Shown here: piece by piece, positions 1 through 33,911 of the stretch
Position numbering within the stretch: position 1 is the stretch's first letter
How the letters are laid out: each line of letters starts with the position of its first letter
Assembly: GCA_027493375.1 (NCBI GenBank)
Contig: JAPVWO010000135.1
Location: forward strand, 1-33,911
Length of the DNA stretch: 33,911 bases
Direction of reading: 5' to 3'
From: Candidatus Multivorans thiocomprendens
GTDB lineage: Bacteria > Acidobacteriota > Thermoanaerobaculia > Multivoradales > Multivoraceae
Position numbers and translations under genes: made by a program
The notes under the pieces: generated by a model
Database searches by the model: none
What the model saw: only the letters and a program-made list of their open reading frames with translations
Told to the model about the DNA's origin: nothing

Positions 1-1239
1 GAGGCATACCGCGCCGGTTTCGCCGCGCCGGCACTCGCGCGCGCGCGGATCGGTTTCGTCGGCGTCGGTCTCCAGGGCGGCAGCCACGTGCGGAACTTCC
101 TTCGCATCGACGGCGTCGACGTGGTCGCGATCTGCGACATCGACGAGCCCCGCGCCGAGGAGGTCGCCTCGTGGGTCGTCGGCGCGGACAACGAGCCGCC
201 GGAGCTCTACACGCGGGGCGATACCGACTTCAAGCGCCTCTGCGAGCGCGACGACATCGACCTCGTCTTCAACGCGACGCCCTGGCGGTGGCACGTTCCG
301 GTCTGCGTCGAGGCGATGGAGACCGGGAAGCACACGGCGGTCGAGGTGCCGGCCGCGATCACGCTCGAGGGCTGCTGGCGCCTGGTCGAGACCGCCGAAC
401 GCACCGCCCGGCACTGCGTGATGATGGAGAACTGCAACTACGGTCGCAGCGAGATGATGGTCCTGAACATGGTGCGCCAGGGTCTGCTGGGCGATCTTCT
501 CCACGGCGAGGCCGCCTACGTCCACGACCTGCGGTCGATCAAGTTCTCGGACGCGAACGAGGGTCTTTGGCGCCTCCAGCACTCGGTCGAACGCAACGCC
601 AACCTCTATCCGACGCACGGACTCGGCCCGGTGGCCCAGTGCCTGGAAATCAACCGGGGCGACTGCTTCGACTACCTCGTGTCACTGTCGAGCCCGGCGA
701 AGGGGCTGGCGCTCTACGCCAAGGAGCGCTTCGGCGCCGACGACGCCCGCGCCAGGGTCCGCTACGCCCTGGGCGACATGAACTCAAGCCTGATCCGCAC
801 GCGGCGCGGGCGGAGCATCCTGCTGCAGCACGACACGACGACGCCCAGGCCGTACAGCCGGCTGAACCTCGTGCAGGGTACCCGCGGCGTGTTCGCGGGT
901 TTCCCCGACCGGATCTTCATCGAAGGCGAGGCCGAGGGGCACGACTGGAGCGATGTCGAGCCCTACCGGGAGCGCTTCGAGCATCCGTTGTGGGCGGAGC
1001 GGGCCGGCGACGCCGAGGGCGCCGGTCACGGGGGAATGGACTATCTCGAGGACTACCGGCTGATCCGTTGCCTCCTCGAAGGCATGCCGATGGACATGGA
1101 CGTCTACGACGCGGCGGCGCTGTCGGCGCCGGTCGAACTGAGCGAGATCTCCGTGGCGCGGGGGAGCGAGCCGGTCGAGTTTCCGGATTTCACCCGCGGC
1201 GCGTACCGGACGCGGCCGCCCCTGGGGATCGTCGCCTGA
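1..1239 (+). CDS. Gfo/Idh/MocA-fold protein, GH109 (alpha-N-acetylgalactosaminidase-like), 5' partial
   Basis: The reading frame is open from base 1, so the true start lies upstream. The first visible residues run straight into a Rossmann nucleotide-binding motif (GFVGVGLQGGSHV) followed by VVAICDID, the usual NAD-binding beta-alpha-beta. The middle carries the GH109 hallmark blocks: NYGRSEMMVLNMVRQGLLGD, HDLRSIKF, NLYPTHGLGPVAQ and NRGDCFDYLVSLSSP. GH109 enzymes use bound NAD in a redox-assisted cleavage of alpha-GalNAc or related sugars and are usually exported by Tat; the signal would be in the missing 5' part. The 3' end overlaps the start of a glycosyltransferase. GH109 assignment is from remembered family motifs; a plain sugar dehydrogenase of the same fold is the alternative. 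Confidence 0.85.
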   Translation, partial: EAYRAGFAAPALARARIGFVGVGLQGGSHVRNFLRIDGVDVVAICDIDEPRAEEVASWVVGADNEPPELYTRGDTDFKRLCERDDIDLVFNATPWRWHVPVCVEAMETGKHTAVEVPAAITLEGCWRLVETAERTARHCVMMENCNYGRSEMMVLNMVRQGLLGDLLHGEAAYVHDLRSIKFSDANEGLWRLQHSVERNANLYPTHGLGPVAQCLEINRGDCFDYLVSLSSPAKGLALYAKERFGADDARARVRYALGDMNSSLIRTRRGRSILLQHDTTTPRPYSRLNLVQGTRGVFAGFPDRIFIEGEAEGHDWSDVEPYRERFEHPLWAERAGDAEGAGHGGMDYLEDYRLIRCLLEGMPMDMDVYDAAALSAPVELSEISVARGSEPVEFPDFTRGAYRTRPPLGIVA

Positions 1240-2240
1240 GAGTCGCCTATCTTCTGCCCGGCGCCGCCCTCTATGGCGGCGTCAAGGTCGTCTTCCAGCA
1301 CGCCCGGGCCTTGAGACGGTTGGGGGTCGAGGTCACGGTCCATTCGCCGGATCCCTGCCCGGACTGGTTCGACGGCGCGCGGGCCTTCTATCGGCAGGTT
1401 CCGGCGCTCGAACCTCGTTCTTTACCCCGGGTCGAGGTGGCGGTCGGTACGCTGGCGCCGACGGTCGCTCCCGCGGTCGAGATCGCCGAGCGGCTGGCCT
1501 GCCACCTCTGTCAGGGGTACGAGCCGGGCCACGACGCGCTGCTGCCGTCGGAGCGCGCAGCGATGCGCGCGGCCTATGATCTGCCGGCGCTGAAGCTGGT
1601 CGTTTCGCCGCACCTGGCGGGCACCCTCCGTGACCGGCACGGCGTCGAAGCGCGGTGGATACCCCAGCCCTTCGAGCCGCGGTTGTTCCGGCCACCCGAG
1701 CGGGAACGGGTCGACGATGGCCGGCTGCGAGTCCTCGTCAGCGGGCACTGGGAACTGGAAGTCAAGGGCGTCGCCTGGTGCCTGCGCGCGCTGAGGCCTC
1801 TTTTCGAGAGTACGGGCGGAGGGATCGAGATCGTGCGCTTGTCGCTCGACGCGGATGAGGAAGAACTGGCCTTCTGGCCGGAGGCGGATCGCCGTCGGCA
1901 CGTGCCGCCGGCGGAAGTTCCCGCGCTGATCCAGGGCGTCGATCTCTGCATCGGACCGTCGTCGCCTCTCGAGGGCTTCGGCCTGCTCGCACTCGAAGCG
2001 ATGGGTTGCGCCCGTCCCTGCGTTCTGACGGACATCCCCTCGCACCGGGACCTCGATCCGGAAGACAGGGCCTCCATCAAGGTCCCGCTCGGTGACGGGG
2101 AGGCGCTTCGCGGCGCGGTGGAACGCTTGTGGCGAGACCGGGAGCTCCGGCGTCGTCTGGGTGCGGGAGGTCGCGCCATCGCTGAAACGTATACCGAGCG
2201 GCGGACCGCCGAGGCGCTGCTGCACGCCTTTCGGCGTTGA
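1236..2240 (+). CDS. GT4-type glycosyltransferase
   Basis: About 334 residues with GT-B architecture. The N-terminus (RVAYLLPGAALYGGVKVVFQ) is a typical GT4 acceptor-domain first strand and glycine loop. The C-terminal half has the nucleotide-sugar-binding EX7E motif in EGFGLLALEAMGC, followed by PCVLTDIPSHRDL. No ATG or GTG lies near the conserved start; a CTG at 1236 gives a four-base overlap with the preceding stop and begins immediately before the first beta strand, so I chose it. The frame stays open far upstream inside the preceding gene, but that extension is Arg/Gly-rich shadow sequence. It probably transfers a sugar from a nucleotide donor in cell-surface glycan synthesis; donor and acceptor cannot be read from sequence. 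It ends convergently against a methyltransferase. Confidence 0.8.
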   Translation: MRVAYLLPGAALYGGVKVVFQHARALRRLGVEVTVHSPDPCPDWFDGARAFYRQVPALEPRSLPRVEVAVGTLAPTVAPAVEIAERLACHLCQGYEPGHDALLPSERAAMRAAYDLPALKLVVSPHLAGTLRDRHGVEARWIPQPFEPRLFRPPERERVDDGRLRVLVSGHWELEVKGVAWCLRALRPLFESTGGGIEIVRLSLDADEEELAFWPEADRRRHVPPAEVPALIQGVDLCIGPSSPLEGFGLLALEAMGCARPCVLTDIPSHRDLDPEDRASIKVPLGDGEALRGAVERLWRDRELRRRLGAGGRAIAETYTERRTAEALLHAFRR

Positions 2241-2286
2241 CCCGGGGACGTTCGCTCCGGCAGACCGGGTGCGCCGGCGCCCCCGG

Positions 2287-2317
2287 CCGGGATCCGGCGC
2301 GAAGCGCCGGCCTCCGG
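2287..2317. terminator. Hairpin between convergent genes
   Basis: A perfect 7-bp stem CCGGCGC/GCGCCGG (2294-2300 with 2304-2310, loop GAA), flanked by a second CCGG/CCGG pairing at 2287-2290 and 2314-2317. It sits in the 90-bp gap between the ends of the glycosyltransferase and the minus-strand methyltransferase, where a shared terminator would be expected. There is no T-run on either side, so intrinsic termination is only a guess. Confidence 0.35.
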
Positions 2318-2330
2318 AATCCCTGCCGCT

Positions 2331-3431
2331 CTACATGAAGATCGATACGTAGAAGCCTGCCGTCGCCAGGCTCTCGCGGTCGGGCGCCATCGACTCCGGC
2401 AGCGCGTCCATTCGGGGCGGCAGGGGAGTCGTCTGGGCGTCGATCCGGTAGCGGTCGAAGCCGGCCGCGTGCAGCCAGTCCTCGAGGGTGCGGCGGGTGA
2501 AGAAGCGGACGTGGGTGGCGCATAGCAGACCCATCGGGATGTAGTCCCAACGTCCGGCAATGAGGTCCTCCACGACCGAGTAGTGGCCGACGTTCGGCAC
2601 CGAGAACACCATGCGCCCGCCGCGACGGAGCCAGCCGGCGGCGCGTTCGAGGAACGCCTGGCCGTCGGTCAGGTGCTCGAATAGCTCGAAGGCGACGATC
2701 GCGTCGAACTTCTCTCCTGGTTCCACGGTCTGGACATCGCCGTGGATTACCCGATCCAGGCGGGACTCGGCCGTGGCGGCTGCCTCGGGATTCAGCTCGA
2801 TTCCGACCACCCGGCAGCCGAAGCGTTGCTTGATCAGGGCGGCGGTCGCTCCGCGGCCGCAGCCGATCTCCAGCACCGACGACTCGGATTCGAGACGGTC
2901 GGGAAGCAGCGGCAGGACGTCAGCGCGCTCTCCGCCGTAGTAGTCGATGAACTCGTAGCAGAGGCCGGCTCGCGGACCGGAAGGCCGCGCCCCCGACGCC
3001 CACTGCGCCGCGGCCGCGGGAGACAGCAGTACGGCGGGGCAGGCGTCCGGCTCGGGCGCTCCGGCGCCGACGGCCTGGGCGTCGCCTGCCAGCCACCGGG
3101 ACTCCGCCAGGTCGAAGTCGGCCAGGGTGAACAAGTCGTTGCTCGCTTCCGGGCCGGTGGTCGTCAGATCGGTGGCGTAGACCACGCCGCCTTCCGTGCC
3201 GGTTGCCAGCTCTTCGCGCATCCGGTGCAGTGAGGACCGGCCGATCAGGACGCGGTGCGACGACAGGACCAGGACCGCCTCGGCCTTTTGGGGCAGCTTC
3301 CCAGGGATTGAGGCAACGACGTCGACCTCGGCGAACACGGCGCGGGCCTCAGAGGCGAGCCATCGGCGGAGATACCACCACTCGGCGGACGCGTCGGCCT
3401 CGGCGTCCCAGGGCAGGACCAGCGGGAGCAT
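2331..3431 (-). CDS. Class I SAM-dependent methyltransferase with unassigned N-terminal region
   Basis: A 366-residue protein. The C-terminal half is a Rossmann methyltransferase: motif I VLEIGCGRG at about residues 186-194, the acidic strand-2 end VVGIELNPEA, motif IV FDAIVAFELFEHL, and post-motif blocks RRGGRMVFSVPNVGHYSVV and HVRFFTRRTLEDWLHAAGF. This pattern is common in methyltransferases of surface glycan or methyl-sugar clusters, so the substrate may be a glycan, but that is inference. The first 180 residues have no motif I recognise. The ATG at 3431 is chosen because upstream in-frame sequence is shadow of the next gene and a TACGAT -10 element ends 7 bases before it, predicting a leaderless mRNA. 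It lies 26 bp after a luciferase-like oxidoreductase on the same strand. Confidence 0.85.
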   Translation of the reverse strand: MLPLVLPWDAEADASAEWWYLRRWLASEARAVFAEVDVVASIPGKLPQKAEAVLVLSSHRVLIGRSSLHRMREELATGTEGGVVYATDLTTTGPEASNDLFTLADFDLAESRWLAGDAQAVGAGAPEPDACPAVLLSPAAAAQWASGARPSGPRAGLCYEFIDYYGGERADVLPLLPDRLESESSVLEIGCGRGATAALIKQRFGCRVVGIELNPEAAATAESRLDRVIHGDVQTVEPGEKFDAIVAFELFEHLTDGQAFLERAAGWLRRGGRMVFSVPNVGHYSVVEDLIAGRWDYIPMGLLCATHVRFFTRRTLEDWLHAAGFDRYRIDAQTTPLPPRMDALPESMAPDRESLATAGFYVSIFM

Positions 3432-3437
3432 GAGGCG

Positions 3438-3443
3438 ATCGTA
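3438..3443 (-). promoter_or_regulatory. -10 element TACGAT, predicted leaderless start
   Basis: Minus-strand TACGAT with its 3' base 7 nt upstream of the methyltransferase ATG. Transcription would begin at or next to the start codon. No convincing -35 is visible. Confidence 0.45.
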
Positions 3444-3457
3444 TGCGGGCCGAGGCC

Positions 3458-4528
3458 CTACGAACGGGCCATGACCTCGTTGTGGAATTGCTCGATGACC
3501 CGTTCCTGCGAGGCGAGGGAGGGCAGCAGCATGAGCTGGTCGAGACCGGCGTCCGCGAGGGTGCGGACCTGGGCCCGTACCTCCTCGGCCGTACCGGCCA
3601 AGCAGGAGGCGCGGATGAGGTCGGGCGTGACGAACCTCTCTTCTTCCGGCAGGGAGTAGGTGCAGTGGCCCGCGTGGACGCGCAGGTGGCGTCCTCGCGC
3701 CGGCGTCTTTTCGACCAGGGCGCAGTACTCGTCCCAGACCGGCCGCACGTGCGGCGGCGGCTCCCGGTCGAACTGATGCTGCTGGTCGTAGAGGTAGTGC
3801 AGGCCGGAGAGCACGAAGGGGCCGCACTCCTCGATCACCCGCGGCGACGTGAGATCCTCGCCGGGCTCGAGGATCACTGCGGTGGTGAGCGAGCAGGTGT
3901 AGAAGCTGTCGCGGTCGAAGCCCCGGCCCGCGGCCTCGGCGCCGCGGCGGCAGTTCTCCATCGCGCGGTCGAACAGCGAGGCGTTCGGCGGGATCGACAT
4001 GACGAGGCCGTCGCCGACTTCGCCGGCCAGACCCTGGCTTTTCGGGCCGAAACCGGAGACGTACATCGGAATCCGCGGTTCGGTGGCGATGAAGCCCTGT
4101 TCCTCCATCAGGAAGCGCAGCGGCTCGGTGCGCCCACGGAACGTGAAATCGACCTCCTGGCCGTCGAGCAGCGCCCGCACGACCCGCAGGTACTCGCCGA
4201 ACTCGTTGACGCCGACCGGGCGGTGACCCATCAGGCGGAGCGCCGTGTTGCCGGCGCCGATGCCGAGGAAGGTGCGTCCCGGCGCAATCCGATTGATCGT
4301 AGCGATGCTGTGCGCGGTCACTGGCGCGATCCGCGTGCCGGTGATCGCGACGCCGGTGCCCAGCTTGATCCGGCTCGTGCGCTCGGCCGCCAGCGCCAGC
4401 ACCGCGTAGCAGTCCGACCAGATCATCTGGCTGTCGGCGATCCACGCGTGGCTGTACCCGAGCGCTTCCGCTCGCTCGATGTAGCCGATGTCGTCGATCT
4501 TGCTGGCGACGCAGATGCCGAAATCCAT
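3458..4528 (-). CDS. LLM-class (luciferase-like) flavin-dependent oxidoreductase
   Basis: A 356-residue TIM-barrel protein starting MDFGICVASKIDDIGYIERA. Family signatures are visible in order: AEALGYSHAWIADSQ, TSRIKLGTGVAITGTRIAPV, APGRTFLGIGAGNTAL, and the C-terminal GTAEEVRAQVRTLADAGLDQ and LMLLPS. Members use F420 or FMN to reduce or oxidise small substrates in the cytoplasm. The cofactor cannot be decided here, although the MetF-like barrel with an N-terminal FGI strand is frequent among F420 users. Length matches the family (about 330-360). The start is the ATG at 4528, with TAGACT ending 10 nt upstream. It is probably transcribed ahead of the methyltransferase, which may also have its own promoter. 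Confidence 0.85.
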   Translation of the reverse strand: MDFGICVASKIDDIGYIERAEALGYSHAWIADSQMIWSDCYAVLALAAERTSRIKLGTGVAITGTRIAPVTAHSIATINRIAPGRTFLGIGAGNTALRLMGHRPVGVNEFGEYLRVVRALLDGQEVDFTFRGRTEPLRFLMEEQGFIATEPRIPMYVSGFGPKSQGLAGEVGDGLVMSIPPNASLFDRAMENCRRGAEAAGRGFDRDSFYTCSLTTAVILEPGEDLTSPRVIEECGPFVLSGLHYLYDQQHQFDREPPPHVRPVWDEYCALVEKTPARGRHLRVHAGHCTYSLPEEERFVTPDLIRASCLAGTAEEVRAQVRTLADAGLDQLMLLPSLASQERVIEQFHNEVMARS

Positions 4529-4537
4529 GGGGCCGGC

Positions 4538-4543
4538 AGTCTA
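4538..4543 (-). promoter_or_regulatory. -10 element TAGACT before the LLM oxidoreductase
   Basis: Minus-strand TAGACT ending 10 nt before the ATG at 4528, giving a predicted leader of about 3 nt. No clear -35 hexamer is present. Confidence 0.4.
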
Positions 4544-4566
4544 CCGCCGGAAGCGTCGCTACACCC

Positions 4567-4742
4567 GCCCGGTCTGGGCCGGAGGAGAGGGTCCCAGCGG
4601 ACGCGAGCGCTTTCCGGATGAATGGAGGGTCGGCGCTCGCTGCGGTCGGCTGCGCTCCGGTTGGGCGTCGGACGATGGGATGGCGTCGGGCGTCGCTTGC
4701 CGACAGCCTCGCTGGGACCCTCTCCTCCGGCCCAGACCGGGC
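4567..4742. repeat. Perfect 33-bp inverted repeat, 176-bp MITE-like element
   Basis: Bases 4567-4599 are the exact reverse complement of 4710-4742, separated by a 110-bp spacer (4600-4709). Each arm contains GGTCTGGGCCGGAGGAGAGG. The match stops cleanly at both ends of both arms. It occupies most of the 300-bp divergent gap between the LLM oxidoreductase (start 4528) and the PSD1 gene (start 4829). The spacer is open in several frames but shows no recognisable protein. I see no target-site duplication. It could be a non-autonomous mobile element, a dispersed palindromic repeat or a long regulatory stem. Confidence 0.8.
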
Positions 4743-4776
4743 TGAACGGCTTCGACGTGGCGGACCTGCGGCGCGG

Positions 4777-4782
4777 TAACAT
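4777..4782 (+). promoter_or_regulatory. Possible -10 element TAACAT for the PSD1 gene
   Basis: GGTAACAT ends 46 nt before the ATG at 4829 and lies just outside the right arm of the inverted repeat. No good -35 is visible, so support is weak. Confidence 0.25.
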
Positions 4783-4828
4783 CCTCGGAATCCAGAAAGA
4801 GGATCGGGTTCCGGAGCGGTTGAGACGT

Positions 4829-7800
4829 ATGGACACAAGAGACAGCAGGGTCGCGGGTGCGATGCTGATCGTCCTGGGTTTGCTGGCAGGCGGTGCGGTC
4901 GCTCAGGTTCCGGCCGTGCCGGACTTCGAGTCGGAAGTTCTGCCCGTGCTGAAGAGCCGGTGCTTTGCCTGCCACGGGCCGTTACGGCAGCGGGGGAGTC
5001 TGCGGCTGGACTCGCGGCCGGCGATGTTGATCGGGGGCGGTCGGGGAGCGGCGATCGTGCCTGGAGATGCCGAGGCGAGTCTGCTCGTCGCGGCGATTCG
5101 GCGCGAGGACGAGCTGGAGATGCCGCCGCCGCGGGCGCTCGAGGAGGCGGAGCGGGGGTTGCTGGAAGCGTGGATCGAGGCCGGAGCGGAGTGGCCTCCG
5201 GCGCATGAGGAGGAGTTCGAAGTAGCTGGCGTTGCGGCGCGGGAAGTTCCGCCGGTGGAGCACCACATCGCGGAGCCGGGCGAGCCCCTGTCTTTCCATC
5301 GCGACGTACGGCCGATCCTCTCGGATCACTGCTACGAGTGCCACGGTCCGGACGTGGCTGTGCGTCAGGCGGGGCTGCGCCTCGACCAGGCGGAGTCGGC
5401 GTTGGGCGTTCTTCCCTCGGGTCGCCGGGCGCTGGTGCCGGGCAGCCTGGACCAGAGTCAGTTGTTTCAGCGGATCGCGGCGAGTGAGCCGTTGGATCGG
5501 ATGCCGCCCCTGCATGCCGACTCGGCGCTCTCGGAACGGGAGATCGAGATCCTCGGCCGCTTCATCCTGCAGGGCGCGGAGTTCGAGGACCATTGGGCGT
5601 ACCGGCCGCCGCGGCGACCCGATCCGCCCAGCGTGACGGACCGTGGTTGGGCGCGCGGCGATCTCGATCGCTTCGTCCTTGCCCGGCTGGAAAGTGCGGG
5701 GCTTGCGCCCGCGCCCGAGGCGGACCGCCGCACACTGGCGCGGCGTCTCTCGCTCGACTTGACCGGGCTGCCGCCGACGCTCATGTGGCGCTGGCGCGAC
5801 TGGGTGATCGACGCCTTCAACGCGAACCAGCCGTTCGACGAATTCACGGTCGACCAGCTCGCCGGCGACCTGCTGCCGGATCCGACGCCGGAGCAGTTGC
5901 TGGCGACGGGCTTCCACCGAAACCACATGATCAACTTCGAGGGCGGCGCGATCCCCGAGGAGTACCGGGTCCAGTACGTCTTCGACCGCACGGACACGAC
6001 GGCCACGGTGTGGATGGGCCTGACCGCGGGCTGCGCCAAGTGCCACGACCACAAGTTCGATCCGATCAGCCAGCGCGAGTACTACCAGCTCGCGGCCTTC
6101 TTCAACACGGTCGACGAGGTCGGGCTCGACGGCAGCCAGGGCAACGCGGAGCCGAAGGCGCCGGCGCCGGACCCGGGCCAACGCGCCGCGCTTCAGGAGC
6201 TCAGGGCGGAGCTCGCGCCGCTGGATGCGCTCCTCGACGACGTGAACGGGGACGCAGACGCGGCCCAGGCCGCGTGGCAGGAAGAGTGGGACCGCCGGCT
6301 GGGCGAAAGGTGGCGGACCCTGACCCCGGTTTCGCTCGAGTCCACGACCGGCGCCCGGATGATCGTTCTCGACGACGGCTCGATCGAGGTGTCGGGCGAC
6401 AACCCGACGACCGACGTGTACGTGATCGAGGCGGAGACCGACCTCGACCGGGTCTTCGCGCTGCGCCTGGAGGCGCTTCGCGATCGATCCGACCCGTCGC
6501 TCGGGATCGGCCGAGCCGCGGACGGCAGCTTCGTGCTGACCGAAATCGAAGTGGAGGCGACTCCGCTGGCCGGCGGGCAGCCACGGGACGTGGACTTCGT
6601 TGACGCCCATGCCGACTACGCGACGCCGTCCCTGGGGCCGGAACTGGCGGTGGACGGAAACCTGGAGACGGGCTGGGGCGCGGGCTACGTGACTCGGGCC
6701 ACCGCCCGGACGGCGGTCTTCCGGGCCGCCCCGCCCGATGCTGGCGACGGCGGACGCCTCGAGCCGCCTCATTCCGGCGGCGCCCGGTTGCGGATCGTCC
6801 TGCGGCAGGAGTCGAGCTACCAGCACAAGACGATGCGCCGCTTCCGTCTTTCGGTCTCCGGCGCGTCCGACGTGGCGTTTCAATCGCTGGGACCGAAGAT
6901 GCTTCCGCCACCGTACGGCGGCCTCGCGGCGGCGTACCGCGACTTCGAGTACCTGGTCGGGCTGCCCCGGGATCAACGGACCGAGGAGCAGGCGACGACG
7001 ATTCGTCGTCGGTTCCGTCGCGGTCACTGGTCTCCGTGGCGGTCGCGCGAGGCCCGCTACGCCGAGCTCTCGGACCGCCTTGCAGGGATCGAGGCCGCCG
7101 TACCGACGACGATGGTCATGCGCGAGATGGACGAGCCGCGGCCCACCTTCCTGCTGCGCCGCGGCGAGTACGACCAGCAGACGGACGAAGTCGACGCGGT
7201 CGTCCCCGCGGTTCTGCCGCCGATCCCCGAAGACCTCCCGAAGAACCGGCTCGGCCTGGCGCGTTGGCTGGTGAACGGCGACCACCCGCTCACCGCGCGG
7301 GTGACCGCGAACCGCATCTGGCGGAAGTTCTTCGGTCGCGGCCTGGTCGCGACGTCCGGCGACTTCGGTTCCCAGGGCGAGTGGCCGTCCCATCCCGAGC
7401 TGCTCGACTGGATGGCGACCGAACTGGTCCGGCAGGAGTGGGATCTGAAGGCGCTCCAGAAAACGATCGTGATGTCCTCGACCTACCGTCAGAGTTCGAA
7501 GGCGACTCCCGAACTGATCGAGCGCGACCCCGAGAACCGACTGCTGGCGCGGGCGTCCCGCTTTCGCCTCGACGCCGAGGTGATCCGGGACGGCGCGCTG
7601 GCCGTCTCCGGCCTGCTGGTGGAGAAGCTGGGCGGCCCGAGCGTCAAGCCCTATCAGCCGCCCGGCCTTTGGCGGGAGATCGGCTACGAGAGCCGCGGCC
7701 GCTTCAGCGCCGGCATCTTCGAGCAGGACCACGGCGAGGCGCTCTACCGGCGCAGCCTCTACACGTTCTGGAAGCGCACGGTGCCGCCGCCGAACATGCT

Positions 7801-8221
7801 CGTGTTCGACGCGCCGAACCGGGAGACGTGCGTGGTGGAGAGATCCCGCTCCAACACGCCGCTGCAGGCGCTGGTCCTGATGAACGATCCCCAGTTCGTG
7901 GAGGCCGCCCGAGTTCTGGCGGAGAACCTGCTCGCGGAGAACGTCGTTGCCGAGCGGGCCGAAGCCGGCGATGCGGGCCTGGTCGACGGGCTCTTCCGGC
8001 GCGTGCTCGCGCGGCCGGCAACGGCCGTGGAGCGGCAGGCGATGCTCGATCTCGTCGCCGATCTGAGACCGCGCTACGAACGGGACACGGCGGCGGCGCG
8101 GGCGTTGCTGCGCGTCGGAGAGCGGCCGGTCGACGAGCGAATCTCGAGCGCGGAACTCGCGGCCTGGAGCGTGGCCGCGAGCGCGGTGCTGAACCTGGAC
8201 GAGGCGGTGACCAGACGATGA
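4829..8221 (+). CDS. PSD1/PSCyt (DUF1549-DUF1553) exported multi-cytochrome protein with internal deletion
   Basis: A 1130-residue exported protein. Residues 1-26 form a signal peptide (GAMLIVLGLLAGGAVAQ). Two PSCyt1 domains follow, with haem sites CFACH (45-49) and CYECH (168-172). PSCyt2/DUF1549 starts near residue 280 and has a third site, CAKCHDHKFDP (402-). A variable middle region is followed by PSD1/DUF1553 (NRLGLARWLVNGDHPLTARV, NRIWRKFFGRGLV, RSNTPLQALVLMNDPQF). Such proteins pair with DUF1501 partners in polymer-degrading bacteria; their biochemistry is unresolved. Within DUF1549, LDLTGLPPT (to residue 317) jumps directly to MWRWRDWVIDAFN (from 319), skipping about 55 residues normally present. 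The frame is kept. The ATG at 4829 is chosen for the signal peptide; upstream in-frame sequence runs through the inverted repeat. Confidence 0.9.
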   Translation: MDTRDSRVAGAMLIVLGLLAGGAVAQVPAVPDFESEVLPVLKSRCFACHGPLRQRGSLRLDSRPAMLIGGGRGAAIVPGDAEASLLVAAIRREDELEMPPPRALEEAERGLLEAWIEAGAEWPPAHEEEFEVAGVAAREVPPVEHHIAEPGEPLSFHRDVRPILSDHCYECHGPDVAVRQAGLRLDQAESALGVLPSGRRALVPGSLDQSQLFQRIAASEPLDRMPPLHADSALSEREIEILGRFILQGAEFEDHWAYRPPRRPDPPSVTDRGWARGDLDRFVLARLESAGLAPAPEADRRTLARRLSLDLTGLPPTLMWRWRDWVIDAFNANQPFDEFTVDQLAGDLLPDPTPEQLLATGFHRNHMINFEGGAIPEEYRVQYVFDRTDTTATVWMGLTAGCAKCHDHKFDPISQREYYQLAAFFNTVDEVGLDGSQGNAEPKAPAPDPGQRAALQELRAELAPLDALLDDVNGDADAAQAAWQEEWDRRLGERWRTLTPVSLESTTGARMIVLDDGSIEVSGDNPTTDVYVIEAETDLDRVFALRLEALRDRSDPSLGIGRAADGSFVLTEIEVEATPLAGGQPRDVDFVDAHADYATPSLGPELAVDGNLETGWGAGYVTRATARTAVFRAAPPDAGDGGRLEPPHSGGARLRIVLRQESSYQHKTMRRFRLSVSGASDVAFQSLGPKMLPPPYGGLAAAYRDFEYLVGLPRDQRTEEQATTIRRRFRRGHWSPWRSREARYAELSDRLAGIEAAVPTTMVMREMDEPRPTFLLRRGEYDQQTDEVDAVVPAVLPPIPEDLPKNRLGLARWLVNGDHPLTARVTANRIWRKFFGRGLVATSGDFGSQGEWPSHPELLDWMATELVRQEWDLKALQKTIVMSSTYRQSSKATPELIERDPENRLLARASRFRLDAEVIRDGALAVSGLLVEKLGGPSVKPYQPPGLWREIGYESRGRFSAGIFEQDHGEALYRRSLYTFWKRTVPPPNMLVFDAPNRETCVVERSRSNTPLQALVLMNDPQFVEAARVLAENLLAENVVAERAEAGDAGLVDGLFRRVLARPATAVERQAMLDLVADLRPRYERDTAAARALLRVGERPVDERISSAELAAWSVAASAVLNLDEAVTRR

Positions 8222-9750
8222 AAGGAAGGAAGACCGACTCCTTCTGTAGCGCCCGCGGCCCGCGACCGGGCACGGATCCCCAGGCCGACTACGCGCTCGG
8301 TGTCAACCGGCGGCAGTTCTTCGGCCTGGCGAGCACGGGCATCGGTGTCGCGGCGCTCTCCTCGCTGCTCGATCCGGGGCCTTCGTGGGCCGCCCGCGGC
8401 GTGGTGTCGCGGGCAGAGGGGTCGCGGGCGCCGGGGGCACTCCAGGGCACTCACTTCCCGGCCAGGGCAAAGCGGGTGATCTACCTGTTTCAGTCCGGTG
8501 CGCCGTCCCAGATCGACCTCTTCGACCACAAGCCGCGGCTGGCCGAGTGGCATGGCGAGGAGCTTCCGGCATCGGTTCGGGGAGATCAGCGCGTGACCGG
8601 CATGACGGCCAACCAGACGTCGTTCCCGATCACGGCGTCGATGTTCGAGTTCGCGCGGCACGGCGAGAGCGGCGCCTGGGTCAGCGAACTGATGCCCCAT
8701 ACCGCGAAGATCGTCGACAAGCTCTGCTTCCTCAAGGCGGTGAACACGGAGGCGATCAACCACGATCCGGGCATCACCTACCTGCAGACGGGACACCAGC
8801 AGCCGGGCCGACCGAGCCTGGGCGCCTGGTTGAGCTACGGCATCGGTTCCGAGAACAACGACCTGCCGGCCTTCATCGTGCTGATCTCGCAGGGCAGCGC
8901 CAAACGCGAATCCCAGGCCCTGTTTCAGCGGCTCTGGGGCGCCGGTTTCCTCCCCTCGGAGCACCAGGGCGTCAACCTGCGGGCGGCGGAGGACCCGGTG
9001 CTCTACCTCTCCGATCCGCCGGGGATCGATCGCGGGGTCCGGCGGCGGATGCTGGACGTCGTGGCGAGGTTGAACGAACAGCACCACGAGGAGTTCGGCG
9101 ATCCGGAGATCACGGCCCGGATCGCGCAGTACGAGATGGCCTACCGCATGCAGGCCTCGGTCCCGGACCTCGTCGACACGTCGGACGAACCGCGGAGCAC
9201 GTTCGACCTGTACGGCGAGGCCGCGCGTACGCCGGGCACCTACGCCGCGAACTGCCTCCTGGCGCGGCGGCTGGCGGAGCGCGACGTGCGTTTCATTCAG
9301 CTCTACCACCGCGGCTGGGACCAGCACGGCGACCTGCCGAGCGACATCCGCCTGCAGTGCGGCGACGTGGACCGGGCGTCGGCGGCGCTGGTCACCGACC
9401 TGGAGCGGCGGGGGCTGCTGGAAGACACTCTCGTCGTCTGGGGCGGTGAGTTCGGCCGCACCGTGTACTGCCAGGGGACGCTGGCCGAAGACAACTACGG
9501 CCGGGACCACCACGGCCGCTGCTACACGGTGTGGATGGCCGGAGCCGGCATCGAACCGGGCGGGACGCACGGCGAGACGGACGATCACTGCTACAACATC
9601 GTCTCGGGCGGCGTGCACATCCACGACCTGAACGCGACGATCCTGCACCAGCTCGGGATCGACCATGAGCGCCTCGTCTACCGCTACAGTGGTCGGGACT
9701 TCCGTTTGACCGACGTCCATGGCCGGGTAGTGGAGGGGATACTGGCTTAG
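8218..9750 (+). CDS. DUF1501 family protein, Tat-exported
   Basis: 510 residues. The ATG overlaps the preceding stop (ATGA at 8218), so it is translationally coupled to the PSD1 gene. A Tat-type signal is visible (NRRQFFGLASTGIGVAALSS, arginines at 31-32) before ASW-like processing sequence. The mature part has DUF1501 landmarks: KRVIYLFQSGAPSQIDLFDH, ITYLQTGHQQPGRPSLGAW, VVWGGEFGRTVY and YGRDHHGRC. The fold is related to alkaline phosphatases/sulfatases, and members are predicted periplasmic hydrolases, usually encoded next to PSD1 proteins as here. The substrate is unknown. Length is in the normal range (about 450-510), and no truncation is seen. Confidence 0.9.
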   Translation: MKGRKTDSFCSARGPRPGTDPQADYALGVNRRQFFGLASTGIGVAALSSLLDPGPSWAARGVVSRAEGSRAPGALQGTHFPARAKRVIYLFQSGAPSQIDLFDHKPRLAEWHGEELPASVRGDQRVTGMTANQTSFPITASMFEFARHGESGAWVSELMPHTAKIVDKLCFLKAVNTEAINHDPGITYLQTGHQQPGRPSLGAWLSYGIGSENNDLPAFIVLISQGSAKRESQALFQRLWGAGFLPSEHQGVNLRAAEDPVLYLSDPPGIDRGVRRRMLDVVARLNEQHHEEFGDPEITARIAQYEMAYRMQASVPDLVDTSDEPRSTFDLYGEAARTPGTYAANCLLARRLAERDVRFIQLYHRGWDQHGDLPSDIRLQCGDVDRASAALVTDLERRGLLEDTLVVWGGEFGRTVYCQGTLAEDNYGRDHHGRCYTVWMAGAGIEPGGTHGETDDHCYNIVSGGVHIHDLNATILHQLGIDHERLVYRYSGRDFRLTDVHGRVVEGILA

Positions 9751-9814
9751 GGGCGGAAGGTCACTTTCCGCCATCGCGTCGTGCCGGCGGCGCTCGACGA
9801 CCAAGGGAGGAGCC

Positions 9815-10231
9815 ATGAACTGGGGGAGAGCAATCGGTGCCGGTCTGGTGGCTGGTTTCGTTCAGAACGTCGCCAACTTCGTCATGCACGGTCTGGTGCT
9901 CGGAGGCATGTACCTGGATCAGCCGGCCTTCGTGCAGGAACCCGAGAACATGGCCATGCAGATCGTGTGGTTCCTGGTGATCGCGCTTGTCCTGGGCGTG
10001 GTGGCGAGTCTCATGTTCGCGTCGAGCCGGGGGTCCTGGCAGCCCGGCGCCAAGGGCGGACTCCACTTCGGCGTGCTGCTTGGGACCGCCATCGGCTTCC
10101 AGCAGTTCTACCTGACGCTGGTCGTCAACGACTTCCCGTACCACGTGGCCTGGATCTGGCTCGGAGTCGACATCATCTCCTTCGGCGTGGGCGGCATGGT
10201 GCTGGGCGCCGTCTACAAACGGGCGGAGTAG
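9815..10231 (+). CDS. Small four-helix membrane protein of unknown function
   Basis: 138 residues with a strong Shine-Dalgarno (GGGAGGAG, 9805-9812) 2-9 bases before the ATG. Four hydrophobic segments are visible: AIGAGLVAGFVQNVANFV, IVWFLVIALVLGVVASLMF, FGVLLGTAIGFQQFYLTLV and WIWLGVDIISFGVGGMVLG. The rest is short polar loops, and the C-terminus is KRAE. I do not recognise the family; it resembles the many small uncharacterised integral membrane proteins of about 140 residues. It is co-directional with the genes on both sides but separated from the ammonium transporter by 162 bp containing a possible promoter, so it need not be linked to either. Confidence 0.7.
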   Translation: MNWGRAIGAGLVAGFVQNVANFVMHGLVLGGMYLDQPAFVQEPENMAMQIVWFLVIALVLGVVASLMFASSRGSWQPGAKGGLHFGVLLGTAIGFQQFYLTLVVNDFPYHVAWIWLGVDIISFGVGGMVLGAVYKRAE

Positions 10232-10265
10232 CGCCGGCGGTCCAGGGCCTTCTCGGGACGGCCGC

Positions 10266-10271
10266 TACAAT
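10266..10271 (+). promoter_or_regulatory. Putative -10 element TACAAT upstream of amt
   Basis: TACAAT in GGCCGCTACAATG, the closest match to a sigma-70 -10 in the 162-bp gap before amt. It predicts a leader of roughly 115 nt, long for this window. The -35 region is not convincing. Confidence 0.35.
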
Positions 10272-10346
10272 GTTCATGTTCCGAGCGCGGTCCTGGCGTT
10301 CCGCCCTGGGTCGGTCCGCGAAGAACCTGGTCACGCGTCGTCGACG

Positions 10347-10360
10347 CCCTCGCAAGAGGG
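10347..10360 (+). promoter_or_regulatory. GNRA-capped hairpin in the predicted amt leader
   Basis: A 5-bp stem CCCTC/GAGGG closed by a GCAA tetraloop, 34 bases before the amt start codon and just before its GGAGGAA ribosome site (10383-10389). It could be a leader structure; I cannot match it to the glutamine riboswitch or another known class. Confidence 0.25.
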
Positions 10361-10393
10361 GGCGGGGCCTCCACCACTAGCCGGAGGAAACGA

Positions 10394-11877
10394 ATGAAGC
10401 CCCAGTTCGAGCCGCTCTCGTCACGATCGATCGTTCTCAGGGTAGTTCTCGCTGGCGTTGGACTGCTTCTCGTGGCGTCCGCGGCGGGCGCCCAGGTGTC
10501 CAGCGAGGCCGCGTACATCTTCAACACCTACGCTTTCCTGGTCTGGGGGGCGTTCATCATGTGGATGTGCGCCGGCTTCACGATGCTCGAGGCTGGCTCG
10601 GTACGGACGAAGAACGCCTCCGTCATCTGCATGAAGAACATCGGCCTGTACTCGATCGCCGGCATCGCGTATTACGCAATCGGCTACAACCTGATGTACG
10701 TCGATGTGAGCGGCTGGATCGGTTCGGTCTCGCTCTTCTTCGAGGCGTCGGCGGACGAGATGGCCTTCCTCGGCGGCGACGCCGACAAGGCGGCCGCCGT
10801 CATTGGAAGCGGCTACTCCGAGATGTCGAGCTGGTTCTTCCAGATGACGTTCGTCGCCACGACGGCCTCGATCGTGTCGGGGGCTCTCGCCGAGCGCGTC
10901 AAGCTCTGGTCCTTCCTCATCTTCACAGCCGTGCTGACCGCGGTTCTTTACCCGATCGTCGGGGCCTGGACCTGGGGTGAAGGCTGGCTCTTCGACCTCG
11001 GCTTCCAGGACTTCGCCGGCTCGACGATCGTCCACTCGACCGGTGGCTGGGCGGCGCTGGCGGGGATCATCATGGTCGGCGCGCGGCGCGGCAAGTTCCG
11101 TTCCGACGGCAGCGTCAAGGCGACGCCGCCGTCCAATGTGCCGATCGTCACCCTCGGCGTCTTCATCCTCTGGATGGGCTGGTTCGGATTCAACGGCGGC
11201 TCCCAGCTTGCCCTGGGCGGCGCCGCTGACGCGACCGCCATGGGCAACCTGCTGATCAACACGAACCTCGGCGCCGCGGGCGGAGTCGTCGCGGCACTCG
11301 TTCTGTCGCGGCCGTTGCTGGGTCGCATCGACCTCCTGGCCGTGCTCAACGGCGCGCTTGGCGGACTCGTCGGCGTGACCGCGGGGCCCGACCTGGTTGG
11401 CCACCACTGGGCGCTCCTCATCGGCGCGGTCGGCGGCGGGATCACGGTCGCCGGCATGAAGCTGCTCGAGCGGATGAAGCTCGACGACGTCGTCGGCGCC
11501 GTTCCGGTCCACCTGTTCGCCGGCATCTGGGGCACCCTCGCCGTCTGCATCGCGGCCGGTGGCAGCTTCGTACCGCAGGTCATCGGCATCGTCGTGATCG
11601 GCGTCTTCGTCTTCGGGGTTTCGCTGCTCCTGTGGTGGGCGCTGGAGAAGACGATCGGCGTCCGTGTTTCGCCGGAAGTCGAGGAACTCGGTCAGGACAT
11701 GACCGAGCTGGGCATCGAGTCCTACCCCGAGTTCATCCTGATGCCCGACGAGGACGACATGCGGGCGGCCAAGGCGGCGCAGGAGCAGGCGAGGCCGAGA
11801 AGCTCGCGGAACTGGCCGAGGAGGCGGCCTCGGCCAGGACCGCCTCTCCGATGCGCGGACTTCGCCCGGCGCCTTGA
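10394..11877 (+). CDS. amt: Amt/MEP/Rh ammonium transporter with a 3'-terminal frameshift
   Basis: A signal-like first helix ends at AGAQ, followed by the typical eleven-helix Amt body. Visible landmarks are WMCAGFTMLEAGSVRTKN, the Amt signature DFAGSTIVHSTGGWAALAG, WMGWFGFNGGSQ, and the pore-lining HLFAGIWGTLAV near the end. It moves ammonium or ammonia across the inner membrane. After MPDEDDMRAAKAAQEQ the reading frame turns into Arg/Pro-rich sequence and stays open to 12712. Shifting by one base at about 11789-11791 restores an acidic/Ala helical tail (AEKLAELAEEAASARTASP) ending at a stop at 11875-11877, so I read a single-base loss there. A good ribosome site (GGAGGAA) precedes the ATG. 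No glnK-type PII gene is adjacent. Confidence 0.85.
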
Positions 11878-14222
11878 CTCTCGGCGCCCACCCTCGACTT
11901 TGCGGCGGACCACGAGGCGGTGCTCGCGGTGGCCGACGCGCTTCGTCTGGAGTATGGACACCAGTTCAACCCGGCGTTCGCCGCCGAGACGTCGCGGATC
12001 CATCCGCTGCTGCACCAGCGCTTCGCCGTGTACGAACGCATGCTCGGGCAGGACCCGTTGCGCTTCCTGCTGGCGGACGACGCGGGCGCGAGGACGCCGT
12101 GCTGGGCGCCGTGGCCGTTGTCAGAGCGGAGGAACTGCGCCGCGAGGCCAGCGTGGTCGCTGGTCTGGCCAACCGGGCCCGCCGTATCGTCGAGTCTGGG
12201 CGGGAGGCGAAGTTCGAGCGTCTTCGCGGGGTACTCGAGAGTCGCGGGCATCGGGACGAGAAGTGGCTCATCTTCAGCGAACACCGCGACACGGTGGATC
12301 ATCTGGCGCGCCGCCTGGACGGACTCGGTTACGGTGGTTTGGTCGCGCAAATCCACGGCGGCATGGACTGGAGGGAGCGAGAGCGGCAGGTCGAGTTCTT
12401 CCGGCGGGCGAACGGCGCCCGGTTCATGGTTGCCACGGACGCCGCCGGCGAGGGGATCAATCTTCAGTTCTGCCACCTCATGGCGAACTACGACATCCCG
12501 TGGAATCCGGCGCGGCTCGAACAGCGGATGGGCCGGATTCACCGTTACGGTCAGCGGAAGGTCGTCCGCATCGCCAATCTGGTGGCCACGAGCACGCGCG
12601 AGGGCCGGGTTCTGTCCGTGCTGCTGGAGAAGCTGGAGAAGATGCGCGCGGATCTCGATTCCGACAAGGTCTTCGACGTCATCGGCAGGCTGTTCGCGGC
12701 GGATGGCGGTGAGTCGCTGACCAGGGTGATGGCCGGCGCGACCGACGCCGCGGGGGAACGCCGCGCGGTCGAGCGGATCGGGACCGCCTTGAACGCCGAT
12801 CGCCTCAAGCGGCTGGGCGAGGAGGAGGCCCGCGCCTACGGCGTGCCCGAGCAGGACGTGACCGGCGCGAGACTTCGTATCGGCCTTGAGAGAGAGCCCT
12901 ACCTGGAACTCTTGCCTTCCCGGGTGCGCGGTCTGGTGGAACGCGGCGCGCGGCTGCTCGATCTGGAAATCCGCGGCGATCTGGACGACCGCTTCGCCTT
13001 GGCGGCCATGGTGCCGGGAGCGTTGGACCCGCTGCTGCCGGCGTTGGAGGAGTACCCGGCCGAGGCGCGGGATCGGCTCACGGTTCGGCGGCTCGAAGGG
13101 GACGACTCCGGCATCTGGCTCCACCCCGGCGAGCCCTTGTTCGATGCCTTCCGCGGAGAAGTCCGGTCCCGCCACGCCGCGGATGCTCTGCGGGGCGCGA
13201 TCTTCGTCGACCCGCGGGCCAAGGCGCCTGGCTTGATCCATCTTGCCGAGGTGTGGGTCGAGGAGGAGGAAAGGGGCCACGCAGGCGCCGGGGACGCGAC
13301 GGGCAGGCGGGAAATCGAGCGCCGGCTGGTCGCGGTCGAGCAGCGGGAGGGGGCTTCCCCCCGGGGATGCCCGGTCGAGAAGCTGTTTCTGATGCCGCCG
13401 TCCCGCATCGCCCCGGGCACGGTGCCGCTGGCCGCCCGGGCGCTCGACCTTCGGGCTGAAGCCGCCGCCTTTCTCGACGGGTTTCTGGAAGACGAAGTGC
13501 GCCAACACAGGCAACGGCGGGAAGCCGCGCTTCCGGAGAGGCGCCGCCGCGTTGCCATGGGTTTCGACCTCCGGCTGGCGGAACTGGCGCTTCGACGCGG
13601 CAAGATCGCCCGTCGAGGCGCCGGCGCACAAGGGCGCGGCGGTGAAGAACTTGACCTCCTCAAGCGGGAACAGAGAGCGGTTCAGGGCGACCGGCAACTG
13701 GCACTGGACCGGTTGGCGGCGGAACCGGAGCGGGTCGTACCCGGAGGCCATCGCTTCCTTCTTCACGCCCTTGCCGTTCGGCCCGAGGACGTTGCCGGCC
13801 TCGAGGACATTGAGGCCTTCGACGAGCCGACGGAGCGGATCGCGGTTGGGATCGCGTCGGATTGGGAGAGGGATCGCGGCGCCCAGGTCCGGGACGTTTC
13901 CACGCCTGAGCTTGCGCGCCGGGCGGGCCACTCCGACTGGCCGGGCTTCGATCTCCTGTCCGAGCTGCCGGGTGGAGAGAAGCGGTGCATTGAGGTCAAG
14001 GGACGGGCCGGACGGTCGGGCGTGTCCATCGAGAGCAACGAATGGAAGCAGGCCTGTCAGTTGGAGGAGGACTACTGGCTCTACGTCGTGCTCGACTGCG
14101 CGACCCCGTCGCCGTCGCTCTGGCGGATCCAGGATCCGTGGAGCAAGCTTTTCGCGAACGAGCGCGTCCGCTCCGTGTTCAACGTCTCGGTCGGCCAGAT
14201 CGAGGCGGCAGCCGAGAGATGA
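11878..14222 (+). pseudogene. SNF2-type helicase with DUF3883 domain, core ATPase motifs deleted
   Basis: Two frames encode pieces of one protein. From 11878 to about 12088 the frame reads the family N-terminus: LRLEYGHQFNPAFAAETSRI, then HPLLHQRFAVYERML and RFLLADDAG, where intact homologues continue GAGKTIM. At about 12085-12091 the sequence jumps frame to VRAEELRREASVVAGLANRA, normally some 380 residues later. Walker A, the DEAH box and motif III are therefore absent. The second frame keeps motif IV (KWLIFSEHRDT, near 12260), motif V (DAAGEGINLQFC, near 12440), motif VI (QRMGRIHRYGQ, near 12522) and a C-terminal DUF3883 domain (GFDLLSE, CIEVKGRAG). No start codon precedes the first conserved residues after the amt stop; a GTG at 12111 could start a 703-residue remnant. 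It cannot be an active ATPase as read. Confidence 0.85.
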
Positions 14223-14259
14223 CCGGGCGGCCGCGGATCGCCGAAAGGGGAACGAGACG

Positions 14260-14676
14260 ATGAGAACGACCACGAGGAAGGACTCGACAACCATGGGACT
14301 GACACATATGCGGGCAACCGTGCGCAACCCGGCGGACGCCGGACGATTCTGGACGGGCGATTTCCTGGTCGACACCGGGGCCATCGACTCCCTTGTGCCC
14401 AGACAGCATCTGGAGGCGATAGGAGTCCAGGCTCAGGGCCGCCGCTCCTACAGCCTGGCCGACGGTTCGGAAACGGAGATGGAGGTAGGGGTCGCCCAAC
14501 TGGAGTTCCTGGGCGATTTCGTCGGCAGCACGATCGTCTTCGGTCCGGAGGACTCCGAACCCCTGCTCGGGGTGACCGCGCTGGAGTCGCTGGGAATCGA
14601 GGTCGATCCGACGAACCAGCAACTGCGGCGTTTACCTTCGGTCCGGCTGAAGACGGCTCGGGGGATCGCACGATGA
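14260..14676 (+). CDS. Retropepsin-like (clan AA) aspartic protease
   Basis: About 138 residues. The catalytic motif is in FLVDTGAIDSLVPRQHLEAI (DTG triad), followed by the beta-rich YSLADGSETEMEVG and the second conserved strand-turn PLLGVTALESLGIEVDP. Only one DTG is present, so an active enzyme would be a homodimer, as in bacterial retropepsin-like proteins of about 125 residues. Two starts are plausible: 14260 (AAGGGGAAC upstream) and 14293 (GAGGAAGGA upstream); the second gives the MGLTHMRATV start that aligns best with the family. It lies 37 bp after the helicase remnant, and its stop overlaps the start of the two-TM gene. Its role among defence genes is unknown; cleavage of a neighbouring protein is one inference. 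Confidence 0.8.
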   Translation: MRTTTRKDSTTMGLTHMRATVRNPADAGRFWTGDFLVDTGAIDSLVPRQHLEAIGVQAQGRRSYSLADGSETEMEVGVAQLEFLGDFVGSTIVFGPEDSEPLLGVTALESLGIEVDPTNQQLRRLPSVRLKTARGIAR

Positions 14677-14978
14677 ATGACAGGGAGCTGGCGCAGAAGA
14701 TCAGGAAGAGCAAGGTCCGGGTGCGGGTCACCTATCTGATGAGTGCCACCTATGCGGTCGGCGCACTTGGGCTTATCGCTTGGCTCATGGCTACCGGGAG
14801 CACGGAACTTGCTCTCGGGGTGTTCTCGGGAGTTGCCTCGACAACGGCCTCCATCACCGCCTTCTGGTTCGGTTCACGGGGTTCGGCGGCGGATCCGGAT
14901 GGGAGGGACGGCCCCGCGAACCTCGCTGGTGCGGCCTCGTCTTCCGCCTCTGGTGCTGGGACTTCAGGAGCGGCCTGA
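14673..14978 (+). CDS. Small two-helix membrane protein, KAP-associated
   Basis: 101 residues, start overlapping the protease stop (ATGA). A basic N-terminus (RKSKVRVRVTY) leads into two hydrophobic helices, LMSATYAVGALGLIAWLMA and LALGVFSGVASTTASITAFW, and then a low-complexity Gly/Ala/Ser tail. I do not recognise a named family. It ends 3 bases before the KAP NTPase start, so the two are probably translated together. A membrane anchor or pore partner for the KAP NTPase is inferred from position only. Confidence 0.7.
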   Translation: MNDRELAQKIRKSKVRVRVTYLMSATYAVGALGLIAWLMATGSTELALGVFSGVASTTASITAFWFGSRGSAADPDGRDGPANLAGAASSSASGAGTSGAA

Positions 14979-14981
14979 GCC

Positions 14982-16295
14982 TTGCGCTGGAGATTCCAGG
15001 AACCGAAGATCGGCGATCTTGACGGCTTCCAGAACACGGACCTCTTCGGCTATGCGGGTTTTGGGGATTGGCTCGCCAACATCGTTGGCGGGGCCGAGGA
15101 TGAACCGGTCGTGCTCATTGACGGTGACTGGGGGAGCGGCAAGACGGTCTTCGCCAGGCAATGGGCCGGTGTGCTGCGGGAGCGGGGCCACGCCGTCCTG
15201 TACTTCGACGCCTTCGCGGCGGACTGCCAGGACGACCCGTTCCTCGCTCTCGTCGAGGCGGTCTACGCGTTCGCGGAGAAACAGGGAGTCGAGGGCGAGC
15301 TTCGCGCGAAGTTCAGCACGGAGGCGGCGAAGGCCGCCGGGGCGGCTCTGGGTCTCGGTCTGGGCCGGCTGGCTCTCGACCGCGTTGGCCTCGTCGAGAC
15401 TGTCGACGAGGTTCGGGAGGCGATGAGAAGCGACCGGACCAGACTCAAGGGCTGGATCGAGAGCGCGACGGAGAGGAAGCGGACGGTAGCGACGTTTCGC
15501 GAGACTCTCGAGAGACTGGCCCAGGCCGTGGTGAGCGCTACCGGCGCCGAGAGCCGAGCCAACGCCGCGGCCGCCGAAGAGCCCGGGGATCGCGGCCGTC
15601 TGGTTTTCCTCGTGGACGAACTGGATCGTTGCAGACCCGACTTCGCGCTCGGCGTCCTCGAGCGGATCAAGCACGTCTTCGGCGTTCCGGGCGTCTGCTT
15701 CGTCCTGGTGACGAACGTCGCCGATCTGGAGCAGTCCGTTCGGCGGGCTTACGGGGAGGTCCGGGCGCGAACGTATCTGGAGAAGTTCTTCGACCTGCGC
15801 TTTCGCCTGCCTGACAGCGCGCTTCGCGGGAACGGAGCCGGAGTCTTCGTCGAACGTCTGCTGCGGACCTTCGACTTACGCGTTGTTGCATCGGGGTATC
15901 CGATCGTGGAAGCGTTCGAGAGTCTGGCCGCAAGGCGCGGGATGAGCCTTCGTACGATGGAGCATGTTGCCCGGAACATCCTGCTGTTTGCGAGCTGCCC
16001 CGGCCGCCGTTTCCTGACCGCGGCCGAGCCTTCCGGCGTGGTGGTCAGCGCGATGCGCGTGGTCGATCCGGCTTTGTTCAAGCGGCTCCGGCGGGGCGAA
16101 GTGGATGAGGCGGACGCGGCCGTGCTGAAGTTCAAGGTCGATGCCGTCATGGGGCCTCCTCGACCGCCTCAACCGGGTCGGTTCGGCACAGAACGGGAAG
16201 TCGACGAGGGGCTGCACGAGATGCGGGAGCGTTGCGGCAGCCATTCCTGGGAGTTGCGGCAGGCTGCCCGCTGCCTGAACACCTTCGATCTCTAG
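14982..16295 (+). CDS. KAP family P-loop NTPase
   Basis: 437 residues with a TTG start 3 bases after the preceding stop; no ATG is near the conserved beginning. Walker A is GDWGSGKT (residues 48-55, Lys54). Walker B and the KAP signature are LVFLVDELDRCRPDF (Asp212-Glu213). VCFVLVTNVADLEQSV follows as the sensor strand. KAP proteins are STAND-like NTPases often tied to membranes and, in bacteria, frequently found in mobile and defence islands. A small-residue hydrophobic stretch (AAGAALGLGLGRLAL, near residue 115) falls where other KAP proteins carry membrane insertions, but it is short. The preceding two-TM gene may supply the membrane part. Substrate unknown. Confidence 0.85.
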   Translation: MRWRFQEPKIGDLDGFQNTDLFGYAGFGDWLANIVGGAEDEPVVLIDGDWGSGKTVFARQWAGVLRERGHAVLYFDAFAADCQDDPFLALVEAVYAFAEKQGVEGELRAKFSTEAAKAAGAALGLGLGRLALDRVGLVETVDEVREAMRSDRTRLKGWIESATERKRTVATFRETLERLAQAVVSATGAESRANAAAAEEPGDRGRLVFLVDELDRCRPDFALGVLERIKHVFGVPGVCFVLVTNVADLEQSVRRAYGEVRARTYLEKFFDLRFRLPDSALRGNGAGVFVERLLRTFDLRVVASGYPIVEAFESLAARRGMSLRTMEHVARNILLFASCPGRRFLTAAEPSGVVVSAMRVVDPALFKRLRRGEVDEADAAVLKFKVDAVMGPPRPPQPGRFGTEREVDEGLHEMRERCGSHSWELRQAARCLNTFDL

Positions 16296-16329
16296 CGGCC
16301 CGTTGGCGCGAGGGCAAGGGAGAAGTCTG

Positions 16330-19300
16330 GTGGCGAGCGACAGACGGTTCATCGAGACGGAGTGGTTTCCGCTGAGGGAGGCCTCGATCGATTCGGTGCA
16401 CGAGAAGAACGTCCGGCACGGCCACATCTCCACGCTGCACATCTGGCCGGCGCGGCGGCCGCTGGCGGCTTGCCGGGCGGCGTTGCTGGCGACCCTGCTG
16501 CCGGACCCGGGAACCGAGGAGGGGCGCAGGCGTCTGAAGGAACGGATCGCCGGAAGCGTCGTCGAGCGGCAGACGAAGGCGGGCAAGCTGAAGGAGGAGA
16601 CCGACGGCGGCATCCTCCACTGGGGTCGCGAGGGTGGGCCGGAACTGGAGCGGTTCCGCGAGGAGATCCGGGAGGCGTTCGGCGGCCGGGCGCCGCGGGT
16701 GCTGGATCCGTTCGCGGGCGGCGGGGCGATTCCGCTGGAGGCGATGCGGCTCGGCTGCGAGGTCACGGCTTCCGATCTCAACCCGGTCGCCTGGTTCGTG
16801 CTTCGCTGCACCTTGCACTACCCGCGGCTGGTGGCGGCCCAGGCGCGGCCTTTGCCCGAGTTCGCCGCGCGGGACCGCGACTTCGTCGAAGCCTGGCTCA
16901 AGGCGCGCGGCGTTACCCGGAAGGCCGCGTTGCGGGAGGAACTGCGGCGGCTGGGGCACGGCGACGGCGAGCCGGTGCAGCTCAGCACGAGCGACCTGGG
17001 CGGCGGGGCTCGGGAGACCGGCGCCGGCCGCCAGACGACGCTGGTCGACGAGGCGCCGCCGGGACCCGGGAGGCCATCGGCGGAGGCGGACTTCGCGTGG
17101 CACCTGCGGGCCTGGGGCCGGCGGGTGCTGGCGGAGGCGCGGCGCGAACTGGCCGGCAGGTACCCGATCTACGCCGAGTTCGAGCCGGCGCGGCGGAAGG
17201 GGCGGGCGAAGAACCGGGGGCCGGCGTCGTTTCCGGACGAGCCCTACCATCCGCGGCTGCCCCGGCGCCTTCGGCCGGATGCCGACGGCAAGGTCTCCGT
17301 CGCCGGGTTGAACGCCGGCTTCGGCGCGGAGTACCTGAAGAACGAGGCGAACCCGCGCTGGGTGGCGAAGTCCCCCGTCGCCTACCTCTGGGCCCGCACC
17401 GTGCGCTGCGCGAACTGCCGCGCCGAGATGCCGCTGCTCAAGACGTGCTGGGTGGCGAAGAAGCCGGGCAAGCGAGTGCTGCTCACCATGACGCCGCGGG
17501 CAGACGGCGCGGGTGTCGAGTTCGGGCTGGAGCGCGACGTGCCGGAAGGGGACGGCAACGCGGCCCGGCGGCGGGAGCACGACCGGAGGCTGGGCGCCGG
17601 CACCATGAGCAGGAGCGGCGCGGAGTGCCCGTGCTGCGGAGCGATCTCGACTACGGCGGACATTCGCGTGGAGGGCCGTGAGGGCCGTCTCGGCGCGCGG
17701 ATGACAGCCGTCGTCGTGGACGGCCAGCAAGGCAAGGAGTATCGACTGCCGACGGCAAAGGAACTCGCGGCGGCCGAGGTGTCGGATGAGGAACTGCGGG
17801 AAGTGTTCGCCGGCGTTCCGTTCGGGCTGCCGGAGGAGCCGATCTGCGCTGTGCGGCCGTCGCCTAACGCGCGTGGCGCGTCGGGCTTGCCGGGTTACGG
17901 TCTGGACACTTGGGCGAGGCTCTTCACGAATCGACAGTTGCTTGCGCTGGGCACGCTGGTCCGGGCGATTCGGGACGCTCCGGCAGAGATGGGGGAGTAT
18001 CCGGCAGCGTGGCGAGAGGCGCTTCTCGCTTGCCTGGCGCCGTCGATCAGCAAACTGACTGATCGCGGCAGTTCACTGGCGACGTGGACCAACGATCACG
18101 ACAAGATCAGAAACACGTTCGCGCGCTTCGCCTTACCGATCGTCTGGGACTTTGCGGAGTCCTGTCCGTTGGCGGACACCACGGGCGGTTTTCTGCAAGC
18201 GGTCGACTGGGTGGCCCGTTACATCGAGCACGCAGCGGCCGGCGTGTCCCGCTCGCCCGGAGTGGCGGTTCGGCTCCAGAGTGCGACTCGTCGCCAGAGC
18301 CATGAAGTCGACGTGATTTGCACCGACCCCCCTTACTACGACGCCATTCCCTACTCCGACATCATGGACTTCTTTCACGTCTGGTTGCGGAGGGTGCTCC
18401 ACGGCTTCTCGGCCGAGACGGATGGCGTCTTTGCCGAGGCGCTTGGCCCGAAGTGGGACCGGTCGGCCGCCGATGGCGCCGGCGCCGGCGAGCTGGTCGA
18501 CCAGCCCGGGCGTTTCGGCGGCGACGGCGGCGAATCGCGCCGCGCCTACGAAGACGGCATGGCCGAGAGCTTCGTCCGCTGCCGCGAGGCTCTCGCGGAG
18601 GACGGCAGGCTGGTCGTCGTCTTCGCCAACAAGTCGCCCGTCGCGTGGGAAACGCTGGTCTCGGCCCTGATCCGGGCGGGCTTCGTCGTGTTCGGCTCGT
18701 GGCCGATTCAGACGGAGATGATGAACAAGGTGGCCGGCGGCGCGCGGCTTTCCTCGTCCATCTGGCTCGTCTGCCGCCCGCGGTCCGCCGCCGCCCGGCC
18801 GGGCTGGGACACCCGGGTGCTGGCCGACATGCGGGCGAACATCACGGGCCGGCTGCGGCGGTACTGGGACGCCGGCATCCGCGGCCCCGACTTCGTCTGG
18901 GCGGCGACCGGCCCGGCGCTGGAGGCGTTCAGCCGTCACCCCGTGGTCAAGATGGCGGGTTCGCCGCGGGAAACGATGCCGGTGGCCGGCTTCCTCGCCC
19001 AGGTGCGGCGCATCGTCGTCGCGTTCGTCGTGAACCGGTTGCTGGCCGGGGACGGCGACGGCGCGTCGGAGCTCGACGGGCCGACCACGTACTACCTCCT
19101 GCACCGCAACGACTACGGGCTTGCCGCCGCGCCGGCCGGGGCCTGCATCCTCTACGCCGTCTCGTGCGGTCTGTCGGACGCTGGACTGGCCCGTGAGCAC
19201 GATCTGCTCGTCCGGGGCGGCGGCGGCGCCCCGAGCGCCGCCGGGGACGGCGCCGCGGAGGAAGAACCGGCAAGCGCCGGCTCCGGTTCCGAGGTTCGCC

Positions 19301-19608
19301 TCAAGGCCTGGGACCGCCGTCGGCGTCGCGGCCTGGGCGAGCCGACGCCCGGCGGCGCGCCTCCGCCGCTCATCGACTGCGTTCATCGGCTGATGCAGCT
19401 CTGGAAGACGGGCGAGCAGAGCCGGGTCGACCGCTATCTGGAGACCCGGGGCCTGTGGCGTCACGAGCTCTTCGCCCGGGTGGTCCAGGCGGTCATCGAA
19501 CTCGCCCCGGCGGGTTCCGACGAACGGTCCACGCTCGAGTCGATCCAGAACCACCTCCAGGGCCGCGCGGCCGCCGCCTCCGCGCCGAGCCAGCGGGCGC
19601 TGGTGTAG
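16330..19608 (+). CDS. DUF1156 domain DNA methyltransferase (anti-phage-island type)
   Basis: 1092 residues from a GTG at 16330 with AGGGAGAA upstream; a TTG at 16303 is an alternative. The N-terminal DUF1156 block is obvious (REASIDSVHEKNVRHGHIST, then IWPARRPLAACRA). SAM-binding motif I is DPFAGGG (126-132) followed by VTASDLNPVAW. The catalytic motif DPPYYD (from 666) indicates exocyclic amino methylation of adenine or cytosine in DNA. Between them are Cys pairs C360/C363 and C433/C435/C436, a likely zinc ribbon. A Gly/Ala-rich linker precedes the C-terminal IDCVHRLMQLW block. Homologues usually sit beside DUF499 ATPases and DUF3883 helicases, as here, and probably mark self DNA. Confidence 0.9.
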   Translation: MASDRRFIETEWFPLREASIDSVHEKNVRHGHISTLHIWPARRPLAACRAALLATLLPDPGTEEGRRRLKERIAGSVVERQTKAGKLKEETDGGILHWGREGGPELERFREEIREAFGGRAPRVLDPFAGGGAIPLEAMRLGCEVTASDLNPVAWFVLRCTLHYPRLVAAQARPLPEFAARDRDFVEAWLKARGVTRKAALREELRRLGHGDGEPVQLSTSDLGGGARETGAGRQTTLVDEAPPGPGRPSAEADFAWHLRAWGRRVLAEARRELAGRYPIYAEFEPARRKGRAKNRGPASFPDEPYHPRLPRRLRPDADGKVSVAGLNAGFGAEYLKNEANPRWVAKSPVAYLWARTVRCANCRAEMPLLKTCWVAKKPGKRVLLTMTPRADGAGVEFGLERDVPEGDGNAARRREHDRRLGAGTMSRSGAECPCCGAISTTADIRVEGREGRLGARMTAVVVDGQQGKEYRLPTAKELAAAEVSDEELREVFAGVPFGLPEEPICAVRPSPNARGASGLPGYGLDTWARLFTNRQLLALGTLVRAIRDAPAEMGEYPAAWREALLACLAPSISKLTDRGSSLATWTNDHDKIRNTFARFALPIVWDFAESCPLADTTGGFLQAVDWVARYIEHAAAGVSRSPGVAVRLQSATRRQSHEVDVICTDPPYYDAIPYSDIMDFFHVWLRRVLHGFSAETDGVFAEALGPKWDRSAADGAGAGELVDQPGRFGGDGGESRRAYEDGMAESFVRCREALAEDGRLVVVFANKSPVAWETLVSALIRAGFVVFGSWPIQTEMMNKVAGGARLSSSIWLVCRPRSAAARPGWDTRVLADMRANITGRLRRYWDAGIRGPDFVWAATGPALEAFSRHPVVKMAGSPRETMPVAGFLAQVRRIVVAFVVNRLLAGDGDGASELDGPTTYYLLHRNDYGLAAAPAGACILYAVSCGLSDAGLAREHDLLVRGGGGAPSAAGDGAAEEEPASAGSGSEVRLKAWDRRRRRGLGEPTPGGAPPPLIDCVHRLMQLWKTGEQSRVDRYLETRGLWRHELFARVVQAVIELAPAGSDERSTLESIQNHLQGRAAAASAPSQRALV

Positions 19609-19617
19609 GTTTGTTCC

Positions 19618-20967
19618 GTGTTCACTTCGCTTCGCTTGCGCGACTTCAAGAACTTCCGTGACGAGACGCTGCGCATGGGGCCGTTCACCATGCTGGTGGG
19701 GACGAACGCCAGCGGCAAGAGCAACGTCCGCGACGCTTTCCGGTTTCTCCACGGGATAGGTCGCGGCTACGACCTGGCGGATGTGATCGGCGGTCGCTAC
19801 GGCGCCGGCGGGCAGGTGGAGTGGGCGCCGATTCGAGGCGGCGTGGACGAAATCGTTCGATTCGGCCGCGATGAGTTTCGCTTGGAAGTCGGCTTGAGAG
19901 TCTCCACCAGGTTACCCATGACCCTTCCGGCGATCCTGCCCGGCCCGGGGGGCTCACCCGGTGGCTGGGACGTGCGATACGGGATCGGCGTGGGCCGCGT
20001 GAACGACGGCGGTGCCGTGTTCCGGCTCAACGGGGAGTTCCTGAGGGTCGGTGTCCAAGGCGACCCGATCTTCAACAGCCGACCGGGGCCGGGCGATCCG
20101 ATCGAGCGTGAAGGCGCCGGCGTCGAGACGATGTCCTTTCGCATGGCGAAGACGGGCCGGCAGAGAAGGCTGGGTACCCGGGTTCGGGTGTCTCGGGCTT
20201 CTTCCGCCTTGGTTCAGGTGCAGTCGAGCAAGAGGGTCGCCAAGGACCAAAAGGACCGGGCGGGCGTGATGCAGCACAGGCTGTCGTGGATTCGCTTTCT
20301 CGATCTTTCGCCCGAACGGATGCGGCAGCCGTCCTTTCCGGGCCAGACGGTGCTCGATGACCGGGGCGGCAACCTGCCCACGGTTCTTCGGGATCTCTGC
20401 GAGGACCCCGGATGCAGGGAGACCCTGATCGAGTGGACACGCGAACTGACGCCGATGGACGTGGCTGACTTCGAGTTTCCGGTGGATCCGACGACCGGTC
20501 GGATTCAACTCGCCGTGCGCGAGAACAGCGGCGCCATAGTGTCGGCCTACGCCGCGTCCGACGGCACGCTTCGCTTTCTGGCCATGCTCGCCGCGCTCCT
20601 GGGGAACAACCCGGCGGGTCTCTACGTGTTCGAGGAACTCGACAACGGGATTCACCCGTCCCGGCTCCGGTTGTTGATCGACCTGATCGAGGGCCAGACG
20701 GCGAAGGGGGGAGTCCAGGTGCTGACCACGACACACTCGCCGGAACTGCTGTCCATGGTTGGCGACGAGACGTTCGCGAGCACATCGCTCATCTGCCGCC
20801 TCCCGGGGACGAACACGGCGGTGATCCGGCCGCTCCGTGACCTGCCCGAAACGGAGAGGTTGCGGGCCTCCCAGGGGCTGGGCAGGCTTCACGCTTCCGG
20901 CTGGATGGAGGATGCGGTGTTCCTGGCGGCGGAAGAGCCCCGAGACGAAACCCCCGCCGCCCGGTGA
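19618..20967 (+). CDS. OLD-like AAA ATPase (AAA_15/AAA_21 type)
   Basis: 449 residues, GTG start 9 bp after the methyltransferase. The N-terminus is the ABC/SMC-like strand SLRLRDFKNFRDETL, then Walker A GTNASGKS (28-35). Walker B with catalytic glutamate is YVFEELDNGIHPSRL (Glu339-Glu340), and the H-loop is LTTTHSPELLSMV (His373). There is no nuclease domain in the same chain; that function may be in the next gene, which overlaps by four bases. Such ATPases act as sensors or DNA-clamping motors in OLD, Gabija and PARIS-type defence. It is smaller than OLD because the TOPRIM part is separate. Confidence 0.88.
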   Translation: MFTSLRLRDFKNFRDETLRMGPFTMLVGTNASGKSNVRDAFRFLHGIGRGYDLADVIGGRYGAGGQVEWAPIRGGVDEIVRFGRDEFRLEVGLRVSTRLPMTLPAILPGPGGSPGGWDVRYGIGVGRVNDGGAVFRLNGEFLRVGVQGDPIFNSRPGPGDPIEREGAGVETMSFRMAKTGRQRRLGTRVRVSRASSALVQVQSSKRVAKDQKDRAGVMQHRLSWIRFLDLSPERMRQPSFPGQTVLDDRGGNLPTVLRDLCEDPGCRETLIEWTRELTPMDVADFEFPVDPTTGRIQLAVRENSGAIVSAYAASDGTLRFLAMLAALLGNNPAGLYVFEELDNGIHPSRLRLLIDLIEGQTAKGGVQVLTTTHSPELLSMVGDETFASTSLICRLPGTNTAVIRPLRDLPETERLRASQGLGRLHASGWMEDAVFLAAEEPRDETPAAR

Positions 20968-21539
20968 GAATCCTCATCGTTCCGGAGGACTTCCGGAAGG
21001 ATCAGTACATCCTCAGGCCCCTCTTCGAGCGGCTGTTCAGGGAGTTGGAGCGCCCTTCGGCGCGGGTCGTGGTCTGCCAGGATCCGCTTCTTGGCGGCAT
21101 TGCCGAGGCCCTCGAGCTGGAGAGACTCCGGGAAGTGGTGGACCGCTACCGGGGCATGATCGACACCTTCGTGCTCTGTGTCGACCGCGACGGGAAGCGG
21201 GGCCGGCGCGGACGGCTCGACGAGACCGAGAGGGAACTCGGCGCCGAGGGTTCCTTCCTGGCCGAGAACGCATGGAAGGAACTGGAGACGTGGACTCTCG
21301 CGGGCCTGGAGCTTCCGTCGGCTTGGCGTTGGGCGGAGGTCCGGGCGGAGGTGTCCGTCAAGGAGAGGTACTTCGAACCGCTCGCCGACCGGTTGGGAGT
21401 AGCCGACGCGCCCGGACGGGGCCGCAAGCCCCTTGGGGAGCGGGCCGCCCGCAGGATCGACGCGATCCGGCGGAAGTGTCCGGAGGACTTCGACCGGCTT
21501 GCGCGTCGGCTCGAAGCCGTCGCCGGCGCCGGTTGGTAG
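20964..21539 (+). CDS. TOPRIM/DUF4276-like protein, probable effector of the AAA ATPase
   Basis: 191 residues, GTG start in a GTGA overlap with the ATPase stop, so expression is coupled. The first strand ILIVPED ends in acidic Glu8-Asp9. A second strand carries VLCVDRDG (Asp74, Asp76), the DxD of TOPRIM folds. A third acidic block is AENAWKELETW (Glu106, Glu108), which matches the E-x-W helix of DUF4276 proteins. These acids would bind metal for nuclease chemistry. The assignment is by pattern, not overall similarity, so I hold it at moderate confidence. The arrangement of a short ATPase followed by a small TOPRIM protein parallels PARIS-like two-gene systems, without implying they are the same. 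Confidence 0.6.
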   Translation: MRILIVPEDFRKDQYILRPLFERLFRELERPSARVVVCQDPLLGGIAEALELERLREVVDRYRGMIDTFVLCVDRDGKRGRRGRLDETERELGAEGSFLAENAWKELETWTLAGLELPSAWRWAEVRAEVSVKERYFEPLADRLGVADAPGRGRKPLGERAARRIDAIRRKCPEDFDRLARRLEAVAGAGW

Positions 21540-21542
21540 CAT
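21537..21542 (+). promoter_or_regulatory. Possible -10 element TAGCAT before the DUF499 gene
   Basis: TAGCAT overlaps the stop codon of the TOPRIM-like gene and ends 23 nt before the DUF499 ATG. No ribosome site is obvious in the 25-bp gap, which favours a separate short-leader transcript. No -35 is visible. Confidence 0.3.
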
Positions 21543-21564
21543 CCCGCCCGGTCCACGCCCCACG

Positions 21565-24500
21565 ATGACCAAGCAACGCCCCAGGCCCTGGCACGAGGTC
21601 GTCCGACTGAAGGACGAACTGCGTAGCGGCGAACTCTCGCTTGCCGAGTTCGCCGCAGATCTTCACGAGGTGACCCTCCAGCAAGGACGTCGGCCGGTGT
21701 ACGAGGAGCCGGAGAGATTCTTCGGCTTGACTTTCCCGACCTGGGCGCTGCGGGAACTGGTCAAGGACGTTGCTTCCAGGCTGGCCGGAAAGAGCGAGAA
21801 GGCGATCCGTCAGTTGGAACTCACCTACGGCGGTGGCAAGACGCACACGCTGATCGCGCTCTTCCACCTGTTCCGCGACCCGGACTCGCTGCCGGAGCTG
21901 GCGGCGGTGCGGGAGTTCCGCGAACACGCGGGAGGCGCCCTTCCCGGGGCTCACGTCGCCGCGCTCTGCTTCGACAAGATCGACGTGGAGCGAGGAATCG
22001 AGGGCGTCCGGTCGCCGGACGGGGAAACCCGTTCCCTCCGGCATCCCTGGAGCGTTCTGGCGTACCAGCTCGGCGGCGACGATGCGCTGCGGGCGATCTC
22101 CGGCGCAGGGGGCGCGGAGGAGCGCGAAACGCCGCCGGCGGAGCCGCTGCTCGTGAAGCTGCTGGAGCTTCCCCGTGAGCGCGGTCTCGGCACGCTCGTT
22201 CTGGTGGACGAGGTGTTGATGTATGCCCGTGAGAAGGCCGGCCACAACCAGGTGTGGCGGGACCGCATCATGGACTTCTTCCAGTACCTGGTCCAGGCGA
22301 CGACGAGAGTGGACCGCGCGGCCCTGGTCGCCTCCCTGCTGGCGACCGATCCCGCGAAGCAGCAGGGGGAGACCGGCCAGTTGCTGATCGGCCAGTTGTC
22401 GGACGTCTTCCGCAGACAGAAGGAGGAAGGGGTGCAAACGGTCGGCAAGGATGATGTCGGCGAGGTCCTGCGCCGGCGCTTCTTCACGCCGGCGTCCTTG
22501 CGGGACAAGGCCGCCTGGCGGCCGCAGTCGATCGGCGCCGTGCGGGAACTGGCCAGGCTCGAGGAGACGGTTCGGAAGGCGCGCAAGGCGGAGGAGGAGC
22601 GTTTCGAAGCCGGTTTCCCCTTCCATCCCGACCTGACGGACCTGTTCTACTCGAAGTGGACCCAACTGCCCGGCTTTCAGCGGACCCGCGGAATCCTGCG
22701 GACCCTGGCGATGGCGCTCCGCGGGTCGGAGCCGTGGGACGAGAGTCCGTTGGTGGGGCCGGCGGCCCTTCTGCGCGCTCCTGGCGAGGAGGGCATCGCG
22801 GGCCCGGTCCGCGAACTCGCGGGCGTGGCGGCGCCGGAGTCCGGCGAGGGCGCTCGCACCGACTGGCCGGCGCTGCTCGAGAAGGAACTCGAGATCGCCC
22901 GGGACGTTCAGGACGAGTTGCCGGCCCTGGCCGCCGGGCGGGAGGTCGAGCAGGCGGTCGTCGCCGTGTTCCTCGGCTCCCAGCCAACCGGCAGCAAGCT
23001 GGCGACGCCCGAACTTCTGCGGCTGACCGGCGCCAGCGGTCCGGACGGTATCGTCCTTCGGAAGGGGCTTCTGCGGTGGCGGGAACTCTCGTGGTTCCTG
23101 GACGACGAGGATGCGGAGGGCGGACCGGACCCGGAGATGGATCTGCCGAGGTCGTGGCGGCTGGGGAACCGCCCCAACCTGCGGCAGATGCACGATCAGG
23201 CCTGTCGCGATCGGGTCACTGCCGCGGCCGTGGACGCCGGGGTGGAGGACGCGATCCGAAAGGCCGCTCCGTTGACCGACGGCGCCCGGGCGGCGGGCGC
23301 CATCGTGCATCGGCTGCCCCGGACCCCCGGGGACGTGGGGGATGACGAGCGCTTCCGCTACGTGCTTCTCGGCCCACGGGCGGCCTCCGAGTCCGGCAAG
23401 CCGAGCGCGCTCGGGCTCCGTTACCTCGCCGAGACGACCGGCGCCGACCGGCCGCGGGTTCATCGAAACGCCGTCGTGCTGGCCGTGCCGTCGCGGGACG
23501 GCCTGGAGATCCTGCGCGGCGCCGTGCGGTCGCTGCTGGGCTGGGAAGAGGTGCGGAGTCAACTCCGGGGACAAAGCGTCGACCCCGTCCGCCGCGTTCG
23601 CCTGGACCGGTCGCTCGAGGAGGGACGAGCGAGGATTCGAGAGGCGGTTCGTCAGGCGTACCGCATCGTCGTCGCCATGGGCGCCGACGGCCAGCCGCAA
23701 GCGTTCAAGCTGCCGGGCGCCGTGCCGAAGCTGTTCCTCGAGATCAAGGGAGACGAGCGCTCCCGGATTCAGGAAACGGCGGTGGATGCCGAGGCGCTGT
23801 TGCCGGACGGCCCTTGGGATCTGTGGCGCGAAGGCGAGGACTCGCGTCTGGTCAAGGACCTGGCGGGCGCCTTCGCGAGGTACCCGCATCTACCGCGGAT
23901 GCTTCGGGCGCGGGCCATTCGGGACACGGTGCTCCAGGGGGTCGAGCGCGGTCTGCTCGTCGCACGGTTGAACCGGCCCGACGGCAGCGGACGCACCTGG
24001 TGGCGGGAGAGCGTACCGCCGGAGTCCGCGAACGATCCGTCGCTCGAAGTCGTCCTCCCCGAAAAGGCGGTCCTGGATCGGCTGGGGCCCGAACTGCTCG
24101 CGCCGAACGCGTTGCCCGGCTTGTGGCCGGAAGATGGCGGCGGACTTCCGTTTGCCGGGCTTGCTCGCTACTTCGGCGGAGGCTTCAGCGCGAGTGTGCC
24201 TCGGGAAGGCTACGAGGACGTGGTCGCCATCCCGAGCTGCCCGGCGGAAGCGATCGAGGACGCCGTGCGCCGGGCCGTGGAGGAGGGTATCGTCTGGCTA
24301 CGGAACGGACCGACTTCCGTCTGGAAGGAAGAGGCGCCTCCAGGGGTTCTGGACGACGATGCGACGCTGGCGCAGCCGCCCGCGGACCTGATTCCGCAGG
24401 ATCTGACCGAGGAGGCGCTGGCCGACGCCTGGGCGAACGGCGAGACGAACGGGGCGGCTCTTGCGCTGGCTCTGAATCGAGCCCGAAAGGACACGCTGCC

Positions 24501-24852
24501 GTGGATGCTCGTCCGCGAGGGGATTGAGAACGCCGTTCGCGGTCGTTGGCTGGAGGTGAAGGACGGGAACACGTCGGTGCGGCTCGAGCGGGCGGGCGCA
24601 GTCGTCCTGGGTCGACCGGAAGCCGCGCGGCCGCCAACGGCGCCGCCGCGGGCCCCGGGAGTCGAAGCGACTCTCGATCTGGTTCAGCTTCAGGACCTCG
24701 GGGAACGGGCGCCCGAGCTGATGCAGTTGGCGGCGGGCTGCGACGTCAGCTTTCGGGTGGTGGCGGTGTTCGGTGAGGAAACGTCGGAAAACGTGCGCAA
24801 GGAGTTGGCTAACGCCCTCCGGGAGATCGCGGGCGAGGCGCCGCCGGGTTAG
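21565..24852 (+). CDS. DUF499 family ATPase (anti-phage-island type)
   Basis: 1095 residues from the ATG at 21565 (MTKQRPRPWHEVVRLKDELR); upstream in-frame sequence is shadow of the previous gene. The DUF499 Walker A is LTYGGGKTHTLIALFHLF (Lys92), and Walker B is TLVLVDEVLMYARE (Asp215-Glu216). Other conserved blocks are HPWSVLAYQLGG, FPFHPDLTDLFYSKWTQLPG, then FQRTRGILRTLAMA, and late RAGAVVLGRPEA. DUF499 proteins are large AAA+ ATPases of unproven biochemistry, repeatedly encoded with DUF1156 methyltransferases and helicases in defence islands; the role resembles that of BREX PglY/BrxC-type ATPases only by analogy. The frame is intact and of usual length. It is the last gene of the array. 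Confidence 0.9.
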   Translation: MTKQRPRPWHEVVRLKDELRSGELSLAEFAADLHEVTLQQGRRPVYEEPERFFGLTFPTWALRELVKDVASRLAGKSEKAIRQLELTYGGGKTHTLIALFHLFRDPDSLPELAAVREFREHAGGALPGAHVAALCFDKIDVERGIEGVRSPDGETRSLRHPWSVLAYQLGGDDALRAISGAGGAEERETPPAEPLLVKLLELPRERGLGTLVLVDEVLMYAREKAGHNQVWRDRIMDFFQYLVQATTRVDRAALVASLLATDPAKQQGETGQLLIGQLSDVFRRQKEEGVQTVGKDDVGEVLRRRFFTPASLRDKAAWRPQSIGAVRELARLEETVRKARKAEEERFEAGFPFHPDLTDLFYSKWTQLPGFQRTRGILRTLAMALRGSEPWDESPLVGPAALLRAPGEEGIAGPVRELAGVAAPESGEGARTDWPALLEKELEIARDVQDELPALAAGREVEQAVVAVFLGSQPTGSKLATPELLRLTGASGPDGIVLRKGLLRWRELSWFLDDEDAEGGPDPEMDLPRSWRLGNRPNLRQMHDQACRDRVTAAAVDAGVEDAIRKAAPLTDGARAAGAIVHRLPRTPGDVGDDERFRYVLLGPRAASESGKPSALGLRYLAETTGADRPRVHRNAVVLAVPSRDGLEILRGAVRSLLGWEEVRSQLRGQSVDPVRRVRLDRSLEEGRARIREAVRQAYRIVVAMGADGQPQAFKLPGAVPKLFLEIKGDERSRIQETAVDAEALLPDGPWDLWREGEDSRLVKDLAGAFARYPHLPRMLRARAIRDTVLQGVERGLLVARLNRPDGSGRTWWRESVPPESANDPSLEVVLPEKAVLDRLGPELLAPNALPGLWPEDGGGLPFAGLARYFGGGFSASVPREGYEDVVAIPSCPAEAIEDAVRRAVEEGIVWLRNGPTSVWKEEAPPGVLDDDATLAQPPADLIPQDLTEEALADAWANGETNGAALALALNRARKDTLPWMLVREGIENAVRGRWLEVKDGNTSVRLERAGAVVLGRPEAARPPTAPPRAPGVEATLDLVQLQDLGERAPELMQLAAGCDVSFRVVAVFGEETSENVRKELANALREIAGEAPPG

Positions 24853-24905
24853 CGTAGCCGCCGCGCGCTCGGGAAGCCGCGCAACGACCCGCAGGAGGTT
24901 TTGGG

Positions 24906-25994
24906 ATGAGACTTGCCGCCGCCGTGGCGATTCTTGCGATCGTCTCGATCATCGGATTTGCCATCGACTCGATTCCGCCGGGATCCGCTCAGGAATCGGA
25001 GCCCGGGAGCGGCGACGGTCCGCTCTTCCACGACGTCCACTTCCACCTCACGAACTACGTCCAGCGGGGCATCACGCTGAGCGAGTTCCTGGAGATCGCG
25101 GCGAACGACGTGGGGCGCACGGCGGTGTTCGGCATCCCGCTGCAGCAGAAGTGGGACTACTTCGAGTCGGGGGATCGGGCGCCGGACTACTACCTGCACT
25201 CGGATTCGGCGCTCTACTACTACTCGTTCATCGACGCGATGATCGCCGAGGAGTACCTGGCCCTGTCGCCGGAGCGGCGGGAGCGCTTCGACCCGATGAT
25301 CACGGGCTTCAACCCGACGGACATGTACGCCGCGGACCACATCCGCCGGGTGCTGGAGATCTACCCGGGCGTGTTCTCGGGCATCGGCGAGTTCTCGATC
25401 CACAAGGAGTTCGTGACGTCGAAGATCGCGGGCCACGCCGCGAGCCTGCGCAATCCGGCCCTGGACCGCGTGCTGGAGTTCGCGGGAGAGACGGGCCTGG
25501 CGGTCATCCTGCACAACGACATCGACACCGTGCTGCCGACCGGCGCTCCCGAACCCGTGCATCTGGAGGCTCTGCGCGAGGTGCTCGCGGCGCATCCCGA
25601 CGCGACGATCATCTGGGCTCATACCGGGTTGGGCCGTTTCGTGGCGCCCGCCGCGGACCATGTGGAACTGCTCGACGCCCTGCTCTCGGACGAAGCGTTC
25701 TCCCATGTGCACTGCGACCTGTCCTGGGACGAAGTGGCGAAGTACATCGTGCGCGACGAGACCTCGCTTGAAGCCTGGACCGCGCTGCTCGAGCGCCATC
25801 CCGACCGCTTCCTGTTCGGGACGGATTCCGTTGCGCCGAGCGGCCGGGACGGGTACCTCAAGACGTGGCGCGACTACGCGCCGCTCTGGGACCGGCTCAG
25901 CGAACCGACACTGCACGCGATCACGATCGGGAACTACGAGCGGATCTTCGACGAGGCGAACCGCAAGGTGCGGGCCTGGGAGGCCGGGGAGTAG
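24906..25994 (+). CDS. Exported amidohydrolase-family metal hydrolase
   Basis: 362 residues with AGGAGG (24893-24898) 7 bases before the ATG. Residues 1-28 form a signal peptide or N-terminal anchor (LAAAVAILAIVSIIGFAI). The amidohydrolase_2-type TIM barrel shows the beta-1 metal motif DVHFHL (His45, His47), then VILHNDIDT, IIWAHTGLGRF with the second metal histidine, and FLFGTDSVAP with the conserved Asp. The C-terminal ITIGNYERIFDEA is typical of the family. It would hydrolyse or decarboxylate a small organic substrate outside the cytoplasm; the substrate is not predictable. It starts 53 bp after the defence array and marks its right edge. Confidence 0.82.
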   Translation: MRLAAAVAILAIVSIIGFAIDSIPPGSAQESEPGSGDGPLFHDVHFHLTNYVQRGITLSEFLEIAANDVGRTAVFGIPLQQKWDYFESGDRAPDYYLHSDSALYYYSFIDAMIAEEYLALSPERRERFDPMITGFNPTDMYAADHIRRVLEIYPGVFSGIGEFSIHKEFVTSKIAGHAASLRNPALDRVLEFAGETGLAVILHNDIDTVLPTGAPEPVHLEALREVLAAHPDATIIWAHTGLGRFVAPAADHVELLDALLSDEAFSHVHCDLSWDEVAKYIVRDETSLEAWTALLERHPDRFLFGTDSVAPSGRDGYLKTWRDYAPLWDRLSEPTLHAITIGNYERIFDEANRKVRAWEAGE

Positions 25995-25997
25995 ACT
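25992..25997 (+). promoter_or_regulatory. -10 element TAGACT before the CmcJ/NvfI-type gene
   Basis: TAGACT overlaps the amidohydrolase stop and ends 16 nt before the ATG at 26013. The same hexamer and flank (GTAGACTGCC) occur on the minus strand before the LLM gene at 4538-4543, which supports a promoter reading. Confidence 0.4.
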
Positions 25998-26012
25998 GCC
26001 CGGCGGACTTCC

Positions 26013-27260
26013 ATGGAGCGGACCAGCATGAGCGTGAATCAGGCCTACGTGCCGCCCCTGCAACTCACCAAGGGGCAGCCGCCGCCCGTCGCCGCGAACG
26101 GAGGCCTGTCCTACATGTCCTTCGACCGGGACGGGGACGCGGGAACCGCGGCGGCGACGGAGGCGACCTTCCGCCAGGTGGCGGAGGGGACGGAGAAGGA
26201 GTTCGCCGACATGCTCGACAACGCCCCTCCAGGGCCGATCGAGACGAAGTGGGGCCCCGGCTTTCGTCGCTACGGGGAGTGCCTCGAGTACATCCGGGCG
26301 AACAACATCGAAGCGCCTGAAGGCGGCTTGGCGCTGCCGCTGCGTTACTCGGCGCGCGAGGAGCCTTCGTACTCGATCGTCTCCTCCAACGCCCTCTGGC
26401 GGGACCCGGCGCGAAGAGCCGACGCGGAAGCGTTGCGCCGGTACGAGCGGGACATCGCGCGCGGATGCCTGTACTTCCCGCACGTGATGCGCGACGCGCG
26501 ACGAATCGAGGAGGTCTGCCCGGGGCTCAGGCCCGACAGCGCCGAGTGCATGGACAGGCTTGGCCTCTCGCTCGGACACTGCGAGTCCAGGTGCGAGAAC
26601 TTCTACGACGCGGCGGAGGTGGAGCGCGTGTTCTACCCGGAGATGGAGAAGCTCCTGCTCGAGTTCTTCCCGGACGCGACGGATGCGTTCGTGTACAACC
26701 ATGACGTGTTCGACAAGGACTACGAGGGAGACCGTACCGAGGATCAGGACAACAAGAACCCCGGTGTGAACGCCAACTACGCCAACCTCGTGCACAACGA
26801 CCTGAACGACAACAGCGGCCGCGTGCGCTGCCGCGAGCTGCTCACCAGGAATCTGCGGAACTTCGGCCGCGAGCAGCACTACACCGAAGAGCAGGCGGAC
26901 GCGAAGATGTCGAGGCGCTTCATGTCGATCAATCTCGCCAAGCCGATGGAGACCGTGCTCCAGAATCCCTTCGTGCTCTGCGCCTGGCCTTCTTTCGCCG
27001 ACCAGCCGTACATCACGAACTACCGCATCTACGATGACCGCGTGGGCGAGACCACCCGCTTCACCTACCGCCCGCACCACGAGTGGTACTGGTTTCCGCA
27101 TCAGACGCCCACCGAGGTGTCGATGCTCAAGTGCTACGACTCCGTCACGGACGGCTCCGTCTCGCGCTGGTCCTTCCACACTGCCTGCATCGACCCGACC
27201 GCGCCCGACGATGCTCCCTGCCGGAGGAACGTCGTGGTCCGGTCCTTCGTCTTCTTCTAG
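26013..27260 (+). CDS. CmcJ/NvfI family (TfdA-like) non-haem iron oxygenase
   Basis: 415 residues. The family core is clear: VHNDLNDNSGRVR with the H-x-D iron pair (His261, Asp263), ETVLQNPFVLCAWPSF (usually VWRP..PLALCD), HHEWYWFPHQTPTEVSMLK, and the distal SFHTACIDPTAPDDAPCRRN (His389) ending in VVVRSFVFF. Homologues include cephamycin CmcJ and fungal NvfI/AsaB, which modify secondary metabolites, but most bacterial members are uncharacterised. This protein has a larger central insert (about residues 100-230, with CESRCEN and KDYEGDRTEDQDNKN) than the usual 270-300-residue form. ATG 26028 (MSVNQAYV), preceded by GGAGCGG, is an alternative start. No biosynthetic cluster surrounds it. Confidence 0.8.
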   Translation: MERTSMSVNQAYVPPLQLTKGQPPPVAANGGLSYMSFDRDGDAGTAAATEATFRQVAEGTEKEFADMLDNAPPGPIETKWGPGFRRYGECLEYIRANNIEAPEGGLALPLRYSAREEPSYSIVSSNALWRDPARRADAEALRRYERDIARGCLYFPHVMRDARRIEEVCPGLRPDSAECMDRLGLSLGHCESRCENFYDAAEVERVFYPEMEKLLLEFFPDATDAFVYNHDVFDKDYEGDRTEDQDNKNPGVNANYANLVHNDLNDNSGRVRCRELLTRNLRNFGREQHYTEEQADAKMSRRFMSINLAKPMETVLQNPFVLCAWPSFADQPYITNYRIYDDRVGETTRFTYRPHHEWYWFPHQTPTEVSMLKCYDSVTDGSVSRWSFHTACIDPTAPDDAPCRRNVVVRSFVFF

Positions 27261-27289
27261 GTCGAGGAGGCTGCAGGCAGCGGAGGTGT

Positions 27290-28702
27290 CTACTTCGGCT
27301 GCAGCTGCGACAACTGCAGCGTCTGGCGCAACAGGACCCGATTGGCGACGGTCCGCAACTCGATCCGGATCGTCGGGTCGGCCTGGGTCCAGTCGATGTC
27401 CATGTAGCCGAAGTTCGGTTCGCGCGCAGCGCTGCCGACGCGGTGGCGGTTCGGCCCGATGGCGTCCCCGCGCCGGTTGAGCGAGCCGGTCGTGATGTCC
27501 CAGAGCGGATAGGGGAAGTCCGCGTCGAGGCGGGAAATGTCGGACCAGGGCGTGTTGCCGCTGAGCAGAATGACGCCGTTCGCTCCGGTGTTCCGAACGA
27601 GGGCCAGCAGTCGCTGCCGTTCGAGAGGCATGTTGGCCCAGCTCTCCCAGCCGGTGAACTCCATCACGAAGGGGATGCTGGTAACGATCAGCCGCAGGTC
27701 GGCGGGCTCGTGGAGTTCTTCTTCGAGCCAGCGCCACTGTTCCTCGCTGAGCATGCGAGCACGTTGGTGGTCGTTCGGCAGGTAGGGTCCCATGCCCCGC
27801 GCTGCACGGTTTGTCGCCTCGTCCGGCGATACGCGCCACAGTGGTCCCCGGTCGTAGCGGGTGTCGAGCAGAATGACCTGCAGGCGGCGTCCCGGCGGTC
27901 CGAAGCGCTGGGAGGCGTAGATGCCCTGCTGCCGGCGGCGTGGCGACCCGGGAGGCGCCTCCCAGAAATCCAGAAAGAGCTCCTTCGACTCGGCCCGCAT
28001 GGCGAACTCGGCGCCGGCATCCTCGTGGCCGAAGTCCAGGTCGTTCCATGTGGCCAGGAAACGGCTCTGCCGCCGCAACTCGTCGAAGCCCGGCTTGGCC
28101 GCCAGCTTCTCGTACTGGAGACGAAGCTCGAGCATGTCGTCGGTGCCCGCGAGGACGCTGTTGCCGAGCATCAGCATGAGCTGGGGCCTGAGCGCGAGTA
28201 CCGTGTCCCAGGCTGGCTGCGAGCGGTCCTGATCGGCGCCGGAGGCGAAGGCGATGCGGCTGACGACCTCGCGGGTGCGAGTATCGGCGGCCCGGCGTCG
28301 GCGGTGGAGCGACCAGACGAAGGCGCTGAGCGCGTCGAGGTCGCCCTCGTCGAGCTCCATGCCGCCGAGAGGCCACATTTCGTACTTGCCGCCGAAACGG
28401 CGCCCGGCGCCGTGGCGGAAGCCGGTTTCGATCGCCCCGCGAACGGCGGCAAGCGATCCGTCGCCGTGAAGCCACTCTTCGTCGGTAAGGTCGGGACCGC
28501 GGCGGTTGCCCTGACCCTCCCAGTGGTGGCAGACCGGACAGGTGCCGCCCCGGTAGATCACGGCGCCGCGTTCGATGGCGTCCGGGTCGGCAGCGGCGCC
28601 CAGGACGGGGCCGGCCGCCCAGGCGAGGACGACGACGGGGAGGACGCCGAGACGGAGAAACCGGCGCCGGCGGCGCCGGACATCTGACCCGATGCGCGGC
28701 AT
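27290..28702 (-). CDS. Exported cytochrome c-PhoD-like fusion, probable pseudoenzyme
   Basis: 470 residues. A basic N-terminus (RRRRRRFLR) and hydrophobic segment ending near residue 37 form a signal peptide. A single-haem cytochrome c domain follows (CPVCH, 55-59; possible axial Met in MWPLGGM). From residue 148 the chain is a PhoD-like phosphatase (PLALSO PhoD/PF09423 pattern): SRIAFASGADQD, LMLGNSVLAGT, FLATWNDLDFGHEDAGAEF, QVILLDTRYDRGPL, LSGNTPWSDISRL, NFGYMDIDW. Metal ligands expected in family motifs are replaced: SCA to SGA (Gly155), GDN to GNS (181-182), DDHDYG to NDLDFG (220-225), GDRH to GNTP (383-385). The fold is kept, so catalysis by the usual bimetal centre looks impossible. 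A sensing, binding or redox role is inference. A TACATT -10 ends 8 nt upstream. Confidence 0.85.
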   Translation of the reverse strand: MPRIGSDVRRRRRRFLRLGVLPVVVLAWAAGPVLGAAADPDAIERGAVIYRGGTCPVCHHWEGQGNRRGPDLTDEEWLHGDGSLAAVRGAIETGFRHGAGRRFGGKYEMWPLGGMELDEGDLDALSAFVWSLHRRRRAADTRTREVVSRIAFASGADQDRSQPAWDTVLALRPQLMLMLGNSVLAGTDDMLELRLQYEKLAAKPGFDELRRQSRFLATWNDLDFGHEDAGAEFAMRAESKELFLDFWEAPPGSPRRRQQGIYASQRFGPPGRRLQVILLDTRYDRGPLWRVSPDEATNRAARGMGPYLPNDHQRARMLSEEQWRWLEEELHEPADLRLIVTSIPFVMEFTGWESWANMPLERQRLLALVRNTGANGVILLSGNTPWSDISRLDADFPYPLWDITTGSLNRRGDAIGPNRHRVGSAAREPNFGYMDIDWTQADPTIRIELRTVANRVLLRQTLQLSQLQPK

Positions 28703-28709
28703 GCGCGGG

Positions 28710-28715
28710 AATGTA
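28710..28715 (-). promoter_or_regulatory. -10 element TACATT, predicted leaderless start
   Basis: Minus-strand GTTACATTCC with the hexamer ending 8 nt before the ATG at 28702 of the cytochrome-PhoD gene. The predicted transcript has essentially no leader. Confidence 0.45.
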
Positions 28716-28803
28716 ACGCACGAGCGGGCGCGGATCGCCTCGCGGGAAGTCGTTCCGAAGGTCGGGAGTTCACCAGGGCGGATTCACAAAGGGGAGCTCG
28801 GGG

Positions 28804-28809
28804 TATCGT
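28804..28809 (+). promoter_or_regulatory. -10 element TATCGT before the carbonic anhydrase remnant
   Basis: GGGTATCGTT with the hexamer ending 10 nt before the ATG at 28819. It forms a divergent pair with the promoter at 28710-28715. Confidence 0.4.
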
Positions 28810-28818
28810 TCCGCCCGG

Positions 28819-29257
28819 ATGTGTGGGAAGTTCAAGATACCCGAATGGGGCTATGAGGCGCACAACGGCCCGGCCGTCTGGGGGCAGATCGACCCGGTGT
28901 ACCAGGTGTGTTCCCTGGGACGGGAGCAGTCACCGATCGCCTTGAGTTGCGCCCGTCGTGAGAAGCTCGTGCCCGTCGGGTTCGACTACCGGTCGTCGCC
29001 GGCAACCATCGAGAACACCGGGCACTCGATCCAGGTCAACCCGGCTTCCGGCAACGGCATCGTTGTCGACGGAGTGCGATACGAGCTGGAGCAGTTCGAC
29101 TTTCACCACGCCGCCGTGTACGGAAGGCGTCGCCTGGATCGTCCTGACCGAGACGCTGACTCTGTCGGCCGGTCAGATCGAGGCCTTCGCGGCGATCTTC
29201 CCGAACGACTACCGGCCGGTGCAGCCGTTGGGTGAGCGCGTACTCGTTCGCGGTTGA
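28819..29257 (+). pseudogene. Alpha-carbonic anhydrase, internally deleted and frameshifted
   Basis: The first frame (28819 to about 29109) reads an alpha-CA N-terminus: WGYEAHNGPAVWGQIDP, GREQSPIAL, IENTGHSIQVNPASG and YELEQFDFHH. The next recognisable piece is in another frame, 29105-29257: TTPPCTEGVAWIVLTETLTL, then FPNDYRPVQPLGERVLVRG, which is the alpha-CA C-terminus. Roughly 80-100 residues between them are missing, including the third zinc histidine and the catalytic Glu/Thr region. The retained zinc motif also reads FDFHH where FHFH is expected, so one ligand is Asp. The two halves meet at a shared ACCAC (29105-29109). No signal peptide is visible, unlike most bacterial alpha-CAs. Not functional as read. 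Confidence 0.85.
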
Positions 29258-29272
29258 CGCCTCCGCGGCTTG

Positions 29273-29293
29273 CGGCCGGGCGACTCCCGGCCG
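29273..29293. terminator. 8-bp GC hairpin between convergent genes
   Basis: A perfect stem CGGCCGGG/CCCGGCCG (29273-29280 with 29286-29293, loop CGACT) in the 44-bp gap between the ends of the carbonic anhydrase remnant and the minus-strand Tm-1-like gene. It has no T-tract. Position matches the hairpin at 2287-2317, also between convergent gene ends. Confidence 0.4.
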
Positions 29294-29301
29294 GTGGGCC
29301 G

Positions 29302-30540
29302 CTAGTTTGCGTCGCGGACCAGCCTCAGCATGGCGTCGCTGACCGCGTGGGAGAAGCGCGGGTCGTTGATGTTCGCGTCGACCTCCGTGACAGGCACCGC
29401 ACGCCGCAGATTCTCGCGCAGGGCATGGAACAGCGCGTCGTCGGCGGCCGGGTCGTGGAACGGTCCGCCTGGCGCGGAGAGCGTGGAGACGCCGCCAAGC
29501 GGCAGGTAGACCTCGACCGGGCCGGTAGAGGCGTTGAGTTTGGCGGCGAGGACCTGACCGAGCTCCGCGGACTCCTCGCGCGACGTGCGCATCAGGGTCA
29601 TGTTGTCGCTCTGGTGGTGGAAGGTGCGGCCCGCGAATTCTTCCGGAACGGTGTCCCGGGCGAAGAAGCTGACCATGTCGAGGCAGCCGGGCACGACGAC
29701 GGCGGGCGTGCCGCTCCTGGCCGCCGCCTCCAGTCGCGACGGGCCGGCGGTACGTACGCCGCCGACGAGTTCGTCCGCGCATTCCGTGGTCGTCAGGTCG
29801 AGCACGCCGCGGACGAAACCGGCCTCGATCAGACTCTCCATCGTGCGGCCGCCGGCGCCCGTGGCCTGGAAGATGAGAACCTCGAGTCCCTCGGTCTCCA
29901 GTTGGCGCCGGCAGGCGTCCACGCAGGGGGTGGCGCTCCTGAACGTGGAGGCGGCGATCAGAGGACGGTCGTCGCCGCCTTCGATCTCGACCCTGGCCAT
30001 GGCGCAGATCGCCGCGGCGGCGCGGCTCAGGACCTGGCGGCTGATCCGGTTGATGCCGTCGATGTCGACGATCGACGGCACCATGACGATGTCCTTGACG
30101 CCGACGTAGCCGGAAGCGTCCCCGCCGGCCATGGTGGAGACCATGATCTTGGGTAGGCCGAGGGGCAGCGCGCGCATCGCGGTCGTCGCCATCGCCGTGC
30201 CGGCGCGGCCGCCCAGACCGACGATCGCGTCGAAGCTCTCCCGCCGGTAGCTGCGCCGGACGACCTCCTCGGCGCCGGAGGACATCGCCGCTATCGCGCG
30301 TTTGCGGTCGGCCGCCTGAGCCAGTTGCTCGACCTTCTCGCCGCCGGCGCAGGCGACCTCGCGGCGGCTCACGTCGGGAAGCCAGCTTCCGTCGAGTTCG
30401 GGTTCGCCGAGCACGCCGAGGTCGATGACGAACGCCCGGCAGCCCCGGTCGCGGACGATGCGGTCCACGAGATAGGAGGCTTCGCCGCCCTTCGTGTCGA
30501 GGGTTGCCAGGACGGCGATCGTGCAGGGCGCGTGGGGCAC
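29302..30540 (-). CDS. Tm-1-like / UPF0261 family ATP-binding protein
   Basis: 412 residues from a GTG at 30540. The N-terminal domain starts TIAVLATLDTKGGEASYLVD, the classic Tm-1/UPF0261 opening, and continues FDAIVGLGGRAGTAMATTAM and LGLPKIMVSTMAGGDASGYV. The C-terminal domain has FQATGAGGRTMESLIEAG, VVVPGCLDMVSFF and YLPLGGVSTLSAPGGPFHDP. The plant homologue Tm-1 binds ATP and blocks a viral replicase; bacterial members are mostly uncharacterised and often lie with TIM-barrel partners or small-molecule catabolic genes. No such partner is adjacent here. Length is normal (about 400). It has the best promoter in the window immediately upstream. Confidence 0.9.
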   Translation of the reverse strand: MPHAPCTIAVLATLDTKGGEASYLVDRIVRDRGCRAFVIDLGVLGEPELDGSWLPDVSRREVACAGGEKVEQLAQAADRKRAIAAMSSGAEEVVRRSYRRESFDAIVGLGGRAGTAMATTAMRALPLGLPKIMVSTMAGGDASGYVGVKDIVMVPSIVDIDGINRISRQVLSRAAAAICAMARVEIEGGDDRPLIAASTFRSATPCVDACRRQLETEGLEVLIFQATGAGGRTMESLIEAGFVRGVLDLTTTECADELVGGVRTAGPSRLEAAARSGTPAVVVPGCLDMVSFFARDTVPEEFAGRTFHHQSDNMTLMRTSREESAELGQVLAAKLNASTGPVEVYLPLGGVSTLSAPGGPFHDPAADDALFHALRENLRRAVPVTEVDANINDPRFSHAVSDAMLRLVRDAN

Positions 30541-30549
30541 AGCAGACCC

Positions 30550-30579
30550 ATCCTACGGAGGGGAGGCTCTCGAAGACAA
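30550..30579 (-). promoter_or_regulatory. Sigma-70-like promoter, TTGTCT-18-TAGGAT
   Basis: On the minus strand, TTGTCT (30574-30579) and TAGGAT (30550-30555) are separated by 18 bases. The -10 ends 10 nt before the GTG start of the Tm-1-like gene, so the mRNA would have at most a few untranslated bases. Confidence 0.55.
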
Positions 30580-30591
30580 GATCCCGGCGTG

Positions 30592-30597
30592 TAGGAT
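30592..30597 (+). promoter_or_regulatory. -10 element TAGGAT for the propeller-cytochrome gene
   Basis: GTGTAGGATCGG ends 31 nt before the ATG at 30628. The same hexamer serves the divergent Tm-1-like gene 37 bp away. No -35 is evident, and no strong ribosome site precedes the ATG. Confidence 0.4.
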
Positions 30598-30627
30598 CGG
30601 CGACCGCCCGCGCCACGAGAACCCTTC

Positions 30628-33567
30628 ATGAAGAACGCCGTCTCCCAGACTCTCGGCCTGGCACTGGCTCTTTGGCTGGCTCCCGCGCTCGGCGCCGGGG
30701 CGAACGCGCAGGAATTGATGCCCGACCACGACGCCTCTCGTCGGGAGCGGCTCGACTACGCGGGGGAGCGCTTCCGCACGCCGGACGGATTCGCCGTGGA
30801 ATCGGCGGCCGCGCCCGGCCTCTTCGGCTCGGTCGTCAACATGAGCTTCGACAGCGCGGGAAGGCCCTTGCTGGCGCTTGAGGGCGAAGGGTTGGCGCTG
30901 CTCGAGGACGCCGACGGCGACGGCCTGTACGACCGGCGCATCGACTTCGCGCCCCAGGTCGATACGGCCCATGGCCTGTACGTCATGGGGCCGGGCGACC
31001 TGCTCGTCCACGCGAACGGCCGCGGCCGGCTGGCCGAAGCGGCGGGAGTCGAGGGCAGGGCCGGCCGCAACGGCTCGGTCGACGACACCGGCCTCTACCG
31101 GCTGCGCGACACGGACGGCGATGACCTCGTCGATGCGGTCGAGCGGATCGCTCCCGCGAACGGCCGGATCCAGGAGCACGGACCGCACACGATCGCCCGC
31201 GGCCCCGACGGCGCCCTCTACGTCCTCTACGGCAACTACTCGGCGCCCGAGGTCGGGCTCGCGCCGACCTCGCCGCTGCGCGAGCTGCAGGAGGACCAGC
31301 TCCTGCCGCCGATCCTCGACCCGCGGGGCCATGCCAACAGCCTGCGCGCGCCGGGCGGCACGATCTACCGCCTCGACCTGGATACCAACACCTGGGAGCG
31401 GCTCTCGGGAGGCCTGCGCAACCCCTTCGATCTGGCGATCGGCGCCGCGGGGGAGATCTTCGCCTACGAGGCGGACATGGAGTGGGACCGCGGCTTGCCC
31501 TGGTTCCGGCCCACCCGGGTCGTCCACCTGATTCCCGCGGGCGACTACGGCTGGCGCACCGGGTCCGGCAAGATCGCGTTCCACGAGATCGACACGTTGC
31601 CCGGCGTGGTCGACCTCGGTCGGGGTTCGCCCGTGGGCGTCGCCTTCTACCACCACCACGCGTACCCGGCGAGATTCTCGGGCGCCTACTTCATGGGCGA
31701 CTGGTCGCGGGGCCGGATCCGGGTCCTGTTCCCGGAGCGGGCCGGCGCCACCTGGGCCGGGAAGGCCCACGACTTCGTCCTCGGCGAACCGCTGAACGTG
31801 ACGGACCTCGACGTTGGGCCGGACGGTTTCCTGTACTTCGCGACGGGCGGCCGGGGCACGTCTGGAGGTCTCTACCGGGTGACCCACGAGCTGGCGGGCG
31901 AGGCGGTCGAGACCACGGGCGCGGAAGCCGCCGTACGGCAGCCGATGCCTCGTTCCGGCTGGGGAAGGGAGGCCATCCGGCGCGCTCGCGGCGAGGCGGG
32001 CGCGGACTGGGCGCCGGAGCTGTGGGCGATCGTTCGCGACGCTGGACGAGAGCCGATCGACCGGATACGAGCGCTTGAACTGCTCCAGGTGCATGGCCCG
32101 CGGCCGACCCTGGAGGAAACGGCGGCGCTCCTCGACTCGGACGCGCCACTGGTGCGCGCGGCCGCCGTCGCGCTGCTCGGCGCGCACCCCTTCAGCCAGG
32201 TACAGGGACGCCTGCGCGCCGCGCTCACCGACCCGGACCCGCTGGTCGCCCGGCGGGCGGCCGAGTCCCTCGTGCGCTCGGGGCTCGATGTCCGCGCCCG
32301 CGGCATCGAGGTCGAAACCTCCGAGGCGCTCTACGGCCTGCTCGACCACCCCGACCGGTTCCTCCGCTACGCGGCGCGGGAAGCGATCCAGCGCATCCCG
32401 CATGGCTACTGGGTCGACCAGGCGTTCGTGGCCTCCCCCCGGCAGCGACCTCGCGGTTTCTTCGAGGCCGTGCTGGCGATGGTCTACAGCCTGGAGCACA
32501 GGATCGAGTACAACTTCCTGATGGGGGCATTGCTCCAGGTCGCGCGGGCCGACCTGGAGGTGGAGGCCGAACTCGACTTCCTGCGGACGATGGAGATCGC
32601 CTTCATTCGTGACCCGGCGCCCGACGCCCCGGGGCGCGACGAGGCGCGCGCCGGCCTGGGTCGGGCGCTGGTCGGCCGCTACCCGCACGCCGACGACCGC
32701 GTGAATCGCCAGCTCGAACGGCTGCTCGCGTACCTGCAGCCTGAGGGGGCGCTGGCGAAGATGGTCGTTCGTCTGGAAGAGGACCGGCGGGCTGAGGAGC
32801 GGATCCACACCGCCTACTGCCTGCGCGCGATGGACCGGCGCTGGACGCCGGAACTGCGCGGCCGGGTCGTGGCCTGGTTCGACGATGCCCGGGAGTTCCG
32901 GGGCGCCGCCAGCATGGAGGGCTACATCGACGCCATCTGGAACGACGTCCTGGATCGGTTCCCGGACGAGGAACGCGCGGCGGCCGAGGAGCGGCTCGAG
33001 GGTCAGCGGGCCGAGCGGGCGCGCCGCGCCGCCGCTTTGGTCACCGAGGTCGAGGGCGACCGGCAAGGCGGGAGCGACCTGGCCCAGATGAGCTTCAAGG
33101 AGCTCGCGGAGTACCTGGAGTACGACGTGATGGCCTACGAGCGCTACAACCCCGAGCGGGGCGAGCGGGTGTTCCACCGCGCGCGTTGCTCGGCCTGTCA
33201 CGTGTTCGGCGACATCGGCCGCGGCGGCGGCCCGGATCTCTCGACGGTCATCAGGCGCTTCCGGCGTGGCGAAGTCCTCGAGTCGATCATGTTCCCTTCG
33301 CGGGTCATCTCGGATCAGTACCAGGCGGTCGATGTCGAACTCGACGACGGCGGTCTGCACAGCGGGATGGTCGTCGAGGACACCGCCGAGCGGCTGACGC
33401 TGATCAACGCGAACGGCGACCGCCTCGATCTGGACAAGGTCCGCATCAGGAGCCGCGAACCGTCCGCGCTCTCGATCATGCCGGAGGGTTTGCTCGACAC
33501 GATGACCCTGAGCGACCTGGCCAGCCTGATCCGCTTCCTGGACGAGGGCGCGGACGGGGCGCCGTGA
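30628..33567 (+). CDS. Exported beta-propeller/HEAT/cytochrome c protein (PVC-type heme-binding dehydrogenase-like)
   Basis: 979 residues. Signal peptide ending ANAQ (about residue 28). Residues 50-430 form a GDH-like beta-propeller: VVNMSFDSAGRPLLALEGEG, HGPHTIARGPDGALYVLYGN, LSGGLRNPFDLAIGAAGEIF, GDYGWRTGSGKI, LDVGPDGFLYFATGGRG. A helical HEAT-like region (about 470-800) follows, for example LLDSDAPLVRAAAVALLGAH. The C-terminus has one haem site, CSACH (854-858), then the family tail VELDDGGLHSGMVVEDTAER and PSALSIMPEGLLDTMTLSDL. This architecture is typical of large families in Planctomycetota, Verrucomicrobiota and some Acidobacteriota, thought to oxidise sugars or similar compounds in the periplasm; substrate unproven. 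Intact and full-length. The stop overlaps the next gene's start. Confidence 0.88.
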   Translation: MKNAVSQTLGLALALWLAPALGAGANAQELMPDHDASRRERLDYAGERFRTPDGFAVESAAAPGLFGSVVNMSFDSAGRPLLALEGEGLALLEDADGDGLYDRRIDFAPQVDTAHGLYVMGPGDLLVHANGRGRLAEAAGVEGRAGRNGSVDDTGLYRLRDTDGDDLVDAVERIAPANGRIQEHGPHTIARGPDGALYVLYGNYSAPEVGLAPTSPLRELQEDQLLPPILDPRGHANSLRAPGGTIYRLDLDTNTWERLSGGLRNPFDLAIGAAGEIFAYEADMEWDRGLPWFRPTRVVHLIPAGDYGWRTGSGKIAFHEIDTLPGVVDLGRGSPVGVAFYHHHAYPARFSGAYFMGDWSRGRIRVLFPERAGATWAGKAHDFVLGEPLNVTDLDVGPDGFLYFATGGRGTSGGLYRVTHELAGEAVETTGAEAAVRQPMPRSGWGREAIRRARGEAGADWAPELWAIVRDAGREPIDRIRALELLQVHGPRPTLEETAALLDSDAPLVRAAAVALLGAHPFSQVQGRLRAALTDPDPLVARRAAESLVRSGLDVRARGIEVETSEALYGLLDHPDRFLRYAAREAIQRIPHGYWVDQAFVASPRQRPRGFFEAVLAMVYSLEHRIEYNFLMGALLQVARADLEVEAELDFLRTMEIAFIRDPAPDAPGRDEARAGLGRALVGRYPHADDRVNRQLERLLAYLQPEGALAKMVVRLEEDRRAEERIHTAYCLRAMDRRWTPELRGRVVAWFDDAREFRGAASMEGYIDAIWNDVLDRFPDEERAAAEERLEGQRAERARRAAALVTEVEGDRQGGSDLAQMSFKELAEYLEYDVMAYERYNPERGERVFHRARCSACHVFGDIGRGGGPDLSTVIRRFRRGEVLESIMFPSRVISDQYQAVDVELDDGGLHSGMVVEDTAERLTLINANGDRLDLDKVRIRSREPSALSIMPEGLLDTMTLSDLASLIRFLDEGADGAP

Positions 33568-33911
33568 GCCTCGGGCAAGCCGGTGCGCGATTCGGGCCCC
33601 GGGTCGCCGGAAGCCGGTTGGATCGGCCGGACCCGACGAGAGACGGCTGTCGGGCGCTGTCCGCGGCGGCGGTCGCCTTCGCTCTGGTCTCTGGGGCGGG
33701 GGAGGCCCAGGTTCGGGTCCGGACGGAGGAGGCGCCGCTCACGCGGTCCGCGGCGCCGGGGGTTGCGGTTCTGGCGCCGTTGAGCGAGGTCCCCGTGCTC
33801 GAGGCTCCGGCGATCGCCGCGTCGATCCTGGCGTACTCGGAGTCGTCGGCGGAAGCGGCCGGCGACGCGTCGGCCGCCGGCCAGCCGTACCGCTTCGCGG
33901 ATCCGTTCGAG
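33564..33911 (+). CDS. Exported protein of unknown function, 3' partial
   Basis: Starts at a GTG within the GTGA overlap with the preceding stop and stays open through the last base of the window (116 codons). An Arg-rich N-terminus is followed by a hydrophobic segment and cleavage-like site (ALSAAAVAFALVSGAGEAQ, near residues 35-53), so it is probably secreted. The visible mature part (RTEEAPLTRSAAPGVAVLAP, then PAIAASILAYSESSAE) is Ala/Pro/Ser-rich and matches no family I recognise. Coupling to the propeller-cytochrome gene suggests a shared periplasmic role. The frame could also be checked against the missing downstream sequence. Confidence 0.6.
   Translation, partial: MSLGQAGARFGPRVAGSRLDRPDPTRDGCRALSAAAVAFALVSGAGEAQVRVRTEEAPLTRSAAPGVAVLAPLSEVPVLEAPAIAASILAYSESSAEAAGDASAAGQPYRFADPFE

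Follow-up and report, generated by a model that had tools for sequence, protein, structure and literature searches.

Hma stands for helicase-methylase-ATPase. Effectors nested in operons of DNA modification have a familiar example in PrrC, which lies within the EcoprrI type I restriction operon as a backup effector in a modification-dependent operon. Proteases activate effectors in caspase-type bacterial systems, and in many KAP NTPases, though not in all, transmembrane segments interrupt the NTPase domain. Tmn is described as a KAP NTPase that has two transmembrane domains (PMC11846954). The locus type named Hma in PADLOC (PMC8565338) was renamed type-1 BREX-related (BR) in PMC12839542, a paper in which backup effectors or nucleases inside type-1 BR loci are already described; the words "retropepsin", "aspartyl" and "KAP" are absent from its main text.

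Here, we analyse a stretch of 33,911 nucleotides from Candidatus Multivorans thiocomprendens (phylum Acidobacteriota, class Thermoanaerobaculia; contig JAPVWO010000135.1, forward strand), called the window below. It contains closely packed genes for a retropepsin-like aspartic protease, a small membrane protein and a KAP-family NTPase, which a preliminary description read as one coupled module in a locus of an undescribed type. The defence setting and the operon-like packing hold. The locus itself has a described core, that of Hma, and comparison with related genomes leads to a different account of the three genes.

Results

An Hma locus on an inserted island

The protease, membrane protein and KAP genes occupy the space between HmaA and HmaB in an Hma (type-1 BREX-related) locus, in which PADLOC finds the gene order HmaA-slot-HmaB-slot-HmaC (Table 1). 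HmaB matches DUF1156 (65.5 bits, cut-off 24) and HmaC matches DUF499 (51.4 bits, cut-off 23), as expected for members of these families. The locus resembles other Hma/type-1 BR loci in having strong HmaB and HmaC matches and a partial HmaA match, in order, with NOV_C at the C-terminus of the helicase as in intact relatives. It differs from them in three respects: in its lineage a retropepsin-like protease is constant beside HmaA, it carries KAP as cargo, and its HmaA is truncated.

Table 1. Features of the window around the protease, membrane protein and KAP genes.
Feature	Position	Strand	Evidence
amt, ammonium transporter, conserved genus gene, left island edge	10394..11794	+	TIGR03644 517 bits; present in 21/21 genus genomes
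Inserted island, ~13.1 kb, with Hma locus	11795..24905	+	same site empty in 9/9 genus relatives examined
HmaA remnant (SNF2 helicase + NOV_C)	11892..14222	+	PADLOC HmaA 1.4e-69; Helicase_C, NOV_C; nucleotide comparison; intact relatives
Retropepsin-like aspartic protease (DTG)	14260..14676	+	TIGR03698 above cut-off; fold match; dN/dS 0.20-0.26 vs six relatives
Small membrane protein; one helix clearly hydrophobic, a second marginal	14673..14978	+	ORF; hydropathy; G016 and G019 homologues
KAP-family P-loop NTPase (PADLOC PDC-S20)	14982..16295	+	Walker A GDWGSGKT, Walker B VFLVDELDRC
HmaB, DUF1156 N6-adenine methyltransferase, start probably GTG 16330	16303..19608	+	PADLOC HmaB 3.2e-102
AAA_21 (OLD-like) ATPase, PADLOC PDC-M07A	19618..20967	+	AAA_21 1.6e-32, PDC-M07A 1.2e-61
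Unnamed 191-aa partner of the AAA_21 gene	20964..21539	+	tblastn 52-74%
HmaC, DUF499 ATPase; ORF opens 21433, likely ATG 21565	21565..24852	+	PADLOC HmaC 5.7e-67, DUF499 5.4e-14
Right island edge, conserved amt neighbour in relatives, amidohydrolase-like by eye	24906..25994	+	homologous from 25020/25026 on in L170-L178

HmaA is a damaged copy. A segment of 198 bp (11892-12089) is out of frame and is followed by a 997-bp deletion relative to other copies and then by an open C-terminal part (approximately 12099-14222); about 487 N-terminal codons, with the HTH and SNF2-related/DEAD region, are missing. The remnant covers positions 452-869 of the 1176 in the PADLOC HmaA profile, less than a complete helicase, compared to 62-871 at locus L018, and intact relatives encode approximately 1200 aa with HTH, SNF2-related, Helicase_C and NOV_C parts. 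NOV_C scores above its cut-off; a putative PD-(D/E)XK nuclease motif and a possible equivalence with the published REase were read by eye. Because HmaA is truncated, restriction by this Hma copy is doubtful and has probably been lost, although the protease, KAP and methylase ORFs remain open. The breakage could be an assembly error within HmaA. At a second locus (G000:C224), the HmaA, HmaB and HmaC frames look intact.

The locus arrived by insertion of a 13-kb island beside amt. For the empty-site test, nine amt loci of the genus were examined besides the window's own, and in all nine (L170-L178) amt is adjacent to the gene that flanks the island on its right. Homology of amt to its relatives stops at 11793/11794, where the island joins amt at the stop codon; this codon was lost at the junction, and the ORF therefore continues to 12712. 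The first island sequence lies inside HmaA. A chimeric contig is an unlikely cause of the amt-HmaA junction, since the two flanks are adjacent in 9/9 relatives. In the second slot, the 191-aa partner of the AAA_21 ATPase has a full-length or near-full-length homologue together with the ATPase at L019, L020 and L024, and had no match in Pfam, PADLOC or NCBIfam.

Three genes in the first slot

The ORF positions and tight packing are as first described. An ATGA at 14673-14676 joins the protease stop (14674-14676) to the membrane ORF start (ATG at 14673), and the KAP frame opens with TTG at 14982, 3 nt after the membrane ORF ends; we infer that the three genes are co-translated. Chance is excluded as the origin of the protease and KAP ORFs, which have good codon scores (+24 and +137, respectively). 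The membrane ORF is neutral (-3.4) and is nevertheless considered real because it has a homologue with 39% identity over 92 aa (E=9.4e-12, genome G016); a second homologue, in G019, is 38% identical. Earlier read as a two-helix protein, it retains one clear hydrophobic helix (residues 22-40), the second being marginal. A search for a phage or plasmid origin of this protein gave no match.

The protease (138 aa, carrying FLVDTGA) belongs to the retropepsin-like clan AA family by its TIGR03698 score (69.4 bits, cut-off 57.35) and exceeds the gathering thresholds of gag-asp_proteas and Asp_protease_2 in profile searches. Its AlphaFold2 model (pLDDT 80) has retropepsins as its top PDB matches in Foldseek, namely those of FIV, XMRV, HIV and Rickettsia (ApRick), with a best E of 2.2e-05 for FIV protease; a PDB search by sequence returned weak ApRick matches alone (E 0.12). 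In the catalytic loop, D38 and T39 are invariant in 12/12 sequences and G40 is present in 11/12. Proteolysis by a homodimer is predicted. The protease thus shares the DTG motif, half-size chain and fold match with bacterial clan AA proteases (TIGR03698; ApRick, retroviral fold), and differs from them in lying in an antiphage operon instead of standing alone.

The KAP protein matches KAP_NTPase (PF07693; E=2.5e-30, 106 bits, cut-off 20), which places it in that domain family, and the PADLOC candidate PDC-S20 (E=1.4e-58, from the KAP start over 375 residues). It is matched over most of its length by the PDC-S20/phrog_8614 KAP NTPases, from which it differs by sitting in an Hma locus, with relatives in the class that accompany methyltransferase loci. 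It has the KAP P-loop domain in common with Tmn and QatA and, in contrast to them, no internal membrane helices (highest insert hydropathy 1.16), so that it has neither the inserted segments of many KAP proteins nor the two transmembrane domains in one chain that mark Tmn. Its score of 54.8 bits against the QatA NCBIfam model is far below the equivalog cut-off of 600, and no QatBCD was among the matches listed for the nine proteins scanned. The PDB sequence search with KAP gave no match. Its structural model is poor (pLDDT 67, four sequences), and little weight is given to the RdrA match of that model.

The trio is found in the window alone

We searched for co-occurrence of the three genes among 147 relatives. 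The protease gave 13 matches in 11 genomes and KAP 7 in 5. For the membrane protein there were 11 matches (E up to 0.01), one in each of 11 genomes, the only strong ones besides its own being in G016 and G019. No other of the 147 relatives has all three genes. The protease and KAP occur together once more, at G004:C11, without the membrane gene. The membrane protein relatives in G016 and G019 come after another small membrane ORF, and the 19-kb stretches around them contain no KAP, protease or HmaB match. The protease is found without KAP at 5/7 Hma loci of the genus, with different neighbours, and at five loci outside the genus, and KAP lies directly before HmaB at two Hma slots without a protease (L061, L063). 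The coupled module, whose proposal had been made to depend on co-occurrence beyond this contig, is rejected among these relatives. The accompanying suggestion that the protease cleaves KAP or a Gly/Ala/Ser tail of the membrane protein loses ground with it, as the supposed partners are not conserved together.

The protease is linked to HmaA

Seven loci in six genomes of the genus have an HmaB 69-100% identical to that of the window, and all seven have, beside HmaA, a protease that is 61-66% identical overall to the one in the window. At the other HmaB loci fetched from relatives (L023-L033) it was present in 0/11, two of which are without the HmaA end. The following counts from GTDB genomes cover the best 80 of 331 HmaB relatives and so apply to close relatives. 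HmaA and HmaB are in order at 71 of these 80 loci, with a median gap of 2.6 kb. The protease is present in 9/71 gaps, spread over five phyla and always on the operon strand, and none of the 80 loci has a copy outside the slot. The nine are four genus loci and loci from Pseudomonadales (L064), Latescibacterota (L076, L083), Caldilineaceae in the Chloroflexota (L077) and Longimicrobiales in the Gemmatimonadota (L101). Except at L064 and L077, no called gene separates the protease from HmaA. For the non-genus gaps, 0.07 chance matches were expected and 4 independent ones observed, a conservative test in that the chance density was taken from the five genomes concerned, which possess the gene.

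Besides the phylum of the genus itself, a slot protease was seen in Chloroflexota, Latescibacterota, Gemmatimonadota and Pseudomonadota.

The protease is under purifying selection, with dN/dS values of 0.15-0.36 over 21 pairs compared to 0.12-0.25 for HmaB. Between L019 and L021, nucleotide identity is approximately 90-92% for HmaA and the protease and 82% for HmaB, so the protease is inherited together with HmaA. Within the same sample (best 80 of 331), 62/71 slots have no protease, and the protease is therefore not needed for Hma. One copy, at L021, has DTR for DTG next to intact HmaA, HmaB and HmaC.

The protease family extends beyond Hma slots. Seven Hma-bearing genomes were searched, and ten further close copies were fetched, with mixed neighbours: BrxB/BrxC approximately 2 kb away (L155), a GHKL-Dcm locus with overlapping genes (L159), Schlafen AlbA_2 (L154), cas1/cas2 approximately 3 kb away (L162), HmaC approximately 2 kb away (L156, the same locus as L061), and a PIN-like gene recognized by eye (L153). 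The remaining four (L157, L158, L160, L161) have no evident defence gene nearby. Of the matches elsewhere in the phylum, one directly follows cas2 and cas4-cas1 (L040), one lies near csb genes (L041), and two (L038, L039) have no clear defence neighbour. In the protease tree, Hma and other copies are intermixed and the Hma proteases do not form one clade. A single origin of the Hma proteases is not supported (four changes on the tree, two of them forced by starred branches).

Cargo and companions of KAP

We call the HmaA-HmaB gap a cargo slot because it measures at least 1 kb in 55/71 loci (best 80 of 331 HmaB relatives) and holds diverse effectors. Following the protease are, for example, GmrSD_N and HEPN (L020), TIR (L077), and Schlafen AlbA_2 with an N6-methylase (L101), and at L018 a helical protein with a weak likeness to CATASP (E=0.0027, 18 bits, below the 29-bit cut-off) and then a nuclease-like ORF (judged a nuclease by eye). 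At L064, a Tle1-like protein precedes the protease. Among slots without a protease, L024 has both members of a Pycsar pair, PycTM and the cyclase, L063 has a Dcm-GHKL-KAP set, and L061 has zeta-toxin-like, DUF6988 and KAP genes. Inverted toxin-antitoxin-like genes are also among the contents, as are familyless ORFs of 369 aa (L018), 218 aa (L019), 1215 aa (L076) and 307 aa (L063). At two loci, L021 (DTR) and L022 (LLG to LLR), an altered protease accompanies a broken nuclease-like cargo gene in an intact core.

KAP appears as a companion of METHYLTRANSFERASE loci: all seven KAP places in relatives are within or beside methyltransferase loci. These are Hma (window, L013), HsdM with HsdS (L012, and L015 with an overlap of 4 nt), HsdR and N6_Mtase (L016, approximately 1.2 kb from KAP), HsdR with HsdS (L017), and N6_N4_Mtase (L014). 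The rule does not hold on plasmids: 37 records matched, and an annotated methyltransferase neighbours KAP in 1 of the 10 that were viewed. A wider search of the phylum found KAP in 2/396 genomes, both in the genus, and so added no new contexts, and a single-sequence scan of genome and viral contig sets for close KAP relatives found none. A single Hma-specific clade of KAP proteins is not supported.

Discussion

These data are best read as an Hma system that resembles restriction-modification, whose retropepsin is constant in the lineage and tied to HmaA and whose backup effectors are exchangeable. We are fairly confident of its anatomy, in which a cargo slot separates HmaA from HmaB, the protease is a lineage-constant gene near HmaA, and the membrane protein and KAP genes are exchangeable passengers. 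The mechanistic steps, taken by themselves, are tentative and somewhat doubtful. HmaB would mark self DNA, and HmaA with HmaC would find and destroy unmarked DNA, following the account in PMC12839542. The passengers may be backup effectors or guards that act upon failure of the core; PrrC in EcoprrI is an analogue in this one respect, a nested backup effector. Since KAP is repeatedly found with methyltransferase loci, it is the likeliest candidate for an ATP-driven sensor or effector, to which the membrane protein may supply membrane contact. The dimeric retropepsin would most likely act on HmaA or an HmaA-HmaC complex, in maturation, turnover or switching, rather than on KAP, since the passengers change whereas the protease stays with HmaA. 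Several observations stand against this reading: most Hma slots are without the protease, close homologues stand alone without a defence neighbour and the tree does not unite the Hma copies, and the DTR copy accompanies an intact core. Likewise, a methyltransferase is seldom the neighbour of KAP among the plasmid loci viewed, the protease and KAP were found together at one further locus only, and the damage to HmaA could stem from assembly.

Alternatively, the three genes may be plain defence-island neighbours, independent genes gathered at a tolerant insertion site without a working link to Hma. Variable slot contents, including the nested Pycsar set and the inverted toxin-antitoxin-like genes, are consistent with this interpretation, as are stand-alone relatives of the protease and KAP and proteases that lie near BREX or CRISPR genes. 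However, the protease is slot-specific and HmaA-proximal in five phyla, under purifying selection and co-inherited with HmaA, and we regard such independence as rather unlikely.

A second alternative gives the constant retropepsin the part of a trigger for an Hma backup arm, by which it would activate whichever effector occupies the slot. A constant protease beside varying effectors would fit such a role, as would the weak CATASP match after the protease at L018 and the paired decay of protease and nuclease-like cargo with the core intact. Against this, effectors of unrelated folds would all need to be cut at a common site, some slots hold KAP or other effectors but no protease, and the paired decay concerns two related loci; by analogy with caspase-type systems the role is conceivable, and we consider it unlikely. 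It is quite unlikely, too, that a cross-phylum Hma lineage depends on a retropepsin beside HmaA as its constant switch, which would set free whichever killing module then occupies the slot (KAP plus membrane protein, TIR, Schlafen, a GmrSD-like protein or another) once restriction is blocked.

KAP and the membrane protein could also form a split KAP NTPase with membrane helices that acts independently in the manner of Tmn, whose two transmembrane domains (PMC11846954) would here be replaced by the small membrane gene 3 nt upstream of a KAP that has no helix of its own. Related KAP proteins in the class are without such a neighbour, and no Tmn model is among the PADLOC matches listed, and we consider this arrangement quite improbable. 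Finally, a single module in which, upon infection, the protease would activate KAP or the membrane protein by cleavage and membrane damage would follow, has in its favour the overlapping or nearly overlapping genes on one strand and the protease and KAP at G004:C11, but it is largely refuted by the neighbourhoods, with no second trio among the 147 relatives and with protease, KAP and membrane protein each found apart from the others, and is highly improbable.

We return to the reading of a retropepsin tied to HmaA and exchangeable passengers. In the literature searched, into which few subscription papers and preprints entered, so that the result is provisional, no title pairs a retropepsin with Hma or BREX, and no part in antiphage defence is described for retropepsin-like proteases. 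The link between retropepsin and Hma across five phyla thus appears undescribed in that literature. More generally, genes packed closely on a single contig can look like one machine until they are compared with other genomes. The association of all seven KAP places with methyltransferase loci suggests a role for PDC-S20 KAP NTPases alongside modification systems, and the constancy of the retropepsin beside HmaA in five phyla provides a concrete target for asking what a retropepsin would cut there and whether it regulates a restriction-like system.

Cargo of the Hma locus

In the window, an AAA_21 ATPase and a 191-aa protein are paired in the interval between HmaB (methyltransferase) and HmaC (ATPase), and the two were also found together at three comparison loci (L019, L020 and L024). 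The slot between HmaA (helicase) and HmaB carries other cargo: at L024 it encloses a Pycsar pair and a DUF5677 gene, and at L013 it holds two genes, one encoding an HTH-Peptidase_M78 protein and the other its partner, that lie opposite to the operon direction in a toxin-antitoxin style arrangement, which is also seen in the matching region of L019. The L021 slot, which holds the protease with DTR replacing DTG, also has a nuclease-like gene with a frameshift, at a locus where HmaA, HmaB and HmaC are all intact. At the left edge of the island, insertion removed the stop codon of amt, and the ammonium transporter would thus bear a long foreign tail.

Features in the window and at comparison loci (L numbers)
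Feature	Locus	Position	Orientation
amt ORF reading past island junction	window	10394-12712	
AAA_21 ATPase (PDC-M07A) and 191-aa protein, family unassigned	window	19618-21539	
Pycsar pair (PycTM, cyclase) with DUF5677 gene	L024	10129-12322	- strand
HTH-Peptidase_M78 gene and partner	L013	10958-12761	- strand
Protease, DTR replacing DTG	L021	4482-4892	
Protease with C-terminal extension	L101	1798-2562	
Schlafen AlbA_2 gene, stand-alone	L154	9398-9988	- strand
Retropepsin copy, Hma protease subfamily	L155	8207-8581	
Same	L040	9514-9888	reverse complement
Same	L041	8873-9244	
Same	L162	8922-9302	reverse complement
Same	L159	8895-9275	reverse complement

The protease and its relatives

The L101 protease reads on into an added C-terminal region of ~130 aa, which had no match in Pfam. 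Pairing of the protease with Schlafen AlbA_2 was seen at L101 and at L154, where the Schlafen gene lies immediately ahead of a protease copy outside Hma. Five close retropepsin copies have BREX genes (BrxB/BrxC), CRISPR genes (cas1/2/4, csb) or a GHKL-Dcm locus in their vicinity. The retropepsin subfamily may have a broader habit of defence association.

Follow-up and report, generated by a model that had tools for sequence, protein, structure and literature searches.

PhoD is one of the main enzymes of bacterial phosphorus acquisition, and phoD genes in metagenomes are counted as phosphatase capacity. Tat exports many PhoD proteins in the folded state, metals included; c-type cytochromes cross the membrane unfolded, before haem attachment.

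The active site of Bacillus subtilis PhoD holds one Fe3+ and two Ca2+ (PMC4223295). Its Fe3+ ligands, the tyrosinate included, match those of purple acid phosphatases, except that Cys180 takes the place of an Asp (PMC4223295). The substitutions C180A, D265A, N271A, N272A and D436A abolished the activity of the enzyme, and D207A and D266A reduced it drastically (PMC4223295). We report here on a gene of uncultured Acidobacteriota that joins a cytochrome c to a PhoD-like domain with an altered metal site. No earlier report of PhoD-cytochrome fusions or of PhoD pseudophosphatases was found in the open-access literature.

Results

Architecture of the fused gene and its locus

The window, a stretch of 33,911 nucleotides of Candidatus Multivorans thiocomprendens (contig JAPVWO010000135.1), carries at 27290-28702 on the minus strand an ORF whose 470-residue product comprises an export signal, a class-I cytochrome c domain and a PhoD-like domain:

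27290..28702, minus strand: whole fused gene, stop included (ORF, Pfam; orthologues in 20 of the 21 genomes of the genus)
28589..28702, minus strand: export signal region, aa 1-38, with basic N-terminus and hydrophobic core (19 orthologue N-termini)
28304..28588, minus strand: class-I cytochrome c domain, aa 39-133 (PF00034, E 1.8e-6)
28526..28540, minus strand: haem-attachment motif C55-P-V-C58-H59, invariant in 19/19
28376..28378, minus strand: M109 in EMWP, candidate sixth haem ligand by the class-I cytochrome c pattern, invariant
27293..28264, minus strand: PhoD-like domain, aa 147-470 (PF09423; AF2 model against 2yeq)

An earlier reading of these letters without database searches (the sequence-only reading) had described such a fusion, and Pfam bears it out, both domains scoring above their gathering cut-offs: Cytochrom_C (PF00034) matched residues 43-132 (E 1.8e-6, 29.6 bits against a cut-off of 21.3) and PhoD (PF09423) residues 250-418 (E 4.1e-8, 33.2 bits against 27). 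The region homologous to PhoD is longer than the Pfam match and runs from about residue 147 through the C-terminus. The AF2 model of the fused protein has a pLDDT of 81, with lower values in the signal and in parts of the haem domain. Its top PDB match is 2yeq_A (PhoD; E 3.8e-13), followed by purple acid phosphatases and also by GAP50 of Plasmodium.

Two candidate distal Met residues, M109 and M115, are both invariant in the fused clade, M109 (in EMWP) being the likelier ligand of the haem. As the twin-arginine varies among the 19 orthologue N-termini, we read the export signal as Sec-type. Tat export as a clade-wide trait was considered and rejected, the twin-arginine being unconserved and the loose pattern matching arginine-rich N-termini non-specifically.

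The genes at the locus are, in order, those of a PVC-type haem protein, a UPF0261 protein, an alpha-carbonic anhydrase, the fused protein, a CmcJ/NvfI-like oxidoreductase and an amidohydrolase. This order is conserved in the genus, save that some members are without the CmcJ-like gene or that for carbonic anhydrase. The neighbours at the locus did not suggest a clear partner for the fused protein:

26013..27260, plus strand: CmcJ/NvfI-family oxidoreductase, convergent neighbour (NF041278, E 1.2e-38; synteny)
28819..29235, plus strand: alpha-carbonic anhydrase gene, divergent neighbour, broken (profile match, synteny)
29302..30540, minus strand: UPF0261 gene, conserved neighbour (profile match, synteny)

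The oxidoreductase has no Pfam match; it is 90-97% identical between species and missing from several. The alpha-carbonic anhydrase gene of the window has an internal deletion and a change of frame after QFDFHH, and it is intact, with its zinc-ligand motif, in most relatives, including the near-identical genome G001 (L048).

Replacement of the metal ligands

The equivalence of residues was set by aligning the fused protein through 2YEQ (B. subtilis PhoD). The positions of the Tyr and of the last His, and the N271/N272 register, were inferred from the order of motifs (GDYIY, GDVH, NN/ND) and from the purple-acid-phosphatase comparison in PMC4223295. The motifs quoted in the sequence-only reading, SGA, GNS, NDLDFG and GNTP, are all present in the fused protein, with WNDLDFG at residues 219-225:

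28238..28240, minus strand: G155 (in SGA, 154-156), replacing Fe3+ ligand Cys180 of B. subtilis PhoD
28151..28165, minus strand: GNSVL (180-184) for GDNVY; N181 for ligand Asp207, L184 for the tyrosinate ligand
28019..28048, minus strand: WNDLDFGHED; N220 for Asp265, L222 for His, E227 for Asn271; D221 and D228 kept
27548..27559, minus strand: GNTP (in GNTPW, 382-386); N383 for Asp436, P385 for the conserved His

All 19 intact fused copies have CPVCH, M109, N181, L184, N220, L222, E227 and P385. Position 155 is Gly in 15 copies and Ser in the other 4, and the Fe3+ ligand set Cys, Asp, Tyr, His is thus replaced by Gly/Ser, Asn, Leu, Pro in 19/19. On the calcium side, D221 (equivalent to Asp266) and D228 (Asn/Asp272) are invariant in the clade, the Asp at the N272 position being a variant common in the PhoD family, and Asp265 and Asn271 have given way to Asn and Glu. 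Position 383, the equivalent of Asp436, is Asp in 14 copies, Asn in four (L001, L005, L006 and L012) and His in one. The calcium-side set of catalytic PhoD (D265, D266, N271, N272, D436) is incomplete in the fused clade; the acidic residues D221, D223, E227, D228 and usually D383 remain in the PhoD half. Four positions needed for the activity of B. subtilis PhoD (C180, D207, D265 and N271) are altered in every fused member. Judged by these aligned residues, the Fe3+ site is lost entirely in every fused member, and the calcium side is retained in part.

The earlier statement that all ligands had been lost goes too far: D221 and D228 are invariant and N383 is confined to a sublineage. Two of the three Asp-to-Asn changes on which it was based, N181 and N220, hold clade-wide, and the third, N383, occurs only in the four copies named above. 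The two proposed losses of His (L222, P385) are found in all members, but the His of DDHDYG is not one of the ligands mutated in the PhoD crystal-structure paper (PMC4223295). The replacements of the tyrosinate Tyr by Leu184 and of Asn271 by Glu227 had been overlooked.

The canonical set C-D-Y-D-D-N-(D/N)-D-H occupies the ligand positions in nearly all of 63 non-fused relatives, and the residue set of the fused clade was found in none of these single-domain proteins. Of the 47 columns with a conservation of 90% or more in the 63 relatives, 9 hold metal ligands and 38 do not; the fused clade has replacements in 6 of the former and in 4 of the latter (Fisher p = 0.0013, a value to be taken only as a guide because alignment columns are not fully independent). 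The alignment with relatives that the sequence-only reading had proposed showed the altered residues to be common to the whole clade bearing CxxCH.

Distribution in the genus and selection

The fused gene is present in 20 of the 21 genomes of the host genus and intact in 19, which include the window's own copy and others with 78-99% identity to it. In G018, a clean deletion between the UPF0261 and amidohydrolase genes has taken out the fused and CmcJ-like genes together with much of the gene for carbonic anhydrase. The copy in the draft genome G020 (L112) has residues 1-256 and 344-470 in different frames and lacks about 90 residues in the middle, which may reflect true decay or a fault in the assembly. 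The deletion in G018 and the interrupted copy in G020 indicate that the gene is not essential everywhere.

In Nei-Gojobori pairwise comparisons of the 19 intact copies (median dS about 0.5), dN/dS had a median of 0.08 in the haem domain, 0.19 in the PhoD domain and 0.71 in the signal region; for the canonical PhoD-like paralogue in these genomes it was 0.14. Both domains of the fused clade are under purifying selection, the pattern expected of a maintained function. The haem half evolves more slowly than the PhoD half.

The PhoD half of the window's copy (about 27300-28350) is 98-100% identical to that of L006 (G017), whereas the haem half, the signal and the upstream flank are far more diverged, with a synonymous distance of 0.83 against 0.02 in the PhoD half. 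This contrast points to recombination between species of the genus, with a breakpoint that lies within the fused gene.

A single origin and no fused relatives outside the genus

In a tree of the PhoD half (51 rows), the fused clade is one branch with support 100/100 and a stem length of 0.72. Its sister group consists of single-domain GDTHW-type proteins of Pseudomonadota (L050, L063 and L069; 98/97), a relation less certain than the single origin because some of the joins involve long branches. Descent from the genome's own GDRH-type paralogue (L002) was not supported, as the tree groups the fused clade with the GDTHW-type proteins. The closest single-domain relative by identity, at 48%, is L113, from the same order, and it has the canonical residues.

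Across all genomes searched, matches covering both domains were confined to the host genus. Neither the 51 further genomes searched in the order nor 396 genomes sampled from the phylum had any; there were none among 369 genomes of the class of L069 and 385 of the class of L050, where the best-scoring matches were checked for CxxCH, and none on 72,556 plasmids. A scan by peptide pattern, over 84,980 species genomes, found no fused relative outside the genus; it detects close relatives only, so that a diverged one elsewhere could escape it. No relative combining a cytochrome domain with canonical ligands, the case that would have made the window's copy a decaying gene, was found in the genomes searched; every cytochrome-bearing homologue is altered wherever the residues are readable. 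A pre-fusion state, with a cytochrome gene beside a canonical PhoD-like gene, was also looked for, and no such pair was found.

Altered PhoD-like proteins of other kinds were seen in the same phylum. L087 and L088 (family f42) belong to a subgroup with several copies in one genome and no cytochrome, in which Tyr is replaced by Asp, His by Asn and Asn by Lys; L083 (family f40), a single-domain protein, has His for Tyr and GGRH for GDRH.

Discussion

The residues at the former metal site argue that the fused protein is a maintained pseudoenzyme devoid of iron, a reading to which we give a probability of about 0.8. It had been put forward from one copy, and the 19 intact orthologues, their like substitutions in the core, the purifying selection and the single origin agree with it. 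One might instead see a gene in decay, a chance fusion whose PhoD half is drifting and whose degenerate motifs belong to one copy. The loss of the gene in G018, the interrupted draft copy of G020 and a PhoD half more diverged than its neighbours would fit such a history. However, the replacements N181, L184, N220, L222, E227 and P385 are invariant across 19 intact copies, and the dN/dS of the PhoD half, about 0.19, is near the 0.14 of the canonical paralogue. Selection and invariance largely refute decay, which we regard as very improbable.

The same invariant replacements bear on the idea that the cytochrome alone matters and that its PhoD partner, having neither pocket nor ligand, serves as a structural spacer. 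The better conservation of the cytochrome half (dN/dS 0.08) is in keeping with it, but the replacements are clustered in the motifs of the former active site, where a mere spacer would not need them, and a spacer seems unlikely to us. The protein might also still be an enzyme, with a site for Ca2+ or another divalent metal at D221/E227/D228/D383 performing a slower or different hydrolysis, and the haem serving electron transfer or regulation. The acidic residues that remain leave room for a different metal-dependent activity: D221 and D228 are invariant, E227, which arose from N271, is compatible with Ca2+, and D383 is found in 14 of the 19 copies. Nevertheless, removal of single ligands abolishes the activity of B. 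subtilis PhoD (PMC4223295), six or more positions have changed here, and D383 is also lost in the window's own lineage, which makes an enzyme of this kind rather improbable.

For the maintained pseudoenzyme, the following course is probable. In the ancestor of the genus, the PhoD-like domain lost its Fe3+ site, with the four putative iron ligands, and presumably its PhoD-type phosphatase activity, and selection has kept the domain since. As the loss of single ligands already kills the B. subtilis enzyme, PhoD-type catalysis is probably absent, and the PhoD half would no longer hydrolyse phosphoesters. The host genome also has a canonical PhoD-like paralogue (L002), which could free the fused copy from catalytic duty. 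From what is known of the families, the protein would be exported to the periplasm by Sec and receive its haem covalently, yielding a monohaem, presumably redox-active cytochrome c. Fusion to a cytochrome would force the Sec route and might make the iron site dispensable; this is a guess, since the use of Tat is not universal in the PhoD family (L002 has a lipoprotein-like signal).

The PhoD half may possibly have taken on docking or ligand binding, and so bring the haem to a partner, a role we put forward tentatively; Ca2+ could perhaps still be held at the D221/E227/D228(/D383) cluster. In a more speculative and, to us, doubtful extension, the pocket stripped of iron would be re-used to bind Ca2+, a protein partner or some phosphorylated molecule and so gate or dock electron transfer via the cytochrome c, the metal site might have been lost as a consequence of the fusion itself, and the genus would own a specific class of redox pseudophosphatases.

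It seems that the pseudoenzyme arose together with the domain fusion, and that an old enzyme now serves, without catalysis, as part of a protein that carries electrons. With its iron site erased, its fold under selection and a cytochrome domain joined to it, the PhoD half offers a clean natural experiment on how pseudoenzymes form. Not all PF09423 matches in these organisms should be counted as phosphatases.

The fold of the PhoD half is that of the B. subtilis alkaline phosphatase/phosphodiesterase (2YEQ, PF09423), with homologous motifs in the same order. Unlike in that enzyme, all Fe3+ ligands and several of those on the calcium side are replaced, and the cytochrome c domain stands where B. 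subtilis PhoD has its N-terminal region. The GDTHW-type phosphatases L050 (Alphaproteobacteria), L069 (Paraglaciecola) and L063 (Halieaceae) are 35-43% identical to the PhoD half over the alignment but have no cytochrome domain; L050 and L069 have the canonical ligands, and L063 keeps the Cys, Asp, Tyr and His. The haem domain resembles CcoP-like and small periplasmic class-I cytochromes c in its CxxCH, GPDLTDxEW, M-x-P and C-terminal helix motifs. It is 36-43% identical to the single-domain cytochromes L090-L093 of other Acidobacteriota, which, unlike the fused protein, stand alone, no PhoD-like gene being found within about 1.5 kb of theirs. A related purple-acid-phosphatase fold has a scaffold role in Plasmodium GAP50 (3TGH), a membrane anchor of the glideosome for which phosphatase activity has been reported too (PMC8949495); GAP50 differs from the fused protein in being eukaryotic and in having no haem.
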